From Sporomusa acidovorans (GTDB lineage: Bacteria; Bacillota; Negativicutes; Sporomusales; Sporomusaceae): a stretch of DNA of 64,000 nucleotides. The notes under the pieces are model-generated. The model did no database searches. It was not told the origin of the DNA and saw nothing but the letters and a program-made list of their open reading frames with translations. The DNA is taken from the NCBI RefSeq assembly GCF_900101845.1, contig NZ_FNAM01000001.1, forward strand, positions 310,001 through 374,000. Direction: 5' to 3'. Made by a program: the position numbers and the translations under genes. Shown here piece by piece: positions 1 through 64,000 of the stretch; positions within the stretch are counted from its first letter, which is position 1, and each line of letters begins with the position of its first letter.

Positions 1-330
1 ACAGATTATAACCGCCGGCTTAAAATCACTGATATAATTTACCATACGCCTGGCAAGGATTCGACTGACCAACTCCCGGCCAAAGAGCGCCAAGCGACTG
101 TGATTTCCCCATTTGTATGCAGATCCGTACACTGCAGGAAACAAAGCAAGTATTTTTAAGTAAATTTTTAAAACTGTTTGCCCAATAAAAGCAGGGAAAA
201 AATCAAATATGTTGCATAACTGAGTCTGACAACCATAGTCGGCCCTAAGAATTTGACTGACCGCCTGTGCCGCCCTAATATGGCCGGCACCAATTGGGGC
301 ACTAATAAATAAAACTCGCCGATTAACCAA
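1..330 (-). CDS. Processive glycolipid glycosyltransferase (UgtP/MGDG synthase family), 5' part only
   Basis: The gene runs off the left edge; the visible 110 residues are its N-terminus. The reading begins LVNRRVLFISAPIGAG and continues HIRAAQAV, which is the glycine/alanine-rich start of the MGDG synthase/UgtP family (PF06925). These enzymes move glucose or galactose from UDP-sugar to diacylglycerol on the inner membrane face. I place the start at a TTG at 330-328, with a GCAGG-like ribosome site nine bases upstream inside folK. The 3' end of folK overlaps it by 8 bp, so it is probably translationally coupled as the last gene of the folate operon. The catalytic C-terminal half is outside the window, so the sugar and acceptor cannot be judged. 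Confidence 0.8.
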   Translation of the reverse strand, partial: MVNRRVLFISAPIGAGHIRAAQAVSQILRADYGCQTQLCNIFDFFPAFIGQTVLKIYLKILALFPAVYGSAYKWGNHSRLALFGRELVSRILARRMVNYISDFKPAVIIC

Positions 331-847
331 TAGATATCGCCTGCTCGTCAAATACAATCTCGCCATATACCTTCACTTGAGTATCATCTGGTGTTGAAAT
401 CAATAATTCTTGTGCATTCTTGCCTCTATATATTTTGGCATTATCGGTAATCTCAGCCAAAGGAATTAAAACAAATTTTCTCTCAGGCGTGCGGGGATGT
501 GGTAATTCCAGTTCACTAGTCGTCATCTCTACATCATGATAAACCAAAAGGTCAATATCGATATTCCGTGGACCCCAGTGAACTTCCCGTATCCTTCCCA
601 TTTGTCTCTCAGTTGCTAAGCATACCGTAAGCAATTCTAAGGGTGATAGATCAGTGCGAATCTCGATCACCGCATTAAGAAAATTAGGCTGCTCCTTTAA
701 ACCAACTGGTTCTGTTTCATATAAATGGGATATTTTCCCGATAGTAATCTGTGGATGACTACTTAGAAGTCTTACTGCAGTGGCAATATTTTCTTCCCGC
801 GTATAGGTATTATTGCTAATATTAGAACCTAATCCCAGTATAATCAT
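323..847 (-). CDS. folK: 2-amino-4-hydroxy-6-hydroxymethyldihydropteridine diphosphokinase
   Basis: HPPK transfers pyrophosphate from ATP to 6-hydroxymethyl-dihydropterin, the step before dihydropteroate synthase. The 174-residue protein has the family landmarks: GLGSN at residues 5-9, ETEPVG at 44-49, QPNFLNAV at 53-60 and the signature WGPRNIDIDLL at 91-101. The start overlaps the stop of folB by 4 bp (ATGA), which indicates translational coupling. The order folP-folB-folK is the usual Firmicute arrangement. About 15 extra C-terminal residues follow the normal end of the domain. Length and motifs are normal for an active enzyme. Confidence 0.95.
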   Translation of the reverse strand: MIILGLGSNISNNTYTREENIATAVRLLSSHPQITIGKISHLYETEPVGLKEQPNFLNAVIEIRTDLSPLELLTVCLATERQMGRIREVHWGPRNIDIDLLVYHDVEMTTSELELPHPRTPERKFVLIPLAEITDNAKIYRGKNAQELLISTPDDTQVKVYGEIVFDEQAISIG

Positions 848-1212
848 GATTCACGTCTCCGAACCGCCTCAACCTCCACAAAGTCAAGCGCTGCCGCAAT
901 CGGCACTGATGGTTTGCGCACCCGCACTGTCGCTTCCTCTACAAGGGGATGTAAACGCAGGATTTCGCCCGCAATATGGTAGGACAATGCTTCCAAAAGC
1001 TGAAACCGCTGGTTTTCCACTATATCTTTGGTTTGATTATAGACAGACACATAGTCTACTGTCTCTTGAAGGTCATCGCTTTCTCCTGCGCGCCGTAGAT
1101 CGGCCTTCAAATCAACATCAACATAAAAGCGTTGACCCAGTTCGCGTTCAAATTCATAGACCCCATGAAAGCCGTAAAATACCATGTTTCTCAAAGATAC
1201 GCGATGACTCAT
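844..1212 (-). CDS. folB: Dihydroneopterin aldolase
   Basis: FolB cleaves 7,8-dihydroneopterin to 6-hydroxymethyl-dihydropterin and glycolaldehyde. The 122-residue product has the expected tunnelling-fold pattern. FYGFHGVYE lies near residue 12, where the first glutamate follows the FxGxHG motif. A C-terminal RKPSVPI carries the conserved catalytic lysine. The ATG at 1212 is preceded by GGGGGA. It begins 14 bp after folP ends and overlaps folK by 4 bp, so folP, folB and folK form one transcription unit. Length matches the family (about 120 residues). Confidence 0.95.
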   Translation of the reverse strand: MSHRVSLRNMVFYGFHGVYEFERELGQRFYVDVDLKADLRRAGESDDLQETVDYVSVYNQTKDIVENQRFQLLEALSYHIAGEILRLHPLVEEATVRVRKPSVPIAAALDFVEVEAVRRRES

Positions 1213-1226
1213 TTTGATTCCCCCTA

Positions 1227-2429
1227 CTAAAATTTTGCATTGAGCATTGCATCAGTCATACGAGCAATGCGCGCCATGGTTTTTACATCATGTACTCTAA
1301 CAATATTGGCGCCTTTAGCGATTCCTATTGCCACAGTCGCGCCGGTTCCTTCCACCCGATCATCAGCGGGGGCATCATCCAGAATATGACCGATAAACCG
1401 TTTGCGCGAAGTCCCTAAAAGTATCGGACACCCAAGCGACTTAAGCTCACTCAAGCGTGACATAATGATTAGATTATCTGACATTTTTTTTACAAAGCCA
1501 ACCCCCGGGTCCACAATAAAGTTATCCGGATTTATGCCGGCAGATTTTCCAATCTGTATGCTGTGGCGCAAAAACTCAAGTATATGAGACATAACATCCT
1601 TTTGATAGTCGGCATCACCTTGATTATACATAATAACTACCGGAGCGTTATATTCAGCTACTACGTTAGCCATTTCAGCATCAAATTGCAGCCCCCAAAT
1701 ATCATTAACAATATGAGCACCCGCTTTTAAAGCTTCCCGAGCGACAGCGGCTTTATAAGTATCGATCGAAACCGGGATATTAAAGTTGCCTAAAACTTTT
1801 TCCAATACCGGCATTAATCTTTCCAGCTCTTCTACGGCCGAAATCTTATGCGACCCATACGGTCTGGTCGATTCGGCCCCAATGTCAATGATATCCGCAC
1901 CATCTTTAATCATTTGTTCAGTATGTTTTAGCGCTGCATCTAAATTATTAAACTTTCCGCCGTCAGAAAAAGAGTCGGGTGTAAAATTTAAAATCCCCAT
2001 GATCAAGGTTTTATCCGGAGAAATTGAGACAGCGTGTGATCCCAGCTTATAATTACGCCGCGGAAAATTTTCTTCTGCCTCAATCACGGCTTCTAACTCC
2101 TCAGCCAGTTTTTTCAAACCCCACGGCTGAGCTTTAAGTTTAGGGATACATTGTCTAAATTGTTTTAAACTGCCACTCAACAGCACATCCGTATATTCTT
2201 CCCTTAAATCAGCGGAACCTCTAGAGATTGCGGCTTCACCGCCTTTAGAAAGAAAAGCCTGTTTTAAAAGATTTGCAGCTTTACTTAATACATTTTCCAC
2301 TTTTATTGTTTTAAATATAACCTTATTTGCCATAATAGCAATACCCGCAGCATCGCAATTTACATTTGCTATTTCTTGCCGGGCCTGCTCTTGATCTTTT
2401 ATTTCGATTACCCGCATATTATATTGCAT
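1227..2429 (-). CDS. folP: Dihydropteroate synthase with N-terminal extension
   Basis: DHPS condenses p-aminobenzoate with hydroxymethyl-dihydropterin pyrophosphate. The TIM-barrel domain starts around residue 135, with the hallmark MGILNFTPDSFSDGG at 144-158, then DIGAESTRP, VNDIWG, VDPGVGF and a C-terminal RVHDV. The protein has 400 residues, about 120 more than a minimal DHPS. The extra N-terminal part is mainly helical, has no motif I recognise, and is typical of some clostridial and Negativicute DHPS proteins. The start ATG at 2429 has GGAGG six bases upstream. It is the first gene of the folate operon. Confidence 0.95.
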   Translation of the reverse strand: MQYNMRVIEIKDQEQARQEIANVNCDAAGIAIMANKVIFKTIKVENVLSKAANLLKQAFLSKGGEAAISRGSADLREEYTDVLLSGSLKQFRQCIPKLKAQPWGLKKLAEELEAVIEAEENFPRRNYKLGSHAVSISPDKTLIMGILNFTPDSFSDGGKFNNLDAALKHTEQMIKDGADIIDIGAESTRPYGSHKISAVEELERLMPVLEKVLGNFNIPVSIDTYKAAVAREALKAGAHIVNDIWGLQFDAEMANVVAEYNAPVVIMYNQGDADYQKDVMSHILEFLRHSIQIGKSAGINPDNFIVDPGVGFVKKMSDNLIIMSRLSELKSLGCPILLGTSRKRFIGHILDDAPADDRVEGTGATVAIGIAKGANIVRVHDVKTMARIARMTDAMLNAKF

Positions 2430-2553
2430 TATTTTCCTCCCCTATCGCGACAAAATATAATTTTATTGTATCATAAAATTATGTAGAATAAAGATTATTA
2501 TGCAAATTTTAGAAATTTATCATTTAGATTTGCAATCTCTTAGGAGGCCAATT

Positions 2554-2973
2554 ATGAAACAGCGCCTATCTTAGACCATTTTAAGCTCCCTGTGGAACAA
2601 ATAAAAAGCGGTTATTACAGCGACAGTTATTTTTTCCTTCACGCTTTGATCATTATGCTGTCCAGGAAGCAGATGGTTATGCAGCCCCTGTCGGCGGTGT
2701 TTTTGGCGTATCGACCCCTGCTAACGGTTCACTGTGGGGTGCGGAAGCACTCGGCACTATTCCTCATGCTTTAATTGCCGCATATGGCGGCAATACCATC
2801 GCGCTTCCAAGGCTTTTGATACCTATATGGATCCGCAAATTAAGAGAGTTGCCCTTGTGGATTTTTCTAATGATTGTGTAAATACCGCTTTGGCCGTCGC
2901 CAAAGAGATGGGGAAAACCCTTGCAGTAAAATTGGCCGCAGTTACCGTCCAAATCCCCGGCTTGATTTGGTAA
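2554..2973 (+). pseudogene. Decayed nicotinate phosphoribosyltransferase gene
   Basis: No intact frame exists, but pieces in different frames read like one nicotinate phosphoribosyltransferase (NAD salvage). In order they are LDHFKLPVEQIKSGYYSDSY (near 2571), FDHYAVQEADGYAAPVGG (near 2644), GVFGVSTPANGSLWGAEALG (near 2698), then PHALIAAYGGNT. After a further frame change comes SKAFDTYMDPQIKRVALVDF and SNDCVNTALAVAKEMG. The ribosome site AGGAGG and ATG at 2554 survive, but that frame stops after six codons. At least two frameshifts and internal deletions are needed, and the total is far shorter than the normal 350-480 residues. The product name rests on remembered family sequence. Confidence 0.75.
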
Positions 2974-2982
2974 AATAAAGAG

Positions 2983-3031
2983 GAAGAAGCAAGCACCTGA
3001 TAAATCTTGGTTGCTTGCTTCTTCTTTTTTT
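2983..3031 (+). terminator. Intrinsic terminator, probably bidirectional
   Basis: A 13-bp stem (2983-2995 with 3012-3024, arm GAAGAAGCAAGCA) is followed by seven T on the plus strand. It ends the decayed phosphoribosyltransferase gene. A T-rich run also follows on the minus strand, so it can serve the convergent TPM gene. Confidence 0.85.
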
Positions 3032-3047
3032 ATTAATGCCTCGTTGA

Positions 3048-3797
3048 CTACCATTTTCGACTAGAGCCGCCGCCGCCGCCAGATCCTCCGCCATAGCCGC
3101 CACCGCCTCCGCCGCGAAAACGCAATAGCGAAAGAATAAGATACGTAATGCTTCCGCCTAAAAAGAGCCAATCAAATATAAATAATGCTAAAGCGCCTGC
3201 GGCTAAGCCAATTTGCGCCCACCATGGCAAAGTATCCAGCAAAGACTGGTTGGCAGACGCATGGTTTTTAACAGGCTTAGCATCGGTATTTATATCTACA
3301 TTATACTCTTTAGCCGCTATACTAACTAACGCCTGATAGCCATTCCAAATTCCTTTATTAAAATCATTGGCTGAAAAGTAAGGTAGCATATAATTATCTT
3401 GAATAGCACCGGTCTTAGCGTCATTAAGCGCACCTTCCAAACCGTAACCTACCTCGATCCGCGACTGCCGGTCATTCACAGCAACTAGCACTAATACCCC
3501 ATTATTTAACTGTTTATCACCAATGCCCCAGCGTCTCAGTACCTCTAATGCATAGTTTTCCACACTTTCTCCATCAAGAGATTTGACTGTCAGTACTACA
3601 ATTTGAGCTTTGGTCTTATCTGCCAGTTTGCCGCCTAGGTTGTTGATTTTATTCTTGGTTTCGGCATCAAGTACACCAGCCTGATCCTGAACATAAATAC
3701 TGCGGGTCGGTACCGGCGGAATTTGAGGTTGAGCCCAGGCTACAGTTCCGAGCAGTAGATAAGCCGCTAAAACCAGCCAAGATAACCTTTTCTTCAT
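3048..3797 (-). CDS. Secreted/membrane TPM-domain protein (YgcG-like)
   Basis: The 249-residue protein has a signal peptide (about 1-22, ending VAWA), a TPM/Psb32-type domain (about 30-160), a membrane segment near 193-224 and a Gly/Ser-rich tail ending SSRKW. TPM proteins are anchored at the outer membrane face; their exact activity is unsettled, with phosphatase-like or assembly roles proposed. ATG at 3797 follows a GAGGGGA ribosome site. It lies 23 bp downstream of the lemA gene. LemA plus TPM protein is a common pair, suggesting a shared envelope function. Confidence 0.85.
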   Translation of the reverse strand: MKKRLSWLVLAAYLLLGTVAWAQPQIPPVPTRSIYVQDQAGVLDAETKNKINNLGGKLADKTKAQIVVLTVKSLDGESVENYALEVLRRWGIGDKQLNNGVLVLVAVNDRQSRIEVGYGLEGALNDAKTGAIQDNYMLPYFSANDFNKGIWNGYQALVSIAAKEYNVDINTDAKPVKNHASANQSLLDTLPWWAQIGLAAGALALFIFDWLFLGGSITYLILSLLRFRGGGGGGYGGGSGGGGGSSRKW

Positions 3798-3820
3798 AAG
3801 TTATCCCCTCGCTTGGAAAA

Positions 3821-4375
3821 TTAGAATTTAACCTGGGGAACTTGTTTTGCACTTTCTTCCGCTTTAAAATACTCTTTCGGCCCAAAACCCATCATTCCGG
3901 CAAACAAGCTTGTCGGTAATGAACGTATTTTTACATTATAACCTTGTACAGCGTCATTATAATCCTTTCTCGCCACAGCGATCCGATTTTCTGTACCGCT
4001 GAGTTCATCCATTAGTGCCCGGAAATTCTGGTCGGCTTTAAGATTAGGATAATTTTCGGCGATTACCAGTAACCTACTCAACGCTGAATTTAATTCAGCA
4101 TTCGCCTGTGCTTTTAACGCCGGCCCCTGTGCACCGGCCAGCTTGGCGCGAGCATCGGCAACAGCCTGAATAGCCTGTTGTTCGTGTGCCGCATAACCTT
4201 TTACGGTATTAACTAAATTAGGAATCAAATCAGCTCGCCGCTGTAATTGATTTTCAATCTGACTCCACTTGCCGTTAACGCTTTCATTCATACTTACCAA
4301 CGTATTGTAACTCATCATTGCGCTTACTAATATCGCTCCAACTATAGCGATAACAATCCATGCCGTCTTTTTCAT
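3821..4375 (-). CDS. lemA: LemA family protein
   Basis: This 184-residue protein has one N-terminal membrane helix (about 5-22) and a long helical body. It shows the LemA motif RRADLIPNLVNTVKGYAAHE around residues 47-66. LemA proteins sit in the membrane with the helical part outside; the function is not established. I prefer the ATG at 4375, seven bases after AAGGAGG, over the TTG one codon earlier. It is cotranscribed with the TPM-domain gene downstream. Confidence 0.9.
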   Translation of the reverse strand: MKKTAWIVIAIVGAILVSAMMSYNTLVSMNESVNGKWSQIENQLQRRADLIPNLVNTVKGYAAHEQQAIQAVADARAKLAGAQGPALKAQANAELNSALSRLLVIAENYPNLKADQNFRALMDELSGTENRIAVARKDYNDAVQGYNVKIRSLPTSLFAGMMGFGPKEYFKAEESAKQVPQVKF

Positions 4376-4455
4376 CAAATTACCTCCTTTTTTGTCCTAA
4401 AAGGAACTCCTATTATTATCTCTAACGATGAAAATTATCTTCAAAATGCAGGAGA

Positions 4456-5982
4456 TTATTTCCTGGAAATTATTTGAAAATCATTACGGAACTGAATAGC
4501 TTCTGCAATATGTTCTACTTCAATTTGCAGTTTGCCACTCAAATCAGCAATCGTTTGCGCTACTTTTATAATTCTGTCATAGCCCCGTGCGCTAAGATTC
4601 ATCCGGCTAAAAGCCTGCCGCAGAAGATCAATTGCATCAGGTGTTAATTTACATAATTTTTTTATATGCTTGTGCTCCATTTGTGCATTGGCATGAAATC
4701 CAAATTTCAGTAGGCGTTCTTCTTGAATTAATCTTGCGTTTTCTACTCTGCTGCGAATAACACTTGATGACTCTTGGGGGACATTTTTTACTAAGTCATT
4801 ATATTCCAAACGCGGAACATGAATGGTTATATCTAACCGATCCAACAAAGGTCCTGATATCTTTTTTTGGTAGCGTCGAATATCATTAGGAGTACAAGTA
4901 CATTCCCGTGACGGATCAGAACTAAATCCACACGGACAAGGGTTCAAAGCCGCAATAAGCATTAGCTTGGCGGGGTAAGATAAAGTAGCATTAACTCGGG
5001 AAATTGTTACCTCTCCGTCCTCAAGCGGTTGCCTTAACACCTCCAGTACTGTCCTTGGAAATTCCGGCAGTTCATCCAAAAATAATACCCCGTTATGACT
5101 CAAGGTAACCTCTCCCGGTCTCGGCATACTGCCTCCCCCGATCATTCCAGCCATGGAAACCGTATGATGAGGACTGCGAAACGGTCTTTCAGTCACTAAA
5201 CCAATATTATTTTTTAACATGCCGGCAACACTATAAATCTTTGTAACTTCCAGAGCCTCTTGTGATGTCATAGCAGGTAATATTGATGGGATCCGCTTTG
5301 CCAGCATTGTCTTTCCTGAGCCGGGCGGTCCAACCATCATAACATTATGAAAGCCTGCGGCAGCAATTTCAAGGGCACGTTTGGCAACAACCTGACCCTG
5401 TACATCGGCAAAGTCTAATGTAGAATCGATAGTTTGTCTTTCCGGCATTTTAGAAACGACTGGCGATAATAATCTCTGAGCATTAAGATGCTTAACGATC
5501 TCAGCCAGTGTTTCCGGTGCATACACCTTTAGGCTGCCAGCTAATAATGCCTCCTGGGCATTTTCCGGAGCTACAAACATTTCAGATATGGCATTGTCCT
5601 GGCAATTAGCTGCCATCGATAATATCCCTGATACGGCCCGCAATCGTCCCTCTAAAGATAGTTCCCCCGCAAAGACCTGGCTTTGGTAATTAACAAGAAT
5701 TTGACCACTTGCCGCCAATATTCCCACCGCGATAGGCAAGTCGAGCCCTGAACTTTCTTTCTTAATATCGGCAGGAGCTAAATTTACGGTAATGCGGCGA
5801 GTAGGAAATTCAAATCCACTATTTTTAATAGCAGCTCGAACACGTTCCCTGGACTCACGCACAGCAGTATCAGGTAAGCCGACAATATCAAGACAAGGAA
5901 TACCATTAGCAATATCCACTTCAACAGTTATTAAAATCCCGTTTAGACCCATTGTAGTTGAACCCATAATTTGTGCAAACAT
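4456..5982 (-). CDS. comM: ComM/YifB family Mg-chelatase-like AAA+ ATPase
   Basis: The 508-residue product has an N-terminal Lon-protease-like S5 fold domain (1-170) and an AAA+ Mg-chelatase domain with Walker A GPPGSGKT at 218-225. Walker B follows as GVLFLDELPEF, then a cysteine-rich insert starting NPCPCGF and a C-terminal helical lid. ComM in other bacteria is a hexameric helicase that promotes branch migration during transformation. ATG at 5982 has GGGGG upstream. The promoter region contains a 16-bp block shared with the rnhB promoter (see findings). No comEA or dprA lies beside it here. Confidence 0.92.
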   Translation of the reverse strand: MFAQIMGSTTMGLNGILITVEVDIANGIPCLDIVGLPDTAVRESRERVRAAIKNSGFEFPTRRITVNLAPADIKKESSGLDLPIAVGILAASGQILVNYQSQVFAGELSLEGRLRAVSGILSMAANCQDNAISEMFVAPENAQEALLAGSLKVYAPETLAEIVKHLNAQRLLSPVVSKMPERQTIDSTLDFADVQGQVVAKRALEIAAAGFHNVMMVGPPGSGKTMLAKRIPSILPAMTSQEALEVTKIYSVAGMLKNNIGLVTERPFRSPHHTVSMAGMIGGGSMPRPGEVTLSHNGVLFLDELPEFPRTVLEVLRQPLEDGEVTISRVNATLSYPAKLMLIAALNPCPCGFSSDPSRECTCTPNDIRRYQKKISGPLLDRLDITIHVPRLEYNDLVKNVPQESSSVIRSRVENARLIQEERLLKFGFHANAQMEHKHIKKLCKLTPDAIDLLRQAFSRMNLSARGYDRIIKVAQTIADLSGKLQIEVEHIAEAIQFRNDFQIISRK

Positions 5983-6336
5983 AAGCTACCCCCGTAGCTA
6001 GTCGTTAGCCGAAAACGCATTTAATTATAATCATTAGACTACTTCCAGCTTACCATTATCTTTTATCTATTAAAATAATTTATTTAATAATTCTTGATAA
6101 GCACTAACAAATCCTGCCTAATCAAAACAATACAGAAACAAAAAGAACCACTTTCGCAGAAACTTATCATCATTGCTGCCTGTGTGGTTCTGTTATTGGT
6201 TTTAGTGGCTTATTCTATCTTCGCAGGTAAGTGAAACTGCCTACCAGGCAGACACCTATCTCTTTTATTTCCAATGCTCTATTTGCTCAAAAAATAAATT
6301 ATCTTAGATACGGCACCATTTCCTAGTAATAGGCTA
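5983..6336. other. Intergenic region with shared promoter block and a doubtful small ORF
   Basis: This 354-bp gap holds, on the minus strand near 6091-6118, a block GGCAGGATTTGTTAGT with a downstream ATCAAGAAT, repeated upstream of rnhB. On the plus strand a 46-codon frame from TTG 6094 to 6234 encodes a hydrophobic helix (IIIAACVVLLLVLVAYSIFA), but it has no ribosome site. Nothing else is recognised. Confidence 0.5.
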
Positions 6337-6882
6337 TTACCTATCCTCATCAAGCAGCGGCGTTCTGCTCCATGTATATTGATCAATTAACTTTGATTCA
6401 AACGTATCGCACTCTTTGTTATAGCTATGAACGTGAGGCACGGGAATTTCAACATGTTTCCTTTTTAAACCTTTCTTCTCAATGAACTGTACTTGCTCAG
6501 TGGTATAGCCATATATGTAGATTAGATTGTGTCGGTCATACACAATGGTTGTGCTCGTTTCAGGTGAATAAATCCATATATCATGGCGAGCGTCATTTTC
6601 AAAAAATTTATGGAACTGATTAAGAATAGTACTTGCTTCATTATAAGATAACTTCTCACTCTGGTATCTGCCTGACTCAATCCTTGCACGCGGAGTATGT
6701 AAAACATACAGAATATAGAAAGATCCGTTTAGTAAAGCAATTAGTTCAAGAATCGTAGAAACATGATTTTCTGCACAACCAATAACGATTCTTTTATAAC
6801 TATCTTCTTCCTCCACATCAAATATGTCGGCGTAACGATACTCTTGCAGTTTGTGATTTACGTAATGACCCAATTTATACAC
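6337..6882 (-). CDS. Hypothetical protein, 181 aa
   Basis: I do not recognise the family. The frame is likely real: a GTG start at 6882 has AAGGAG nine bases upstream, and the composition is that of a normal soluble protein. It is acidic near the N-terminus (DVEEEDSYKR), has a hydrophobic strand-rich centre (LNGSFYILYVLHTP) and a charged, Tyr-rich C-terminus. No signal peptide or membrane segment is visible. It stands alone between comM and a degenerate region. An immunity-like or phage-related small protein is possible, but nothing specific supports that. Confidence 0.6.
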   Translation of the reverse strand: MYKLGHYVNHKLQEYRYADIFDVEEEDSYKRIVIGCAENHVSTILELIALLNGSFYILYVLHTPRARIESGRYQSEKLSYNEASTILNQFHKFFENDARHDIWIYSPETSTTIVYDRHNLIYIYGYTTEQVQFIEKKGLKRKHVEIPVPHVHSYNKECDTFESKLIDQYTWSRTPLLDEDR

Positions 6883-6979
6883 GGACTCACACTCCTTATA
6901 GATTTTATCTCGTCTATCTTAGCCTCCGTAATAAATTTGAATTCTATCTTAACCTATTCATTATTACTCAGCTTTTTTT

Positions 6980-7236
6980 CTATATACAACGTGCTAAAGA
7001 TTTTTGCAGTCGGGGGGTGTGTTGGCAAAAGCGGAAGTCAAACGCTAGTGGTGGAGCGCTCTTCATACACCATCCGCCTGCGCCTGCAAACTTCTTTAAT
7101 GCGGAATATATAGTAATATGCTTTTTCACTTTTTCAATCATTTCCGTATCGCGCGGGTCAGCATATTTTAGGACCGCTTGGTATGTAGCAATTGCCTCTT
7201 TATTGCATTTCGCGGTTTTTCTCCCTCTTTCTCTTT
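6980..7236 (-). pseudogene. Possible remnant of a helical (TPR-like) protein
   Basis: On the minus strand a stretch reads NKEAIATYQAVLKYADPRD then TEMIEKVKKHI with good coding character, stopping at TAG 6982-6980. It is preceded in another frame by EKEGEKPRNA, so a frameshift lies near 7210. No start or ribosome site is seen. It resembles a tetratricopeptide-type helix pair, but the family cannot be fixed. Treat as a likely decayed gene fragment. Confidence 0.3.
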
Positions 7237-7416
7237 AATTGCACTAATTCTTTGTACACACACTAATATCCAAAATGATTTTACCCTACTTCTACTAAAA
7301 TAGTACTATATGTAATTTCTTTTTTTATCTAGCGAAATCCTTTATAAACAACAAAAGCCTACAACCTACTGGAACTGTAGACACTTATTTATTACTCTAT
7401 AAAACTGCAGTAACAG

Positions 7417-7466
7417 GGACTCCTGTCAAATCCACATAGATCTGACAAGAGTCCTCTTCATTTTTC
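7417..7466 (+). terminator. Stem-loop, possible terminator
   Basis: Arms 7417-7428 (GGACTCCTGTCA) and 7443-7454 (TGACAAGAGTCC) pair over 11-12 bp, followed by a pyrimidine-rich run ending in five T. No intact plus-strand gene precedes it, so it may be left over from a lost gene or act as a leader structure of the histidine kinase 170 bp downstream. The rest of 7237-7621 shows nothing else I recognise. Confidence 0.5.
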
Positions 7467-7621
7467 GCCGTTACCAGTGGTAATTTAAAATAATATTAAA
7501 ATATTTCCATAAAGTAGGAGGATATTTTAACAATTGGTAAGAAAAAAATACTATTGATATTTTCCGATTTATACCAGTCTTGTTAGATTGCTAAAACGAA
7601 CATTTCGTAAAGGATGATCAT

Positions 7622-9283
7622 ATGAATTATTTTATTATATCTATATTTAGTTCGATCATAGGAGCAGCGTTAATGCTGCTGATTTATACCTACCTATATG
7701 TCGTTTATCGTGAACGCTATTTTGGTTTTTGGATTGTAAGCTGCTTACTCCTTTTCCTACGAAATATTCTTTTTGATTCCGGTATATTTGATTGGACGCA
7801 ATCGATAGGATGGTTTAGCTGTTTTCAAGTCATAACATTTGCTTTTCTCTTGATATTTATAAAGGGTACCTATCTATTCGCCGGCAAACCGTTAAATAGA
7901 CGATGGCTTTATGCTGCAGCAGGCCTCTTTCTGCTGGGTTGCATGTTTACAATAATGCACTTACCTTTAGTGTATCGTTTCTTACCTTGCACTATTTTTG
8001 GCGGAATTGCGGGCATATGGCTCGGCATATCCTTTATACGATATGCGCAGTTAAACACTATAAGTAGACTTCTACTCGGATATGGTTTTATATTCTGGGG
8101 AGTCCATTCTCTGGATATGCCCTTTTTAATTGACGAAACATGGTTTTTGCCATGGGGATATTTAATTGAAAGTTTTTTAAGGCTTTTTGTTGCCATTGCC
8201 ACTTTGTTGGTATATTTTGAAAAAACAAGATTAGCTCTGATTGATAAAGAAGCGCTTTATCGGCTATTAGCAGAAAATGCTGTCGATAGCATTTATCGTT
8301 ACCGCCTTTTGCCAATACCTAAATTTGAATACGTAAGCCCGTCCATTTATGCGTGTACGGGTTATACCCCTGAAGAATTCTATGCTGATGCAAATCTTTT
8401 GTTTAAATTGACCTATCCCGAAGATTTCACGATATTTTGCCAGTTCATCAATAATCCGGCCCGCTTGGACCACCTCCCTCAATCATTTCGTTTAACCCGC
8501 AAAGACAAAAATACGATATGGGTTGAACAGACCTGCGTTCCTATTTATGACAATGACGGTAAACTTCTGGCTTTAGAAGGTATTATCCGCGACATCACCT
8601 CACGAAAAAGCCTAGAACAAATTGCCCTACGGGCTGATCGATTAAATACGGTAGGCGAGATGGCTGCCAGCGTCGCTCATGAGATACGAAACCCAATGAC
8701 AACGGTACGCGGCTACTTGCAGTTATTACTGAACAAAAGGGAGTTTTCTCTCTATCGGGACCGGTTTGAGCTGATGATCCAGGAGCTTGACAGAACAAAT
8801 TCAATTATCCGGGAATATCTTTGCATGGCAAAGGAAAAGCGGTCTGACCTCAAAAAATGCAGTCTGAATCGTATCATTAAATCCTTGCTGCCGCTGATTC
8901 AGGCTGAGGCCATTGCATCAGCGGCAGACGTAACTCATGATCTTGCGGAAATACCTGAACTACAATTAGATGAAAATGAAATCCGCCAATTACTGCTAAA
9001 TTTGGTCCGTAACGGTTTAGAAGCAATGCCGACAGGCGGCAGCCTGAATATATGTACGTTCATGGAAAAAGACAAGGTCATTTTAGCAGTTAATGATAAA
9101 GGTCATGGCATCCCTGATTACATATTGAACAATTTGGGTAAACCCTTTTTAACAACCAAAGACACCGGCACCGGCTTAGGATTACCGATGTGTTATAGAA
9201 TCGCCCAGCGGCATCAGGCTGATATTCAAGTCAAAACAAGCAATCAGGGCACAACGTTTTTCATTCGCTTCAGTATTGCTTGA
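7622..9283 (+). CDS. Membrane PAS sensor histidine kinase (sporulation-kinase-like)
   Basis: The 553-residue protein starts with about seven membrane helices (residues 1-200), then a PAS domain (about 210-330) ending in the PAC-like GIIRDITSRK. HisKA follows with phospho-accepting His353 in VAHEIRNP, then HATPase: N-box LVRNGLEA with N464, G1 DKGHGI (492-497) and G2 GTGLGL (516-521). The architecture resembles Bacillus KinB/KinD-type kinases and other orphan kinases. No response regulator gene is adjacent, so it is an orphan that may feed a phosphorelay. ATG at 7622 follows AAAGGATG. The transcript ends at the terminator at 9341. Confidence 0.92.
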   Translation: MNYFIISIFSSIIGAALMLLIYTYLYVVYRERYFGFWIVSCLLLFLRNILFDSGIFDWTQSIGWFSCFQVITFAFLLIFIKGTYLFAGKPLNRRWLYAAAGLFLLGCMFTIMHLPLVYRFLPCTIFGGIAGIWLGISFIRYAQLNTISRLLLGYGFIFWGVHSLDMPFLIDETWFLPWGYLIESFLRLFVAIATLLVYFEKTRLALIDKEALYRLLAENAVDSIYRYRLLPIPKFEYVSPSIYACTGYTPEEFYADANLLFKLTYPEDFTIFCQFINNPARLDHLPQSFRLTRKDKNTIWVEQTCVPIYDNDGKLLALEGIIRDITSRKSLEQIALRADRLNTVGEMAASVAHEIRNPMTTVRGYLQLLLNKREFSLYRDRFELMIQELDRTNSIIREYLCMAKEKRSDLKKCSLNRIIKSLLPLIQAEAIASAADVTHDLAEIPELQLDENEIRQLLLNLVRNGLEAMPTGGSLNICTFMEKDKVILAVNDKGHGIPDYILNNLGKPFLTTKDTGTGLGLPMCYRIAQRHQADIQVKTSNQGTTFFIRFSIA

Positions 9284-9340
9284 TTAAAAGCAGCAAACAG
9301 CCCTAATCCTATACAGCTAAATAATTAATCCGTATTGCCT

Positions 9341-9381
9341 CCCCCTTTTCTTTATTTTTAAGAAAAGGGGGAATTTTTTTT
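9341..9381 (+). terminator. Intrinsic terminator after the histidine kinase gene
   Basis: A perfect 12-bp stem (9341-9352 with 9360-9371, arm CCCCCTTTTCTT) has a 7-nt loop and is followed by AA and eight T. It separates the kinase from the acyltransferase-radical SAM operon. Confidence 0.92.
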
Positions 9382-9482
9382 GCCATTCACTCCCCAAAAT
9401 CCGTAATATTACCAAATTCTACATTTTTTGTAGGAATCATGTGTCAATTTCACGTATCTTTCGTCAGAGGGAGGTGCGTAGT

Positions 9483-9494
9483 ATGAAGACCTAG
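9483..9494 (+). other. Three-codon mini-ORF with strong ribosome site
   Basis: ATG AAG ACC TAG at 9483-9494 follows GAGGGAGG with eight bases spacing, better placed than most gene starts here. It lies 46 bp before the acyltransferase start. It could be a translated leader that affects the downstream gene, or the scar of an older gene start. Confidence 0.35.
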
Positions 9495-9540
9495 TTTGTG
9501 TACTGCCGCTATCAAAGAAATCAAAGGAGTGAAGAAACAA

Positions 9541-10715
9541 TGATTAAAGGCTTACAGGCAACGGAAACTTACAAAGAAGAGTTGGAAAAAAATTTTATCG
9601 TGGGGCTAGCCAAAACGGCTGCAGAAAAGCAAGAAATCTATGCTTTTCGCTACCAGGTCTATGTGGAAGAAATGTCACGAAAGTTGAAATCAACGGAAAA
9701 ACAAGGGGGATTGCTCTATGATGAAATGGATGATTGGAGCTATCTAGTCTACGTCAAAGCCGGATCGCAGATCGTTGGCGCTGGCAGGGTTAGCATTGGA
9801 GAGATAGAAGAATTCCCGCCAGACTTAATCCACCTACTCTCTTTAGATCGGTTTCAGAAGTTCTATGAAGGAAAGAAAGATCGTAAATTTGCGCTTAGCA
9901 CAAAGGTTGCGGTGGCGCCAAATTACCGTAATTCCCAAGTTTTATACCTACTTATAGCGAAAGGATATGAACTATATTGTGAACATCGGGTGCAATTTAG
10001 CTTTGGTGGCTGCAACATGTATTTGCTCCGTTTATATGAAGAGGTAGGAGTCCGGCGTTTTGGCAGGAGTTTTGCAGACCCAGGATACGGATTAATTACG
10101 CCGATCGTTTGGCTTGTTGATGATATCGAGTATATGAAAAAACTGCACTCCCCATTTTACCGTCTAGCACGCAAAAGACAAGGATTAAATAAACAAGTTG
10201 TCGACTGGTTTTTTAAGGAATTCCCTGAAGCCATCAATGTAATAAACAGTCGATTAATCACAGAAGAAGAATTGTGGAAAGTCCTGTCTGCGCGTTTAGG
10301 AAACTCGCCGGAAAAAGTTATGCCGATACTCCAAGGACTGTCTGAGACTGAAGCAATGAGATTCTTGCACGAATGCGGCCTGGTTGCCCAGTGCTATGCT
10401 GGCGACCGTATTACAACCAGCGGCGACCCCAGCAACGAGCTTAACATTTTGCTTTCAGGCGAGCTGCAAATAACCAATGCCGGGCCATCTGCCAATAGAA
10501 TTCATCCTGGCCAGCATTTCGGCGCTGTCGGTCTGGTCGACCACACCATCCACACCCAGGATATTATGGCGACTACGATGACAGACATACTGGTGTTGTC
10601 GCGTATTTGTTTTCCCAAGTTCCAGCGCCGCTATCCGGCTATTGCCCATCAGGTACTAAACAATCTGCCGCATATAACAAATACAGGGAGGGCTAATGAT
10701 GCAAAGCAAGCTTGA
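9541..10715 (+). CDS. Autoinducer-synthase-like N-acyltransferase fused to a cNMP-binding-like domain
   Basis: The N-terminal half (about 20-200) has the GNAT fold pattern of LuxI/FeeM-type acyltransferases: FRYQVYVEEM at 36-45, an acidic LYDEMDDW at 59-66 and a GAGRVSIG strand at 80-87. These enzymes join an acyl chain from acyl-ACP to an amino acid or S-adenosylmethionine. The C-terminal part (about 260-385) looks like a cyclic-nucleotide-binding beta-roll, but the phosphate cassette reads GQHFGAVGLVDHTIHTQ and lacks the usual FGE and Arg, so nucleotide binding is doubtful. I choose ATG 9541 because AAAGGAG lies ten bases upstream; an upstream GTG at 9498 has no such site. Its end overlaps the radical SAM gene by 20 bp, so the two are coupled. 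Substrates are unknown. Confidence 0.75.
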
Positions 10716-12438
10716 TATATTGCTGGTTAACAGTATGGCGCCGCGTCAACGCATCGCCTCAGATGCGGCGTTGGAAAATAGCCTGGCGACTCTGCGCACC
10801 TACTTGGAAGACAAGGATTTCCGGGCAGAAATTATTGACGAGCAAAGGATTTCTGCTACAGAAGCAGGTGTGCCCCAGTGGTGCTTGAAACTTTTGCAGC
10901 TTATCGTCCGGCTGCAAATGAAAGCCTATCGCCTGAAGGTGAGGTTTTTCTGGCTTATCCTCATGTTGATTGGCTGGCCCATCCAGGCTCTGTCCATGCA
11001 TTACAGAAACCAGTATTTGAACGGCAAGATTGACGACATCAGCCAAACCGTGCGTGATAACAATATCCATCTATTAGGAATCAAGGTTTGGTACGGCGAT
11101 GCCTTTAAATGGAGCAAACTGCTTGCCGCCAAAGTTAAGTCCGCCTGCCCCGAAGTGATTATCATCGCCGGCGGACCACAGATAAAAGTATACGGGGAAC
11201 ACGTCTTGCATGATACTGATTTTGATGTGGCGATCATGGGTCCTGGTGAAGAAATACTGGAAGAAATGATTGTTTTAGACCGGCAGGTCAACAGCAAAAG
11301 CGAATTTCTCCACAGGTTTCATGCGGAAATTAGTCAATCACGCTTGGTTAAATCAGGAATTTTCCAGTGCGGGGAGGCCGCAGCCACACAGCAGGAACAG
11401 CGGTATCAGCATATTATCCCCCGCTATAGAACAGTAGATTTAGCGGACAAGCTGCTATTTCATACCTTAGTCGACGGTGTTGGCTGCACCTGGAATAAAT
11501 GCAACTTTTGTTCTCATACCAGGCAGGCCTTCTACCAACCACGCCCTGTACAGGAAATAGTGAAAGAATTCGAATTAATGAGCCGGCAGGGTATTGGCTT
11601 TTTTCGCTTCAGCAGTTCAGAGACGCCTGTCGAACATGGCAGGAATATTGCCCAAGCGATTCTCGAAAAAGGACTTACGGTTAATTACTCAATGTTTGTC
11701 CGGGGGGTTAAAGTGACCCCTGAAGTTTACGATGCTTATTGCCTGCTGATACAATCCGGACTGCGAGCCGTATTTATGGGGGGGGAAACGGGTCATGACC
11801 TAATCAATGAAAAGGTCATGAATAAAGGTATTCATCAGAAAGAGCTTGTGGACACCATCAACTGCATAAGGCTTGCCGCCACAGCCGTAGGCAAAAGCTG
11901 CCGGATTGGGTTGTCCTTAATTTACCCCACTCCTGTGGTTGACGGTGTTACTTTACAGGACGTGTTTGAAGAAAATATACGTCTAATTCAAGCGACAGTG
12001 CCGGACACGGTAATTGTCAATCCACCGGCAGTCTTTCCTGAAACCAACTGGATGAATAACGCGGTTGCATTCGGCTTTTCTATTGCTCCGGATTTTGTCT
12101 ACAATCTGATGCAATACGAGTATTCAACTTATAAGCCGGTTGAGTTATGGGGTAACCTGGGTTTTGCCTTGCAGGGTAAAACCACGCCGGAACTCATTAA
12201 AGAAACAGGTAGGTTAAGAAGCGCGATTACGGCTATGGGCATTCCAACAGATATTTCCGATGAATGTCTGATGATGACAGAAGCCACCGGCTACACCACC
12301 AAAGCTGATTTGCTGCAATTCAAAAACGAATCCTTACAAGACATCATGTCCGGGAGTAATCGCTACATGAGAGAAGTAATAGAAAAAATCAATGCTCAAG
12401 GCCGTCGCATGGCAAATAGTAAACTCCATATAATCTAA
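10696..12438 (+). CDS. B12-binding-type radical SAM protein
   Basis: The 580-residue protein has an N-terminal cobalamin-binding-like Rossmann region (about 1-190, with IIIAGGPQIKVYG at 155-167 and IMGPGEE at 180-186). A radical SAM domain follows from about 255. The cluster motif is C264-TWNK-C269-NF-C272, that is CX4CX2C rather than CX3CX2C. The cobalamin DxHxxG motif is not evident. A hydrophobic stretch at 84-99 (FFWLILMLIGWPIQAL) interrupts the B12-like domain and might touch the membrane. Related enzymes perform methylations or carbon rearrangements. ATG 10696 has GGGAGG upstream, inside the 3' end of the acyltransferase gene. The pair probably builds or modifies one small molecule. Confidence 0.85.
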   Translation: MMQSKLDILLVNSMAPRQRIASDAALENSLATLRTYLEDKDFRAEIIDEQRISATEAGVPQWCLKLLQLIVRLQMKAYRLKVRFFWLILMLIGWPIQALSMHYRNQYLNGKIDDISQTVRDNNIHLLGIKVWYGDAFKWSKLLAAKVKSACPEVIIIAGGPQIKVYGEHVLHDTDFDVAIMGPGEEILEEMIVLDRQVNSKSEFLHRFHAEISQSRLVKSGIFQCGEAAATQQEQRYQHIIPRYRTVDLADKLLFHTLVDGVGCTWNKCNFCSHTRQAFYQPRPVQEIVKEFELMSRQGIGFFRFSSSETPVEHGRNIAQAILEKGLTVNYSMFVRGVKVTPEVYDAYCLLIQSGLRAVFMGGETGHDLINEKVMNKGIHQKELVDTINCIRLAATAVGKSCRIGLSLIYPTPVVDGVTLQDVFEENIRLIQATVPDTVIVNPPAVFPETNWMNNAVAFGFSIAPDFVYNLMQYEYSTYKPVELWGNLGFALQGKTTPELIKETGRLRSAITAMGIPTDISDECLMMTEATGYTTKADLLQFKNESLQDIMSGSNRYMREVIEKINAQGRRMANSKLHII

Positions 12439-12544
12439 CGATTTATCATCATACACATAAACTTCTCATGTAGCACAAGATTATAAACCAGTTGGCCAAT
12501 TAAGGCTGCCTTCATAGTTTGCCTCTAAGAACATCAAAAAGGAT

Positions 12545-12586
12545 AAATCCTCACCCCTTGATTTGACAAGAGGTGAGGATTTTTTT
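12545..12586 (+). terminator. Intrinsic terminator after the radical SAM gene
   Basis: A 16-bp stem with one mismatch (12545-12560 with 12567-12582, arm AAATCCTCACCCCTTG) runs into a six-T tract. It lies inside the former 3' end of the decayed arsR gene on the other strand. Confidence 0.92.
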
Positions 12587-12599
12587 CGCCATTACCAAT

Positions 12600-12870
12600 A
12601 ATAGAGTTACCAGCGCCTGCAATCAGTTTTTCTAGGAATGGATAATCCTTGTATACGCTATCTGGATACTATAGTAGACCCACTGTGCTGTTTTTTCCGC
12701 CTCAATCAGTCCCACCATTCTCAACCTGTTTAAGTGTTTTGATGTGGCAGACTGTGAAACAGATAAAATCTGCTCAATTTCGCAGACACATTTCTTGCCG
12801 CTTTGAAGACAGCACATAATCGCTATGCGATTAGAATCTGCAAGCGCTTTTAAAACCTGACGTAATTCAT
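12600..12870 (-). pseudogene. Frameshifted ArsR-family repressor gene
   Basis: Read across frames the minus strand gives a full ArsR/SmtB protein: ELRQVLKALADSNRIAIMC, then CEIEQILSVSQSATSKHLNR (winged helix), WVYYSI, then DSVYKDYPFLEKLIAG. The ATG at 12870 keeps a GTAGGTG ribosome site, but one base is missing just after it, so translation from it stops within seven codons. A second shift after YYSI truncates the C-terminus. The remaining open frame starts at an internal ATG (12817) and lacks the first helices. Two independent frameshifts argue for a dead gene rather than a sequencing slip. No arsenic or metal export gene is nearby. Confidence 0.75.
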
Positions 12871-12901
12871 AGACACCTACCCGAATACCTATTACATTCT
12901 T

Positions 12902-12921
12902 ATATTCCCATATTGGAATAT
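12902..12921. promoter_or_regulatory. Inverted repeat, candidate ArsR operator
   Basis: ATATTCC-N6-GGAATAT lies 30-50 bp upstream of the decayed arsR start, where ArsR-family repressors bind their own promoters. The symmetry is perfect over seven bases per arm. Function is inferred from position only. Confidence 0.45.
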
Positions 12922-13056
12922 GATTACTATCATTATATGATTGCCTAGTGAAAATGCAATCCTTAGCGCAAATCTAAATTCATTGTTTTTTGGCGTGCAT
13001 TAATGCTGCAAAATATAAAGGAGAATAAATTTAATTCTCAAAAGAACATTCTATTT

Positions 13057-13326
13057 TCAATATCTCCCCGTTTCACTAATTTTTCTGCCATCAAATAAGA
13101 ATCGAATAATAGTTAGTATTTCCGACGACTTCATCTGGTCTTCGTAGCCTAGTTCTTTAAATTCGGTCCAGATACTATTTTGTATTTCATGAGAAATCTC
13201 TTTAAGCTTTCGAATTTCTGCAACAACAACTCTGATTTCGTCATTATCCATTAACATAATAATTCCCTGTGCTCTTAGTTTGCCAATCATTACAAGAAAT
13301 ATTGCTACTTTTTTTATTGGTGACAA
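13057..13326 (-). CDS. Stand-alone FliG N-terminal-domain-like protein
   Basis: The 89-residue product resembles only the N-terminal domain of the flagellar switch protein FliG: KKVAIFLVMIGKLRAQGII near residue 5, then MDNDEIRVVVAEIRKLKEIS, in place of the FliG pattern of an alpha-helix pair that binds FliF. The middle and C-terminal FliG domains, including the torque helix, are absent. A TTG start at 13326 has AAGGAGG eight bases upstream. It follows the HD-GYP gene by 91 bp in the same direction, with no terminator seen between, so it is probably under the same c-di-GMP riboswitch. It could bind FliF or FliG and modulate motors. The homology call is from sequence pattern only. Confidence 0.65.
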   Translation of the reverse strand: MSPIKKVAIFLVMIGKLRAQGIIMLMDNDEIRVVVAEIRKLKEISHEIQNSIWTEFKELGYEDQMKSSEILTIIRFLFDGRKISETGRY

Positions 13327-13417
13327 AAAAGCTTCCTCCTTGGTAGTTAGTTCGGTTATCTATTGTATTCATATAATGAATTCTAATACGGATATGGTCT
13401 TCCTTGTAGTAGGATGA

Positions 13418-14416
13418 TTACTTATTTACTCCGAATAGATCTTTTTGAAATAAGTCAATAAATTTTTTACTAAGCACAGGATCAAACTGTAGCCCTGCAC
13501 CTCTCTTAATCTCCTCTAACGCTTGATTTATAGTAAATGGTTTTCGATAGCACCGTACCGAAGTCATCGCATCATAGGAATCGCATAATGCTAACATTCG
13601 GCTAAATTTTGGTATATCCTCACCCCTTACTCCTTCCGGATAGCCCATACCATCATATCTTTCGTGATGATAGCGAACTGCTTCGGCAATCTTTTCAAAT
13701 CCACTTATTTCAGCAAGAATATTGGCACCAATATCAGGATGGCGCCTAATAAAGGTAAACTCTTCTTTCGATAACTTGGCTGGTTTGTTTAAAACATCCT
13801 CTGGTACTCCAATTTTACCGATATCATGAACAACCCCCGATAAATATGCTAAATTTACTTGTGTTCGAGGTAATCCTAGAAATTCCGCAAACTCCATCAT
13901 TAAATTCGCCACATGCTCACTATGCTTTCCGGTATACGTATCTCTAGCGTCTATAGCCTTGGCAAATGATCTAATAATATCGACACCTATATGTTCGAGT
14001 GCTTCTTCAAATGCCTTATAGTGGTTAATTGGCGTATAACACGCCGCCACATATTGCGGCTTCCCTGATTGATCCCGTTTTAGATAGGTATTAACTAAAC
14101 ACCAATTATCTTTAACGAATATTGGTATATAACATTCTACTCTGGCTAATTCTTTATTGACTTCTAAAGTTTCTATCAGCGGAAAATTATGTTTTCCTTG
14201 ATAAGAAAGGTCTTTTCCTCGATAAAAAGGTTTCTTTCCTTGATAAAAGGCATCAGAAAGGGAATGTCCGAGTATATTATATTTCTGATTTTCAACCCAA
14301 CGGCAAAAAGCATTATTTACATAGTGTATGATAAAATCAGCATCAATTACAATCCAGCCATAATTTTGCCGATTATTAATTACATCAGCAATAAATGCCG
14401 TAATTTCAACGTTCAT
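13418..14416 (-). CDS. PAS-HD-GYP cyclic-di-GMP phosphodiesterase
   Basis: The 332-residue protein has a PAS domain (about 10-130) and an HD-GYP domain (about 145-325). Key residues are visible: HSEHVA (metal ligand region) near 166, H197-D198 in VVHDIGKIG, HH at 250-251 and the G258-Y259-P260 motif in GMGYPEG. HD-GYP enzymes hydrolyse c-di-GMP to pGpG or GMP. Within the PAS domain, residues about 58-77 are three copies of a seven-residue unit (YQGKKPF, YRGKDLS, YQGKHNF) encoded by 21-bp tandem repeats. ATG at 14416 follows GGTGG. Transcription comes through the c-di-GMP-I riboswitch upstream, giving product-linked feedback. Confidence 0.92.
   Translation of the reverse strand: MNVEITAFIADVINNRQNYGWIVIDADFIIHYVNNAFCRWVENQKYNILGHSLSDAFYQGKKPFYRGKDLSYQGKHNFPLIETLEVNKELARVECYIPIFVKDNWCLVNTYLKRDQSGKPQYVAACYTPINHYKAFEEALEHIGVDIIRSFAKAIDARDTYTGKHSEHVANLMMEFAEFLGLPRTQVNLAYLSGVVHDIGKIGVPEDVLNKPAKLSKEEFTFIRRHPDIGANILAEISGFEKIAEAVRYHHERYDGMGYPEGVRGEDIPKFSRMLALCDSYDAMTSVRCYRKPFTINQALEEIKRGAGLQFDPVLSKKFIDLFQKDLFGVNK
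14192..14254 (-). repeat. Three 21-bp tandem repeats inside the HD-GYP gene
   Basis: Units 14192-14212, 14213-14233 and 14234-14254 share TTTCCT(T/C)GATAA. They encode three Y(Q/R)GK-type heptapeptides in the PAS domain. The in-frame unit length would allow copy-number change without breaking the gene. Confidence 0.8.
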
Positions 14417-14555
14417 AAATAAAAATCCACCAGTGCAACTGACTGATGACTCAGTAATAATGAAAAAAGCTCTTTTCTCAACACCGTACCACCTTTATTT
14501 TATCCAGACTGCAATGATAACTATTTAAATAATTTAATCCGCTTATTTTGATAAC

Positions 14556-14586
14556 AAAAAAACCAGGCAGGTTGCCTGGTTTTTTT
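14556..14586 (-). terminator. Riboswitch expression platform terminator
   Basis: A 14-bp stem (14556-14569 with 14573-14586, core CCAGGCA) ends in a seven-T run on the minus strand. The minus-strand segment GCAACCTG (14575-14568), which covers the loop and part of both arms, can instead pair with CAGGTTGC at 14606-14599 just 3' of the aptamer. That gives an eight-base antiterminator. Confidence 0.88.
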
Positions 14587-14599
14587 GTCCATATATCAG

Positions 14600-14690
14600 C
14601 AACCTGGCAATCATAGAAAAAAATCTTTAGACCCATGGCTTTGCGTCCTTATCTTTCGATAAGTTTGCCAAAAATATTAACTTTTTCCTT
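14600..14690 (-). ncRNA. Cyclic-di-GMP-I (GEMM) riboswitch
   Basis: On the minus strand the GEMM-I consensus is nearly complete: GGCAAAC, then hairpin CTTATC-GAAA-GATAAG, then GGACGCAAAGCC, then GGGTCTAAAG. The 5' GAAAAA and 3' TTTTTTC flanks can form the closing helix. The aptamer starts at the predicted transcription start and is followed by an antiterminator/terminator pair, then the HD-GYP gene. Ligand identity follows from the family (a G at the GAAA-receptor-type junction binds c-di-GMP); a cGAMP variant cannot be fully excluded by eye. Confidence 0.92.
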
Positions 14691-14719
14691 ATATTACAAT
14701 GATTTACATCAATAGTCAA
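14691..14719 (-). promoter_or_regulatory. Promoter of the riboswitch-HD-GYP transcript
   Basis: TTGACT (14719-14714), a 17-bp spacer and TAATAT (14696-14691) give a good sigma-A promoter. The predicted start near 14684 falls at the 5' edge of the riboswitch. Confidence 0.75.
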
Positions 14720-14893
14720 GACTTTTGTCTTAACAAAATAGGACCAAAGTACTACACTTTGATGCTTAATGTCCTAAAAGCCTAACTATTCTCTGTTGTT
14801 CCCTATCATTGGTGTTGTAATTAAATTAAAGTCTCCTTCTTTGTGGGAACCGGTATATCTAAATCTTCCAAATCTAGTTCCAAATTTAGTTTG

Positions 14894-14922
14894 TTGAATA
14901 TTTTTATAAACTTTGTTAAAAT
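14894..14922 (+). promoter_or_regulatory. Promoter of the LCP gene
   Basis: TTGAAT (14894-14899), 17 bp and TAAAAT (14917-14922) lie about 100 bp before the LCP start. The region 14720-14893 shows no other gene I would call. Confidence 0.55.
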
Positions 14923-14956
14923 GATTTGGTATATTGCTTACGGATAGCATAATTCG

Positions 14957-14995
14957 AAGAGTCCTGTTATCAAAGATCAAACAGGCTCTTTTTTA
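14957..14995 (+). terminator. Terminator-like hairpin in the LCP leader
   Basis: Arms around 14958-14968 and 14980-14989 (AGAG-t-CCTGTT with AACAGG-c-TCT) precede six T, only about 10 bp before the LCP ribosome site. It lies downstream of the likely promoter, so it may attenuate the gene rather than end another transcript. Confidence 0.6.
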
Positions 14996-15019
14996 TTACC
15001 GCGCAAGGAGGAAATGCGT

Positions 15020-15955
15020 ATGATTTCTAAAATCATGTGGAAAAAAATACTGTTTATTATAATTAGTTTAACTACCGTTATTATCACCGTAGGCGGTATC
15101 GCAGCTTATGCCTTCGTTAGCAAAGTCCAGGTCCCGGCTACAGAAAGCAAGCAGCCTTCTTTACCTGTTCCTCTCGTAACCATAAATGAGCCCGCAGAAA
15201 AAAACCGCATTAACATCTTGCTATTCGGTTTGGATGATGGTGATCCGGATAATCCAGGGAGTCCAAGGCGTTCTGATACTATGATGGTAGCAAGCCTTAA
15301 TCCCGCTGATAAAACCGTTAATATTTTGTCAATTCCGCGAGATTCGAAAGTTAATATTCCTGGACGGCCTGGTTTTGACAAAATAACACATGCATTTTTT
15401 TACGGTGGTCCTAGTCTTGCGGTACGTACGGTAGAAGAAAATTTTCATATTCCGATTAATTATTATATCACAATTGACTGGAAGGCTTTTATTAGAGTTG
15501 TTGACATATTAGGAGGCGTAAATCTTAACGTTGAGAATGATATGAACTACGACGATCCTTATGAAAATCTGAGTATTCACCTTAATAAGGGTTATCAGCA
15601 TCTAAACGGAAAGCAAAGCGGCGAATATGTACGATATCGCCATGATGAACTCGGTGATATCGGCCGCGTTCAACGCCAAGAAAACTTTCTAAAGGCCCTT
15701 TCAAGCCAAATGCTACAAGCAGGTACAATCCTAAAACTGCCTGCATTAATAACAACCATCGGTCAATATATACAAACAGACATGAACATGTATACGATGG
15801 CTAAGATTGCTAATTTACTCAAGGATATGAAGGCTGATTTTCTTTACTGTCAAATGGTACCAGGAGATTTTGCAACTATTGACGAACTCAGTTATTGGCT
15901 TCCGGATATGGCAGAATTACAAAAAATCGTAAATAGTAAATTTACAAATCAATAA
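15020..15955 (+). CDS. LytR-CpsA-Psr (LCP) family wall-polymer ligase
   Basis: LCP enzymes transfer undecaprenyl-linked glycopolymers to peptidoglycan outside the cell. The 311-residue protein has one N-terminal membrane helix (about 8-28), a proline-rich linker and an LCP domain from about 65. Markers are LLFGLDDGD, RRSDTMMVASL (conserved Arg/Asp), SIPRDSKV and the catalytic-site segment RYRHDELGDIGRVQRQ. I choose ATG 15020, eight bases after AAGGAGG, rather than ATG 15014, which is only two bases away. The gene stands alone between a leader hairpin and a strong terminator. Confidence 0.92.
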   Translation: MISKIMWKKILFIIISLTTVIITVGGIAAYAFVSKVQVPATESKQPSLPVPLVTINEPAEKNRINILLFGLDDGDPDNPGSPRRSDTMMVASLNPADKTVNILSIPRDSKVNIPGRPGFDKITHAFFYGGPSLAVRTVEENFHIPINYYITIDWKAFIRVVDILGGVNLNVENDMNYDDPYENLSIHLNKGYQHLNGKQSGEYVRYRHDELGDIGRVQRQENFLKALSSQMLQAGTILKLPALITTIGQYIQTDMNMYTMAKIANLLKDMKADFLYCQMVPGDFATIDELSYWLPDMAELQKIVNSKFTNQ

Positions 15956-15962
15956 CTGATAT

Positions 15963-16002
15963 AAAAAGACTAAGCACGTTTTGTTTTGTGCTTAGTCTTT
16001 TT
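15963..16002 (+). terminator. Intrinsic terminator after the LCP gene
   Basis: A 14-15-bp stem (15963-15977 with 15989-16002, core GACTAAGCAC) ends in T-rich sequence. It may act in both directions. Confidence 0.88.
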
Positions 16003-16095
16003 AAGTGATAACCGACACTATACTGAGATTTCTAAAAACAAATACAGTAACGGCTCTAAAGCTTATTGGCAAGCTAATGCACATCTGCATTACTT

Positions 16096-16446
16096 TTAGG
16101 CGAGTCCCTTGCCCATATTATCAAGGCCACAAGCTATTATGAATAATCCAACCACCATAGAAAATGTATCATAGAATTCAAAACTTCTTGTTTCCCATAA
16201 AGAAAGTGTGTCCCCAACAAAAGCTAAACCAAACGTAGTTTCAAGAATTCCATAACTTAAACGAAACCTGCACCTTATCACATATGCAAAAAAACCTAAA
16301 ATTACAATAATACTTGCTAGACCGTAAATACCAATTACATTATTAATTGTTTCAATATACCTAGATAAAGAACCTAAACTACTCCCTAATAATGCAGCAA
16401 AAATAAAAATAAGATACTTCATGTAATTTTTTACTTTCATTTGCAT
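16096..16446 (-). CDS. Hypothetical small membrane protein, 116 aa
   Basis: Three or four hydrophobic helices are visible: about 10-26 (YLIFIFAALLGSSLGSL), 38-56 (GIYGLASIIVILGFFAYV), 64-80 and 94-110. The ATG at 16446 has AAAGGAG eight bases upstream, so it is likely translated. I do not recognise the family. It stands alone, convergent with the LCP gene. Confidence 0.6.
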   Translation of the reverse strand: MQMKVKNYMKYLIFIFAALLGSSLGSLSRYIETINNVIGIYGLASIIVILGFFAYVIRCRFRLSYGILETTFGLAFVGDTLSLWETRSFEFYDTFSMVVGLFIIACGLDNMGKGLA

Positions 16447-16602
16447 AAAAAAAACTCCTTTACCAAATAGGTTCTATCTTATCTTCAGTCTGAAGAACGC
16501 CGTAGCCTCAATATTAATCAATTATGACGATTTAAATTGCAGCAGAATCGTTATTTGTCCTTAGTAGAAGAAAGTGCTCAGTCACAAATAATTCTTTCCA
16601 AG

Positions 16603-17544
16603 CTAACAGCTCGTAAGATAAGCAACCAATGGCAATGTAACTAAGCAAAGAACTGTTGTAATCATGATAGCGCCAACCGCACAGTCTTCGTCCGAATCAT
16701 TCGTCCGAGCAAACATTGCAATTGCTGCCATACTTGGCATTCCTGCAAGTGTTGTAATAAACGTAATAATTTCTGGTTGGACATGAAAAAATCGCAGTGT
16801 TGAAAATATAAACAGCGGAATAGCTACCATTTTTACAACAACAATTGCATAATATTCTGTTTTTGTTAAAAATCTTCTGGGATTACAAAAACAAAAGGTA
16901 CCGCCGATGTAAATCAACGATAATGGGGTTGTCGTATCGCCAACAAATCCAAGGGCTTTATTTAATGTAACAGGTAATTTCCATTCCATTAAAATAAACA
17001 GAATGGCCAAAAGAATACTCAGCATTGCAGGGTTTACTATATTCTTAAGATTAGCCGTTAAAGAGCCGTGTTCCAGTTTTTTCTCCGGCACAGTCAGATA
17101 GAAACCGATAGACCAAAGCATTATCTGATCAATAACGGTAAAAATCGCCATATAAAGCATTCCACGTTCCGGCAGAATGCCTAGAATCAATGGAATCCCG
17201 ATAAAGCCTACATTACCAAACATTGTTGAAGCATGAAAAACCCGTGCGTAATTTCCAGTTAAAGAAAATGCTCGCTTAAGTATAAAACCTGCAGCCAAAA
17301 GCACTCCATACATAAAAACTGTAGACAAAACAACCTCTGAAAAACAAAAAAGCATATCGGCACGGGTCGCTCCATTAACTGATTTATGAAAAATCATAAC
17401 TGGAAGAATTAACCGCATAATCAGCTTTGATAAATCACCCAGATAAAATTCATTTAAGGCCTTTGTTTTTATTGCAAAAATCCCCAGCAAAATTATTATC
17501 GTGAAAATTTCCAATTGTGTAAGTACAAGATAAAAGTAATCCAT
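16603..17544 (-). CDS. AEC (auxin efflux carrier) family transporter
   Basis: The 313-residue membrane protein has about ten helices in the two-halves arrangement of AEC/MleP transporters, with a central hydrophilic loop near residues 155-170 (PEKKLEHGSL). Characteristic segments are FGNVGFIGIPLILG in the first half and IYIGGTFCF and AGMPSMAAIAMFA in the second. Family members carry malate, malonate or other organic anions; the substrate here is unknown. ATG at 17544 follows AAGGAG. It is a single-gene unit. Confidence 0.88.
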   Translation of the reverse strand: MDYFYLVLTQLEIFTIIILLGIFAIKTKALNEFYLGDLSKLIMRLILPVMIFHKSVNGATRADMLFCFSEVVLSTVFMYGVLLAAGFILKRAFSLTGNYARVFHASTMFGNVGFIGIPLILGILPERGMLYMAIFTVIDQIMLWSIGFYLTVPEKKLEHGSLTANLKNIVNPAMLSILLAILFILMEWKLPVTLNKALGFVGDTTTPLSLIYIGGTFCFCNPRRFLTKTEYYAIVVVKMVAIPLFIFSTLRFFHVQPEIITFITTLAGMPSMAAIAMFARTNDSDEDCAVGAIMITTVLCLVTLPLVAYLTSC

Positions 17545-17750
17545 AAACCGCTCCTTTATAAAAAATGCTAAATTAACTGTCCATCAGTCCTTATTGTTGG
17601 AGCGATTAGCCTAAAACCATGCCTCCAAAATTTCAAGTTCCCGGTAATTGGGCTATTATGGCATAAGACTTTATAGTGTGACACTGAATACGCAAATTTA
17701 CCAATTGCTAATGAAGGCTGACAGTATTGAGATAACTTACAGTTAAATTA

Positions 17751-18158
17751 CTATTTTTGTTCGATTTCCGTAACACATTCATTTTTGATCTTACCAACCA
17801 AAAATTGTAAGGCATCAATAACATTCGGCCTGATATCGCCGCCAATCAAAACATACATTATATCATCGCCTAGGGTAAGCTGGCCTTCATTCAGCCAAAC
17901 CTTTACATAGAAAATGCCCTTCATTTTATAGGTTTCAGCAATTGCTGCATCCACTTTTGCTGCATCATATGTGAATTCCATTCCCTTTACCAGCGAACCG
18001 TCATCAATCCCCTGGCGAACCTGGAGTTTAGGGGTCTGGCGAACAACGCCATTATGAATCAAAAACATGCCTTCTTGTAAAGCGGCTGGATCAGCTTTAG
18101 CTTCTCTCAGCCAATCATCAATGGATGGTGATACCTTCTTTATTTTCTCATTTATCAT
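17751..18158 (-). CDS. MoaE-like molybdopterin synthase large-subunit family protein
   Basis: The 135-residue protein matches the MoaE-related family of anaerobes: SIDDWLREAKADP near the N-terminus, NGVVRQTPKLQVRQG, a central KVDAAIAETYKMKGIFYVKVW and GDDIMYVLIGGDIRPNV before the C-terminus. MoaE with MoaD makes molybdopterin from precursor Z, but no MoaD or other cofactor gene is near. I choose ATG 18158, ten bases after GGGAG, over the GTG at 18167. Since it is isolated, it could be a divergent paralog with another role. Confidence 0.72.
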   Translation of the reverse strand: MINEKIKKVSPSIDDWLREAKADPAALQEGMFLIHNGVVRQTPKLQVRQGIDDGSLVKGMEFTYDAAKVDAAIAETYKMKGIFYVKVWLNEGQLTLGDDIMYVLIGGDIRPNVIDALQFLVGKIKNECVTEIEQK

Positions 18159-18339
18159 AGCTAGCACGCTCCCATCTATTAGTATATATTTTGTTGCCTA
18201 ATAATTTGTATATTTTTCCCTAGCAGCAAGAGGAATCCCTGCCAAATAAAAAAAATTTGACAGAAGTTCTACTTTTTTCATTACTGCCAATGGCACGGTT
18301 ATCTTTAACTCGAAAGACATCTTTTCCATAAATATATAG

Positions 18340-18383
18340 TACCGCCAAGTGACAGCAAATACAATGGCAATCACTTAACGGTA
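18340..18383. repeat. Stem-loop in the MoaE-like gene leader
   Basis: TACCG-cc-AAGTGA pairs with TCACTT-aa-CGGTA across an 18-nt loop, about 180 bp upstream of the MoaE-like start. It has no T-run. It could be an RNA structure or protein site; nothing else is seen in 18159-18423. Confidence 0.4.
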
Positions 18384-18423
18384 CAAAAAATTGAAAAAAC
18401 ATTTTCATAAGTAATCTTTTACA

Positions 18424-18765
18424 TCAATTGCTAATAGGACTTATTTTCGTATTCTTCACATCAAAGAGAAATTTATAAATAGAATCCTTTTTATCTTCAT
18501 ACAACCATACCAAAGGTTTAGTACGTTTTTGCACATAACCCCAGTCTATAGTGGCTGCCACAACTCTGCTAAGAATAAGGCTGGAAGCATCGTTAAAACT
18601 AAGCGCTATCTGTAGTGACCGGTCATTATCATTTTTATTAATTTCAAACTGCTCAAGAATTCTTTCATTTTCCTGATCATTATCGAAAATTTTTACCTGG
18701 CGCCCAAGTGTATTTGCTAATATATTTTGAAGGCCAAAATATACTCCTTCAAATCGCTTATTCAT
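18424..18765 (-). CDS. Hypothetical protein, 113 aa
   Basis: No family recognised. The ATG at 18765 follows AGGTG by five bases. The protein is soluble and mixed alpha/beta by eye, with a central RSLQIALSFNDASSLILSRV and a Trp-containing LVWLYEDKKD near the end. It is encoded alone, upstream of the MoaE-like gene by 260 bp in the same direction; a functional link is not shown. Confidence 0.5.
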   Translation of the reverse strand: MNKRFEGVYFGLQNILANTLGRQVKIFDNDQENERILEQFEINKNDNDRSLQIALSFNDASSLILSRVVAATIDWGYVQKRTKPLVWLYEDKKDSIYKFLFDVKNTKISPISN

Positions 18766-19284
18766 TCAAGCACCTGCTTTTTAATTTTTTTAGACTCATA
18801 TAAATACCTTCTTCCAAATTAACAATTTATTAAGAATATGCCATATAATCCAACATTAATCTTCCATAATACCCCAATAGGAATTCCTTATTATCCTTAT
18901 TATAAATAGCTAGACAGTATCTGGAATAAAACAGTACGGAATGAGAAAAATAAAAACCGCAATAAATATGTATCATAATTTGATACCATATATCTCAATA
19001 TGGCACATCAACATTGTATCATTCCTCTGTAGCCATTGCAATAAATATTCCAAAACACTAAAAAAAATATTTTACCCATTAAATGCTGACTTTTGCTATT
19101 TTTCGCTTAATGTTAGACTTATACTAATTTTATCTCTCTTATAGTTTTTTCCCAAAAAAACAAAAAATAGCCTTTTATAATTTTCTGCTTCATTATATTT
19201 GTATATGAGTTGCAAATTTACATTTTACTTGATAGTATATAAGTGAAAAAAAAGACATGAATGGTACAAGGCAAGGAGTAAACA
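18766..19284. other. AT-rich intergenic region
   Basis: This 519-bp gap is very AT-rich. I see a possible promoter for the IclR gene: TTGCAA (19210-19215), 17 bp, TAGTAT (19233-19238). A 67-codon plus-strand frame (18941-19144) lacks a ribosome site and normal composition, so I do not call it a gene. Confidence 0.4.
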
Positions 19285-20043
19285 ATGAATAGTACAATAA
19301 TCCAGTCGATAGTTAGATCTATTGATATTTTGAAATGTTTTGAAGACTCGGAAGAACTAGGAGTAACAGAAATCAGCAACAAGGTTGGCCTTCATAAAAG
19401 TACAACCTTCAACATCATTACCACTCTGGAGAGATGTAATTTTCTTGAAAAAAATTTGAATTCTGGCAAATATCGCTTAGGCACTGAATTATTTAGACTA
19501 GGAACTAAAGTTAATATAAGTATGCGAAAAATTGCCCGGCCTTATTTAGAAAGGTTGGCTTCGCAATTTAAAGAAACAGTAAATTTAGTCGTAAGAGATG
19601 GCAATTATGTAATTTATATTGAAAAGATTGAAAGCCCTCACTCTATGCGTATAAGTACAATGGTCGGAGGCCGTCTTCCTATTAATGCCACAGCTGTCGG
19701 CAAGGCTATTCTCTCCGGGTTACCTGATGATGAGCTTACTCAATCCCTTGCTGAACTATCTTTCGTCAGATTTACAAAGAAAACCATCTGTGATAAAAAC
19801 GAGCTTACGCATTATTTAACAAACGTCCGTCTTGCTAAATATGCTGAGGACGTTGAAGAATTCGAAATTGGCTTAACTTGTGTTGCTGCCCCTATATTTG
19901 ATCATACTGGAAAAGCGATAGCAGCGATCAGTGTCTCAGGGCCAACAACAAGAATGGTTAAACCATTTCGTGAACAAATTGCCGAAGAATTAATTAAGGT
20001 CACTAAAGACCTTTCCAATAAATTTGGCTATGAAGCAATGTAA
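19285..20043 (+). CDS. IclR family transcriptional regulator
   Basis: The 252-residue protein has an N-terminal winged helix (about 5-65: LGVTEISNKVGLHKSTTFN is the recognition region) and a C-terminal IclR effector domain (about 80-248) with GGRLPINATAVGKAIL, EIGLTCVAAPIFD and AAISVSGPTTRM. IclR proteins bind small organic acids and control catabolic operons. ATG follows AAGGAG. No target operon is adjacent; the nearest carrier is the AEC transporter 1.7 kb away on the other strand. Confidence 0.92.
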   Translation: MNSTIIQSIVRSIDILKCFEDSEELGVTEISNKVGLHKSTTFNIITTLERCNFLEKNLNSGKYRLGTELFRLGTKVNISMRKIARPYLERLASQFKETVNLVVRDGNYVIYIEKIESPHSMRISTMVGGRLPINATAVGKAILSGLPDDELTQSLAELSFVRFTKKTICDKNELTHYLTNVRLAKYAEDVEEFEIGLTCVAAPIFDHTGKAIAAISVSGPTTRMVKPFREQIAEELIKVTKDLSNKFGYEAM

Positions 20044-20105
20044 GGCACTAACAACAAACATGTACGTTGCCTTTAATTCCTATTGAAACCCTTAAATGCT
20101 CAACA

Positions 20106-20156
20106 AAAAGAAGACAGTAAAATCGATTCTTATGTCGATTTGCTGTCTTCTTTTTT
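20106..20156 (+). terminator. Intrinsic terminator after the IclR gene
   Basis: A long stem (20106-20126 with 20135-20156) with arm AAGAAGACAG-ta-AAATCGA ends in six T. Confidence 0.9.
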
Positions 20157-20276
20157 GCGGGATAGGTAAAGCACCTAATTTAGATTTTTTTGCCACAATT
20201 CGTATTATTTCTCTTAGTAAATAAAAAAGGAAAAAGGTATTTAATCTTTATTGAAAATGTACAATGATAATGGTAA

Positions 20277-20327
20277 AATATCAATACCATAATATAATAC
20301 ACAGTCTTATATTATGGTATTGATATT
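20277..20327. repeat. Perfect 21-bp inverted repeat
   Basis: Arms 20277-20297 and 20307-20327 are perfectly complementary (core TATCAATACCATAATATA) around a 9-nt loop. No T-run follows and no gene ends here. Confidence 0.85.
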
Positions 20328-20433
20328 AATAAGTTTCTATTGTAATTGAGAATATGCTAGGAATTATTTAATCTGCATAATAAACACAATAATTATTACA
20401 TACATGCAGAGAAATATTCCGTAAACATTCAGA

Positions 20434-20592
20434 ATGCAACCAGGTTATTCTACCGCCACCGATTATATCCGTTCACTCGGTTTTGGCTCAGGTTTGGGAC
20501 TATCTACAATTGATAATTATGCTAACAAATTCTCAGTTCATTCGAATGTCGGGCATGGCGCAAAAATTTATATCATGATTAAACATTATTAG
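20434..20592 (+). pseudogene. C-terminal remnant of an anti-sigma-factor-type serine kinase
   Basis: A 52-codon frame encodes only the end of an RsbW/SpoIIAB-like HATPase: GYSTATDYIRSLGFGSGLGL (the G2 nucleotide-binding loop), a helix, then VGHGAKIYIMI. The N-terminal 80-90 residues, including the N-box, are missing and there is no ribosome site. It sits between two long palindromes, suggesting a deletion or insertion-linked decay. The gap 20157-20878 holds nothing else that I recognise. Confidence 0.65.
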
Positions 20593-20669
20593 TTAATTCA
20601 TTAATGCAGCATAGTTTTTAAGTTTAATACACCAATAAACTAAACACTGCCTTTGAAAAGTCGTAAACG

Positions 20670-20722
20670 TTAATTAGTGCAACGTAAACCTACCACCACT
20701 AGGTTTATGTTGCACTAATTAA
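20670..20722. repeat. 23-bp near-perfect inverted repeat
   Basis: Arms 20670-20692 and 20700-20722 (TTAATTAGTGCAAC and its complement at the outer ends) pair with one G-U type exception around a 7-nt loop. No T-run follows, so a simple terminator is unlikely. Confidence 0.8.
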
Positions 20723-20878
20723 TTATAAAGAGTTATACTTATTATGAATGCTATTATGACTAATGAATGTGCTTTCCAAATCATCATTTTGGAAATTCAC
20801 TAAAAAACAATCTCTGTTATTTCTTTATTCCGGAATGCTTTATTAATTATATTATTAATCCCAGGGAGGACGAATATT

Positions 20879-21418
20879 ATGCTAAAAAAAATTCTATTAA
20901 GTCTAGCAACCATTTTTTTATTAGGTTTGGGAATTGCTTATGCAGCAACACAAGCACCAATTTCTAATGCACCAAGATTTATAGAAATACGTAACGACGG
21001 TATGTCAGTCGATCAATTCGACACAGAAACACTTCAGTATGAAAAAGATTGTTATAGCGATGAACTATTACTTAGCGTTTGGATTAAAACTATAGATACA
21101 AACAGAAGTGATTACAATCTTTACCATTATTTATTTCGCCAAAAAAACCGCGAATTTATGCTTTTAGACCAAATTCATGTTAACTCGTCCGGAACAATAA
21201 TACGCAAAGTCTCTACTACCTATGATCCAAACTCATGGACGCAAATTGTACCGGAAACTGATCCTGAAAAATGGTACTCATCTGTACTAAAATACGCCCA
21301 AACCAATGACAAAAAACTTAAAAAGCAGTATAAAAACAGAAAAACAGATTACAATCAAAAAAATACTGATGATGGCTTTTTAGAATACTTTAGTGGCATC
21401 CCCTTGTTTCAGAAATGA
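20879..21418 (+). CDS. Secreted hypothetical protein, 179 aa
   Basis: A signal peptide (1-22: KKILLSLATIFLLGLGIAYA then ATQ) precedes a polar domain of about 155 residues. The mature part has FIEIRNDGMSVD and a two-strand region with DLQ-like tyrosine-rich segments, and ends with a lysine-rich KKLKKQYKNRKTDYNQK. ATG has GGAGG nine bases upstream. The family is not recognised, although small exported proteins of this layout, often called hypothetical, are common in Negativicutes. It converges on yraN. Confidence 0.65.
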   Translation: MLKKILLSLATIFLLGLGIAYAATQAPISNAPRFIEIRNDGMSVDQFDTETLQYEKDCYSDELLLSVWIKTIDTNRSDYNLYHYLFRQKNREFMLLDQIHVNSSGTIIRKVSTTYDPNSWTQIVPETDPEKWYSSVLKYAQTNDKKLKKQYKNRKTDYNQKNTDDGFLEYFSGIPLFQK

Positions 21419-21422
21419 TTAA

Positions 21423-21779
21423 CTAACTACCAAACGCGTTGATAATATGATTATATTGAACAGTATCGTTTTTTAAATATATTTCAAGTATATCGAATCT
21501 ACAGGCCGAATTAGTAAGTTTGCGGCTATGCATAAAACACAACGCCGTATTTATTATTTTCTGCTGTTTTTTATAATTGACAGCTTCTGCCGGCAACCCA
21601 TAATTACTCGAACGTCTTGTCTTAACTTCGATAAACACCACGTAATCTTTATCTTGGGCTATAATATCGATTTCACCAGTTTTAGCCCGATAGTTAGTTG
21701 TAATGATTGTATACCCGCGCTTACGTAGATATTTCACGGCAGAGTGTTCCCCTTCAGTGCCGGTTCTAATATGATTCAT
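21423..21779 (-). CDS. yraN: YraN/UPF0102 family endonuclease-like protein
   Basis: The 118-residue protein has the restriction-endonuclease-like core: GEHSAVKYLRKRGY, then GEIDIIAQD and FIEVKTRRS, giving the D-(E)xK metal site. YraN proteins are linked to Holliday-junction or DNA repair processing but not well defined. I choose ATG 21779 because the family starts near this residue, with GGAGG just upstream; an ATG five codons earlier (21794) is possible. It lies right after ylqH and rnhB, the standard Firmicute order. Confidence 0.88.
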   Translation of the reverse strand: MNHIRTGTEGEHSAVKYLRKRGYTIITTNYRAKTGEIDIIAQDKDYVVFIEVKTRRSSNYGLPAEAVNYKKQQKIINTALCFMHSRKLTNSACRFDILEIYLKNDTVQYNHIINAFGS

Positions 21780-21799
21780 ATCTCCTCCGCACATTCTGT

Positions 21800-22084
21800 C
21801 TATCTTTTACCCAAACGCTGATCCAACCGGTAGATATAAGCTAATACCTCAGCCACTGCTTGGTATAGTTCTGGAGGTATTTCTTGGTCCAGTTCAACCG
21901 CCATCAGCATACCTGTAAGCGTTTTATTTTGATAGATAGGAATCCCATGCTCATTTGCAGAATGCAATATCCTGCCAGCTACGGCACCTGCACCTTTTGC
22001 CACAACTTTCGGTGCGTGACCGTCGTGTTCATTATATTTTATTGCAACAGCTTTAGGTAATTTGTCGCGTTCTATATCAGACAC
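21800..22084 (-). CDS. FlhB C-terminal-domain-like protein (YlqH/FhlX type)
   Basis: The 94-residue protein is a stand-alone version of the FlhB/SpaS cytoplasmic domain: KAVAIKYNEHDGHAPKVVAKG, then GIPIYQNKTLTGMLMAVELDQEIPPELYQAVAEVLAYIY. Unlike FlhB the N-P-T-H self-cleavage motif is absent. These small paralogs may substitute for the C-terminal part in flagellar export. It sits between rnhB (4 bp upstream) and yraN, as ylqH does in Bacillus. Confidence 0.9.
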   Translation of the reverse strand: MSDIERDKLPKAVAIKYNEHDGHAPKVVAKGAGAVAGRILHSANEHGIPIYQNKTLTGMLMAVELDQEIPPELYQAVAEVLAYIYRLDQRLGKR

Positions 22085-22088
22085 CCTA

Positions 22089-22901
22089 TCACTCCTTGGT
22101 GGTAAACCGTTCTTCTAGACAGCCACCTACGTTAACAGCCTTAACCGGAGCAAAGCTCTGCCGATGATGCGGACATGGGCCGTATTTTGCAAGAGCTTCC
22201 ATATGCTCTTGGGTCCCGTAGCCTTTATGATGTTTAAACCCATACATCGGATATTGACCATCAAGTTCATCCATTAAGTGGTCCCGCTCCACTTTGGCAA
22301 CAATTGAGGCCGCTGCAATAGATGCGCTGACTTGATCGCCACCAACGATTGATTTAGATGGTATAAACAAATTAGGTAATGGTACTGCATCAATAAGCAC
22401 AGCCTGCGGAGCCGGTGCTAACTCACTAATAGCACAATACATACCCTTTATGGTTGCTTGATAAATATTTACCCGATCAATTGTTTCAACAGTAATAATA
22501 CTCCGGCTCACGGCAACAGCAACATTCTTTATTTCATGGTACAGTTTTTCACGCTGCGCTGATGTCAGCTTTTTAGAATCGTTTAAGCCTGGCAAATAGC
22601 AATCCAGCGGTAAAATAACAGCAGCCACCATTACGGGACCAGCTAAAGGTCCCCTCCCGGCCTCATCAACACCAGCGACCAAACGATAGCCTTCAGAAGC
22701 TAATTGACGTTCATATTCATATAATGATGCTATCCGCTCACGTTCTCGCAGATTCTGCTGACGCCGTGCTTCCCAACGGTCTACAAGGCGCTTTACCGAA
22801 ATGCGCGCATCCGCTTTAAGCATGTTAATTGTATGTAATGATAGTTCATGATGCGATAACAGTGCAGTAATTTGCGCGACTGTCATTTGTGCTGTATTCA
22901 A
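22089..22901 (-). CDS. rnhB: Ribonuclease HII
   Basis: RNase HII cuts RNA embedded in DNA. The catalytic start VAGVDEAGRGPLAGP gives D79 and E80; later D is in VLIDAVPLP and SIAAASIVAKVERD carries the fourth-site region. The protein has 270 residues with about 70 extra N-terminal residues, as in Bacillus RNase HII. A TTG start at 22901 follows GGAGGG by nine bases. It is first in a unit with ylqH and yraN. Its promoter lies in the block shared with comM (see findings). Confidence 0.95.
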   Translation of the reverse strand: MNTAQMTVAQITALLSHHELSLHTINMLKADARISVKRLVDRWEARRQQNLRERERIASLYEYERQLASEGYRLVAGVDEAGRGPLAGPVMVAAVILPLDCYLPGLNDSKKLTSAQREKLYHEIKNVAVAVSRSIITVETIDRVNIYQATIKGMYCAISELAPAPQAVLIDAVPLPNLFIPSKSIVGGDQVSASIAAASIVAKVERDHLMDELDGQYPMYGFKHHKGYGTQEHMEALAKYGPCPHHRQSFAPVKAVNVGGCLEERFTTKE

Positions 22902-22935
22902 GAATATAATCCCTCCAAATTCAGTTGCATTATGT

Positions 22936-22966
22936 TATTCTTGATCAATACTAACAAATCCTGCCG
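22936..22966 (-). promoter_or_regulatory. Promoter block shared with the comM promoter
   Basis: The minus-strand GGCAGGATTTGTTAGT, then ATCAAGAATAA, lies 40-65 bp before rnhB. TTGTTA and CATAAT spaced 17 bp fit a promoter. The same 16-base block occurs at 6118-6103 upstream of comM, and a looser copy near 52770-52800 upstream of the NlpC/P60 gene. Confidence 0.5.
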
Positions 22967-22975
22967 AAACAAAAC

Positions 22976-23011
22976 AAAAGTAAAACAGCTAAAGCCTGCT
23001 GTTTTACTTTT
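22976..23011 (-). terminator. Terminator after rbgA, probably bidirectional
   Basis: A 14-bp stem (22976-22989 with 22998-23011, arm AAAAGTAAAACAGC) lies 50 bp after the rbgA stop. T-rich sequence follows on both sides. Confidence 0.85.
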
Positions 23012-23058
23012 TACTAGGAAAAATATATTTCATTTGCACGTTTGTAAGATCGGCAATT

Positions 23059-23913
23059 TTAATTCTTAAGCCTGTCAAGGGTTATTGGACCAAGCTTTCC
23101 CGAACGGAAATCAGTCAGGATAATCCGCCTGACTTTTTCAAAATCCACTACGCCGCCACTCCTTAAACAACCCCGTTTAGAACCGATTAGCGATAACAGT
23201 TCATTTGTATCTGCCGGCAATTGTTTCTGAGTTAATTTATATCGTTCGCATAGACGATCGGAATAATAATGATTGAGTATTTCCAGAAGATGCAGAATGA
23301 CCTTTTCCATATCATATATATCATCTTTAATTGCACCAGTTACAGCCAATTTGAAGGCCACTTCCTGGTCATCCATTCGCGGCCACAACACGCCAGGGGT
23401 ATCTAATAATTCGAGGTTCTTACCAACTTTTAGCCACTGCTGCCCGCGTGTTACACCAGGCTTATCCCCTGTCTTGGCTGTTGCTGTACCTAACAGGCGA
23501 TTAATAAGTGAAGATTTGCCTACATTAGGTATTCCCAAAATCATTGCCCGCACTGCTCGCCCTTTTATTCCCTTAGCTGTCAGCTTGGCAATTTTTTCAC
23601 GGGCTTCTTGCTCAACCTTAATTACTAATTCTTTTGTCCCTTTACCACTGGCAGCATCCAACGTGACAGTCGCAAAACCCATATCGCGAAAATAGTTCAC
23701 CCATTCGGTTGTATGTACCGGTTCAGCAAGATCGGCTTTATTGAGTGCCACCACTTTCGATTTACTGCCAACAAGTTCAGCAATAATGGGATTGGCACTA
23801 CTTTGAGGAATCCGTGCATCTAAAAGCTCAATAACTACGTCAATCAAAGTCAGTTGTTCACGAATCATGCGCTGAGCTTTGGCCATATGGCCGGGAAACC
23901 AATGAATGTGCAT
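23059..23913 (-). CDS. rbgA: Ribosome biogenesis GTPase YlqF/RbgA
   Basis: RbgA is a circularly permuted GTPase that matures the 50S subunit. The order G4-G1-G3 is visible: NKAD at 58-61, GIPNVGKSSLIN about 125-136, and DTPGVLWP. I start at the ATG for HIHWFPGHMAKAQR (23913), seven bases after GGGGTG, because this tail is the conserved N-terminus. Length 284 residues is normal. It follows lepB by 48 bp and is on the same transcript. Confidence 0.95.
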   Translation of the reverse strand: MHIHWFPGHMAKAQRMIREQLTLIDVVIELLDARIPQSSANPIIAELVGSKSKVVALNKADLAEPVHTTEWVNYFRDMGFATVTLDAASGKGTKELVIKVEQEAREKIAKLTAKGIKGRAVRAMILGIPNVGKSSLINRLLGTATAKTGDKPGVTRGQQWLKVGKNLELLDTPGVLWPRMDDQEVAFKLAVTGAIKDDIYDMEKVILHLLEILNHYYSDRLCERYKLTQKQLPADTNELLSLIGSKRGCLRSGGVVDFEKVRRIILTDFRSGKLGPITLDRLKN

Positions 23914-23961
23914 TACGTCACACCCCTTACCTCGAAGCAAAAATACTATTATAGTTTATAG

Positions 23962-24489
23962 TTATGGCAATGTTTTTATATGGTCAAGTGGCCAAAAAAC
24001 AGTTACCGCTTTACCTTTTATTAGTTCCAGCGGTACGAAACCAACATCTTGGAAGCGACTGTCTTCGGAATTGTTACGGTTATCGCCCATTACATAGATA
24101 TGCCCTTCGGGCACAGTTACCGCCGGATAGGACCCACGGGTACGCTCTAATATGTAAGGTTCATTTAAAAGTTGCCCATTTAGAAAAACCCTGCTATCTT
24201 TTATTTCAATAGTATCCCCGGCAATGGCTATTACTCGTTTGATAAAATCACGGCTGGGATCACGGGGATAACGAAATACCAATACCTCGCCCCTCTCTGG
24301 TGCCTTAAACCGGTAAATAAATTTATTTACCACAAGGCGTTCGCCATTTACCAGCGTCGGCCGCATGGACGGTCCCTCGACCATATATAATTCTACAATA
24401 AAATACCGGATAAAGAATGCCAAAATAATGGCTATGAGAATAGATATTACCCAGTCTTTTATCTCTTCACCCAGTTTAGTAGTACTCAC
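23962..24489 (-). CDS. lepB: Signal peptidase I
   Basis: The 175-residue enzyme cleaves signal peptides outside the membrane. One N-terminal helix (about 14-32) is followed by box B VEGPSMRPTL with catalytic Ser41, DFIKRVIAIAGD with general-base Lys84, and MGDNRNNSEDSR. The start is a GTG at 24489 with GGAGG six bases upstream. It lies between rplS and rbgA, as in many clostridia. Confidence 0.95.
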   Translation of the reverse strand: MSTTKLGEEIKDWVISILIAIILAFFIRYFIVELYMVEGPSMRPTLVNGERLVVNKFIYRFKAPERGEVLVFRYPRDPSRDFIKRVIAIAGDTIEIKDSRVFLNGQLLNEPYILERTRGSYPAVTVPEGHIYVMGDNRNNSEDSRFQDVGFVPLELIKGKAVTVFWPLDHIKTLP

Positions 24490-24549
24490 GGCCTTCCTCC
24501 TTCAGGAATAGGAATTGTATCTTATTAAGGTTTAGGGAAATGAAGAAAA

Positions 24550-24567
24550 GGGACTGATCTCAGTCCC
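24550..24567 (-). terminator. Terminator after rplS
   Basis: GGGACTGA (24550-24557) pairs with TCAGTCCC (24560-24567); the minus strand continues TTTTCTTC. The stem is short, so some read-through to lepB is likely. Confidence 0.7.
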
Positions 24568-24580
24568 TGAATACTTCGGT

Positions 24581-24922
24581 TTAGCGTTTTTCTTTAATAC
24601 GTGCTGCCTTACCAGTGAGATTGCGCAGATAGTATAACTTAGCTCTGCGAACAATACCGCGACGCATTACTTCTATTTTTTCAATACGCGGGGAATGAAC
24701 CGGGAAGGTACGTTCAACACCAACATTGTAAGAAATACGTCTTACGGTAAAGGTTTCGCGCACTCCCGTGCCTTGACGATTAATAACGACACCTTCAAAA
24801 ACCTGAATACGTTCACGGCTGCCTTCAACAACTTTTACATGCACACGCACGGTGTCGCCTGGCTTGAAGGATGGGATATCCTGGCGCAATTGTTCTTGTT
24901 CCAAAATTTGAATAATATTCAC
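24581..24922 (-). CDS. rplS: 50S ribosomal protein L19
   Basis: The 113-residue protein has the L19 layout: N-terminal [13 protein letters not shown], central [11 protein letters not shown] and [16 protein letters not shown], and C-terminal RRAKLYYLR. It begins with GTG (24922) after AAGGAGG. It has its own promoter and a terminator behind it, so it can be expressed apart from the trmD block upstream. Confidence 0.97.
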
Positions 24923-24988
24923 TTGATTTCCTCCTTATATCAGACGTTCGTACCATACGCAGAGGACCGTCCGTATTACACAAAATGT

Positions 24989-25017
24989 ATTATATCATAG
25001 TTTAATCGGCAACTCAA
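24989..25017 (-). promoter_or_regulatory. rplS promoter
   Basis: TTGAGT (25017-25012), 17 bp and TATAAT (24994-24989) form a strong sigma-A promoter about 70 bp before rplS. The leader is GC-rich compared with its flanks and could fold; an L19-type autoregulatory leader is possible but not shown. Confidence 0.8.
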
Positions 25018-25033
25018 ATTAAAATCATGATAT

Positions 25034-25615
25034 TTACCTATTTTTTTCCCACCAATATTCACCCAGCAGACGATCAAGGATAATCGCTACCGCCGCTCGA
25101 ACAGGCAGGTGATTATAATCTCCCGGCCCATAAACAGGCTCTAATATATAGTCAAACTGCTTCATCACCGAATTTTCTATGCCCCAGCCAGTACCGAATA
25201 ATAGTAAAAAGGGTCTGCCTGATTCGTGTATCTGTTGACGAAGGCTCGCATAGGAAACAGTATTTTCATACTTGCGAGCATCCGTAGTAACGATCAGCGG
25301 CGCCGCTCCTTCTTTAACAGTAATATAATCAACAGTCGCAGCAATGTCTGGAAGAACTTCAACAATATTTAATGCTTCCTTGCGGTCAGGATTATACTGT
25401 CCACCATATCCTTCCTGCCAATAACTAATAATTTCCCCGGCTAACGCTTTTTGGGCGTCAAGCGGATGAATAATAAAATACTTCAACAGGTTATAGGTTC
25501 GAGCCGTACGGGCAATATCATGGATGTCAAAATTAGTAATAGCAGTCGTAACGATCTCATTATTTTTATTATAGATAGGATAATGTACCAAACCCAAATA
25601 TACAGGCAATGCCAT
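25034..25615 (-). CDS. SPOUT-type RNA methyltransferase-like protein (PF09936)
   Basis: The 193-residue product fits the uncharacterised SAM-dependent RNA methyltransferase family often beside trmD: VYLGLVHYPIYNKN, NFDIHDIARTARTYNL, a central IVTTDARK, and the knot-like LLLFGTGWGIENSVM with LPVRAAVAIILDRLLGE. The target RNA is unknown. It starts 2 bp after trmD ends, so the two are one unit. Confidence 0.85.
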   Translation of the reverse strand: MALPVYLGLVHYPIYNKNNEIVTTAITNFDIHDIARTARTYNLLKYFIIHPLDAQKALAGEIISYWQEGYGGQYNPDRKEALNIVEVLPDIAATVDYITVKEGAAPLIVTTDARKYENTVSYASLRQQIHESGRPFLLLFGTGWGIENSVMKQFDYILEPVYGPGDYNHLPVRAAVAIILDRLLGEYWWEKNR

Positions 25616-25617
25616 TG

Positions 25618-26364
25618 TCAGCCTCCAGCCTGCTCTAATTTAATTTCCTGCAAGAGCTGATTATCAAGAGGAGTTATTTCCATATTATCCAGTAAATCTG
25701 GACGGCGTTCAAGAGTTGCTCTAAGTGATTCCTTGCGCCGCCATCTTTCAATCTTCGCATGGTCTCCTGAAAGCAGCACATCCGGAACCACCCAGCCGTT
25801 AAATTCTCGTGGCCGGGTATATTGCGGATACTCCAGCAAACCGTTATAAAAAGAATCAAGCTTGGCACCTTCCGCGGCGCCAAGAACACCTGGAATCATG
25901 CGGGCAACTGCATCAATAACAACCATAGCAGGCAATTCCCCACCAGTTACTACATAATCGCCGATTGAGATTGCCTCATCAATCACATGCTCGCGTATCC
26001 TGGCATCAATGCCTTCATAGTGACCACAGATAAATATGAGTTGTTCATAGCCGGCAAGTTCCCGGGCCTTTGCCTGATCAAAAGCACTCCCGCCAGGACA
26101 CATTAAAACGATCCGTTTTCGTAAAGAGATATTCGCATTTACTACATTCTTAACCGCCCGGAAAATCGGCTCAGGCTTCATAACCATGCCATTCCCGCCG
26201 CCAAAGGGAGAATCATCAACAATATGATGTTTGTCATATGTAAAATTCCGGGGATTTGTTACCTGTACAGAAATAAGTCCGCTATCCTGCGCTCGTTTCA
26301 ACATGCTATGACCTAGCGGACCGGCAAACATCTCAGGGAACAACGAAATAATATCAATACGCAT
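25618..26364 (-). CDS. trmD: tRNA (guanine37-N1)-methyltransferase
   Basis: TrmD methylates G37 to prevent frameshifting. The N-terminus MRIDIISLFPEMF, DDSPFGGGNGMVMKPEP, the SAM knot CGHYEGIDARI and SIGDYVVTGGELPAMV are canonical. At 248 residues it has the normal length. It starts 13 bp after rimM ends in the usual rpsP-rimM-trmD order. Confidence 0.97.
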   Translation of the reverse strand: MRIDIISLFPEMFAGPLGHSMLKRAQDSGLISVQVTNPRNFTYDKHHIVDDSPFGGGNGMVMKPEPIFRAVKNVVNANISLRKRIVLMCPGGSAFDQAKARELAGYEQLIFICGHYEGIDARIREHVIDEAISIGDYVVTGGELPAMVVIDAVARMIPGVLGAAEGAKLDSFYNGLLEYPQYTRPREFNGWVVPDVLLSGDHAKIERWRRKESLRATLERRPDLLDNMEITPLDNQLLQEIKLEQAGG

Positions 26365-26377
26365 AAATGCCCTCTGT

Positions 26378-26881
26378 TTAATCCATTTCTTCTTGCAGTT
26401 TTACAATCATTTGCTTATTAGCAATATCAACTTTCTTAACAACTTCTTTAATCGCCGGGATTAGCAGTTCTTTTTTGTCCTGTAGTTTAACCACATATAC
26501 ATCGTTACTGCCTGGCTGCAATACATCGGTAATGATGCCCAGCAGTTCACCGTCTTCAGTAAACACGTTAAGCCCAATTATATCAAAAATGTAATACTTT
26601 CCCTCAGGCAGTTTAACTACATCTTTGCGTTCAATCTTAATTAGTTTGCCACGCAAACGCTCGGCATCATTCATTGAATTAAATCCGGCAAATTTTAGTA
26701 AAACAAATTTTTTATGTTGTTTGGCAGACTCAAGTTCAAGTTGGCCTAAATCATCAATAAAAGCAGCTTTCAAACTCAAAAATCGGTCAGGAAAATCCGT
26801 AAGCGGCAATATACGAACGTCACCCCGCACACCGTGCGGGGCAACAATTTTACCGATGGTAATTAAATCATTTTGGGGCAT
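26378..26881 (-). CDS. rimM: Ribosome maturation factor RimM
   Basis: RimM helps assemble the 30S head near S19. The N-terminal domain begins ITIGKIVAPHGVRGDVRI, and the C-terminal PRC-barrel part has GKYYIFDIIGLNVF and DVYVVKL. I prefer the ATG for MPQND (26881), which overlaps no conserved sequence and immediately follows the stop of ylqD. A TTG at 26902 is the alternative. No clear ribosome site is visible, so it is probably coupled to ylqD translation. Confidence 0.92.
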   Translation of the reverse strand: MPQNDLITIGKIVAPHGVRGDVRILPLTDFPDRFLSLKAAFIDDLGQLELESAKQHKKFVLLKFAGFNSMNDAERLRGKLIKIERKDVVKLPEGKYYIFDIIGLNVFTEDGELLGIITDVLQPGSNDVYVVKLQDKKELLIPAIKEVVKKVDIANKQMIVKLQEEMD

Positions 26882-26882
26882 A

Positions 26883-27299
26883 TTAGCAGCGAAAAGCAAC
26901 AATCTTGCCGTCTTCCAGCAAAATTTCCGTTGCCATCAATTTATGAAGATCATCGCCAACATTTACTGTTACGATTCTATCCATAGTCCCTTGAACGATT
27001 TCCGCACCGATTTCCAATTGGGCTGTTTCTTTCAATTTGTCCAACATATGGTTTTTGAACTCAAGGCGTTTTTGCCGTTCAGCATCAATTTGCTGACGAA
27101 GGCCTACAAGACCCTGAGCATCTTGCTTTGCCTGTTCACTCATCATGCGTTTGGCATGAAAATCAATCTGCTGGAGTTCTAAGTCTGCTTTTTTAATAGC
27201 TTCTTGAATTTCAGCTGCCAAATGCGCTTTAAGATCTTCAGTTACTTTTGCTTTAATGGTCACCGGACACTTAATTGTCAAGTTCTCAATGCTAGCCAT
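26883..27299 (-). CDS. ylqD: YlqD family protein
   Basis: The 138-residue protein has the YlqD layout: a short N-terminal strand part (LTIKCPVTIKAKVTE), a long charged coiled coil (about 20-85) and a C-terminal strand-rich region (ETAQLEIGAEIVQGTM, DRIVTVNVGD). The function is not established. It lies between khpA and rimM exactly as ylqD does in Bacillus subtilis. Confidence 0.88.
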   Translation of the reverse strand: MASIENLTIKCPVTIKAKVTEDLKAHLAAEIQEAIKKADLELQQIDFHAKRMMSEQAKQDAQGLVGLRQQIDAERQKRLEFKNHMLDKLKETAQLEIGAEIVQGTMDRIVTVNVGDDLHKLMATEILLEDGKIVAFRC

Positions 27300-27335
27300 T
27301 GGTCCACCCCTTTGGTCGTCAAATTAATAGCTTAA

Positions 27336-27563
27336 CTATACGATTTCCACCATTACCCGTTTGTTTTCCCGGGTGGCGGCAGCTTTGACTACAGTGCGAA
27401 CAGCCTTGGCAATCCGTCCCTGCTTACCAATTACTTTTCCCATATCTTCGGGAGCCACATGCAGTTCATAGATTGTGCCCACACTATCATTTGTCTCAGT
27501 AACATTGACTTGTTCCGGGTTTTTCACTAATGCCTTGGCGATAACTTCGACTAGTTCTTTCAT
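27336..27563 (-). CDS. khpA: KH-domain RNA-binding protein KhpA
   Basis: The 75-residue single KH domain has the GxxG loop as VIGKQGRIAKAVR and ends KRVMVEIV. KhpA binds RNA with KhpB and affects cell division and elongation in streptococci. It lies 20 bp after rpsP, the usual place. Confidence 0.92.
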   Translation of the reverse strand: MKELVEVIAKALVKNPEQVNVTETNDSVGTIYELHVAPEDMGKVIGKQGRIAKAVRTVVKAAATRENKRVMVEIV

Positions 27564-27583
27564 GTAGTTATCACGCCTCGTTT

Positions 27584-27865
27584 CTACGCTTCTTTCTTAG
27601 AGCGCTTTACTTCATCCCATTTTTTCAGGATGCCGGTTTGGCTAAACAGATTTTTAACAGTATCAGTAGGTTGAGCACCCTTTTGCAGCCAATCGATAGC
27701 TTTTTCTTCATCAATCTTGATAACTGCCGGTTCGGTAGTCGAGTCGTAATGACCCAAAGTTTCAATAAACCGACCATCCCGTGGTGAGCGGGAATCAGAC
27801 ACTACTACACGATAAAAAGGACGTTTTTTGGCGCCCATACGTTTTAAGCGAATTTTAACTGCCAT
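27584..27865 (-). CDS. rpsP: 30S ribosomal protein S16
   Basis: The 93-residue protein starts [20 protein letters not shown] and continues [20 protein letters not shown], both diagnostic for S16. A GGAGGTGA ribosome site lies upstream. It follows ffh by about 50 bp. Confidence 0.97.
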
Positions 27866-27916
27866 AATAAGTCACCTCCTTCACAAAATATCCTAATATA
27901 CTATATATACTATGGA

Positions 27917-29257
27917 TTAACGCATAAAAGGTAGTTTAAAACTTGGTTTTTTTCCGCCTTTTTGCATGTCTTGCAAACGTTTCATCATCTTTTTGGCTTC
28001 AACAAATTGCTTTAATAATCGATTGACATCCTGGACTCTTGTGCCACTCCCAACAGCAATCCGTTTACGCCGACTGCCATTAATAATTGAGGGATCACGA
28101 CGTTCCTTGGCTGTCATAGACCGAATAATGGCAATGATATGCTTCACTTCTTTATCATCAAAATCCAGTCCCTGCAGTTGCTTTAGTTTACCCATACCAG
28201 GTATCATACCTAATATTTGATCAAGCGGCCCTAATTTACGCACTTGTTCAATTTGATCTAAAAAATCATCTAAGGTAAACTCTTCTTTACGAAGTTTCCT
28301 CTGCATTTCCTGAGCTTTTTCCAAATTAATAGTTGATTCCGCCTTTTCAATAAGGCTAAGAACATCACCCATCCCCAAAATTCTTGAAGCCATTCGATCA
28401 GGATGAAAGGGTTCAAGTGCATCCAGTTTTTCGCCCATACCAGCAAATTTAATAGGCTGACCGGTAACGGCTTTAATCGAAAGTGCCGCCCCGCCACGGG
28501 CGTCGCCATCCAGTTTAGTCAGAATAATACCATCAAGCCCAAGATCATTATTGAATGATTCGGCAACATTAACGGCATCCTGACCAGTCATGGCATCAAC
28601 AACCAATAATATTTCATGTGGCTTGACAGTCTGTTTTATAGATTTGAGTTCATTCATAAGTTCTTCGTTAATATGCAAACGACCGGCGGTATCAATGATA
28701 ACGATATCACGCGCCATCATTAAAGCCTGATCAACAGCTTTCTTGGCAATATTAACAGGATTGTCCTGTCCCATGGTAAAAACCGGAATCTCAAGCTGCT
28801 CTCCCAACACTTCCAACTGCTTAATAGCCGCCGGCCGATAAACGTCGGCGGCAACCATAAGCGGCCTTTTCCCTTGCCGTTTTAGAAGGTGCGCCAATTT
28901 TCCGGCTGTTGTCGTCTTACCTGCGCCTTGCAGGCCGACCAGCATAATGACGGTCGGTGGCCGGGAAGCAATAGCAATTCGGCTTTGAGTTCCTCCCATA
29001 AGGTTGGTCAATTCTTCATTGACAATTTTTATTACATGTTGAGCAGGAGTTAAGCTTTCCAAAACTTCCTGCCCAATTGCCCGTTCTTTAATTTTAGCAA
29101 CTAAATCTTTGACAACTTTAAAGTTTACGTCAGCCTCCAAGAGGGCCATTCGCACCTCTTTCAGGGCATCGGCAACATCACTTTCTGATAGTTTACCCCT
29201 GCCGCGAAGTTTCTTAAATGTCTGCTGGAGCTTATCGGCCAAACTTTCAAAGACCAT
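27917..29257 (-). CDS. ffh: Signal recognition particle protein Ffh
   Basis: Ffh binds signal peptides and SRP RNA. The 446-residue protein has an N domain (1-85), a GTPase G domain with GLQGAGKTT at 108-116, DTAGRLH and TKLDGDARGG, and a Met-rich M domain from about 320 (GMIPGMGKLK, RRKRIAVGSGTRVQDVNRLL). The C-terminal tail ends in GGKKPSFKLPFMR. ylxM is 7 bp upstream. No SRP RNA gene is seen in the window. Confidence 0.97.
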   Translation of the reverse strand: MVFESLADKLQQTFKKLRGRGKLSESDVADALKEVRMALLEADVNFKVVKDLVAKIKERAIGQEVLESLTPAQHVIKIVNEELTNLMGGTQSRIAIASRPPTVIMLVGLQGAGKTTTAGKLAHLLKRQGKRPLMVAADVYRPAAIKQLEVLGEQLEIPVFTMGQDNPVNIAKKAVDQALMMARDIVIIDTAGRLHINEELMNELKSIKQTVKPHEILLVVDAMTGQDAVNVAESFNNDLGLDGIILTKLDGDARGGAALSIKAVTGQPIKFAGMGEKLDALEPFHPDRMASRILGMGDVLSLIEKAESTINLEKAQEMQRKLRKEEFTLDDFLDQIEQVRKLGPLDQILGMIPGMGKLKQLQGLDFDDKEVKHIIAIIRSMTAKERRDPSIINGSRRKRIAVGSGTRVQDVNRLLKQFVEAKKMMKRLQDMQKGGKKPSFKLPFMR

Positions 29258-29264
29258 ATATATG

Positions 29265-29633
29265 CTACACCTCCCGGGTGTCTTCTAGCAAAGAACTTAA
29301 CGTAATGATAATTTGCTCTAACTCAGGCAGTTGTTTTACGCCCATCGGCAGGTGCCGCAACTGTTCAACAACTTCAGCCAGCACTTTGCGCTCATAATTA
29401 TATCGCGCCGCGAGCTTAAGCTTTTCCTCATATTCTTCCAGAGTTTGCTCAGCTCGTCGCAAAATATCATGAACAGCTTGCCTGGACACACCGAATTCTC
29501 CCGCGATTTCTGCCAGTGATAGATCCTGCAGATAATGCATATTCAGGCATTCACGCTGTTTTTCCGTTAAGAGAGCGTTATAAAAGTCGTACAACTGCCC
29601 AACTCTTAAAACTTTATTTAGCATGTGATCCAT
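29265..29633 (-). CDS. ylxM: YlxM family putative SRP-associated HTH protein
   Basis: The 122-residue protein has a sigma-70 region-4-like helix-turn-helix: LTEKQRECLNMHYLQDLSLA then EIAGEFGVSRQAVHDILRR. YlxM stimulates SRP GTPases in some Firmicutes. It directly precedes ffh and follows ftsY by about 80 bp. Confidence 0.92.
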   Translation of the reverse strand: MDHMLNKVLRVGQLYDFYNALLTEKQRECLNMHYLQDLSLAEIAGEFGVSRQAVHDILRRAEQTLEEYEEKLKLAARYNYERKVLAEVVEQLRHLPMGVKQLPELEQIIITLSSLLEDTREV

Positions 29634-29713
29634 ACATTCACCTGCTTACCTGGCAAGTAAAAATCCTTTACAGCTATGATTATAGCGAAAACAGCCGACT
29701 ATGTCAAGTAAAA

Positions 29714-30631
29714 TTACTTGTCGGCAAATAAGGCAGCCGCAAAATCATCGGCAGCGAATGGCCGGAGGTCATTAACGCCTTCCCCCACTCCTACCCATTT
29801 GACAGGTAGGTCAAGTTCATTATTAATGGCAATAACTACACCGCCTTTTGCCGTACCATCCAGCTTAGTTAGGACTACGCCGGTAAGAGCAACTGCATCA
29901 CCAAACAACTTTGCTTGATTAATTGCGTTTTGACCGGTAGTTGCATCCAGCACTAATAAAGTTTCATGTGGTGCCGCCGCTATCTCTTTGGCAATAACTC
30001 TGTTAATTTTCTTTAATTCTTCCATTAAGTTGGATTTAGTATGCAAACGTCCGGCTGTATCAATAATAACAATATCCGCTTTACGGGCTTTAGCAGCCTG
30101 TACGGCATCAAAAGCCACCGCCGCCGGATCTGATCCTTCCGCATGCTTAATCACTTCAGTACTTGTCCGTTGTCCCCAAACCTCAAGCTGATCAATCGCC
30201 GCCGCTCTAAACGTATCTGCAGCGGCGACAAGTACCTTTTTCCCGGCTTCGTGATAATAACTTGCCAGTTTACCAATAGTCGTTGTTTTACCGACCCCGT
30301 TCACACCAACGACCAAGATAACGTGCGGAGGCTGATGCGGAACAGTTTCCCCTTGCTGTTTAGTTACTAACATCGTACTAATTTTATCTTTTAGAAAAGG
30401 TTTTAAATCGTCAGGTGAATTAATCTGTTTATTTTTGATGCCATTACGTATTTCCGTCATTAGTTTGGTAGTAGTCGTCACGCCAACATCGGCAGAAAGC
30501 AGTACCGCTTCCAGATCATCCAAAAACTCATCATCAATGGTAGCATAGCCGACAACCAGCTGCTCAATTTTGTCAGTAAAACTTTTTCTCGTCTTTTCTA
30601 AGCCAGCTTTTAATTTATCAAAAAAGCCCAT
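29714..30631 (-). CDS. ftsY: SRP receptor FtsY
   Basis: The 305-residue GTPase has an NG domain only: a short N-terminal amphipathic region, then GVNGVGKTTTIGKLA (109-117 core), DTFRAAAIDQLEVWG, DTAGRLHTKSNLMEELKK and TKLDGTAKGG. The long acidic A-domain found in Gram-negative FtsY is absent, as in Firmicutes. It follows smc by 29 bp, as in Bacillus. Confidence 0.97.
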   Translation of the reverse strand: MGFFDKLKAGLEKTRKSFTDKIEQLVVGYATIDDEFLDDLEAVLLSADVGVTTTTKLMTEIRNGIKNKQINSPDDLKPFLKDKISTMLVTKQQGETVPHQPPHVILVVGVNGVGKTTTIGKLASYYHEAGKKVLVAAADTFRAAAIDQLEVWGQRTSTEVIKHAEGSDPAAVAFDAVQAAKARKADIVIIDTAGRLHTKSNLMEELKKINRVIAKEIAAAPHETLLVLDATTGQNAINQAKLFGDAVALTGVVLTKLDGTAKGGVVIAINNELDLPVKWVGVGEGVNDLRPFAADDFAAALFADK

Positions 30632-30660
30632 TTTGTTATTCCCCCAAACTTAGTATAGAT

Positions 30661-33600
30661 TTAACCTGCTTTATCCATAAATTTCACGGAAACCAGCCGT
30701 GATATTCCGGATTCTTCCATGGTGACACCGTGCAAAACGCCGGCAGCTTCCATAGTACCTTTCCGATGAGTAACTACTATAAATTGTGTATTTTGGGCAT
30801 AATCATGTAAAAATTCACTGAAACGCTGCACATTAACCTCATCAAGTGCAGCGTCAATTTCATCCACTACACAAAAAGGAGCCGGGCGATAGGTTAAAAT
30901 TGCAAACAGGAGAGCTATTACCGTAAGGGCTCGCTCACCACCGGATAAAAGCGTAAGATTTTGCAATTTCTTGCCTGGCGGCTGCACAATAATATCGATA
31001 CCCGAAGTAAGAACATCACTTGGATCAAGCAGAACAAGTTCTGCCCGTCCACCACCAAATAAGCGAACAAATACATCCATGAAGAATTGATTAATCGCCT
31101 TAAATGCCATATTAAACTGCCGGGACATAGTAGTGTCTATATCTTTGATTATAGATGTCAAATAATCTTTGGCCCGCAATAAATCATCGGTTTGCTCCTG
31201 TAGAAATGTATAACGTTCCTGCACCTTATTATATTCATCAATAGCTGCAGGATTGACAAGCCCGAGTGCCGCAATTTGATTTTCAAGCAAAGCAATTGAT
31301 TTCAATAGTTGTTCAATACTATCCGATCGTCGCATGGCTTGAGCCTGCTCTATGGTCAACCCATGCTTTCCGGTCAATTGGTCGCGGCAATTAGTTGCTT
31401 CAAAACCATATTTTGCAATAAGTAATTCTATTTCGTGCAGCCTTGCTTGTACTTCGTTACTTTGCCGCCGCAATTCTTTAATTTCTTTATCTAAAGTCTG
31501 CATAGCCGATAATAGCTGTAACTTCTCAGCATAACAAACCTGGCGCGTCTCGGTTAACTGTAATTTTTCCGCTTGCAGCTTCTCTTTACGTTCTGCTAAT
31601 GAGCCAAGTTCTGTTTGAGCTTGTCCGACTTCAGCCTGAATAAGCTGTCTTTCATTCTCTATCCGCGACAATTGCCTAGCAAATGACGAAAGTGTTTCTT
31701 TATATTGCTCGCGGCTTGAGTGAATAACGGCTATTTCCTGAGTAAATGCACTTAGCTTAATTTTTGCATCGGTGAGTTCTTCGTTCAGTGCCTGCTGTTT
31801 TCCCCTCATTACTTTTACTTGGTTTTGCCATTCGGCAATCTGGTTTTTATGACTGCTTTCTTCATTTTCTAAAACAATCAGAGAAGATTTTCGTTCCGTA
31901 ATTTTACGCTGATACTCAGTTATCTCTTGCTGACACTCAGCAATTTCACCACGTATTGTGTTCAATGCCAACTGGCACTGTTGCGCATCAGTTTTATTTC
32001 TTTCAATATGAATAGCCATTTCTGCCTGACGAAGTTCAATCTCCTTACATTTCGTTTCCAGAGCTGCAAACTGAGAATTTACTTCATCCCTCTTGATAAT
32101 AAGACCTTGTTTTTCTTGCTCAGTCCCTAATCTTTCAGCCTTTAGCTTTTCTAAACTAAGTTTCAGTACATCAATTTCGTTATTTCTGGCAAAAAAGCTT
32201 GCTTCTCTCCTGCCGGTACTTCCACCAGTCAGAGACCCTCCGGGATTGACCAACTGCCCATCCAAAGTTACAATTCTCACGGAAAAGCCACTGTTGCGGG
32301 CAATCGCTAACGCAATATCAATTGTTTCTGTAATTATTACCCGTCCTAACAGATGTTCAACTACCGGCCGATAGCGTTCAGCAACATGAACTACATCAGC
32401 AGCAAACCCCAAAGCACCTGTTTGGCTGGCAGCCAATCGTTCCGCTTCTCTAGGTCTTGTTACTCTGATTGTATTTAACGGTAAAAACGTGGCCCGTCCC
32501 AAATTTTGCGTTTTTAACATGGTAATAGCCTGCTTGGCAGTCTGGTCAGAATCAGTAACAATATATTGCTGCGCACCGCCTAATGCAACCTCAATCGCAG
32601 TAACAAATTTGCCGGGAACCGTAAACAATTGGGCAACAGCCCCACATATGCCGTTGCGCCAGGAACTTTGGCTCTTTAATATGCTCTTAATAGCCCGGCC
32701 AAATCCCTCTAAATCGTGCTGCATGCTTGTCAAAACCTTCAGTTTAGATGATTTTTCCTGAATACTGCCGGCAAGTTGCTGTTCCTGTTTTAGCAAATTA
32801 TTAAACTGGTTTTCCAACTGAGTTTTATTTCGCAGTAAAATCTCTGTCTGTGTCTGGAATTCCTTGCGCTGTGATTCCAGGCAGCCACGCTCATTGTGCA
32901 GTTGGTTTCCTTTATTGCTAAGTTCTTGTTGCTGATTTAAATAATCATTATATTCCTTATTCAGGTTATCCTGTTTTGCTAGCAAAGAAGCTGCATCTCG
33001 TTCAAGCATTCGCAAAGCATTACGCTCATCAACGACTTGCTGCAAGTGAGTAAAAGACTGCTCTTGTCCATCATCAAGCTGCCTTTCAATTTTCCTAATA
33101 TCGGCAAGCAATTGTTCGTTACCGGTATTTTTCTCATCCACCTCTTCCTGGATTACATGAAGTTGCTGCTGCTTGCCATCTATTGTACTTTGTAACTCAA
33201 TAAGCTTAGAATCTGTAGCGGTCCGGTCGGCTGTTATCCTGAAAATCTCCTCATTAAGTCTTGCTTCCGCTTTAAATGCCTGTTCCATCCGTTCATGCAA
33301 TACTCCGTTTCGACTTTCGATACGTTCACTCTCAGTTGTATTTTCGTTAATTGCCTTTTCGGTAAGTACTATTTTTCCCTCCGATTGAGCAATCCTCGTT
33401 GTCAAAGTTTCTTTTTCATTTTCAGCTAAAGTTAACCGGGTAGTAGCGGCAATATTTCGGTCAGTCAGTTGCTCCTGCTCAAGTTTGGCACTACCGACCA
33501 ACCCATCCGCCTTTTCCAGACGTTCCAGCAGCAGCGTTGCCTGACAGGCTGTCAACTCGGCATTTAATTTATTAAAAGTTATCGTGCGGGCTGCACTTTC

Positions 33601-34218
33601 TTTTAAAGGTTCAAGCTGGCTTTCCAATTCGGTAGTAATATCCTGAACCCGAATAAGGTTTTGTTCGGTATCTTCCAGTTTGCGCAATGCATCACGTTTT
33701 CGATGCTTGTATTTCGTAATACCGGCAGCTTCTTCAAATAACAACCGCCGTTCCTCGGGCTTGCTGCTCAATATCTCATCAACTTTATTTTGACCAATAA
33801 CAGTCATTGATTCCCGGCCTAGCCCCGTATCAGCAAGCATATCATGAATATCCCTCAGGCGGCACGCCGTTTTATTAATATAATATTCGCTATCCCCTGA
33901 TCTAAATACGCGCCTGGTAATAGTAACTTCATTAAAGTCTAAGGGCAGCTTACCATCACTATTATCAAAAACTAACGATACCTCGGCTACGCCCAGAGGT
34001 CTCCGCTTAGTACTGCCTGCAAATATAACATCTTCCATCTTGGTACCGCGCAAATTACGAAGACTTTGTTCCCCTAGTGCCCAACGAATGGCATCGGAAA
34101 TATTGCTTTTACCGCTACCGTTTGGCCCTACAATCGCAGTAACTCCCTGACCAAATTCCAATTCAATTTTTTCAGCAAACGATTTAAACCCATATGCCTC
34201 TAAGCGTCGCAAAAGCAC
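30661..34218 (-). CDS. smc: Chromosome partition protein SMC
   Basis: The 1185-residue protein has an N-terminal ATPase part (Walker A GPNGSGKSN at 31-39), coiled coils (about 165-500 and 670-1020), a hinge at about 505-665 (GFGRAIKSIL, VAQLFTVPGKFVTAIEVALG, VNPGGSLTGGS), then C-terminal LLSGGERALTVIALLFAIL and DEIDAALDEVNVQRFSEFL. GTG at 34218 is the start, after a GGGTG site. Length and motifs fit a full, active condensin. Confidence 0.97.
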   Translation of the reverse strand: MLLRRLEAYGFKSFAEKIELEFGQGVTAIVGPNGSGKSNISDAIRWALGEQSLRNLRGTKMEDVIFAGSTKRRPLGVAEVSLVFDNSDGKLPLDFNEVTITRRVFRSGDSEYYINKTACRLRDIHDMLADTGLGRESMTVIGQNKVDEILSSKPEERRLLFEEAAGITKYKHRKRDALRKLEDTEQNLIRVQDITTELESQLEPLKESAARTITFNKLNAELTACQATLLLERLEKADGLVGSAKLEQEQLTDRNIAATTRLTLAENEKETLTTRIAQSEGKIVLTEKAINENTTESERIESRNGVLHERMEQAFKAEARLNEEIFRITADRTATDSKLIELQSTIDGKQQQLHVIQEEVDEKNTGNEQLLADIRKIERQLDDGQEQSFTHLQQVVDERNALRMLERDAASLLAKQDNLNKEYNDYLNQQQELSNKGNQLHNERGCLESQRKEFQTQTEILLRNKTQLENQFNNLLKQEQQLAGSIQEKSSKLKVLTSMQHDLEGFGRAIKSILKSQSSWRNGICGAVAQLFTVPGKFVTAIEVALGGAQQYIVTDSDQTAKQAITMLKTQNLGRATFLPLNTIRVTRPREAERLAASQTGALGFAADVVHVAERYRPVVEHLLGRVIITETIDIALAIARNSGFSVRIVTLDGQLVNPGGSLTGGSTGRREASFFARNNEIDVLKLSLEKLKAERLGTEQEKQGLIIKRDEVNSQFAALETKCKEIELRQAEMAIHIERNKTDAQQCQLALNTIRGEIAECQQEITEYQRKITERKSSLIVLENEESSHKNQIAEWQNQVKVMRGKQQALNEELTDAKIKLSAFTQEIAVIHSSREQYKETLSSFARQLSRIENERQLIQAEVGQAQTELGSLAERKEKLQAEKLQLTETRQVCYAEKLQLLSAMQTLDKEIKELRRQSNEVQARLHEIELLIAKYGFEATNCRDQLTGKHGLTIEQAQAMRRSDSIEQLLKSIALLENQIAALGLVNPAAIDEYNKVQERYTFLQEQTDDLLRAKDYLTSIIKDIDTTMSRQFNMAFKAINQFFMDVFVRLFGGGRAELVLLDPSDVLTSGIDIIVQPPGKKLQNLTLLSGGERALTVIALLFAILTYRPAPFCVVDEIDAALDEVNVQRFSEFLHDYAQNTQFIVVTHRKGTMEAAGVLHGVTMEESGISRLVSVKFMDKAG

Positions 34219-34306
34219 AATAAATCACCCTTACCTGTTATTTAGATCAATCAAAATTTTACCACGCATGGTAAGGTAATACAAGTAAACAATATAAGTA
34301 ATATAA

Positions 34307-34337
34307 AAAAGCCTGTCGCATCATGCCAACAGGCTTC
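34307..34337 (-). terminator. Terminator after spoVS
   Basis: AAGCCTGT pairs with ACAGGCTT across a 14-nt loop (34310-34339 region) and the minus strand ends with six T. It separates spoVS from smc. Confidence 0.8.
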
Positions 34338-34358
34338 TTCACATTAAATTGTGGTTTA

Positions 34359-34619
34359 TTACCGGGGTTCAACTATAAACCTGATAGCCGTACGTTCTTC
34401 CCCATCAATCGAAATCTCCGCAAAAGCCGGTATGGTAACCAAATCAATGCCATTGGGAGCGACAAAACCACGAGAAATCGCAATAGCCTTGATAGCTTGA
34501 TTAACCGCCCCTGCACCTACTGCCTGCACTTCTGCGGTTCCTTTTTCCCGCAAAACTGCTGCCAGAGCGCCTGCTACGGATTTGGGATTTGATTGTGCAG
34601 ATACTTTCAGCACTTCCAT
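34359..34619 (-). CDS. spoVS: Stage V sporulation protein S
   Basis: The 86-residue protein is close to the very conserved SpoVS: MEVLKVSAQSNPKSVAGALA, QAVGAGAVNQAIKAIAISRG, GFVAPNGIDLV and AIRFIVEPR. It is an Alba-related DNA-binding fold needed for spore-coat and sporulation progress in Bacillus. An AGGAGGAG ribosome site precedes it. It sits alone, ending with its own terminator. Confidence 0.96.
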   Translation of the reverse strand: MEVLKVSAQSNPKSVAGALAAVLREKGTAEVQAVGAGAVNQAIKAIAISRGFVAPNGIDLVTIPAFAEISIDGEERTAIRFIVEPR

Positions 34620-34704
34620 TTTTCGCTCTCCTCCTTTGAACTCAGGGCCTATATTGTAAAGATATTCTTCGTATTTCCTAAAAATTCCTTCTTTTACATG
34701 ATTT

Positions 34705-35763
34705 TTAAATATAATTTATCATATTTTTATTATAGAAAACGGTTTGCCCCTGATTTTCAAGCACAAGGCAGCCTTTTTTTACAGAAGAATCGGGACTAAG
34801 AATGATTCTAACGAGATTATAAGACTGCTTAAGCCTATTAATATTACTATTACGTTGCCCCCTTACTTTAGAACAATCCTGAGGGTGATGACGAATAAGT
34901 AATTCTCTTTCTGCTGGTACAAGGTTTTGTTCTAAAAAACCAGCCATCATTATATAGAAAAGATAGGAATCCACTATTTCACCAAAAGCGGCATGATAAG
35001 GACCCGCAATAATATTTGCTTCATTGTTCAATTCTTCGGATGCCTGTAAGCCGGTACGAATAACAGTAATACCTTGTCGTTCGAATAGCAGCTTCATATA
35101 CGCCGCACGGGCCACCGCCTGTTTAAGAGACAGCGGCCGGTAATCTTCCTGCTGATAAAGTTTAGCGAGGGCGGTATCGGCGATTACTATGGTTGGATAA
35201 ATACGGACAAAATCAGGGTGTAAATGAATCACTTGACGAACCGTCTTAATTAAGCTTTCCCAGTCCTCACCCGGTAAGCCAGGCATCAGTTGTAAGCCAC
35301 ATTGTAATCCCGCCTCTTTTACCTGTCTTACAGCATCAATTACAGCTTGACAGTCATGTCCTCGCCCTGCTTTACTAAGCACCTGATTATCCAGTGATTG
35401 AACGCCTAATTCCACAATGGTTACTCCCTGCTGAATCAAATTTGTAATGATATCTCGATTGATACAATCGGGTCTGGTGGAAAGACGAATCGCATGAATA
35501 TAACCTTGGCGTAAAGCCCGGCTTGCCGGGGCTAGTAGTTCATTTTGTATATTCTGCGGCAAAGCGGTAAAACTGCCACCATAAAAGGCCACTTCAACCC
35601 AGCGTGTTTCATTAATGTCGTTTAATCGCTCAGCAATGATTGTACTTACTTGCTTAGCTGTAACCGGTGTCTGGCGGCCGGTTATTTTCCTTTGATTACA
35701 AAAGATGCACTCATGTAAACAGCCAAGGTGCGGAATAAACACAGGTATAATATAATGTTTCAT
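34705..35763 (-). CDS. Elongator Elp3-like radical SAM protein
   Basis: The 352-residue protein has a CX3CX2C motif with C15, C19 and C22 (GCLHECIFCNQRKITG), YGGSFTALP and VELGVQSLDNQVLSKAGRGH, the pattern of the Elp3-like radical SAM family found next to rnc in Negativicutes and clostridia. The GNAT half of true Elp3 is missing. A tRNA-modifying role is likely but untested. It lies 48 bp after rnc, behind a hairpin. Confidence 0.88.
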   Translation of the reverse strand: MKHYIIPVFIPHLGCLHECIFCNQRKITGRQTPVTAKQVSTIIAERLNDINETRWVEVAFYGGSFTALPQNIQNELLAPASRALRQGYIHAIRLSTRPDCINRDIITNLIQQGVTIVELGVQSLDNQVLSKAGRGHDCQAVIDAVRQVKEAGLQCGLQLMPGLPGEDWESLIKTVRQVIHLHPDFVRIYPTIVIADTALAKLYQQEDYRPLSLKQAVARAAYMKLLFERQGITVIRTGLQASEELNNEANIIAGPYHAAFGEIVDSYLFYIMMAGFLEQNLVPAERELLIRHHPQDCSKVRGQRNSNINRLKQSYNLVRIILSPDSSVKKGCLVLENQGQTVFYNKNMINYI

Positions 35764-35781
35764 AACGCTCCTATACAGAAA

Positions 35782-35802
35782 GGACGGCCAAACTGGCCGT
35801 CC
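35782..35802 (-). terminator. Hairpin between rnc and the radical SAM gene
   Basis: GGACGGCCA (35782-35790) pairs with TGGCCGTCC (35794-35802) with a 3-nt loop. The minus strand continues TTTCTG, so termination is probably weak or it acts as an RNase III/processing site. Confidence 0.65.
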
Positions 35803-35810
35803 AAATTTTG

Positions 35811-36545
35811 TTATTGAGTTAATGTTCCAAGCTTTATTAAGGCTTGTTTAGCAGCATGCTGTTCAGCTTCTTTTTTACTTTTTCCCCAACCGGAACCCAT
35901 GCGTTCACCATTAACTAACGCAACAACTTCAAAAGACTTATCATGATCAGGGCCACGTTCACTTATGACTTCATAAGCAATTTTGCTGTCATTATTTTTT
36001 TGCACAACTTCCTGTAGCCATGTTTTATAATCTTTTAGATAATCACCGCGTTCAACTAAGACTAATTCGGATTTAAGTTGATGCAAAACATATTTGGCCG
36101 CACTCCTAAAACCTGAGTCAAGGTACACAGCACCGATAATAGCCTCAAATGCATCTGCAAGAATTGATATCCGTTCCCGACCACCTGACAAAGCTTCCCC
36201 TTTGCCTAAAAGGAGATATTCACCTATCCCTAATTCCAATGCCCGTTTAGCTAACGTTTGTTCACATACAACCTGAGCTCTGGCTTTAGTAAGTTCACCT
36301 TCTGGCAATTGTGGACACTGACTAAATAAATAAGAAGTAATAATCAGATCCAAAACTGCGTCACCAAGAAATTCCAGACGCTCATTATGTCTGATATTGG
36401 CACCTTTGGTTTCATTAGCATACGAGGTATGGATAAGAGCTTGGTGCAATAGTTTATAATCGCTGAATACAACATTTAACGTCTTACATAATTCAGTTAA
36501 TTCCTGCAGGCGAGTAGCATCCAGCTTTCCTTTAGCTCCTTTCAT
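35811..36545 (-). CDS. rnc: Ribonuclease III
   Basis: The 244-residue enzyme has the nuclease signature NERLEFLGDAVLDLIIT (about 57-73), the second acidic patch LADAFEAIIGAVYLDSG and a C-terminal dsRNA-binding domain (about 168-240: DYKTWLQEVVQ, GWGKSKKEAEQHAAKQAL). It is 16 bp after fabF in the lipid block, as in Bacillus, where acpP-rnc-smc are joined. Confidence 0.97.
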   Translation of the reverse strand: MKGAKGKLDATRLQELTELCKTLNVVFSDYKLLHQALIHTSYANETKGANIRHNERLEFLGDAVLDLIITSYLFSQCPQLPEGELTKARAQVVCEQTLAKRALELGIGEYLLLGKGEALSGGRERISILADAFEAIIGAVYLDSGFRSAAKYVLHQLKSELVLVERGDYLKDYKTWLQEVVQKNNDSKIAYEVISERGPDHDKSFEVVALVNGERMGSGWGKSKKEAEQHAAKQALIKLGTLTQ

Positions 36546-36560
36546 AAAAAAACCATTCTC

Positions 36561-37802
36561 TTATTCCTGATATTTTTTCACCAGGATAGTTGCATTATGA
36601 CCACCGAAACCAAAAGAATTCGAAAGTGCCACATTTACAACATGTTCCTGAGCTTTATTAGGTACATAGTCTAAGTCCAGTTCGGGATCTGGATTTTCCA
36701 AGTTAATTGTTGGTGGAATGACATTGTTGGTGATAGTAAGCACAGCCACAATTGTTTCAACACCGCCGGCTGCACCTAAAAGATGTCCTGTCATCGATTT
36801 TGTCGAGCTGATTTTAAGTTTCTTCGCATGTGTACCAAACAGTGACTTTATGGCCAGGGTCTCATTTTTATCATTAAGCGGAGTGGAAGTACCATGAGCG
36901 TTGATGTAATCCACCTCATCCGGCTCAATTCCTGCATCTTTGATTGCCATTGCCATACATTTAGCTGCCTGAGCGCCTTCAGGAGCAGGAGCAGTAATAT
37001 GATAAGCATCCGCATTTAATCCATAACCGATAATTTCGGCATAAATTTTTGCCCCACGCGCTACGGCATGGTCAAGAGATTCCATAACTACAATACCGGC
37101 GCCTTCCCCCATAACAAAACCGTCACGGCCACTATCAAATGGGCGAGAAGCTTTCTGCGGCTCATCATTATGAGTAGACATTGCTTTCATGGCACAAAAT
37201 CCGGCAACGGCTGCAGGCGATACGGCCGCTTCACTTCCGCCCGCGACCATGACATCTGCATCCCCACGCTGAATGATTTTAAAGGCATCGCCGATGGCGT
37301 TAGTTCCTGTTGCGCAGGCAGTAACAACGCAACTACAAGGCCCCTCTAAGCCAAACGTAATTGAGGTTTGGCCTGCAGGCATATTCGCAATCATCATGGG
37401 CACAAAGAACGGACTAATCCGTCCAGGACCCTTCTCAAATAAAGTTTTATATTGTTCATGTAAGGTATCAATGCCGCCAATTCCTGTACCTATCAAAGTA
37501 CCCATCCGGCTCCGGTCCTCTTTATCAAAGTCAATTCCGGCATCCTCAAATGCCATTTTAGCGGCCGAAACAGCAAATTGCGTACATCTATCCATCCGCT
37601 TTGCTTCTTTTTTATCAATATATTGGGTGGGGTCGAAGTCTTTTACTTCACCCGCGATCTGCGTACTGTATTCACTAGGATCAAAATGGGTAATACGATC
37701 AATCCCTGATTTTCCTGCAATTAAAGACTGCCAAACAGTATTTGTTCCGATACCTACAGGTGTAATGGCTCCCATACCTGTAATTACAACTCGTCTCTTC
37801 AA
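36561..37802 (-). CDS. fabF: Beta-ketoacyl-ACP synthase II
   Basis: FabF extends acyl-ACP. The 413-residue protein has [10 protein letters not shown] at the N-terminus, the nucleophile in [13 protein letters not shown], and the two histidines in [11 protein letters not shown] and [13 protein letters not shown] start at the TTG at 37802, because it gives the conserved KRRVVITG and lies six bases after GAGGTG; a GTG at 37811 is the alternative. It is 13 bp after the second fabK-like gene. Confidence 0.95.
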
Positions 37803-37815
37803 CAAAGTCACCTCA

Positions 37816-38763
37816 CTAGTTTATTTCTACAACTTCCTTCAGAAGTCTTGCAAAAATTTCTTTAACAGGTAGTATTTCATCTATTTTATGAATATACTCG
37901 CCGGTAAAAACCAGCCCCGTATCAACATCCCCCTGCTGAGCCCGAATTAATGCATTAATTATGCAAAAATTTTGTGCACAATGCTTTAAACAGGCTCCAC
38001 AATTTTGGGGTTCATCGGCAGTACATTCAAGAATTTTCTGAGCAAAAGGATTTTTTATGGCCCGCCCAGGCAAACCTACCGGGCTTTTGATCAACACTAC
38101 ATCTTCAGGTTTTGCCTTTAAGTAAAATTCTTTTAAAGCCGGAGCGGCGTTAGACTCAACACTAGCTGCAAACCTTGTACCCATTTGTACACCGTCTGCT
38201 CCAAGTTTTATTACTTCAGCAATATCGCGCCCGGATATGATTCCACCGGCCCCAACAACAGGAATACTCACAGATTTTTTAATATCCGGTAAAATTTCTC
38301 TTAACGATTTATCAGTACCTAAATGTCCGCCAGCTTCTTTTCCTTCAACAATGATGGCCGCAGCTCCTAATTTTTCCGAAATTTTGGCTCCTTTAACGGT
38401 TGATATAATAGGCACGATTGGAGTCCCAGACTTTTTCCCCATAGGGAATACATCCCGAGAAAAACCGGCTCCTGCTACTACCAAATCGATTCCTTCATCA
38501 ATAGCCGTATCGACATAGCGTGCAAATTGTCTTGCCGCCACCATAATATTTATACCAATTATTCCTTTAGTTAAGCTACGTGCCAAGCGAATTTCATGGC
38601 GCAACTCATCAAAGCCCATGCCCGATGCTGCAATAAGTCCGATGCCGCCAGCCTCAGCCACTGCTGCTGCTAAGCGTGCAGTTGACAGTCTTATCGCCAT
38701 ACCACCCTGAATAATAGGAATCTTAGCAACATGTTGGCCAATTTTAAGCTCCGGAAGTTTCAA
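37816..38763 (-). CDS. FabK/nitronate monooxygenase-like flavoenzyme with C-terminal Cys cluster
   Basis: This is a second FabK-like protein in the operon: [44 protein letters not shown] and [10 protein letters not shown] mark the FMN barrel. Unlike the other copy (fabK) it ends in a cluster [21 protein letters not shown], which could bind iron-sulphur or zinc. I use the TTG at 38763, seven bases after GGAGGAG, giving 315 residues; the upstream frame extends far past any ribosome site. It may be the enoyl reductase for special chains, or a 2-nitropropane dioxygenase. Confidence 0.8.
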
Positions 38764-38821
38764 GTAACAACTCCTCCAATCAATACCCCTACCCTTAACT
38801 AACAATTTTGTCATTACCTTT

Positions 38822-38860
38822 AAGAAAGTCCCGCGAAAAAAGTTTCCACGGGACTTTCTT
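38822..38860 (-). terminator. Hairpin between acpP and the second fabK-like gene
   Basis: A 12-bp stem (38822-38833 with 38849-38860, arm AAGAAAGTCCCG) has a 15-nt loop but no T-run on the minus strand. It may tune the ratio of acpP to downstream genes or protect the acpP mRNA. Confidence 0.6.
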
Positions 38861-38909
38861 CGTTTGCTTAAGGTAATGTCGTTAATCACGACACCAGTAA
38901 AAGCAGTCG

Positions 38910-39146
38910 TTACGCTTGTTTTTCCTTGTCTATGTACTCCACAGCGTCTTTTACTGTTTTGATTTTTTCAGCTATTTCATCCGGAATCTCGATGCTGAAT
39001 TCCTCTTCAAAGGCCATAATCAGTTCAACAATATCCAGTGAATCAGCGCCAAGATCGTCAATGAAAGTAGAATTCATTGCAACGTCAGCTTCATCAACGC
39101 CGAGCTGCTCAACGACAATTTCTTTAACCTTGTCAAAAGTTGTCAT
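38910..39146 (-). CDS. acpP: Acyl carrier protein
   Basis: The 78-residue ACP has the phosphopantetheine site [10 protein letters not shown] with Ser36 and an acidic body. I start at the ATG for [10 protein letters not shown] (39146), since AAGGAGG lies right before it; an upstream frame of nine codons has no site. It lies 50 bp after fabG. Confidence 0.96.
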
Positions 39147-39196
39147 GATGGTGTTCACCTCCTTCCAAGGCATACGCTTATTTTCAAAGTCATATA

Positions 39197-39940
39197 TTAC
39201 ATTACCATACCGCCATCAACATTTAAAGTCTGTCCGGTAATATAATTTGCAGAATTTGATGCAAAAAATACTACGGCTGCAGCAACATCCTCGGCTGTTC
39301 CTAAACGATTTAACGGTATTTTAGCTGCCAAATCAGTTTTCACTTGTTCAGTTAAGCCATGGGTCATATCCGTAGCAATAAAACCCGGTGCGATCGCATT
39401 GACCGTAATACCCCTTGCTGCCAATTCCCTGGCCATGGACTTAGTAAAACCAATAACCCCGGCTTTAGCGGCAGCATAATTTGCCTGTCCGGCATTCCCC
39501 ATAATACCGACAACTGATGCCATATTGATTATTTTGCCGCTTCTTTGTTTCATCATAAGCTTCGCTACTGCCTTTGTGCAATAGAATATGCCCTTGAGAT
39601 TCGTATTTATGACAGCATCGAAATCTTCTTCCTTCATTCGCATGAGGAGTGCATCCCGCGTTATTCCGGCGTTATTCACTAATATATCAATTCTGCCAAA
39701 AGTTTCAGTTGCCTTTTTTACAAGGGCTTCTACTGCCCCGCTATCCGCAACATCAGCTTGCACAGTAATTGCTTGACCGCCATCACTGGCAATAATTTTA
39801 CAAACTTCCTCGGCAGCCTCTGCGTTACCCGCATAGTTGACAACAACCTTTGCACCTGCTTTGGCTAAAGCAATCGCTACTGCCCGGCCAATTCCTCTAG
39901 ATGCCCCGGTAACAACCGCCACTTGTCCATCTAAATGCAT
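39197..39940 (-). CDS. fabG: 3-oxoacyl-ACP reductase
   Basis: The 247-residue short-chain dehydrogenase has [15 protein letters not shown] (NADPH loop), NNAGITRD, and the triad region INMASVVG with YAAAKAGV. The ATG at 39940 follows AAGGAGG by nine bases. It overlaps nothing and follows fabD by 1 bp. Confidence 0.95.
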
Positions 39941-39941
39941 T

Positions 39942-40886
39942 TTAGCGAACCTCCTTGAAATAATCAAGAACTTTTTCCAAAGAAGTCACATCTTCGATAT
40001 TTAATGTTTCCATGTCTTTTGCAATCTTCTTGGTAAAGCCGGTAAGAACTTTTCCTGGACCAACTTCAACAAATGTAGTAGTTCCAAAATTCACGATTTG
40101 CGCAACGCAATCTTCCCAAAGTACGGGACTGGCTGCCTGTTTGACCAATAAGCCCCTAACGGCTTCTCCTTTGGTTATAATCTGGCCATTTACATTGACG
40201 ACAACCGGAATTTGAGCATCATTGATGTTAACTTTTGCAAGTTCAGTTTCTAACTTTGCTGCTGCCGGCTGCATGAGTGTACTATGGAAAGGAGCACTTA
40301 CCGGTAAGGGAATTGCCCTTTTAGCCCCAGCAGCTTTGAGCAATTCATTGGCTTTGTCAACGGCGTTTGTCTTACCGGCGATAACAATCTGACCCGGACA
40401 ATTAAAGTTTACCGCCTGAACAGCACCTAACTCTGCTTCCACTTGCTGACAAATCTCAACCACCTTGCTGCGCTCCAATCCTAAGATGGCAGACATGCTG
40501 CCTTCTCCCAGCGGCACTGCCTCTTGCATCAACTGTCCGCGCTTTCTTACCAGTTGTACAGCATCGGTAAAAGCTAATGCCCCTGCAGCGACTAACGCCG
40601 AATATTCGCCCAAACTATGACCGGCTACAATATCCGGTTTAATGCTATACTGCTTAAGTACTTCATAACACGCTACACTAACGGTCAGAATAGCCGGTTG
40701 GGTATTATATGTTTTCTTTAGCTCGTCTTCAGGGCCGTTGAAGCACATCTCGGTAATTGAAAAACCAAGCGCCTCATCTGCAGATTTAAATATTGCCCGA
40801 ACCACATCATATTTATCAAATAACTCTTTGCCCATTCCTACGGATTGAGAACCTTGTCCTGGAAAAACAAAAGCGAGTTTCCCCAT
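39942..40886 (-). CDS. fabD: Malonyl CoA-ACP transacylase
   Basis: The 314-residue enzyme has the GQGSQ motif and the nucleophile Ser91 in GHSLGEYSA, with His in PFHSTLM. It loads malonyl onto ACP. ATG follows AAGGAGGG. It lies about 45 bp after fabK. Confidence 0.96.
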   Translation of the reverse strand: MGKLAFVFPGQGSQSVGMGKELFDKYDVVRAIFKSADEALGFSITEMCFNGPEDELKKTYNTQPAILTVSVACYEVLKQYSIKPDIVAGHSLGEYSALVAAGALAFTDAVQLVRKRGQLMQEAVPLGEGSMSAILGLERSKVVEICQQVEAELGAVQAVNFNCPGQIVIAGKTNAVDKANELLKAAGAKRAIPLPVSAPFHSTLMQPAAAKLETELAKVNINDAQIPVVVNVNGQIITKGEAVRGLLVKQAASPVLWEDCVAQIVNFGTTTFVEVGPGKVLTGFTKKIAKDMETLNIEDVTSLEKVLDYFKEVR

Positions 40887-40931
40887 TTCTTTCCCTCCTT
40901 ATGCATCTTGTTGTATCTATAATAAATTTAT

Positions 40932-41873
40932 TTATATTCTCGAAGAAAGTTCAGCCATTACTTTGGGAATGCCCTGAACTATACTCTGCATTATTTCATT
41001 GACAGGGCGCACTTCAGCAATCATACCAGCTATCTGCCCAATCATGACAGATCCATAATCAATGTCACCGTCACGTACTGCTGCTCTTAGCTTGCCAGCA
41101 CCCAATCTGTCCAATTCTTCGGGTGAAGCACCGTTTTTTTCTAATTCCGCAAAATCACGTGTCAACTTATTGGCAATAACCCTAACAGGATGCCCTGTCA
41201 GGGCACCGGTCACTACTGTTGAACGTTCTTTAGCTTTTATGATTGCTGCTTTGTAATTCGAATGAGCGGTACATTCGGTCGAAGCCGCAAATGCAGTGCC
41301 CAATTGGACGCCTTGAGCACCTAGGGCTAGTGCTGCAACTACACCGCGTGCATCGCCGATCCCCCCTGCGGCAATAACCGGTACATCCACGGCATCAACA
41401 ACCATCGGTACTAAAGCCATGGTGGTTACTTCGCCTACATGACCGCCGCTTTCCATCCCTTCAGCAATAATCGCGTCAATGCCAACCCGTTCTAATCGTT
41501 TGGCAAGTGCCACCGAAGCAACTACCGGTATTACTTTTGTTCCGATTTCCTTTAAAGCCGGAATATATTCTCCCGGATTGCCTGCCCCGGTTGTGACAAC
41601 AGCTACGCGTTCCTCAATAACAACTTGCATAACTTCTTTAACAAATGGCGACATTAACATAATATTGACGCCAAAAGGGTTACTGGTCAAATTTTTGGCC
41701 TTAACAATCTCTGCCTTTAATGCGTCCGGCGGCATATGCCCCGCACCAATAATCCCTAAACCGCCGGCATTAGACACCGCTGCCGCCAATTCAGCTGTAG
41801 CTACCCAAGCCATTCCACCTTGTAAGATTGGATATTGTATATTTAAAAGTTGGCAAATTTTGTTATTTAACAA
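40932..41873 (-). CDS. fabK: Enoyl-ACP reductase II FabK
   Basis: The 313-residue FMN enzyme has the FabK pattern: [50 protein letters not shown] and [11 protein letters not shown]. It starts with TTG at 41873, ten bases after AAGGAGG, and overlaps the fabH stop by 7 bp. FabK replaces the triclosan-sensitive FabI, and no fabI is seen here. Confidence 0.92.
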
Positions 41874-42880
41874 TTAGTGTTGGCCTCCTTGCCCCATTTT
41901 ATAACTGAAGATGCCCATGTTAGTCCAGCGCCGAAGCCAACAAGTACAACAATATCACCCTGTTTGATTTTGCCGCTATGTACTGCCTCTTCCAGAGCAA
42001 TCGGAATAGAAGCGGCCGAAGTATTCCCATATTTGTTAACATTGACCATAACTTTATCCATCGGCAGTTTAAGGCGTTTAGCTGCAGACTGGATTATGCG
42101 AATATTGGCCTGATGCGGAATTAAACAATCCACATCGTCAGCGCTAAGTCCAGCATCTTCTAAAGCTTTAACCGCCGCTTCGCCCATTACTCTTACAGCA
42201 AACTTAAATACTTCATTACCGTTCATATGAACAAAGTGCATTCTTTGCGAAACAGTTTCCGCACTGGCAGGATTGCGTGAACCGCCAGCAGGAAGCTTTA
42301 AAAGATCTCCGCCTGAGCCATCAGCCCCCAACTGGGACGCCAAAATACCGTATCCGGCTGATGTCTCCGCCAGTACGGCTGCACCTGCGCCATCGCCGAA
42401 TAATACACAAGTATTGCGATCAGTCCAATCCAATATTTTGGAAAGGGTTTCCGCACCAATTACTAAAACTTTTTTATATAACCCGGCTTTAATAAATTGG
42501 CTGCCGGTTACCATTCCGTAAACAAAACCGGAACAGCCTGCTGCCAAATCAAAAGCCGCAGCATTTGTAGCCTTGATATTTGCCTGAACTAAACACGCAG
42601 TTGACGGAAAAAACATATCCGGTGTTGCCGTAGCAACGATGATAAGATCAATCTCTTCGGCAGTAACGCCTGCGTCATCTAACGCTCTTTGTGCGGCCTT
42701 ACTGGCTAAATCAGAGGTGGCCATATCGGGAGAAGCTATTCGCCGTTCATGAATGCCTGTTCTCTCCACAATCCATTCATGAGATGTTTCCACCATACTT
42801 TCCAAATCTTTATTTGTCATTACTTTCTCAGGAACATATGTACCTATACCAATTATACCTACAGCTTTATTTTCACTCAT
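41867..42880 (-). CDS. fabH: Beta-ketoacyl-ACP synthase III
   Basis: FabH starts fatty acid synthesis from acetyl- or branched acyl-CoA. The 337-residue protein has the nucleophile C116 in DLAAGCSGF, His in [10 protein letters not shown] and Asn in [10 protein letters not shown]. It overlaps plsX by 8 bp and fabK by 7 bp. Confidence 0.96.
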
Positions 42881-43898
42881 TGGTCACAACCTCCTCTTTG
42901 GCAATATTTTCACGAATATGAGCAACAACCTCTTGTTCGGTAAATTCTTTAGCTACCCGTATCGCATTTTTTATTGCCTTTGCGCGCGAACTGCCATGGC
43001 AGATAATAAAACCACCGTTAACACCTAACAGCGGCGCACCACCATGCTCAGCATAATCGAGTTTTTTCTTTAATCCTTTTAGAGCCGGTAAGATAAGCAT
43101 CGAGGCCATTTTCGCCCAAAAGCCGCTGTTTTTTACTGCTTCTTTAACCAGCTGCAAAATGGCGCCAGCAAGTCCTTCACCAAACTTTAAGACAATATTT
43201 CCTACAAAGCCATCACAAACAACAACATCAACTGTCCCTTTGGGAATATCCCGTCCCTCGACATTGCCAATAAAATTAACCGTACTCAGTTGTTGTAACA
43301 ACGGAAATGTTGACAGTGCTTGCTCGTTACCCTTACTTTCCTCTTCACCGATATTTAAAAGACCTACCCTAGGCCTCGGAGTATTCAGTACATACTCAGC
43401 GTAAATAGCACCCATAATTGCATTTTGTACTAACTGCTTCGGTTTGCTATCAACATTAGCACCTGAATCCAGCAAAACAGTTGTACCTGTAAGATTTGGT
43501 ATCGGTGTCGCAATAGCAGGTCGCTCAATGCCTTTAATACGCCCTAACCCAAATAATGCAGCGGCAACCGCGGCACCAGTACTTCCAGCTGATATTACCA
43601 CATCACACAGGCCTTGCTTCACTAACCCTGTGGCAACGACAACTGAGGCATCCTTTTTTTTTCTTACTGCAGCCCCCGGCGAATCATGCATATCAATAAC
43701 CTCACTGGCATGATGAACCGTTATGTTTGCAGCTTTCCAATTGCCATGACGGTCAAGCGCTTGAGTAATTTGAGCTTGGTCGCCGACTAAAACAATTTCA
43801 ATGCCTGCATCCTTATATTCTTTGGCGGCTTGTAATGCACCTAAAACAATCTCGTCAGGCGCATAATCTCCTCCCATAGCATCAACGGCAACCTTCAT
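42873..43898 (-). CDS. plsX: Phosphate acyltransferase PlsX
   Basis: PlsX makes acyl-phosphate from acyl-ACP for glycerophospholipid synthesis. The 341-residue protein begins [19 protein letters not shown] and has [29 protein letters not shown] and [12 protein letters not shown]. It is 57 bp after fapR in the order fapR-plsX-fabH. Confidence 0.96.
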
Positions 43899-43955
43899 TC
43901 AATATCTCCCTTCACCAAACCGGCAAAAATACACACATACTTCTCAGCTTTACAA

Positions 43956-44522
43956 TTAATGTAATTCAGATTCAAGTGATACCATAATAAATTTAGCGCG
44001 AAATACTTCCTGACTATCATTCCTAGTTTTTACCCAAATAAAATATTTATTGCCCCTTTTTTTTACTATCTCAGCTTTAGCAACCAGCTTTTCGCTTTCA
44101 CGCACGGCAATTTTGTACTTAATATTAGCAACCCCGGTTACAGCCAGAGGTGCATCAATAATAGCCAGCGCCAGTGAATTTGCCTGGGCAAAAACATAAT
44201 GTCCCCGTGCCACCTTGTTTTTTTCAAATACCATATCAGGCGTTATCGTCATTAACGATATACCCGATTTTCCCAATTCAAGGTCAATTAATTCACCAAC
44301 AACGTCGGCACTGGAGATGGCTTTCAGCTTATTCCGGGCTTCCTCCGCCATCTGCTTAGTACGTTCTCTAAGCTCGGGTATACCAAGTTCCAGCCTGTCA
44401 AGTCGAATCGTTTGCACACTAACATTTAAATGTGCCGCTAATTCTTCATCAGTAAGAAAAGGTGTATTGAGCAACTTTTCTTTTAACTGTTTTTGACGTA
44501 TTTTTTTTTGAACTCGCGCCAT
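43956..44522 (-). CDS. fapR: Fatty acid and phospholipid regulator FapR
   Basis: FapR represses fab/plsX genes until malonyl-CoA binds. The 188-residue protein has an N-terminal helix-turn-helix ([20 protein letters not shown] then [14 protein letters not shown]) and a C-terminal hot-dog domain with [10 protein letters not shown] and [20 protein letters not shown] start at ATG 44522 (MARVQKK). It has its own promoter with a FapR-box-like site, immediately after the rpmF terminator. Confidence 0.94.
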
Positions 44523-44557
44523 AACATCACCTAGTTTTATCAGCAAGTAATAATATC

Positions 44558-44600
44558 AATTAATAGTATTAATTATAGCTAGTTAGTACCAATTATGCAA
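44558..44600 (-). promoter_or_regulatory. fapR promoter with candidate FapR operator
   Basis: TTGCAT (44600-44595), 17 bp and TATAAT (44577-44572) form a strong promoter. The spacer contains GGTACTAA (44590-44583), half of the known TTAGTACC/GGTACTAA box, and a perfect 17-bp palindrome AATTAATAcTATTAATT lies at 44574-44558, just after the -10. Autoregulation is inferred. Confidence 0.65.
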
Positions 44601-44608
44601 GTAAAAAA

Positions 44609-44647
44609 GTGAGCAAGATAAAATTAATCGCCTTTTATCTTGCTCAC
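44609..44647 (-). terminator. Terminator after rpmF, bidirectional
   Basis: A perfect 15-bp stem (44609-44623 with 44633-44647, arm GTGAGCAAGATAAAA) has a 9-nt loop and T-runs on both sides. Confidence 0.92.
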
Positions 44648-44658
44648 TGCTTATTTTT

Positions 44659-44835
44659 TTATTCTGCTTGAACCACAACTTTACCATTATAATGACCACA
44701 TTCAGGACACACACGGTGAGGCATTTTCTTTTCGTGACACTGAGGACACTCAACTAAACCGGGAATAGTAAGCTTCCAATTAGCACGACGCTTATCGCGG
44801 CGAGATTTTGACATTTTGCGCTTAGGTACCGCCAT
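44659..44835 (-). CDS. rpmF: 50S ribosomal protein L32
   Basis: The 58-residue protein is missing from simple ORF lists because it is short. It starts [20 protein letters not shown], followed by the zinc-binding pairs [10 protein letters not shown] and [11 protein letters not shown]. All four cysteines are present, so it is the Zn-form. It lies 41 bp after yceD, the standard yceD-rpmF pair. Confidence 0.95.
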
Positions 44836-44876
44836 TTATTTCCACCTCCTTAACCAAATTGACCAACCTGCATATC

Positions 44877-45398
44877 TCAGTCCTTTGACAAGAGTTTTCC
44901 TAAAACCGCAAGCCTTGGATCAATTTTAGTCGGGTTGCAGCCGCAGGTATTTATGTTTAAGTTGGCTCCGCACTTAGGACATAGCCCGCGGCAAGTCTCA
45001 CTACACACAGGTTTAATGGGCTCGGCCAACAAAATACTTTCACGAATCAAGTCGGTAATATCGATTTCATCATCGCTAAAATAATTAATTTCTTCGGAAT
45101 CAGAATTTTCTTCGTTTCTTTTTAACTCAATTTCTCGATATTCCTCACTGAAGGGAATGGTAAGTACTGTAACCATATTTTCAAGGCAACGGCTACAACA
45201 TTGTTCCAAACGGGCGTTAATTTTGCCGGTTACCTCTAAAACAGTGCCCTTATTTGTTATCAGACCGTCAATAAGCACATCTTCTTCTACAGAAAACTGC
45301 TCTTCGTTAAGGCCTAACTCTTCGGCTGAAACTTTAAAAGAAAAGGGTTGGTTTTTCCCAAGCTCTTTTCTTATTTGTGTTATAGTAATTTTTATCAT
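44877..45398 (-). CDS. YceD family (DUF177) protein
   Basis: The 173-residue protein has the DUF177 layout: N-terminal IKITITQIRKELG, a Cys pair in CCSRC, an acidic middle and CRGLCPKCGANLNINTCGC near the C-terminus (possible Zn site). YceD is linked to 23S rRNA metabolism. The ATG at 45398 is chosen because the upstream 16 codons have no ribosome site. It is transcribed with rpmF from a consensus promoter. Confidence 0.9.
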   Translation of the reverse strand: MIKITITQIRKELGKNQPFSFKVSAEELGLNEEQFSVEEDVLIDGLITNKGTVLEVTGKINARLEQCCSRCLENMVTVLTIPFSEEYREIELKRNEENSDSEEINYFSDDEIDITDLIRESILLAEPIKPVCSETCRGLCPKCGANLNINTCGCNPTKIDPRLAVLGKLLSKD

Positions 45399-45417
45399 TT
45401 TCCACCAACCTTCATCT

Positions 45418-45446
45418 ATTATATCGACACGCTCAGTGTTTGTCAA
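45418..45446 (-). promoter_or_regulatory. Consensus promoter of yceD-rpmF
   Basis: TTGACA (45446-45441), exactly 17 bp and TATAAT (45423-45418) match the sigma-A consensus perfectly, 20 bp before the start of yceD. Confidence 0.9.
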
Positions 45447-45458
45447 GAAATAAGAAAA

Positions 45459-45481
45459 GCAGGGAACAAAGTGCCCCCTGC
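45459..45481 (-). terminator. Terminator after ackA
   Basis: GCAGGG (45459-45464) pairs with CCCTGC (45476-45481), then the minus strand reads TTTTCTTATTT. Confidence 0.7.
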
Positions 45482-45505
45482 TATCATGCGAAGGTTGGAC
45501 GACAG

Positions 45506-46708
45506 TTATGCAAGGTTACCGCAAATCGCTTTGGTATCACGAGCGATAACAAGTTCTTCATTTGTCGGGATGACAAACATTTTGACTTTAGCACCATCGA
45601 CACTGATTTCTTGTGCTTTACCACGAACGTTGTTTTTGGCAGGATCAATACGGGTTCCCAAGAACTCAAGACCATTGCCAATTTTTTCACGCATTGTAAT
45701 GGAATTTTCACCAAGACCCGCAGTAAACACAATAACATCAACGCCGCCCATAGCAGCAACATAAGAACCGATAAATTTCCGGACCCTATAGGCAAACAAA
45801 TCCAAAGCCAGCGCAGCACGCTCATTACCGGCATTGGCAGCTTCCTCAACATCCCGGAAATCACTTGATACTCCGGAAACGCCAAGCACACCTGACTTTT
45901 TATTCAGGTAATTATCCACTTGATCGGCACTTAAATTTTCTTTTTTCATGATAAAAGGAACAATAGCAGGATCAAGACCGCCGGAACGGGTCCCCATGAC
46001 TAAACCTTCCAAGGGAGTAAAGCCCATACTGGTATCTATGCACTTACCGTTTTTAATGGCCGCAATACTGGCGCCATTACCTAAGTGGCAAGTAATAATC
46101 CGCAAATCGGATAATTTTTCACCCATAAGTTCAGCCACTTGTTGTGATACAAATTTATGGGATGTACCATGGAAGCCGTACCGTCTCACACCATATTTTT
46201 CATAGGCTTCGTAGGGAATCGCATAAAGAAATGCCTCTTTAGGCATCGTTTGATGGAATGCAGTGTCAAAAACAGCTACCTGGGGAACACCAGGCATAAT
46301 TTCTGAGCAAGCATTTATCCCCATAATATTAGGCGGATTATGCAGTGGTGCCATTTCAATGCATTCTTCCAATGCTTTCATTACAGCAGGAGTAATTAAT
46401 ACGGAATCGGCAAATTTTTCACCACCATGTACAACCCGGTGGCCAACTGCCGAAATCTCTTTCATACTGGAAATTACACCATGTTTAGGATCAGTTAAAG
46501 CGTCAATAACAAGTTTTATACCAATGCTATGATTGCTGATAGCGGCGTTAATAACAACTTTGTCTTTGCCGGCTGGCTGATGCGTCAGCACCGAACCCTC
46601 TATTCCAATACGTTCAACCAGGCCTTTAGCCAAAACCGACTCATCATTCATATTAACCAGTTGGTACTTAATTGAAGAGCTACCACAGTTAACGACTAAA
46701 ACTTTCAC
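45506..46708 (-). CDS. ackA: Acetate kinase
   Basis: AckA makes ATP from acetyl phosphate in fermentation. The 400-residue protein begins [15 protein letters not shown], has [19 protein letters not shown] and FTAGLGENS, all family hallmarks. GTG at 46708 follows AAGGAGG by eight bases. No pta gene is adjacent. It has a terminator behind it. Confidence 0.97.
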
Positions 46709-46850
46709 AACAGAATCCTCCTTATTTTGGGAGATACACAGCAGTCAGAAAACGCAACCGCATATATACCCTTGTTTTACTAACTGTTTTTTATGTTTTC
46801 GACACCTGACTTATTTTCCCTTCAACTATCAAAATTATTTAATAAAAAAT

Positions 46851-46878
46851 TTCACAAACAGCAAAAATAGGTTACAAT
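46851..46878 (+). promoter_or_regulatory. Promoter of the tmcAL gene
   Basis: TTCACA (46851-46856), 16 bp and TACAAT (46873-46878) lie just before the start at 46897. The region 46709-46850 is AT-rich and contains a TGTCGAA word (minus strand near 46799), too short to call a Spo0A site. Confidence 0.55.
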
Positions 46879-46896
46879 AACACCTGGGTGAACAAA

Positions 46897-48141
46897 ATGA
46901 ATGTAGTTGGTATGATTGTCGAATATAATCCTTTTCACAACGGTCATTTATGGCATTTGACCGAAGCCAAACGAATTGCCAGTGCCCAATTTGCGATTGG
47001 CGTTATGAGCGGACACTTTTTGCAGCGCGGTGAACCATCAATCCTGGATAAATGGTCGCGAGCCAACATGGCCGTTCAGGCCGGGGTTGATCTGGTAATC
47101 GAACTACCCACTGTTTTTTCTGTGCGCAGCGCCCAATATTTTGCTACAGGCGGTATTCAACTGCTTGCTCGCCTGGGGATCGTCAGCCATGTCTGTTTTG
47201 GAACCGAAACTCCTGATTTGGCCGGACTTATTTCCGTCGCCCACGCTTTAAACAAAAAAAATGTTATCCGTATCATGCGCGAAAATATGAAAACAGGACA
47301 GACATATGCCGCCAGCCTGGCAGCAGCCTTAGCGTTGACAACAGATGCCGCCAGCCTGGCTCAAACTCCGAATAATCTCTTAGCCATTGAGTACTTGCGA
47401 GCCATTGAAACCTATGCTCCCAGTCTGCAACCGCTTCCCATACAACGTTTATCTGCCAATTATCATGATACAGGTATTAATGCTTCTATTGCTAGTGCCA
47501 CCGCCGTACGAACAACCCTTCTGAAAGATGGAATTTTAATTCCTGGCAGCCCGGCCTGGAAGGCTGTCCCTCCGGGTAGTGCCAAACAAATTAACGATTT
47601 GGTTTTACTTGGTAAAGCACCGGTAACGTTAACAGCCTTAAGTGATATTATTTTAGCAAAAATCAGAACTATGAACATCAATGAGATTGCTGCCCTACCA
47701 GAAGTAAATGAAGGCCTGCATAATAAAATAAGCGCTGCCGCTTTACAAGCAACAACCGCTCAGCAATTACTGTTCCAAATAAAAAGCAAGCGCTACACAT
47801 TAACTCGCTTACAACGAATTATCATCTACGCACTTCTGGGAATAACCAAAGAAAAGCTATCTGCATTTGATCAGACCGGTCCGCTGTATATTCGTATCCT
47901 GGCATTCAACGACAACGGCCGAAAATTATTAAAAGAGATCCGCAAGCAAGCTCTTGTTCCTGTTATAACCAAAACATCCCAGTTTCTTACAAGTAAGCAA
48001 CGTCAACATAAAAACTTATCTACGTTGCAAGAAATGCTAGCCTATGATATTGCCGCAACAGATATCTACATGCTTGGTTCACCGAATCACCAATGGAAAG
48101 CAGGCGGTCAGGATTATCACATATCTCCTCAATATGTTTAA
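46897..48141 (+). CDS. tmcAL: tRNA(Met) cytidine acetate ligase TmcAL (YlbM)
   Basis: TmcAL forms N4-acetylcytidine at the wobble base of elongator tRNA-Met using acetate and ATP. The 414-residue protein starts GMIVEYNPFHNGHLWHL, with the HxGH nucleotidyltransferase motif, then MSGHFLQRGEP. I choose ATG 46897 with GGGTG six bases upstream. It is divergent from ackA, which supplies acetyl phosphate/acetate, and convergent with ylbK by 4 bp overlap. Confidence 0.92.
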   Translation: MNVVGMIVEYNPFHNGHLWHLTEAKRIASAQFAIGVMSGHFLQRGEPSILDKWSRANMAVQAGVDLVIELPTVFSVRSAQYFATGGIQLLARLGIVSHVCFGTETPDLAGLISVAHALNKKNVIRIMRENMKTGQTYAASLAAALALTTDAASLAQTPNNLLAIEYLRAIETYAPSLQPLPIQRLSANYHDTGINASIASATAVRTTLLKDGILIPGSPAWKAVPPGSAKQINDLVLLGKAPVTLTALSDIILAKIRTMNINEIAALPEVNEGLHNKISAAALQATTAQQLLFQIKSKRYTLTRLQRIIIYALLGITKEKLSAFDQTGPLYIRILAFNDNGRKLLKEIRKQALVPVITKTSQFLTSKQRQHKNLSTLQEMLAYDIAATDIYMLGSPNHQWKAGGQDYHISPQYV

Positions 48142-48905
48142 TCAGACATAAGCTCCTTAATTTGGGGAATAACCGCCTCAGCAGCTCTTTCTCCCGCTAA
48201 AGCACACTCATCCATCATCGCAAATGAACTTGGTGGAAAATTTCCTACGTCAGGTTGAATAAGAATATTGCAATGATGCTGGCGATGTTTACATAATTCT
48301 CTTTCCATAATATCAATAGCTTGAATAATCACATCAAACATATTGGTAATATTGCATATTGTCCCTGCATGTGCCAAGTCAACTGCAATAACAATGTCTG
48401 CTCCCATATTGCGGACAATATCAACCGGCGTTGGGTTTAATACCGCACCATCTATAAACAATCGGTCATCGATAGCAAAAGGAATAAAAATTCCCGGAAC
48501 AGAAATACTGGCTCTTACCGCTTGGGCAACATCTCCCTCAGTAAAAACAAATTCGTGTCCACTATTCAATTCAGTTGCTACAATTGCTAAAGGTATCTTA
48601 AGTTCTGAAAAATTTTTTTGTCTTGTTAACAGACGGATCGTTGCCAACGCGCGCTCCCCTGAAACAATCCCCATTTGCGGAATAACAAAATCCAACCAAT
48701 GACGTTTCTTTAAGTTTTGCGCTAATTTCAACATAATTTCCGGATCAAGCCCCGAGGCGTATAACGCACCAATCAAACTGCCAATGCTGCAGCCGGCAAT
48801 ATAATCTATCGGGATATGATGAGTTTTTAGTACTTTTAAAACCCCGATATGAGCAATTCCTCTTAGACCGCCCGAACCTAAAGCTAAACCGATTTTTGGT
48901 GGCAC
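48138..48905 (-). CDS. ylbK: Patatin-like phospholipase (YlbK/RssA family)
   Basis: The 255-residue protein has the patatin dyad: oxyanion loop GSGGLRG, GCSIGSL (Ser nucleophile) and DGAVLNP (Asp). It may hydrolyse lipids. GTG at 48905 follows GGAGGGG. It overlaps the 3' end of tmcAL by 4 bp, convergently. ylbJ, ylbK and ylbM are neighbours in Bacillus too. Confidence 0.9.
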   Translation of the reverse strand: MPPKIGLALGSGGLRGIAHIGVLKVLKTHHIPIDYIAGCSIGSLIGALYASGLDPEIMLKLAQNLKKRHWLDFVIPQMGIVSGERALATIRLLTRQKNFSELKIPLAIVATELNSGHEFVFTEGDVAQAVRASISVPGIFIPFAIDDRLFIDGAVLNPTPVDIVRNMGADIVIAVDLAHAGTICNITNMFDVIIQAIDIMERELCKHRQHHCNILIQPDVGNFPPSSFAMMDECALAGERAAEAVIPQIKELMSD

Positions 48906-49022
48906 GATCTATCCCCTCCAATACAACTAAGTGTATTTGGTATTTCATATTTAGTTATATTACCTCCGGCCTATCCATATATATATTATCAAACCGCACG
49001 GCTTGGAGGAGGAGATTAACAT

Positions 49023-50273
49023 ATGCGGATTTGGGGCAGTGGCAGACGTTATCGTTCACGGTTACTAACTTATTTTATGGCCTTTTGTACTGTTTTTATT
49101 ACTATTGCAATGGTAATATACCCAAAAGATGCTTTTGATTCGGCAATCATGGGCTTGAATTTGTGGTGGAATGTAGTCTTTCCCTCTCTACTGCCTTTTT
49201 TTATTTTATCCGAGATTCTGATGGGGATTGGCGTTGTTCATTTTATTGGTGTTTTACTGGAACCGCTAATGAGACCCATATTTAATGTCCCGGGAGTTGG
49301 CGCTTTCGCAATGTCCATGGGATTAGCTTCAGGTTATCCCATGGATGCTGTAATCACATGCAGATTCCGAAAAAATCAACTTTGTACTGCTGTGGAAGCC
49401 GAACGTCTGTTATCCTTTACGAATACTGCTGATCCACTCTTTATGTTTGGCGCAGTAGCAGTGGGTATGTTTGGCATGCCGGAGTTAGGAGCAACGATAG
49501 CTCTTTCCCACTATATTTCAAGTTTTCTTGTCGGGGTTGCTTTCAGATTCCACGGTCGGAACCGGGATAACTATATCACCGACGCGCCGATAGCCAAAAG
49601 CAATATTATCATTCGTGCCTTTAGAGCTCTATACAAAGCTCGCCAGGAAGATAAGCGTTCAGCGGGGCAACTGCTTGGTGATGCCGTAAAATCATCAATG
49701 AATACCATCATACTAATTGGTGGCTTCATTATTGTTTTTTCAGTATTTATTCGCATCATGACCGTCATTGGCGTTACCGATATTTTATCTCATCTATTTG
49801 CATCCTTGCTAAATTGCATTACCTACAGCACTAATCTGACACCAGCTTTAGTAAGCGGCTTTTTCGAAATAGATTTAGGAACATTGGCAGCCAGTCAAGC
49901 CAACGCTCCCCTGATTGAAAAAGTTGCTATTGCCAGCGCTATTATCGCCTGGAGTGGTCTTTCCGTTCACGGTCAAGTAGCCAGTATTGTTATCGAATCA
50001 GGCATCCGTATGACTCCCTACATGGTAGGCAGACTACTTCATGCCGTATTTGCCGCAATCCTGACCGTGCTATTTCTTGGATCAGGACAAAGCATAACCA
50101 AACTGATAGCTATTCCAGTATCAATTAGCCTAAGCCAAAGTAACGGCATAAACTTCTGGTTGACCAGAATGGAACAAACTACCTATCAAATCGGGATCAT
50201 CCTGTGCATGATGATTATTTTATCAATTGCCATCCATATATCAAAAGGGATCTACCACTATGTAAAAAAATAA
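49023..50273 (+). CDS. ylbJ: Sporulation integral membrane protein YlbJ
   Basis: The 416-residue protein has about eight membrane helices and the YlbJ pattern: NLWWNVVFPSLLPFFILSEI, GVGAFAMSMGLASGYPMDAV, RLLSFTNTADPLFMFGAVA and SGLSVHGQVASI. YlbJ is needed for spore cortex formation in Bacillus. GGAGGAGG is upstream. It supports a sporulating host. Confidence 0.92.
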   Translation: MRIWGSGRRYRSRLLTYFMAFCTVFITIAMVIYPKDAFDSAIMGLNLWWNVVFPSLLPFFILSEILMGIGVVHFIGVLLEPLMRPIFNVPGVGAFAMSMGLASGYPMDAVITCRFRKNQLCTAVEAERLLSFTNTADPLFMFGAVAVGMFGMPELGATIALSHYISSFLVGVAFRFHGRNRDNYITDAPIAKSNIIIRAFRALYKARQEDKRSAGQLLGDAVKSSMNTIILIGGFIIVFSVFIRIMTVIGVTDILSHLFASLLNCITYSTNLTPALVSGFFEIDLGTLAASQANAPLIEKVAIASAIIAWSGLSVHGQVASIVIESGIRMTPYMVGRLLHAVFAAILTVLFLGSGQSITKLIAIPVSISLSQSNGINFWLTRMEQTTYQIGIILCMMIILSIAIHISKGIYHYVKK

Positions 50274-50294
50274 ATTATTCCTCAGATTATATCC

Positions 50295-50747
50295 CTATTC
50301 ATTTTTATTTTGTTGTAAATCCCTGTGTCCTTGACGAACTACTTCCAGAGTTTGCTCTAAATTATTTAAAACATGCTTAAATACTTCATCCGCATAGTTA
50401 ACCGCATCAACTTGCAAGTCTTTTGCTGATTTACGCGCCTGTGCAATCAACTCATTTGCTTGTTCCTGCGCCTGCTTATTAATTATGTTATCATCTGTAA
50501 GCTTGATAACATAAGCTTTTGCCTGTTCAACAATACTTTGAGCTTCTTTCTGCGCTTCGTCGAGAATACGCTGACGCTCGGTAATAATCCTTTTAGCTTC
50601 CGAAATTTCTTTAGGCAAAAGTTCGCGAAAATCGTCTAAAAATTTTGCCAAGTCATCTTCTTCCACCACTCTTTTATTCGTAAAAGGTACACGAGCAGCT
50701 TCTACTAACAATGTTTCCATTTCATCCAATAGCTTTTCAATATCCAT
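50295..50747 (-). CDS. Coiled-coil protein downstream of coaD
   Basis: The 150-residue protein is a long charged helix from about 40 to 140 (ERQRILDEAQKEAQSIVEQA, QEQANELIAQARKSAKD), similar in texture to ATP synthase b/E subunits, under which such genes are often annotated. I choose ATG 50747 (MDIEKLLDEM) after GGGAG. Its place 12 bp after coaD is conserved in Negativicutes and clostridia; the function is unknown. Confidence 0.8.
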   Translation of the reverse strand: MDIEKLLDEMETLLVEAARVPFTNKRVVEEDDLAKFLDDFRELLPKEISEAKRIITERQRILDEAQKEAQSIVEQAKAYVIKLTDDNIINKQAQEQANELIAQARKSAKDLQVDAVNYADEVFKHVLNNLEQTLEVVRQGHRDLQQNKNE

Positions 50748-50776
50748 AATCTTCTCCCTTCCCATTACACAAAAAT

Positions 50777-51262
50777 CTAACTTTTTTCACGAATTCTTTT
50801 TATAATTTTATCTTGTAAACATTCAGGTACAAATTCGCTAATAGGGCCGCCAAATTTAGCTAATTCTTTAATTCCACTTGAACTTATAAAGGAATACTCA
50901 CTGCTTGTCATCATAAAAATCGTTTCCATCTGTGGATCAATTTTTTTTATGAGCAAAGCCCGTTGGAACTCGTATTCAAAGTCACTTAAGGCCCGCAGGC
51001 CTCGAATAATAAAATTACTGTTCTGACGCCGTACATAGTCATTTAATAAACCGGAAAAACTGTCTACTTTAATATTGGGGATATCCTTAACCGCCATGTT
51101 TAACATTTCTACCCGTTCTTGCATAGTAAATAACGGTTTTTTATTAGGATTATGAAATACCGCTACAATAACTAAATCAAACATGTTGCTGGCCCGCGAA
51201 AATATATCAATATGCCCATTCGTAACTGGATCAAAACTGCCAGGGCAAACTCCTATCCGCAT
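50777..51262 (-). CDS. coaD: Phosphopantetheine adenylyltransferase
   Basis: CoaD catalyses the penultimate step of coenzyme A synthesis. The 161-residue protein has CPGSFDPVTNGHIDI (TxGH motif), RGLRALSDFEYE and the C-terminal FISSSGIKELAKFGG. It lies 1 bp after rsmD, the usual pair. Confidence 0.96.
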   Translation of the reverse strand: MRIGVCPGSFDPVTNGHIDIFSRASNMFDLVIVAVFHNPNKKPLFTMQERVEMLNMAVKDIPNIKVDSFSGLLNDYVRRQNSNFIIRGLRALSDFEYEFQRALLIKKIDPQMETIFMMTSSEYSFISSSGIKELAKFGGPISEFVPECLQDKIIKRIREKS

Positions 51263-51263
51263 A

Positions 51264-51863
51264 TCAACTGCCTCCTAAAGTAGTTTTTTCATCTTGTATC
51301 AAAAAAGCCACCAATGTCTCTCCATAACGCTCGCTCCGAACCAGCTTCAAATAATGCCAGTCAGTATTGATCTGCTCATGTTTCGAATGTTCAACAACAA
51401 TAACTCCTCCATGTTCGACAACATCACTCATATCAAGTTTTTGAAGTGCAGTATTTACTAATCCCCGGTTATAAGGGGGGTCAACAAATACAAGTGTAAA
51501 CAGCCTCCCTGACTTATTTAATGCATCTAGCACTTTGAGCGAATCACCACGTCGAACTTCAGCCATCTTACAAAAATTTGCATGATTAATATTTTCTTTG
51601 ACTGCAGCCAGACTTGCTAAACTATGATCTACAAATAGTGTGTGTGCTGCCCCGCGGCTAAGTGACTCTAATCCCAAATTACCGGTACCGGCAAATAAAT
51701 CCAAGACTGTGGCCTCTGCTAGTGCATTTCGGCCATTAGGCAATTCCAGATTCGCGAGAATATTAAAAATAGACTCCTTAACCCGGTCAGCAGTAGGACG
51801 GACATCAAGACCCCTAGGAACTTTAAGCTTAATTCCCTTGGCAATTCCTGTTATAATTCGCAT
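51264..51863 (-). CDS. rsmD: 16S rRNA (guanine966-N2)-methyltransferase
   Basis: The 199-residue methyltransferase has RIITGIAKGIKLKVPRG, RPTADRVKESIFNIL, SAM loop DLFAGTGNLGLESLSRGA and catalytic FVDPPYNRG. I start at the ATG (51863) preceded by GAGGT; a longer open frame upstream is not conserved. Confidence 0.94.
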   Translation of the reverse strand: MRIITGIAKGIKLKVPRGLDVRPTADRVKESIFNILANLELPNGRNALAEATVLDLFAGTGNLGLESLSRGAAHTLFVDHSLASLAAVKENINHANFCKMAEVRRGDSLKVLDALNKSGRLFTLVFVDPPYNRGLVNTALQKLDMSDVVEHGGVIVVEHSKHEQINTDWHYLKLVRSERYGETLVAFLIQDEKTTLGGS

Positions 51864-52036
51864 ACATACCTCAAAAAGTGATTTGAATTTCAAGTTTAAC
51901 ATAAATATTTTAGCACATTTAAGCAGTTGTAGCACTTTTTGCAAAAAATAATGTGCATTTCTTTTATTATTATTTCCATCGCCACTCTCTGCAAACAAAA
52001 AATAACCGGCTGCCCGGCTATTTTTTAATGTTAATA

Positions 52037-52735
52037 TTATCTAAAAACGCGGAAAGCGCCTAAAAATCTTGTTTGATAGTAATCTTTAGACATGGGAGTC
52101 ATTGTTACTGCATTCGCTCCGGAACTAGCATGGATGAACTGTCCATTTCCTACATATATACCGACATGCGAAGGACCGGGAATATATGTACTGTAAAAAA
52201 CCAAATCACCTGGCTGAATATCCGCTAAAGGCACTCTTTGCCCAAAATGATATTGTTCATCAGCCACTCTTGGCAAGGAAACGCCATATTGACTATATAC
52301 ATAGTAGACAAAGCCGGAGCAATCAAATCCTCCCGGAGATGCTCCCCCCCATACATAAGGAACTCCTAAAAACCGCTGGGCAAACCCGGCTAGTCGCTGA
52401 CCAAGTTTTCTATCGCCATTACCACGGCTTACCTCACCAATACCAGTAGCATTTCTTAATATATGCCATGTTCTTAGACCAACAATTCCGTCATCTTCTA
52501 AACCGTTAGCCTGTTGGAACTCAATTACAGCCCGCTTAGTACCTGAACCGAAATTACCATCTACTTCATATTGATAGAATCCCCTTTTTTTTAATTCTGC
52601 TTGCAACATATAGACTGAATCACCTGCATCTCCTTGTCTCAACACTGGCATATTATTTTCTGAAGCAAATGCTGAATTTAATTGAAATAAAAATACACAT
52701 AAAGTTGTAAAAAAAATAATTTTAACTAACTGCAA
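52037..52735 (-). CDS. Secreted NlpC/P60 peptidoglycan endopeptidase
   Basis: The 232-residue protein has a signal peptide (about 1-24, ending SAFA), a peptidoglycan-binding domain (about 30-90: LRQGDAGDSVYMLQAELKKR, then GFYQYEVDGNFG) and an NlpC/P60 domain with catalytic Cys in FDCSGFVYYV, His in PSHVGIYV and a third polar His in FIHASSGA. It cleaves stem peptides. I choose TTG 52735, seven bases after GGGGG; the GTG at 52741 sits on the ribosome site. Confidence 0.9.
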   Translation of the reverse strand: MQLVKIIFFTTLCVFLFQLNSAFASENNMPVLRQGDAGDSVYMLQAELKKRGFYQYEVDGNFGSGTKRAVIEFQQANGLEDDGIVGLRTWHILRNATGIGEVSRGNGDRKLGQRLAGFAQRFLGVPYVWGGASPGGFDCSGFVYYVYSQYGVSLPRVADEQYHFGQRVPLADIQPGDLVFYSTYIPGPSHVGIYVGNGQFIHASSGANAVTMTPMSKDYYQTRFLGAFRVFR

Positions 52736-52846
52736 ATACACACCCCCAGTTGTTCTGCCGGTTTCCCTTTATTTCGACATTTCCAGCAAAATTCCTGTAG
52801 GACTAAAGGCTTATAATATGTCCGAAAAAAATACACAGTCTTACTG

Positions 52847-52875
52847 TTGACAACATTATTATGAATGTGTATACT
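52847..52875 (+). promoter_or_regulatory. tRNA-Pro promoter
   Basis: TTGACA (52847-52852), 17 bp and TATACT (52870-52875) lie 14 bp upstream of the tRNA, a strong sigma-A promoter. Confidence 0.88.
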
Positions 52876-52889
52876 TAATAACTGTGAGC

Positions 52890-52966
52890 CGGGGCGTAGC
52901 GCAGTTTGGTAGCGCGCTTGGTTCGGGACCAAGAGGCCGCAGGTTCGAATCCTGTCGCCCCGACCA
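52890..52966 (+). tRNA. tRNA-Pro(CGG)
   Basis: The cloverleaf is complete. Acceptor stem CGGGGCG pairs with CGCCCCG, and the D arm reads AGCGC-AGTTTGGTA-GCGC. Anticodon stem CTTGG/CCAAG holds the loop TTCGGGA with anticodon CGG, and the T arm is CAGG-TTCGAAT-CCTG. A discriminator A and encoded CCA follow (52963-52966). It decodes CCG. Confidence 0.96.
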
Positions 52967-53000
52967 GATAAATCCCGAAAATTAATAAACAATAATAAAC

Positions 53001-53032
53001 AAAGCAGAGCGATTGCTCTGCTTTAATTTTTT
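53001..53032 (+). terminator. Terminator after tRNA-Pro
   Basis: AAAGCAGAGC (53001-53010) pairs with GCTCTGCTTT (53015-53024), then AATTTTTT. It faces the convergent radical SAM gene. Confidence 0.9.
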
Positions 53033-53035
53033 CTT

Positions 53036-54769
53036 TCATTTACAAACACCGCATCTTTTACACCCCGCACTACACGGCGGAGTATATTGTCCTGCCTGTG
53101 CCCGATGATATTCGGCTAGTAAATAAGTCTCTTCAAACCCCATATTCAAATTGCCCCATGGAAAAATCTCTGTTTCTTCTCGTGTACGATACAAATAAAA
53201 TTCTTCCTTTATATTATGGATTTTGAGTGCCTTCTTCCAGCCTTTTACGCCCCCATTTAACACGGCAGTAAGCAATACTTCTCCTAATTTACGGTCACCC
53301 CGGGCTAATACACCCTGAATATAAGCCTCTCTGGGTTGTTCAATGATAACCTCTATGCCTTTTCGCTTTTTTAGAGTGATTTGAATATACTTTAGTCTGG
53401 AAGCTACTTCTTCCAGCGGCGCCATAGGCAACCATTGAAAAGGTGTAAACGGTTTAGGTATGAATGGGTTAATACTAAAGGTTAGCATTCCCTTATTCCC
53501 CAAGGATTCCATATAACTTTTAACATTATGCGCCATATCTACGATGGCTTCAATATCTTGATTACCTTCTTCCGGCAGCCCTACCATGATGTATAAGCGT
53601 ACATGAGGAATGCCCGCCGCAGTCGCAATCGTTATTGCGTCAAACAGATTTTTATCGCTAATATTTTTATTAATTATTTTTCGCAGCCGCTCACTGCCTG
53701 CTTCCGGCGCCAGCGTTATGGTTTTGTGCCCGCTGGCAGCCAGTGAATCTACTAAACTGGCCGACAACGAATCAGCCCTAAGGGATGCAACCGACATGGT
53801 AAGTCCTTCATGTAAAATGAGTTGGCATAATTGATCAATTTCAGGATAATCAGAGATAGCCGCCCCCATTAGGCCAACCTTCGCTCTAAATTCTTTTGCT
53901 TTCTTCACACCTTCAGCAATTTGCGTTAACGGTCTAACCCTGGGATTACGAAAACAGTAACCGGCCATACAAAACCGGCAATGTCTGCCGCAACCTCTGG
54001 CAACCTCAATCAAATACATATTTCTAAACTCAGTCTCAGAGGTAACAATCACTGTCTGACCGGGGTATCTCTCCAGATTTTTAATATACCGCCGTCTTAC
54101 CTTGTCAATTGGTACTGCCGAATGCCGTTCAAACTTTTCAATCGTTCCGTCATCATCATAAATCGGCTGATAAAAACGAGGAACATATACCCCTTCTATT
54201 TGGGCTAAACGCAGTAACAGTTCCTCTTTTGCCAGCCCCTGTTCCAAACTATCGTAATAACTATCGAGAAATTCTTGTATTACTTCTTCTCCCTCGCCGA
54301 TTATACAGGCATCAACAAAGTTTGCCAACGGTTCGGGATTAAAGGTGGCGCAAGGCCCGCCAATAATAACCAGCGGGTCAGCGTCCCCCCGTTCAGACGC
54401 CAAGACCGGAACCTTACCTAACATTAGAATAGTAAGCAGATTAAAATAATCCATTTCAAAAGAAACAGCAAAAGCAATCAGGGGAAATTCGTATAATGGT
54501 AACTGAGTTTCTAACGTTAGTAAAGGCGTGTTTGTCCGGACATACTCAGCTAATGTTTTTTTATCAGGCAAAAACAGCCGTTCACAGGCGGTATCGCCCC
54601 GGCTGTTTATTTGTTCATAGATAATGTGTAAGCCAAGATTAGACATTCCCACATGATAAGTATTAGGATAAACCAGAGCCATAGAGCGGCGGGAACCTGG
54701 CGCGTAAACCAGTGCTCCCCGCTCGGCAGCTACAACTTTTTGTAGCTGTTCTTTTAAAAGCCACGACAT
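53036..54769 (-). CDS. B12-binding-type radical SAM protein (TIGR03960-like)
   Basis: The 577-residue protein has an N-terminal B12-like Rossmann region with LALVYPNTYHVGMSNLGLH, IGGPCATFNPEPLANF and IIGEGEE, and a radical SAM part with C-GRH-C-RF-C (CX3CX2C). It ends in a Cys-rich SAGCKRCGVCK. The pattern fits the uncharacterised TIGR03960 family, which is sometimes fused to TIGR03936. ATG 54769 (MSWLL) is chosen because it is a better match to the family start than the upstream ATG. Confidence 0.85.
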   Translation of the reverse strand: MSWLLKEQLQKVVAAERGALVYAPGSRRSMALVYPNTYHVGMSNLGLHIIYEQINSRGDTACERLFLPDKKTLAEYVRTNTPLLTLETQLPLYEFPLIAFAVSFEMDYFNLLTILMLGKVPVLASERGDADPLVIIGGPCATFNPEPLANFVDACIIGEGEEVIQEFLDSYYDSLEQGLAKEELLLRLAQIEGVYVPRFYQPIYDDDGTIEKFERHSAVPIDKVRRRYIKNLERYPGQTVIVTSETEFRNMYLIEVARGCGRHCRFCMAGYCFRNPRVRPLTQIAEGVKKAKEFRAKVGLMGAAISDYPEIDQLCQLILHEGLTMSVASLRADSLSASLVDSLAASGHKTITLAPEAGSERLRKIINKNISDKNLFDAITIATAAGIPHVRLYIMVGLPEEGNQDIEAIVDMAHNVKSYMESLGNKGMLTFSINPFIPKPFTPFQWLPMAPLEEVASRLKYIQITLKKRKGIEVIIEQPREAYIQGVLARGDRKLGEVLLTAVLNGGVKGWKKALKIHNIKEEFYLYRTREETEIFPWGNLNMGFEETYLLAEYHRAQAGQYTPPCSAGCKRCGVCK

Positions 54770-54846
54770 TTGTATCACATCCACCTGTAACATCTGACAT
54801 ATTGCTGCAAACTGCTTGCCTGGATAATACTAGTAACTGATTAGGG

Positions 54847-55395
54847 TTACTTATTGCCGTATGTCCAGAGCTTTTGCGAACTGTCTTCCCAAATTATCAC
54901 CCGTCCGGCACTGAGTGTGGCTTTTACATCAACCAATCGTTGATTGCGGGAACCGCGAAAGGCTAGTCCTAAATCGCGTTCAGTTGCCTGATATAAACCA
55001 TCTATTAGGAGATCTGTCTGTTCAAGTAAGTTCCCAACACTCTTGCGCTTTATAGCCATTGCCGCTAACTGCTCGAAGGTGAAACCGCTATAAGTAACAA
55101 TATGTAAGCCTAAAGACTTTAATTGCTTAGCCAATAGAGATAACGGTTCAGCCTGGAGAAAAGGCTCACCTCCTGAAAAAGTTATTCCCTTTAACAATTT
55201 ATTCCGGGTAGCAATTTCCACAATATAGCGAAAAAGGCTTTCAGCATCTGTAGAATAGCCACCATTTATATCATGAGTGTCCGGGTTATGACATCCAGGA
55301 CATTTGTGCGGACATCCCTGGGTGAATACTACTAATCGTAGCCCAGGTCCGTCCACAATACTTTCCTTAGTTATTCCCGAAAGTCTAATATCCAT
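54847..55395 (-). CDS. nrdG: Anaerobic ribonucleotide reductase activating protein
   Basis: NrdG is the radical SAM activase that installs the glycyl radical on NrdD. The 182-residue protein has C-PHK-C-PG-C in GCPHKCPGCHNPDTHD, then GITFSGGEPFLQ. It is 14 bp after nrdD and belongs to the NrdR-controlled operon. Confidence 0.95.
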   Translation of the reverse strand: MDIRLSGITKESIVDGPGLRLVVFTQGCPHKCPGCHNPDTHDINGGYSTDAESLFRYIVEIATRNKLLKGITFSGGEPFLQAEPLSLLAKQLKSLGLHIVTYSGFTFEQLAAMAIKRKSVGNLLEQTDLLIDGLYQATERDLGLAFRGSRNQRLVDVKATLSAGRVIIWEDSSQKLWTYGNK

Positions 55396-55409
55396 CCTTA
55401 ATTCCGCTC

Positions 55410-57422
55410 CTAAATATGCCGCACACGCTCATTTAATTCATTCAACTTAGCGTCATTAAACCGGTCAACAGTACTTAAATAACCAGTAATGCGACGAACT
55501 CGACGAACGCTGGTAGTTCCGCAGGAAGGACATTCATCGGTATCAATTACGCCAATATGTCCACACCCTTCGCAAAAATCCACCGGATAGTTAAAACCTG
55601 CATAGCCAAAATCGCATTCCCGCATATAACGGATAATTTCTTCTAACGCACCCAAATTATTTACAGGCGGTGCGGCAAATTCAACATAACTAATATGGCC
55701 GGCATTCGTATATTTATGATATACACCTTCTATACGAATTTTATCAAATACACTTATGGGGAAATTAACAGGAACGTGAAAAGAATTGGTATAATATTCT
55801 TTGTCCGTAACTCCGGGAATAATGCCATATTCTTTACGATCCATTTTTACAAACCGCCCTGATAGGCCTTCAGCCGGTGTAGCCAGCAACGTATAATTCA
55901 AGTCATAATGTTCGGCGGCACGATCGACTTTATCCCGCATAAAAGCGACAATTTCTTCTCCCATGATTTGTGCCTCTTCATTTTCACCATGATGGCTCCC
56001 TGTCAAAGCAGTAAGCGTTTCAGCTAAGCCAATAAAACCTACTGATAATGTCCCATGTTTAATAACTTCTTCAATATAATCACTGGGAGTAAGCTTGTCC
56101 GAATCTATGTAAAGCCCCTGTCCCATCAAGAACGGCATATCACGAACCCTTAGCTTAGCTTGCACCTGAAAGCGGTGATAAAGCTGCTCGCAGGTTAAAT
56201 CAATAAGTTCCGCCAGGCTTTCATAAAATTTCATAAAATTACGCTCGGCCTTGATCGCTAAACGAGGTAAGTTGATCGTAGTGAAACTTAAATTGCCGCG
56301 TCCGTCAGTTACTTCCGGGCCGCAACGATTTGACATCACCCTGGTGCGGCATCCCATGTACCCCACTTGATCTCCATAGGCTTTATTAAATGATGAATCC
56401 ATAAAACTAAAAGTAGGGTTAAGACGTTGAGCAGCCACTCTGATGGCCAGTTTAAACAAGTCATAATTTGGATCGCCAGGATTAAAATTAATCCCTTCCT
56501 TAAGTCGGAAAATAATATTAGGGAAAATAGGGTTTTCCCCCCGCCCTAGACCTTTCTCGTAAGCCAAAAGCAAATTTTTTATTACGGCGCGTCCGGCTGG
56601 TGAGGTCTCAGTCCCTATATTAAGGCTGGAAAAGGGCACTTGAGCACCTGCCCGGGAGTGCATACTATTTAAATTATAGATCAAAGCTTCCATCGCTTGG
56701 TATATTTCTTCATTGCTAGCCTTTTCCATAAATGGTGCTATATCACGGTCAAAAAAGGCAAAAGACTGACCTCCGTGCATATCATTCTGCGAACTCTGCA
56801 AAATAATAGCGGCAAGGGCAGTGGCAGACGACGGACGTTTGGGAGAGCGAATATAACCATGACCGTTATTAAAGCCGTTATTAAGTAATTTTCCCAAAGG
56901 AATTTGTACACAAGTCAGTGTTTTTCCGTAAAAATCAAGATCATGAATGTGATAATCACCCTTTATATGGGCTTGGGCAATCTTTTCCGGAATTAACCGG
57001 TTTAAATAGTAAGCCTTACTGGCAGCACTGGCTATCTGTAGCATTTTAGCTGACGGCGAATTAGAGACATTGGCGTTCTCACGGTTAGTTTCTACCAGAA
57101 TTTCCCCCACCGCATCCATAAGATCGGATTTTGCCTCTCGCATGCGATTACGCTTGTCCCGGTATAAAATATAAGCCTTAGCCGTTTTAGCATGACCTGT
57201 TTCAATTAACATCTTTTCAACTGCATCCTGAACATCTTCCACACCAAATATACCGCCGTTATATTGTTGCTTCAGAAACTTTAAAACATTAAGCGTAAGT
57301 TCTAATGCCAATTCCCGGTCTGCTCCACCGACGGCCTTAGCCGCTCTATATATAGCCTCCGTTATTTTACTTTCATCAAATGCTACTTCCCGGCCATCAC
57401 GTTTCTTTATTCTTGCAAACAT
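55410..57422 (-). CDS. nrdD: Anaerobic (class III) ribonucleoside-triphosphate reductase
   Basis: The 670-residue enzyme reduces NTPs without oxygen. It has an N-terminal ATP-cone (about 1-90: KKRDGREVAFDESKITEAIY), barrel motifs CVQIPLGKLLNNGF, SLNIGTETSPAGR and NRCGPEVTDGRG, a C-terminal zinc site with CEGCG and CPSCG, and the glycyl radical region RRITGYLS near the end. It follows nrdR by 18 bp. Confidence 0.96.
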   Translation of the reverse strand: MFARIKKRDGREVAFDESKITEAIYRAAKAVGGADRELALELTLNVLKFLKQQYNGGIFGVEDVQDAVEKMLIETGHAKTAKAYILYRDKRNRMREAKSDLMDAVGEILVETNRENANVSNSPSAKMLQIASAASKAYYLNRLIPEKIAQAHIKGDYHIHDLDFYGKTLTCVQIPLGKLLNNGFNNGHGYIRSPKRPSSATALAAIILQSSQNDMHGGQSFAFFDRDIAPFMEKASNEEIYQAMEALIYNLNSMHSRAGAQVPFSSLNIGTETSPAGRAVIKNLLLAYEKGLGRGENPIFPNIIFRLKEGINFNPGDPNYDLFKLAIRVAAQRLNPTFSFMDSSFNKAYGDQVGYMGCRTRVMSNRCGPEVTDGRGNLSFTTINLPRLAIKAERNFMKFYESLAELIDLTCEQLYHRFQVQAKLRVRDMPFLMGQGLYIDSDKLTPSDYIEEVIKHGTLSVGFIGLAETLTALTGSHHGENEEAQIMGEEIVAFMRDKVDRAAEHYDLNYTLLATPAEGLSGRFVKMDRKEYGIIPGVTDKEYYTNSFHVPVNFPISVFDKIRIEGVYHKYTNAGHISYVEFAAPPVNNLGALEEIIRYMRECDFGYAGFNYPVDFCEGCGHIGVIDTDECPSCGTTSVRRVRRITGYLSTVDRFNDAKLNELNERVRHI

Positions 57423-57440
57423 TCTTTTCCCCCATGCTGA

Positions 57441-57905
57441 TTAATCTTTGTGTTGTGTTTTCATAAGTACTTCTAGTTCCTGCATAAAGTTATTAATATC
57501 GGCAAATTGCCGATACACTGAAGCAAATCGAACATAGGCAACCTGGTCAATCTCCCGTAAGTGTTGCATCACAGACTCGCCAATCTGCCGTGAGGAAACT
57601 TCTCGCTCTGCACTATTATGCAGATCCCGTTCGACTTTATTGACAGCTGTTTCAATTGCATTAATGGGAACCGGCCGCTTTTCACACGCCTTTAAAATTC
57701 CGCCGAGCAGCTTACTCCGGTCAAAAATCTCTCGCCGTCCGTCTTTTTTTATAACCATTAACGGTATTTCTTCAATGACCTCGTAGGTAGTAAAACGACG
57801 GGCGCAGGCAGAGCACTCTCTTCGTCGACGGATAGAATTTCCCTCATCGGCGGCTCGTGAATCAATAACCTTGCTATCAGCTACTCCACAAAACGGACAA
57901 CGCAA
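57441..57905 (-). CDS. nrdR: Transcriptional repressor NrdR
   Basis: NrdR senses ATP/dATP and represses ribonucleotide reductase genes. The 154-residue protein has an N-terminal zinc ribbon ([17 protein letters not shown] and [17 protein letters not shown]) and an ATP-cone (about 50-140). I choose the TTG at 57905, nine bases after AAGGAG, since it gives the conserved MRCPFCG-type start. Two NrdR boxes lie just upstream, so it is autoregulated with nrdD-nrdG. Confidence 0.95.
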
Positions 57906-57939
57906 ATTCACCCACTCCTTGATTACTCCGGTGAGTATG

Positions 57940-57968
57940 TTATAATAACTTATAGGCATTAATCTCAA
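57940..57968 (-). promoter_or_regulatory. Promoter of nrdR-nrdD-nrdG
   Basis: TTGAGA (57968-57963), 17 bp and TTATAA (57945-57940) lie about 35 bp before the nrdR start. The -35 touches the first NrdR box, so a bound repressor would block polymerase. Confidence 0.6.
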
Positions 57969-58015
57969 CACTATATATTGTGTTCTGCATAATACATATA
58001 CGCCATATATTGTTT
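57968..58015. promoter_or_regulatory. Pair of NrdR boxes
   Basis: ACACTATATATTGTGT (57968-57983) matches the NrdR box consensus acaCwAtATaTwGtgt fully. A second, weaker box ACGCCATATATTGTTT starts at 58000. The start-to-start distance is 32 bp, about three helical turns, the usual spacing. Confidence 0.9.
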
Positions 58016-58071
58016 TTCTCCTGCCTCATGGAGAAATTTATGAAAAAAACTATCTGTCAAAAGAAGAATAT

Positions 58072-58117
58072 AAAAAGGAAGCATCACCGCGCGCTTGCCG
58101 CTATGTGCTTCCTTTTA
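58072..58117 (-). terminator. Terminator after the GlsB/YeaQ-type gene
   Basis: AAAAGGAAGCA (58073-58083) pairs with TGCTTCCTTTT (58106-58116); the minus strand continues with T-rich sequence. Confidence 0.8.
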
Positions 58118-58146
58118 TTTTCTATCTGCTATAATTTATACAACAA

Positions 58147-58410
58147 TCATTTAGTTTCCGCCCGGTTGCCGCTAAACGCTCGCACAATCCAAACAAAAAT
58201 TACAGCACCAACCACACTCGCTATTAGTTGCCCAATTAGCCCATAGGTGCTAATCCCAATTACCGAGAGCAAAAATCCGCCAACATAGGCACCAATCACA
58301 CCAACAATCATGTCTACCCAAAAGCCAAAGCCATGTCCCCGAAGTAATTGGCCGGCCAACCATCCAGCTACGGCTCCCGTAATTAAGAACCATATTGCAT
58401 TGCTCAACAT
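58147..58410 (-). CDS. GlsB/YeaQ/YmgE family membrane protein
   Basis: The 87-residue protein has three glycine-rich membrane helices: WFLITGAVAGWLAGQLLRG, VDMIVGVIGAYVGGFLLSVI and GLIGQLIASVVGAVIFVWIV. The family (also called transglycosylase-associated) is stress-linked; the biochemical role is unknown. GGAGGGA precedes the ATG. It stands alone. Confidence 0.9.
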   Translation of the reverse strand: MLSNAIWFLITGAVAGWLAGQLLRGHGFGFWVDMIVGVIGAYVGGFLLSVIGISTYGLIGQLIASVVGAVIFVWIVRAFSGNRAETK

Positions 58411-58580
58411 AGCATTCCCTCCATTTAAAAATTAGTACTATTATCCCCATTAAAATAATTCTTAAGCTTCTCACCGATAATTTTCTCTTCTTAAAGTTAG
58501 GCCCTCTATCCCAAGATAAATAGAGAGCCTTCAAAAAATCAATTTCAATTTTGCGTTCAATAAAATAATAAAGGAGAAGC

Positions 58581-59075
58581 ATGAAAATTTTAATTGATGC
58601 CGACGCTTGCCCGCAGGCAGCCCTACGGCAATGCCTGGAAGCAGGGAAAAAATATGGTATTCCGGTTTGGACAGTTGCCAGCTTCAACCATAATATTGTA
58701 TCGGATCATCATGTAACAGTAGGCAATGCATCCCAGGAAGCTGATATTAAGCTTATCAATCTGACTGAACCAAGTGATATCATCATTACACAAGATTGGG
58801 GAGTTGCCGCAATAGTAATAGCCAAGTCAGCCTATTGTCTTGGTCCAACCGGTGTAGAATACTGCCCGGAAAAGATAGAATTTCTGTTGGAAGAACGGGA
58901 AATCAAGGCTAAATTCCGTCGCAGCGGTGGACGGACAAAAGGCCCTAAAAAACGTACCCAGTCAGATAATATAAAATTTGCTGCCGGATTGGAGAAACTT
59001 ATCCATAAAAGTAGACAACAAAAAAGTTTAGATGCCGGCAAAATCTATGATACTTTCCGCCATAGCCCCGAGTAA
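58581..59075 (+). CDS. YaiI/YqxD family (DUF188) protein
   Basis: The 164-residue protein has the PIN-like DUF188 pattern: [19 protein letters not shown] at the start (Asp pair), [17 protein letters not shown] and a basic [14 protein letters not shown] near the C-terminus. AAAGGAG lies before the ATG. A nuclease role has been suggested but is not established. Confidence 0.9.
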
Positions 59076-59111
59076 ATGGTGAAACCCCTAAGAGTTCGAC
59101 ATCAGTCGAAG

Positions 59112-59282
59112 TTAACACAATATATTAATATTGGAATCCGCTTTAGACTGCAGTTCCTTTTTTAACAAACTTTCAAAAGAAGTGCTTCCCTTTTTCCCCG
59201 GAGAATAAGAAATTTCGCTATTTTTACTTCTTATATATGTCTTAGAGCTTGGACATATCGGAACAACCTTAGTAATTTTCAA
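59112..59282 (-). CDS. Hypothetical small protein, 56 aa
   Basis: A TTG start at 59282 has GGAAGGTG about seven bases upstream. The product is basic, with KITKVVPICPSSKTYIRSK and a C-terminal STSFESLLKKELQSK that would form an amphipathic helix. No family recognised. It is short, so it may be chance, but the ribosome site is good. Confidence 0.4.
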   Translation of the reverse strand: MKITKVVPICPSSKTYIRSKNSEISYSPGKKGSTSFESLLKKELQSKADSNINILC

Positions 59283-59454
59283 AGCAATCACCTTCCATAT
59301 TTTTACATACATATTCTATTATTTGGAAGTAATTACCTTTTGTTTTTTACCACTACCTAAAAAACATTTTATGCTATATTTTGCACTGCTTCTGACGAAC
59401 TGTAGCCAAGCAGTACTTTAAGCAAAGCAACCATTATGTCATACGGCATAAATG

Positions 59455-59488
59455 CCAAAATGTCCCTTCTCAAGAAGGGACATTTTGG
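59455..59488 (-). terminator. Terminator after the AMP-forming ligase gene
   Basis: A perfect 15-bp stem (59455-59469 with 59474-59488, arm CCAAAATGTCCCTTC) with a 4-nt loop lies 20 bp after the ligase stop. The T-run is weak. 59283-59454 holds nothing else recognised. Confidence 0.75.
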
Positions 59489-59507
59489 AGAAAATAAGCA
59501 GATGTTT

Positions 59508-61142
59508 TCAATTTTGCGTTTGAACCGCTACCAAATTGCTTGCGCAAAATTTTTTCCGAAGTTTCGGCTTTTCAATCTTGCCTGTGGGGTTGCGCGGAAC
59601 TACGTCAAAAATAATCCTACGCGGACGTTTATATCGCGGCAACGACGAACAGAATTCCCTTATCTCTCTCTCTGAACATAGACAATCAGGCTTTAACTCT
59701 ATAATCGCCGCCGCAATTTCGCCAAGGCGCTGATCCGGCAGACCAATTACCGCTACGTCCTTAATTGCATCATATCTGTGGAGAAAATCCTCAATCTGTA
59801 CAGGATACAGGTTCTCACCGCCACTAATGATAACATCCTTTTTACGATCAACTAAATAAATGAAGCCGTCTTTGTCCATTCGCGCCATATCACCGGTTAA
59901 AAGCCACCCATCTTTCAATACGGCAGCAGTCGCTTCCGGGTCACGGTAGTAACATTTCATAACCCCCGGCCCTTTTACAATCAGTTCACCAACATGTCCC
60001 TGTGGCACAAGATGACCATCGCCGTCAATAATCATGGCTTCCCAGTTGTATCCCTGCTTACCAATTGCCCCAACTTTGTGAATGTTATCCATTCCAAGAT
60101 GAACACAACCTGGACCTATTGATTCACTCAAGCCATAATTGGTATCGTACAAATGGTTGGGAAAATATTTTTTCCAGCGCTGAATTAAACTGGGTGGAAC
60201 CGGCTGCGCACCAATATGCATTAACCGCCACTGCTGTAGATTATAATCATTTAGATCCACCTCGCCGCTGCTAATGGCGTCAAGGATATCCTGTACCCAG
60301 GGAACAAGGAGCCAGACTATTGTTATCTTTTCTTCAGAAACAGCTTTTAGTATCCACTTGGGCTTGACCCCCCGCAGCAAAACCGCTTTACCGCCTACCA
60401 GCAAACTACCAAACCAATGCATCTTGGCACCGGTATGATACAATGGCGGAATACATAAGAAATTATCCCCCCGGGTCTGTCTGTGATGGTTTTGCTCTGT
60501 ATAGCAAGCGGATACGAGACTCCGCTGGGAATGAAGAATGGCTTTGGGAAAACCTGTAGTCCCAGAAGAAAAATAGATAGCCGCATCGTCTTCTTCTGTT
60601 ATAGGAATTTGCGGGGCTTCATCAGAACACACGGACACAAGCTGCTTATAATTTTGAGCAAATGACGGACAACTTTCCCCTACAAAAAAATGCAATTTAA
60701 TTCCTGAAATTTTATCGTTAATGGGTTCCACCCGTTCAATAAATTCCGGTCCGAATACCAAGGCTGTAACTTCCGCTAATTCTAAGCAGTATTTTATTTC
60801 TTCCGTAGTATAACGAAAATTCAGAGGCACTGCCAGAGCACCGGTTTTAAGAATACCGAAGTAAATTGGCAGCCATTCAAGACAATTCATCAATAATATC
60901 GCAACTTTATCACCTTTTCTGATACCGCTGTTCATAAGAAGATTAGCAAATTTATTTGCCTTTTCCTCAAACTCACGCCAAGTTATTTCTTGCCGAAAAC
61001 CTGCCGCCGGATTTGGTTCAATAAGTTCATATTCACTCCAGGGAACGATTTGCCGCTCCTGTAGTTCCGGATTAATTTCAACCAGGCTAATATCATCACC
61101 ATATAGCCTCGCATTTTGAGAAAGTATTTCCGTTATTAGCAC
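59508..61142 (-). CDS. AMP-forming acyl-CoA synthetase-like ligase
   Basis: The 544-residue adenylate-forming enzyme has A3 YFSSGTTGFPKAILHS, A5-like YGLSESIG, A7 GWLLTGDMARMDKDGFIYLVDR, A8 KKDVIISGGENLYPVQIE and A10 NPTGKIEKPKLRK. This is the fatty/aryl acyl-CoA ligase subfamily; the acid is unknown. GTG at 61142 has GGGAGGAG eight bases upstream. The gene lies directly after a T-box leader, so expression should depend on uncharged tRNA, which is unusual for this class. Confidence 0.88.
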   Translation of the reverse strand: MLITEILSQNARLYGDDISLVEINPELQERQIVPWSEYELIEPNPAAGFRQEITWREFEEKANKFANLLMNSGIRKGDKVAILLMNCLEWLPIYFGILKTGALAVPLNFRYTTEEIKYCLELAEVTALVFGPEFIERVEPINDKISGIKLHFFVGESCPSFAQNYKQLVSVCSDEAPQIPITEEDDAAIYFSSGTTGFPKAILHSQRSLVSACYTEQNHHRQTRGDNFLCIPPLYHTGAKMHWFGSLLVGGKAVLLRGVKPKWILKAVSEEKITIVWLLVPWVQDILDAISSGEVDLNDYNLQQWRLMHIGAQPVPPSLIQRWKKYFPNHLYDTNYGLSESIGPGCVHLGMDNIHKVGAIGKQGYNWEAMIIDGDGHLVPQGHVGELIVKGPGVMKCYYRDPEATAAVLKDGWLLTGDMARMDKDGFIYLVDRKKDVIISGGENLYPVQIEDFLHRYDAIKDVAVIGLPDQRLGEIAAAIIELKPDCLCSEREIREFCSSLPRYKRPRRIIFDVVPRNPTGKIEKPKLRKKFCASNLVAVQTQN

Positions 61143-61181
61143 CTATTTTTCTCCTCCCTATTACCCATTTTGAACAAATAC

Positions 61182-61219
61182 AAAAATCCCGTCTCTGTAT
61201 TTCTACAGGGACGGGATTT
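61182..61219 (-). terminator. T-box terminator
   Basis: A 16-bp stem with one G-U (61184-61199 with 61204-61219, arm AAATCCCGTC at the base) followed by T-rich sequence, just 3' of the T-box core. Confidence 0.9.
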
Positions 61220-61461
61220 AATAATCCGTGGTACCACCCTGCTTGCTTTATCGCAAGCCGCTTTTTCAGGTACGGGAACTGCGTCCGATACCCTAGCCTT
61301 GTTAACGGTGGCACACCGGCGCGGTCTACTCATTTCTTTTCAACCTGCTGCTTATGAGTGTATTTCAGTTAATCTGCTTACCGGTTCGCACCAGTCACCG
61401 GCTCTCTGAAAAGCATAACAAACCTACTTTTCTCAGTCATTGCATTTGTCAATTGCTATTA
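61220..61461 (-). ncRNA. T-box leader (probably tyrosine-specific)
   Basis: The minus-strand leader has AGAGAGCCGGTGACTGGTGC, GAACCGG and the T-box core GGGTGGTACCACGG (near 61226-61239). The candidate specifier is TAC in GAAATACACTCA, with TGAG near the 5' end pairing with CTCA after it to close stem I. The core UGGU would pair with ACCA, which fits tRNA-Tyr with discriminator A. Another specifier register is possible. Antiterminator and terminator are both visible. Confidence 0.85.
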
Positions 61462-61467
61462 AGCGTA

Positions 61468-61495
61468 ATTATAGCATAAAAATCCCGCGTGTCAA
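61468..61495 (-). promoter_or_regulatory. Promoter of the T-box transcript
   Basis: TTGACA (61495-61490), 16 bp and TATAAT (61473-61468) are a near-perfect sigma-A promoter; the start falls near 61461. 61496-61702 shows no further gene. Confidence 0.88.
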
Positions 61496-61702
61496 TAATT
61501 GAAATATTAATTGGAAAACTTTTTTATTTTTTTACAAAGCCAACTTCTTTACCCGATGGGCTTTTTCAAGATCTCTATCTACAGATATTCAGCGAGCTAC
61601 TTACATATAGGCGGTAAATACAAAAAAAGTTCAATAATATAAATTTTAACGGGTTTACGAATTTTAAAGCGGAGCACACTTTTAACAAGGAGGTGATTCA
61701 CT

Positions 61703-61876
61703 ATGCCGGAAAAAAAGAATGCAGCTAAACTGATGGATGAGGCGACCGATACCGCAGCTAAAGCGCTTGAAGGCAAACACTATCAGAATTCAGGCGCCGT
61801 CACCGAACAGTTCAATGCAAAAATAGATAAGGCCTCAGAATTAGCAAGCGCTAAGTATAGCGGAAAAAACAAATAA
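61703..61876 (+). CDS. Hypothetical small protein, 57 aa
   Basis: ATG at 61703 follows AAGGAGGTGA, a full anti-16S match. The product is hydrophilic and Ala/Lys rich: AAKLMDEATDTAAKAL, then FNAKIDKASELASAKY. It is helical with no membrane segment. A spore or stress protein is plausible, but it lacks the alpha/beta SASP signature. A terminator follows at 61983. Confidence 0.65.
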   Translation: MPEKKNAAKLMDEATDTAAKALEGKHYQNSGAVTEQFNAKIDKASELASAKYSGKNK

Positions 61877-61982
61877 AAGCAAGATAGGCTTACGCAAAGT
61901 ATCAAAGCATTGCCCAACCAAGAGTTTAACGTACGGTTACCCCGTTGTAAGTGATCTATTGTTCAATCTGGATTTGAAAAAT

Positions 61983-62011
61983 GAGATTAGGCTGCGGCCT
62001 AATCTCGTTTT
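61983..62011. terminator. Bidirectional terminator
   Basis: GAGATTAGG (61983-61991) pairs with CCTAATCTC (61998-62006) with T-runs on both sides. It serves the 57-aa gene and the leftward unit from hcp. Confidence 0.88.
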
Positions 62012-62013
62012 TA

Positions 62014-62308
62014 CTATACCATACCACCATTTTGCTTTAGAATATTCACCACTTCTTCAGTACGCTCTTCGGAAGCAAATACTATAACCGAAAAGGCATG
62101 TCCAGCCAACATACCGTGATTTTCGGCACTTAACCCGCCAACTGAAGGATCGGCTCCCATTAATACCCGCGCCGCTGCATTATTTTCATCTGAAGTATTA
62201 CTGGAAAATAGCGTCAAACCGGTCAGCGTTCGTGCATTGGCAATCGGGTCATTCCGTTCCGTATTGTTGGTTACGCCAAACCGACTTGTTCTTTTAACCG
62301 TAGCCTCT
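62014..62308 (-). pseudogene. Truncated stress-protein-like fragment
   Basis: An open minus-strand frame reads ITEATVKRTSRFGVTNN, then TERNDPIANARTLTG, and ends HGMLAGHAFSVIVFASEERTEE with VVNILKQNGG. The C-terminal part resembles the end of YflT/general-stress-type domains. It has no start with a ribosome site and the N-terminal half is missing. A TTG at 62217 could start a 67-residue peptide. I treat it as a remnant. Confidence 0.4.
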
Positions 62309-62322
62309 GTTATGAAAAATCA

Positions 62323-63300
62323 TTATGGATGAACAATTACAGAAACCTGCGATAAATATTTTGTCCAGAGAAGTGGCAATACTGGTGAATTCCAGTGACC
62401 GCTGACTTGAGCACTCACGATTCCAATGGCAAACAACAATAGTAGTGCCAGGGAATAATGCGCCGGTTTTAGTATCTTTGCTGTAATACGGTTATGCAAA
62501 CTGATAGCTTGGGTTGGACAGGCAGTTATGCACCGCTGGCAACAAGTGCATTCAGGGGAACTGATTCTTGCTGATCTTGATATTTGAATATTCGTCGGGC
62601 ACTGCTTGTCGCAAATTCCGCATGAATCGCATACAGCCTGCTGCCGCCTAATCTGCAGTGGCGAAAAAACAGCAGCAAAATTAAGTAACGCACCATAAGG
62701 ACAAAGATAACGGCACCAAAAAAAAGGAATTATGATTGTCATAACAACCAATAAACTGACCACTTTTACTGTAAGTGGCGAAGGATTCAAAAAAAATGTC
62801 AGCATTTTTACATCGGCTACAATATTATAAGAAGAATAAATAAAGGCCGCGGCATCTGCTCCTGACATTTGCACCAGAATAACCTCGATAAAGAAGAAAA
62901 GCAACATATATTTGGGCACCATAAAAAAATAATGTACGTTTCTGGGAATTTTGACTCTAAACTTTACTAAATGATTCCGCCCGTACGTCAGCAACTCTGT
63001 TAATGTGCCAAGCGGGCAGATGTGGCTGCAAATGCCTCGCCGCAAGATCAATGCCGAAAAAATAGCAATCAGCAAGATAGACAAACCTGCCGAATGAACT
63101 TGATCAAACACGCCTGTACTGATCAGTTGCTTGAGTCCGACCATAGCGGATAGCGGTAAAAAAGTCTCAATGAGCGGAAAGCGCAGCGAAAAGTCAGCCG
63201 TATTGCCAGCCAGAGTTAATTCCACTAAAGAATAAAATTGATAACCTGCCCACAAATATAAAACTAAGAAATAAAATTGCATAATTCGACGAATTATCAA
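62323..63300 (-). CDS. NapH-like 4Fe-4S membrane protein
   Basis: The 325-residue protein has about six membrane helices, two NapH/CcoG-type motifs CSHICPLGTLTELLTYG and CRYLCPYGALLNF, and two ferredoxin motifs C-DS-C-GI-C-DKQ-C-P and C-TC-C-QR-C-ITA-C-P. It should pass electrons from the membrane to a partner. I choose TTG 63300, nine bases after GGAGG, over the TTG at 63324. It follows hcp in the same direction, so it may feed electrons to the hybrid-cluster protein. Confidence 0.85.
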   Translation of the reverse strand: MIIRRIMQFYFLVLYLWAGYQFYSLVELTLAGNTADFSLRFPLIETFLPLSAMVGLKQLISTGVFDQVHSAGLSILLIAIFSALILRRGICSHICPLGTLTELLTYGRNHLVKFRVKIPRNVHYFFMVPKYMLLFFFIEVILVQMSGADAAAFIYSSYNIVADVKMLTFFLNPSPLTVKVVSLLVVMTIIIPFFWCRYLCPYGALLNFAAVFSPLQIRRQQAVCDSCGICDKQCPTNIQISRSARISSPECTCCQRCITACPTQAISLHNRITAKILKPAHYSLALLLLFAIGIVSAQVSGHWNSPVLPLLWTKYLSQVSVIVHP

Positions 63301-63351
63301 AACAAGCAACCTCCACACCGACAATACTTTTAAATTTTGCTAAACATAAAA

Positions 63352-63372
63352 GGCGGTGACAAAATCACCGCC
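63352..63372 (-). terminator. Hairpin between hcp and the NapH-like gene
   Basis: GGCGGTGA (63352-63359) pairs with TCACCGCC (63365-63372) and the minus strand continues TTTTATGTTT. It may be a partial terminator that lowers expression of the membrane gene. Confidence 0.75.
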
Positions 63373-63420
63373 GGTTTATGTTTCAGAAAATTTCTATCGC
63401 AATTCAGCTTATAAGCTATT

Positions 63421-64000
63421 TTAGCGGCTAAGAATAGTTTTGAGGTCATCCTCTGGTGTACTGATTGGCTTTAAATTGAACTTATCAACCAAGATGTTCA
63501 AAACAGTACCCGACAAGAAAGCCGGTAGAGAAGGTCCGATATAGATGTTCTTGATGCCAAGCGCGAGCAATGTAAGCAATATGCAGACTGCTTTTTGTTC
63601 ATACCAGGAAAGGACCAAGGTCAAGGGCAAATCATTCACGCCGCATTTAAAGGCATTGGCAAGCGCCACAGCGACCTGGATGGCTGAGTACGCATCATTA
63701 CATTGCCCCATATCAAGAATTCGGGGAATTCCACCTATATCCCCAATGTTAAGATCATTAAACCGATATTTGCCGCAAGCCAAAGTCAATATCACCGTAT
63801 CTTTTGGTGCCTGCTGTACAAATTCCGTATAATAATTCCGTCCCGGTCTGGCACCGTCGCAGCCTCCAACCAGGAAAAAATGTTTAATGGCGCCAGCCTT
63901 GACAGCTTCAATAACTTTATCAGCAACCCCTAGTACAGCATTACGGGCGAACCCTGTCATTAATTCCGTTCCGCCATTAATACCGGTAAATTGCTTATCT
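63421..64000 (-). CDS. hcp: Hybrid-cluster protein (hydroxylamine/NO reductase), C-terminal part
   Basis: The gene runs off the right edge; about 193 C-terminal residues are visible. They begin [18 protein letters not shown] and include [49 protein letters not shown] and [12 protein letters not shown], which hold the cluster-ligand Cys and Glu of Hcp. Hcp detoxifies NO and hydroxylamine. It is followed by the NapH-like gene. Confidence 0.93.

Follow-up and report, generated by a model that had tools for sequence, protein, structure and literature searches.

The riboswitch of the c-di-GMP-I class found in a Sporomusa acidovorans locus is best read as a transcriptional OFF switch of an HD-GYP c-di-GMP phosphodiesterase gene, with a gene for a small protein resembling the N-terminal domain of flagellar FliG (FliG-N) probably on the same mRNA. 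We give this reading, which draws on modelled RNA folding and on comparison with characterized switches, a probability of roughly 70%. An earlier note on this DNA had proposed that rising signal induces its own hydrolysis; that regulatory sense is probably inverted, as the predicted antiterminator borrows the 3' strand of the aptamer P3 and the terminator forms beside a forced aptamer. The circuit is thus probably self-reinforcing and not self-limiting, with high signal predicted to shut off its own hydrolase. Comparative analysis further suggests that the sampled hydrolase genes of the bacterial class tend to lie behind c-di-GMP switches of the OFF type.

The window, i.e., the whole 64,000-nucleotide stretch of contig NZ_FNAM01000001.1 that was analysed, contains the riboswitch, the HD-GYP gene and the stand-alone FliG-N-like gene lined up on the minus strand (Table 1), and this arrangement, as the earlier note had described it, is confirmed. 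The consensus promoter that had been placed ahead of them is present as TTGACT-17-TAATAT; however, similar sites are about as frequent in shuffled sequence (13 of that quality in the scanned stretch vs. 11.1 expected) and the promoter is therefore only plausible. By eye, the TGA of a putative leader ORF overlaps the ATG of the HD-GYP gene (ATGA). The 91-bp gap between the HD-GYP and FliG-N-like genes holds no terminator-like site, and the top promoter-like site upstream of the latter matches only 7 of 12 consensus positions; read-through is therefore likely, and the FliG-N-like gene is probably on the HD-GYP mRNA and hence under riboswitch control.

Table 1. Features of the riboswitch, HD-GYP and FliG-N-like locus, in window positions
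Feature	Position	Strand	Details
Sigma-70-like promoter TTGACT-17-TAATAT	14719-14691	minus	9/12 consensus matches, spacer 17; plausible
c-di-GMP-I (GEMM-I) aptamer, complete	14679-14595	minus	Rfam RF01051, 78.9 bits
Antiterminator 5' half CAGGUUGC, predicted	14606-14599	minus	part of the aptamer P3 3' strand plus two bases beyond
Intrinsic terminator	14589-14553	minus	17-bp stem, 3-nt loop, U7 tract
Antiterminator 3' half GCAACCUG, predicted	14575-14568	minus	within the terminator, spanning its loop and the loop-proximal bases of both arms
Possible 23-codon leader ORF	14484-14413	minus	GTG start behind AAAGGTGG; read by eye
Second, weak terminator-like site	14449-14427	minus	8 pairs (3 G-C), ahead of the HD-GYP start
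HD-GYP gene, 332 aa, PAS-like N-terminal region	13418-14416	minus	Pfam HD_5, E 4e-36
SD of FliG-N-like gene, AAGGAGG	13336-13342	minus	ahead of the TTG start
Stand-alone FliG-N-like gene, 89 aa	13057-13326	minus	TTG start; Pfam FliG_N, E 4e-10

The HD-GYP protein shares with known HD-GYP phosphodiesterases the HD_5 domain and intact HD and GYP motifs (HDIGK and HHERYDGMGYP), and we predict from these that it hydrolyses c-di-GMP; its two N-terminal PAS matches (E 6e-4 and 8e-4) lie under the Pfam cut-offs. Where it differs from those enzymes is in its predicted regulation, its expression being repressed through RNA by its own substrate.

The aptamer, earlier called near-complete, is in fact complete: the covariance model RF01051 aligns over positions 1-87 of 87 with an E-value of 7e-14, and the score, against a gathering score of 35, places the whole element in the c-di-GMP-I (GEMM-I) family. 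It has a G at the column that we take to be Vc2 G20, and this residue presumably favours c-di-GMP as the ligand. The eight-base antiterminator/terminator element described before was likewise recovered, as the complement CAGGUUGC/GCAACCUG together with a 17-bp terminator hairpin; when the 46 nt that follow the 12-nt aptamer end were shuffled by mononucleotide 5000 times, 8 of the shuffles gave a complement to that end of the same length.

RNA folding, which the earlier note had suggested as a check, was performed stepwise on the transcript, using the RNA ending at GCAACCUG and then the RNA with the U tract, with energies that leave out tertiary contacts, ligand and kinetics. It was consistent with a switch, in that the antiterminator is best before the terminator is completed and the terminator is best once the U tract is made. 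In the shorter RNA, the antiterminator is the minimum-energy fold at -30.3 kcal/mol, as against -21.4 kcal/mol with the aptamer forced, and contributes -32.1 of an ensemble energy of -32.2 kcal/mol. In the longer RNA, the terminator folds best, at -38.1 kcal/mol when free and -35.7 kcal/mol with the aptamer forced, vs. -30.7 kcal/mol for the antiterminator. From these energies on either side of the U tract, the decision would be kinetic. The predicted terminator remains intact beside the forced aptamer, so the two can coexist, and none of its 14 tail pairs has its 5' arm inside the aptamer. As the 5' half of the antiterminator is the P3 3' strand, ligand should block the antiterminator and allow the terminator; with an aptamer and terminator that coexist, c-di-GMP should therefore cause termination. 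A separate terminator implies an OFF switch only given such an antiterminator, and by itself is no proof of one. The gain from aptamer-to-downstream pairing in this leader was matched by 8 of 60 dinucleotide shuffles, so the antiterminator energy alone is not decisive and the sense of the switch rests more on architecture and precedent than on energy statistics.

The closest precedent is Cd1 of Clostridioides difficile, which has the same OFF architecture as that predicted here: as described in PMC9262584, its aptamer and terminator coexist and a transiently stable antiterminator takes an aptamer strand, whereas the pilM ON switch has an aptamer and a terminator that are mutually exclusive. 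The predicted CAGGUUGC:GCAACCUG fold likewise takes an aptamer strand into the antiterminator. The pilM switch of Geobacter metallireducens, a GEMM-I riboswitch that senses cGAMP, has an aptamer homologous to the one in the window, but its design, in which the aptamer 3' strand doubles as the terminator 5' arm, is not that of the window switch. That ON design fits 10 of the 12 c-di-GMP-I switches that we identified in the S. acidovorans genome; separate terminators are seen only in the window switch and one other (L002). From motifs and by-eye reading of translations, the targets in this genome include methyl-accepting proteins, a sigma-54-type regulator and a response-regulator GGDEF protein (RR-GGDEF; GGEEF with an RxxD motif), the last preceded by an ON-type switch (L009) whose orthologue group is ON in 5/5 cases. 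Cd1 precedes a flagellar operon. Its target is flagellar, whereas that of the window switch is a c-di-GMP phosphodiesterase, so that here the feedback acts directly on the signal. In C. difficile, according to PMC3649979, a class-I OFF switch precedes flgB, and of 12 class-I switches only one does not respond negatively to c-di-GMP.

Under the OFF reading, at low c-di-GMP CAGGUUGC of the P3 3' strand would pair in the nascent RNA with GCAACCUG of the terminator and the polymerase would read through; the hydrolase would be made and c-di-GMP kept low. At high c-di-GMP, the ligand would hold P3, the antiterminator would lose its 5' half and the independent terminator would form, such that neither the hydrolase nor FliG-N would be made and the high signal would sustain itself by positive feedback. 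The choice would be kinetic, the terminator winning when a ligand-held aptamer withholds the antiterminator strand.

The riboswitch-phosphodiesterase link itself is supported, as it recurs elsewhere. A search of 380 genomes of the class at E<=1e-84 gave 22 homologues of the HD-GYP protein, itself included, distributed over 19 genomes (S. acidovorans among them); the 8 other genomes of the genus had none at that threshold. An Rfam scan of the other 21 loci, each with ~1.5 kb of flanking sequence, placed a c-di-GMP-I aptamer directly upstream of two PAS-HD-GYP homologues (L048 in G057 and L104 in G044) and none in the fetched flanks of the other 19; together with the lack of a match at that threshold in the 8 congeneric genomes, this makes the riboswitch-phosphodiesterase unit sporadic. 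In both of these leaders the terminator is separate, and before its 3' arm is made its 5' arm pairs with the P3 5' strand of the aptamer. They would thus use another aptamer strand than the window switch with the same predicted sense, with shuffles matching the cross-pairing in 1 of 60 cases for L104 and 38 of 60 for L048.

Two other readings of the switch have to be weighed against the OFF reading. One is that c-di-GMP promotes read-through, so that the signal induces its own hydrolysis in a negative feedback. Such homeostasis is intuitive, the ON design is the commoner one in the S. acidovorans genome (10/12) and one phosphodiesterase-linked switch elsewhere (G057:C13:87322) is of the ON type; yet the window terminator draws none of its 14 tail pairs from the aptamer and forms with the aptamer forced, and we consider this reading improbable. 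We regard it as quite improbable, too, that the leader is a non-switching attenuator, whose strong terminator forms with or without ligand beside a relic aptamer. Consistent with such an attenuator, the full-length terminator folds 7.4 kcal/mol better than the antiterminator, 8/60 shuffles match the antiterminator pairing gain, and the sporadic HD-GYP gene (19/380 genomes; 0/8 others of the genus at E<=1e-84) indicates that the riboswitch-phosphodiesterase unit may have been acquired. However, the aptamer, at 78.9 bits, shows no visible decay, the 8-nt complement is improbable by chance (8/5000 shuffles) and the pairing of riboswitch and HD-GYP gene is also seen in two genomes from another family.

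For a wider comparison of switch design with the downstream gene, we located aptamers in 27 more genomes using Infernal coordinates (106 matches in 12 genomes and 133 in 15) and fetched the flanks of 123 of these 239 matches, from 16 genomes. The first set was used with 4 rows left out, one of them below the cut-off; from the second we took all matches of G017 (4), G044 (6) and G057 (11), chosen for holding phosphodiesterase-linked switches, and 2 of 17 from G038, chosen for a nearby HD-GYP or FliG-N match. With the 12 switches of S. acidovorans and the above L048 and L104, the sample comprises 137 aptamers from 17 genomes. Each was classed by the strength of the terminator with and without the aptamer tail: those that need the tail are ON, whereas those that form without it are separate. 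Downstream genes were labelled by motifs within ~1.5 kb, with HD-GYP or EAL, alone or combined with GGDEF, denoting a phosphodiesterase; some unlabelled genes may therefore be phosphodiesterases.

The above procedures revealed that of 17 phosphodiesterase-linked switches 15 have separate terminators, with one ON (G057:C13:87322) and one ambiguous (G016:C60), both before HD-GYP genes, vs. 47 separate, 65 ON and 8 ambiguous among the 120 switches before other genes (Fisher p = 8e-5; 7e-5 to 8e-4 across 12 threshold settings). When proteins were grouped at 40% identity, all 7 phosphodiesterase groups were separate vs. 30 of 66 others (p = 0.011), with 3 of 76 groups dropped as ambiguous or tied and with few (7) independent phosphodiesterase groups; random draws of 7 groups were all separate in 126 of 20000 cases. 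A repeat on the 13 nearly whole genomes (114/118 matches), which leaves out G017, G038, G044 and G057, gave 10 separate and one ambiguous among 11 phosphodiesterase-linked switches and 39 separate, 57 ON and 7 ambiguous among 103 others (p = 2.6e-4), or by group 6/6 vs. 28/60 separate (p = 0.025). These figures suggest that the sampled hydrolase genes of the class prefer switches of the predicted OFF type.

On the synthase side, 5 of 8 GGDEF-labelled leaders are ON, all from the one RR-GGDEF orthologue group, and the remaining 3 are separate; this rules out an ON switch before every GGDEF gene. As 2 of the 3 GGDEF-labelled groups have separate terminators (one of these also including HD-GYP proteins), support for an ON design before synthases comes from a single orthologue group. 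Three genomes (G000, G003 and G007) combine the ON synthase switch with a separate-terminator switch before a phosphodiesterase gene; G014 has the ON synthase switch with a separate-terminator switch before a GGDEF-labelled relative of EAL proteins, and in G016 the ON synthase switch is accompanied by the ambiguous phosphodiesterase-side switch.

We also scanned the separate-terminator leaders for pairing, with the 15 phosphodiesterase-linked ones and the above GGDEF-labelled relative of EAL proteins (G014:C25) as a set of 16. At least 6 of the final 25 bases of the pre-terminator RNA pair with the aptamer in 13/16 of this set and in 36/46 of the other separate leaders, and the pairing gain is reached by at most 6 of 60 shuffles in 5/16 and 18/46, respectively. 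The phosphodiesterase-linked separate leaders thus show no stronger aptamer-to-terminator pairing than the other separate leaders.

The 89-aa FliG-N-like protein matches Pfam FliG_N above the cut-off over profile positions 2-63 of 104 only. It lacks FliG_M and FliG_C, and scores 29.8 bits against the NCBIfam fliG equivalog, whose cut-off is 226.7. A profile of its family hits FliG chains whose structure has been solved (5TDY, E 2e-9), and HHalign pairs it with FliG from this bacterial group at a probability of 95% over 72 columns; the likeness to the FliG N-terminal domain (FliG_N; 5TDY, 5WUJ, 8UMD) covers about the first 63 profile positions. In contrast to FliG, the family is stand-alone and has its own invariant M-D, a conserved GY and an NGSKI-like C-terminal tail. 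Homologues were found in 30 of 100 genomes, that of S. acidovorans included; the 30 aligned proteins (81-97 residues) share invariant F10, M26, D27, E30, G60 and G80, and their genes, by BLAST bounds, start with TTG (23), GTG (3), TTA (3) or ATA (1). A phylum-wide search gave matches in 7 of 398 genomes, with short stand-alone frames only in S. acidovorans and one other (G651); the other five are 336-348 aa, i.e., full FliG length. FliG_C is present in 28/30 genomes with the FliG-N gene vs. 39/70 without it (Fisher p = 1.6e-4, kinship ignored), the two FliG-N genomes lacking it being 65% and 89% complete; counted by family, the figures are 12/12 vs. 13/20 (p = 0.03). This co-occurrence is consistent with a flagellar role, and is the one observation that speaks for the action on the flagellar switch suggested in the earlier note. 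The likeliest role, we infer, is that of mimicking FliG-N and perhaps occupying FliF.

The earlier note had seen the FliG-N-like gene as part of a compact feedback module and had suggested searching related genomes for the same gene order. Among the 29 other FliG-N loci, taken as one per genome (second copies in G001, G007, G008 and G064 left out; flanks of L031 and L037 shortened by contig ends), none has a homologue of the window HD-GYP protein or a c-di-GMP riboswitch within ~1.5 kb, and the order was thus absent. These 29 loci speak against a conserved riboswitch module including FliG-N; the gene is probably a local addition, a rider that is co-transcribed. The FliG-N genes of G038, G023 and G001 lie ~1.8, 2.5 and 6.6 kb, respectively, from an aptamer and are not adjacent to it. 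Upstream neighbours of FliG-N genes vary widely, and G007 has three copies within ~14 kb that travel with a 68-aa partner. Both these observations and the 29 loci argue that FliG-N is functionally independent, a dispersed small-protein gene that lies by chance behind the phosphodiesterase and is transcribed by read-through, which we consider quite likely and which fits any sense of the switch. Against full independence, the gene, with neither terminator nor good promoter after the phosphodiesterase, should share riboswitch control; across the 30 FliG-N upstream regions no consistent sigma-70 or sigma-28-like site was found, and the gene may still have a promoter of its own.

Many c-di-GMP-I riboswitches are already reported to neighbour genes that make or degrade c-di-GMP (PMC7266159). 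Opposite riboswitch signs on synthases and hydrolases did not appear in the titles and abstract openings retrieved by searches of open-licence papers, and an earlier description is possible. For C. difficile, PMC6200980 suggests that high c-di-GMP may be buffered by a moderate rise of several phosphodiesterase transcripts, while one GGDEF-EAL gene was down 5.1-fold.

An OFF switch of the hydrolase together with the ON switch of the RR-GGDEF gene (L009) would add up to two positive feedbacks, a circuit in which c-di-GMP can become bistable. With both arms self-reinforcing, the regulon may, by RNA alone, switch in a bistable manner between a low and a high c-di-GMP state. Only tentatively do we extend this to a class-wide opposite wiring, with OFF switches before HD-GYP and EAL hydrolases and ON switches before the single RR-GGDEF orthologue group, and a FliG-N decoy made only in the low-signal state of S. 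acidovorans. Riboswitches usually help keep their ligand steady. An RNA switch that silences the hydrolase of its ligand would have the reverse effect and can lock the cell in a high-signal state, and the opposite-sign pattern makes bistability testable leader by leader. The FliG-N family, well-conserved and found almost only alongside flagellar FliG in the 100 genomes, is in turn a candidate modulator of motor assembly.

The stand-alone FliG-N-like genes, represented by 30 family loci (L016-L045), mostly begin with TTG (23 of the 30 members), and a clear Shine-Dalgarno sequence precedes most of these TTG starts. In G007, another genome of the same class, three FliG-N copies lie inside ~14 kb, each within a two-gene repeat of ~0.6 kb whose partner gene encodes a conserved protein of ~68 aa; a GACCCCATAGG hairpin separates the two genes. 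The FliG-N gene with this partner is also seen at L020, L022 and L257. The window itself contains a second separate flagellar domain, a stand-alone FlhB C-terminal domain encoded ~8.5 kb from the FliG-N gene. By eye, the frame of the ArsR-type HTH gene seems to continue upstream past its first ATG and to have none of the usual start codons there.

Coordinates of features in the window and at the G007 locus L256
Feature	Position	Strand	Details
ArsR-type HTH gene	12632-12950	-	downstream of FliG-N gene
23-codon ORF	14413-14484	-	GTG start behind AAAGGTGG
Weak terminator-like hairpin	14427-14449	-	8 pairs, 3 G-C, then ATTTTTATTT
Stand-alone FlhB C-terminal-domain protein	21800-22084	-	Bac_export_2, profile 262-335 of 335
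T-box leader	61204-61449	-	125.7 bits
FliG-N two-gene repeats (G007)	L256 1910-2528, 6839-7455, 15894-16512

The S. acidovorans genome has a second riboswitch whose terminator forms without an aptamer strand (L002, C83:97456), and the gene after it encodes a small membrane-like protein. Two other genomes, G001 and G007, have a leader and small protein that look similar to these by eye, with an HD-GYP gene next in line. Three of the 12 aptamers of this genome (L008, L009 and L012) have A in place of G at the column that we take to be Vc2 G20, a substitution that shifts aptamer preference towards cGAMP. The gene after L009 encodes a canonical-looking GGDEF protein, and three of the four switches orthologous to L009 have G at this presumed column.

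Between the riboswitch and the HD-GYP gene, the weak terminator-like hairpin sits immediately ahead of the HD-GYP start, and the TGA of the 23-codon ORF overlaps the HD-GYP ATG as ATGA. This ORF could possibly serve in translational coupling to the HD-GYP gene or encode a leader peptide.
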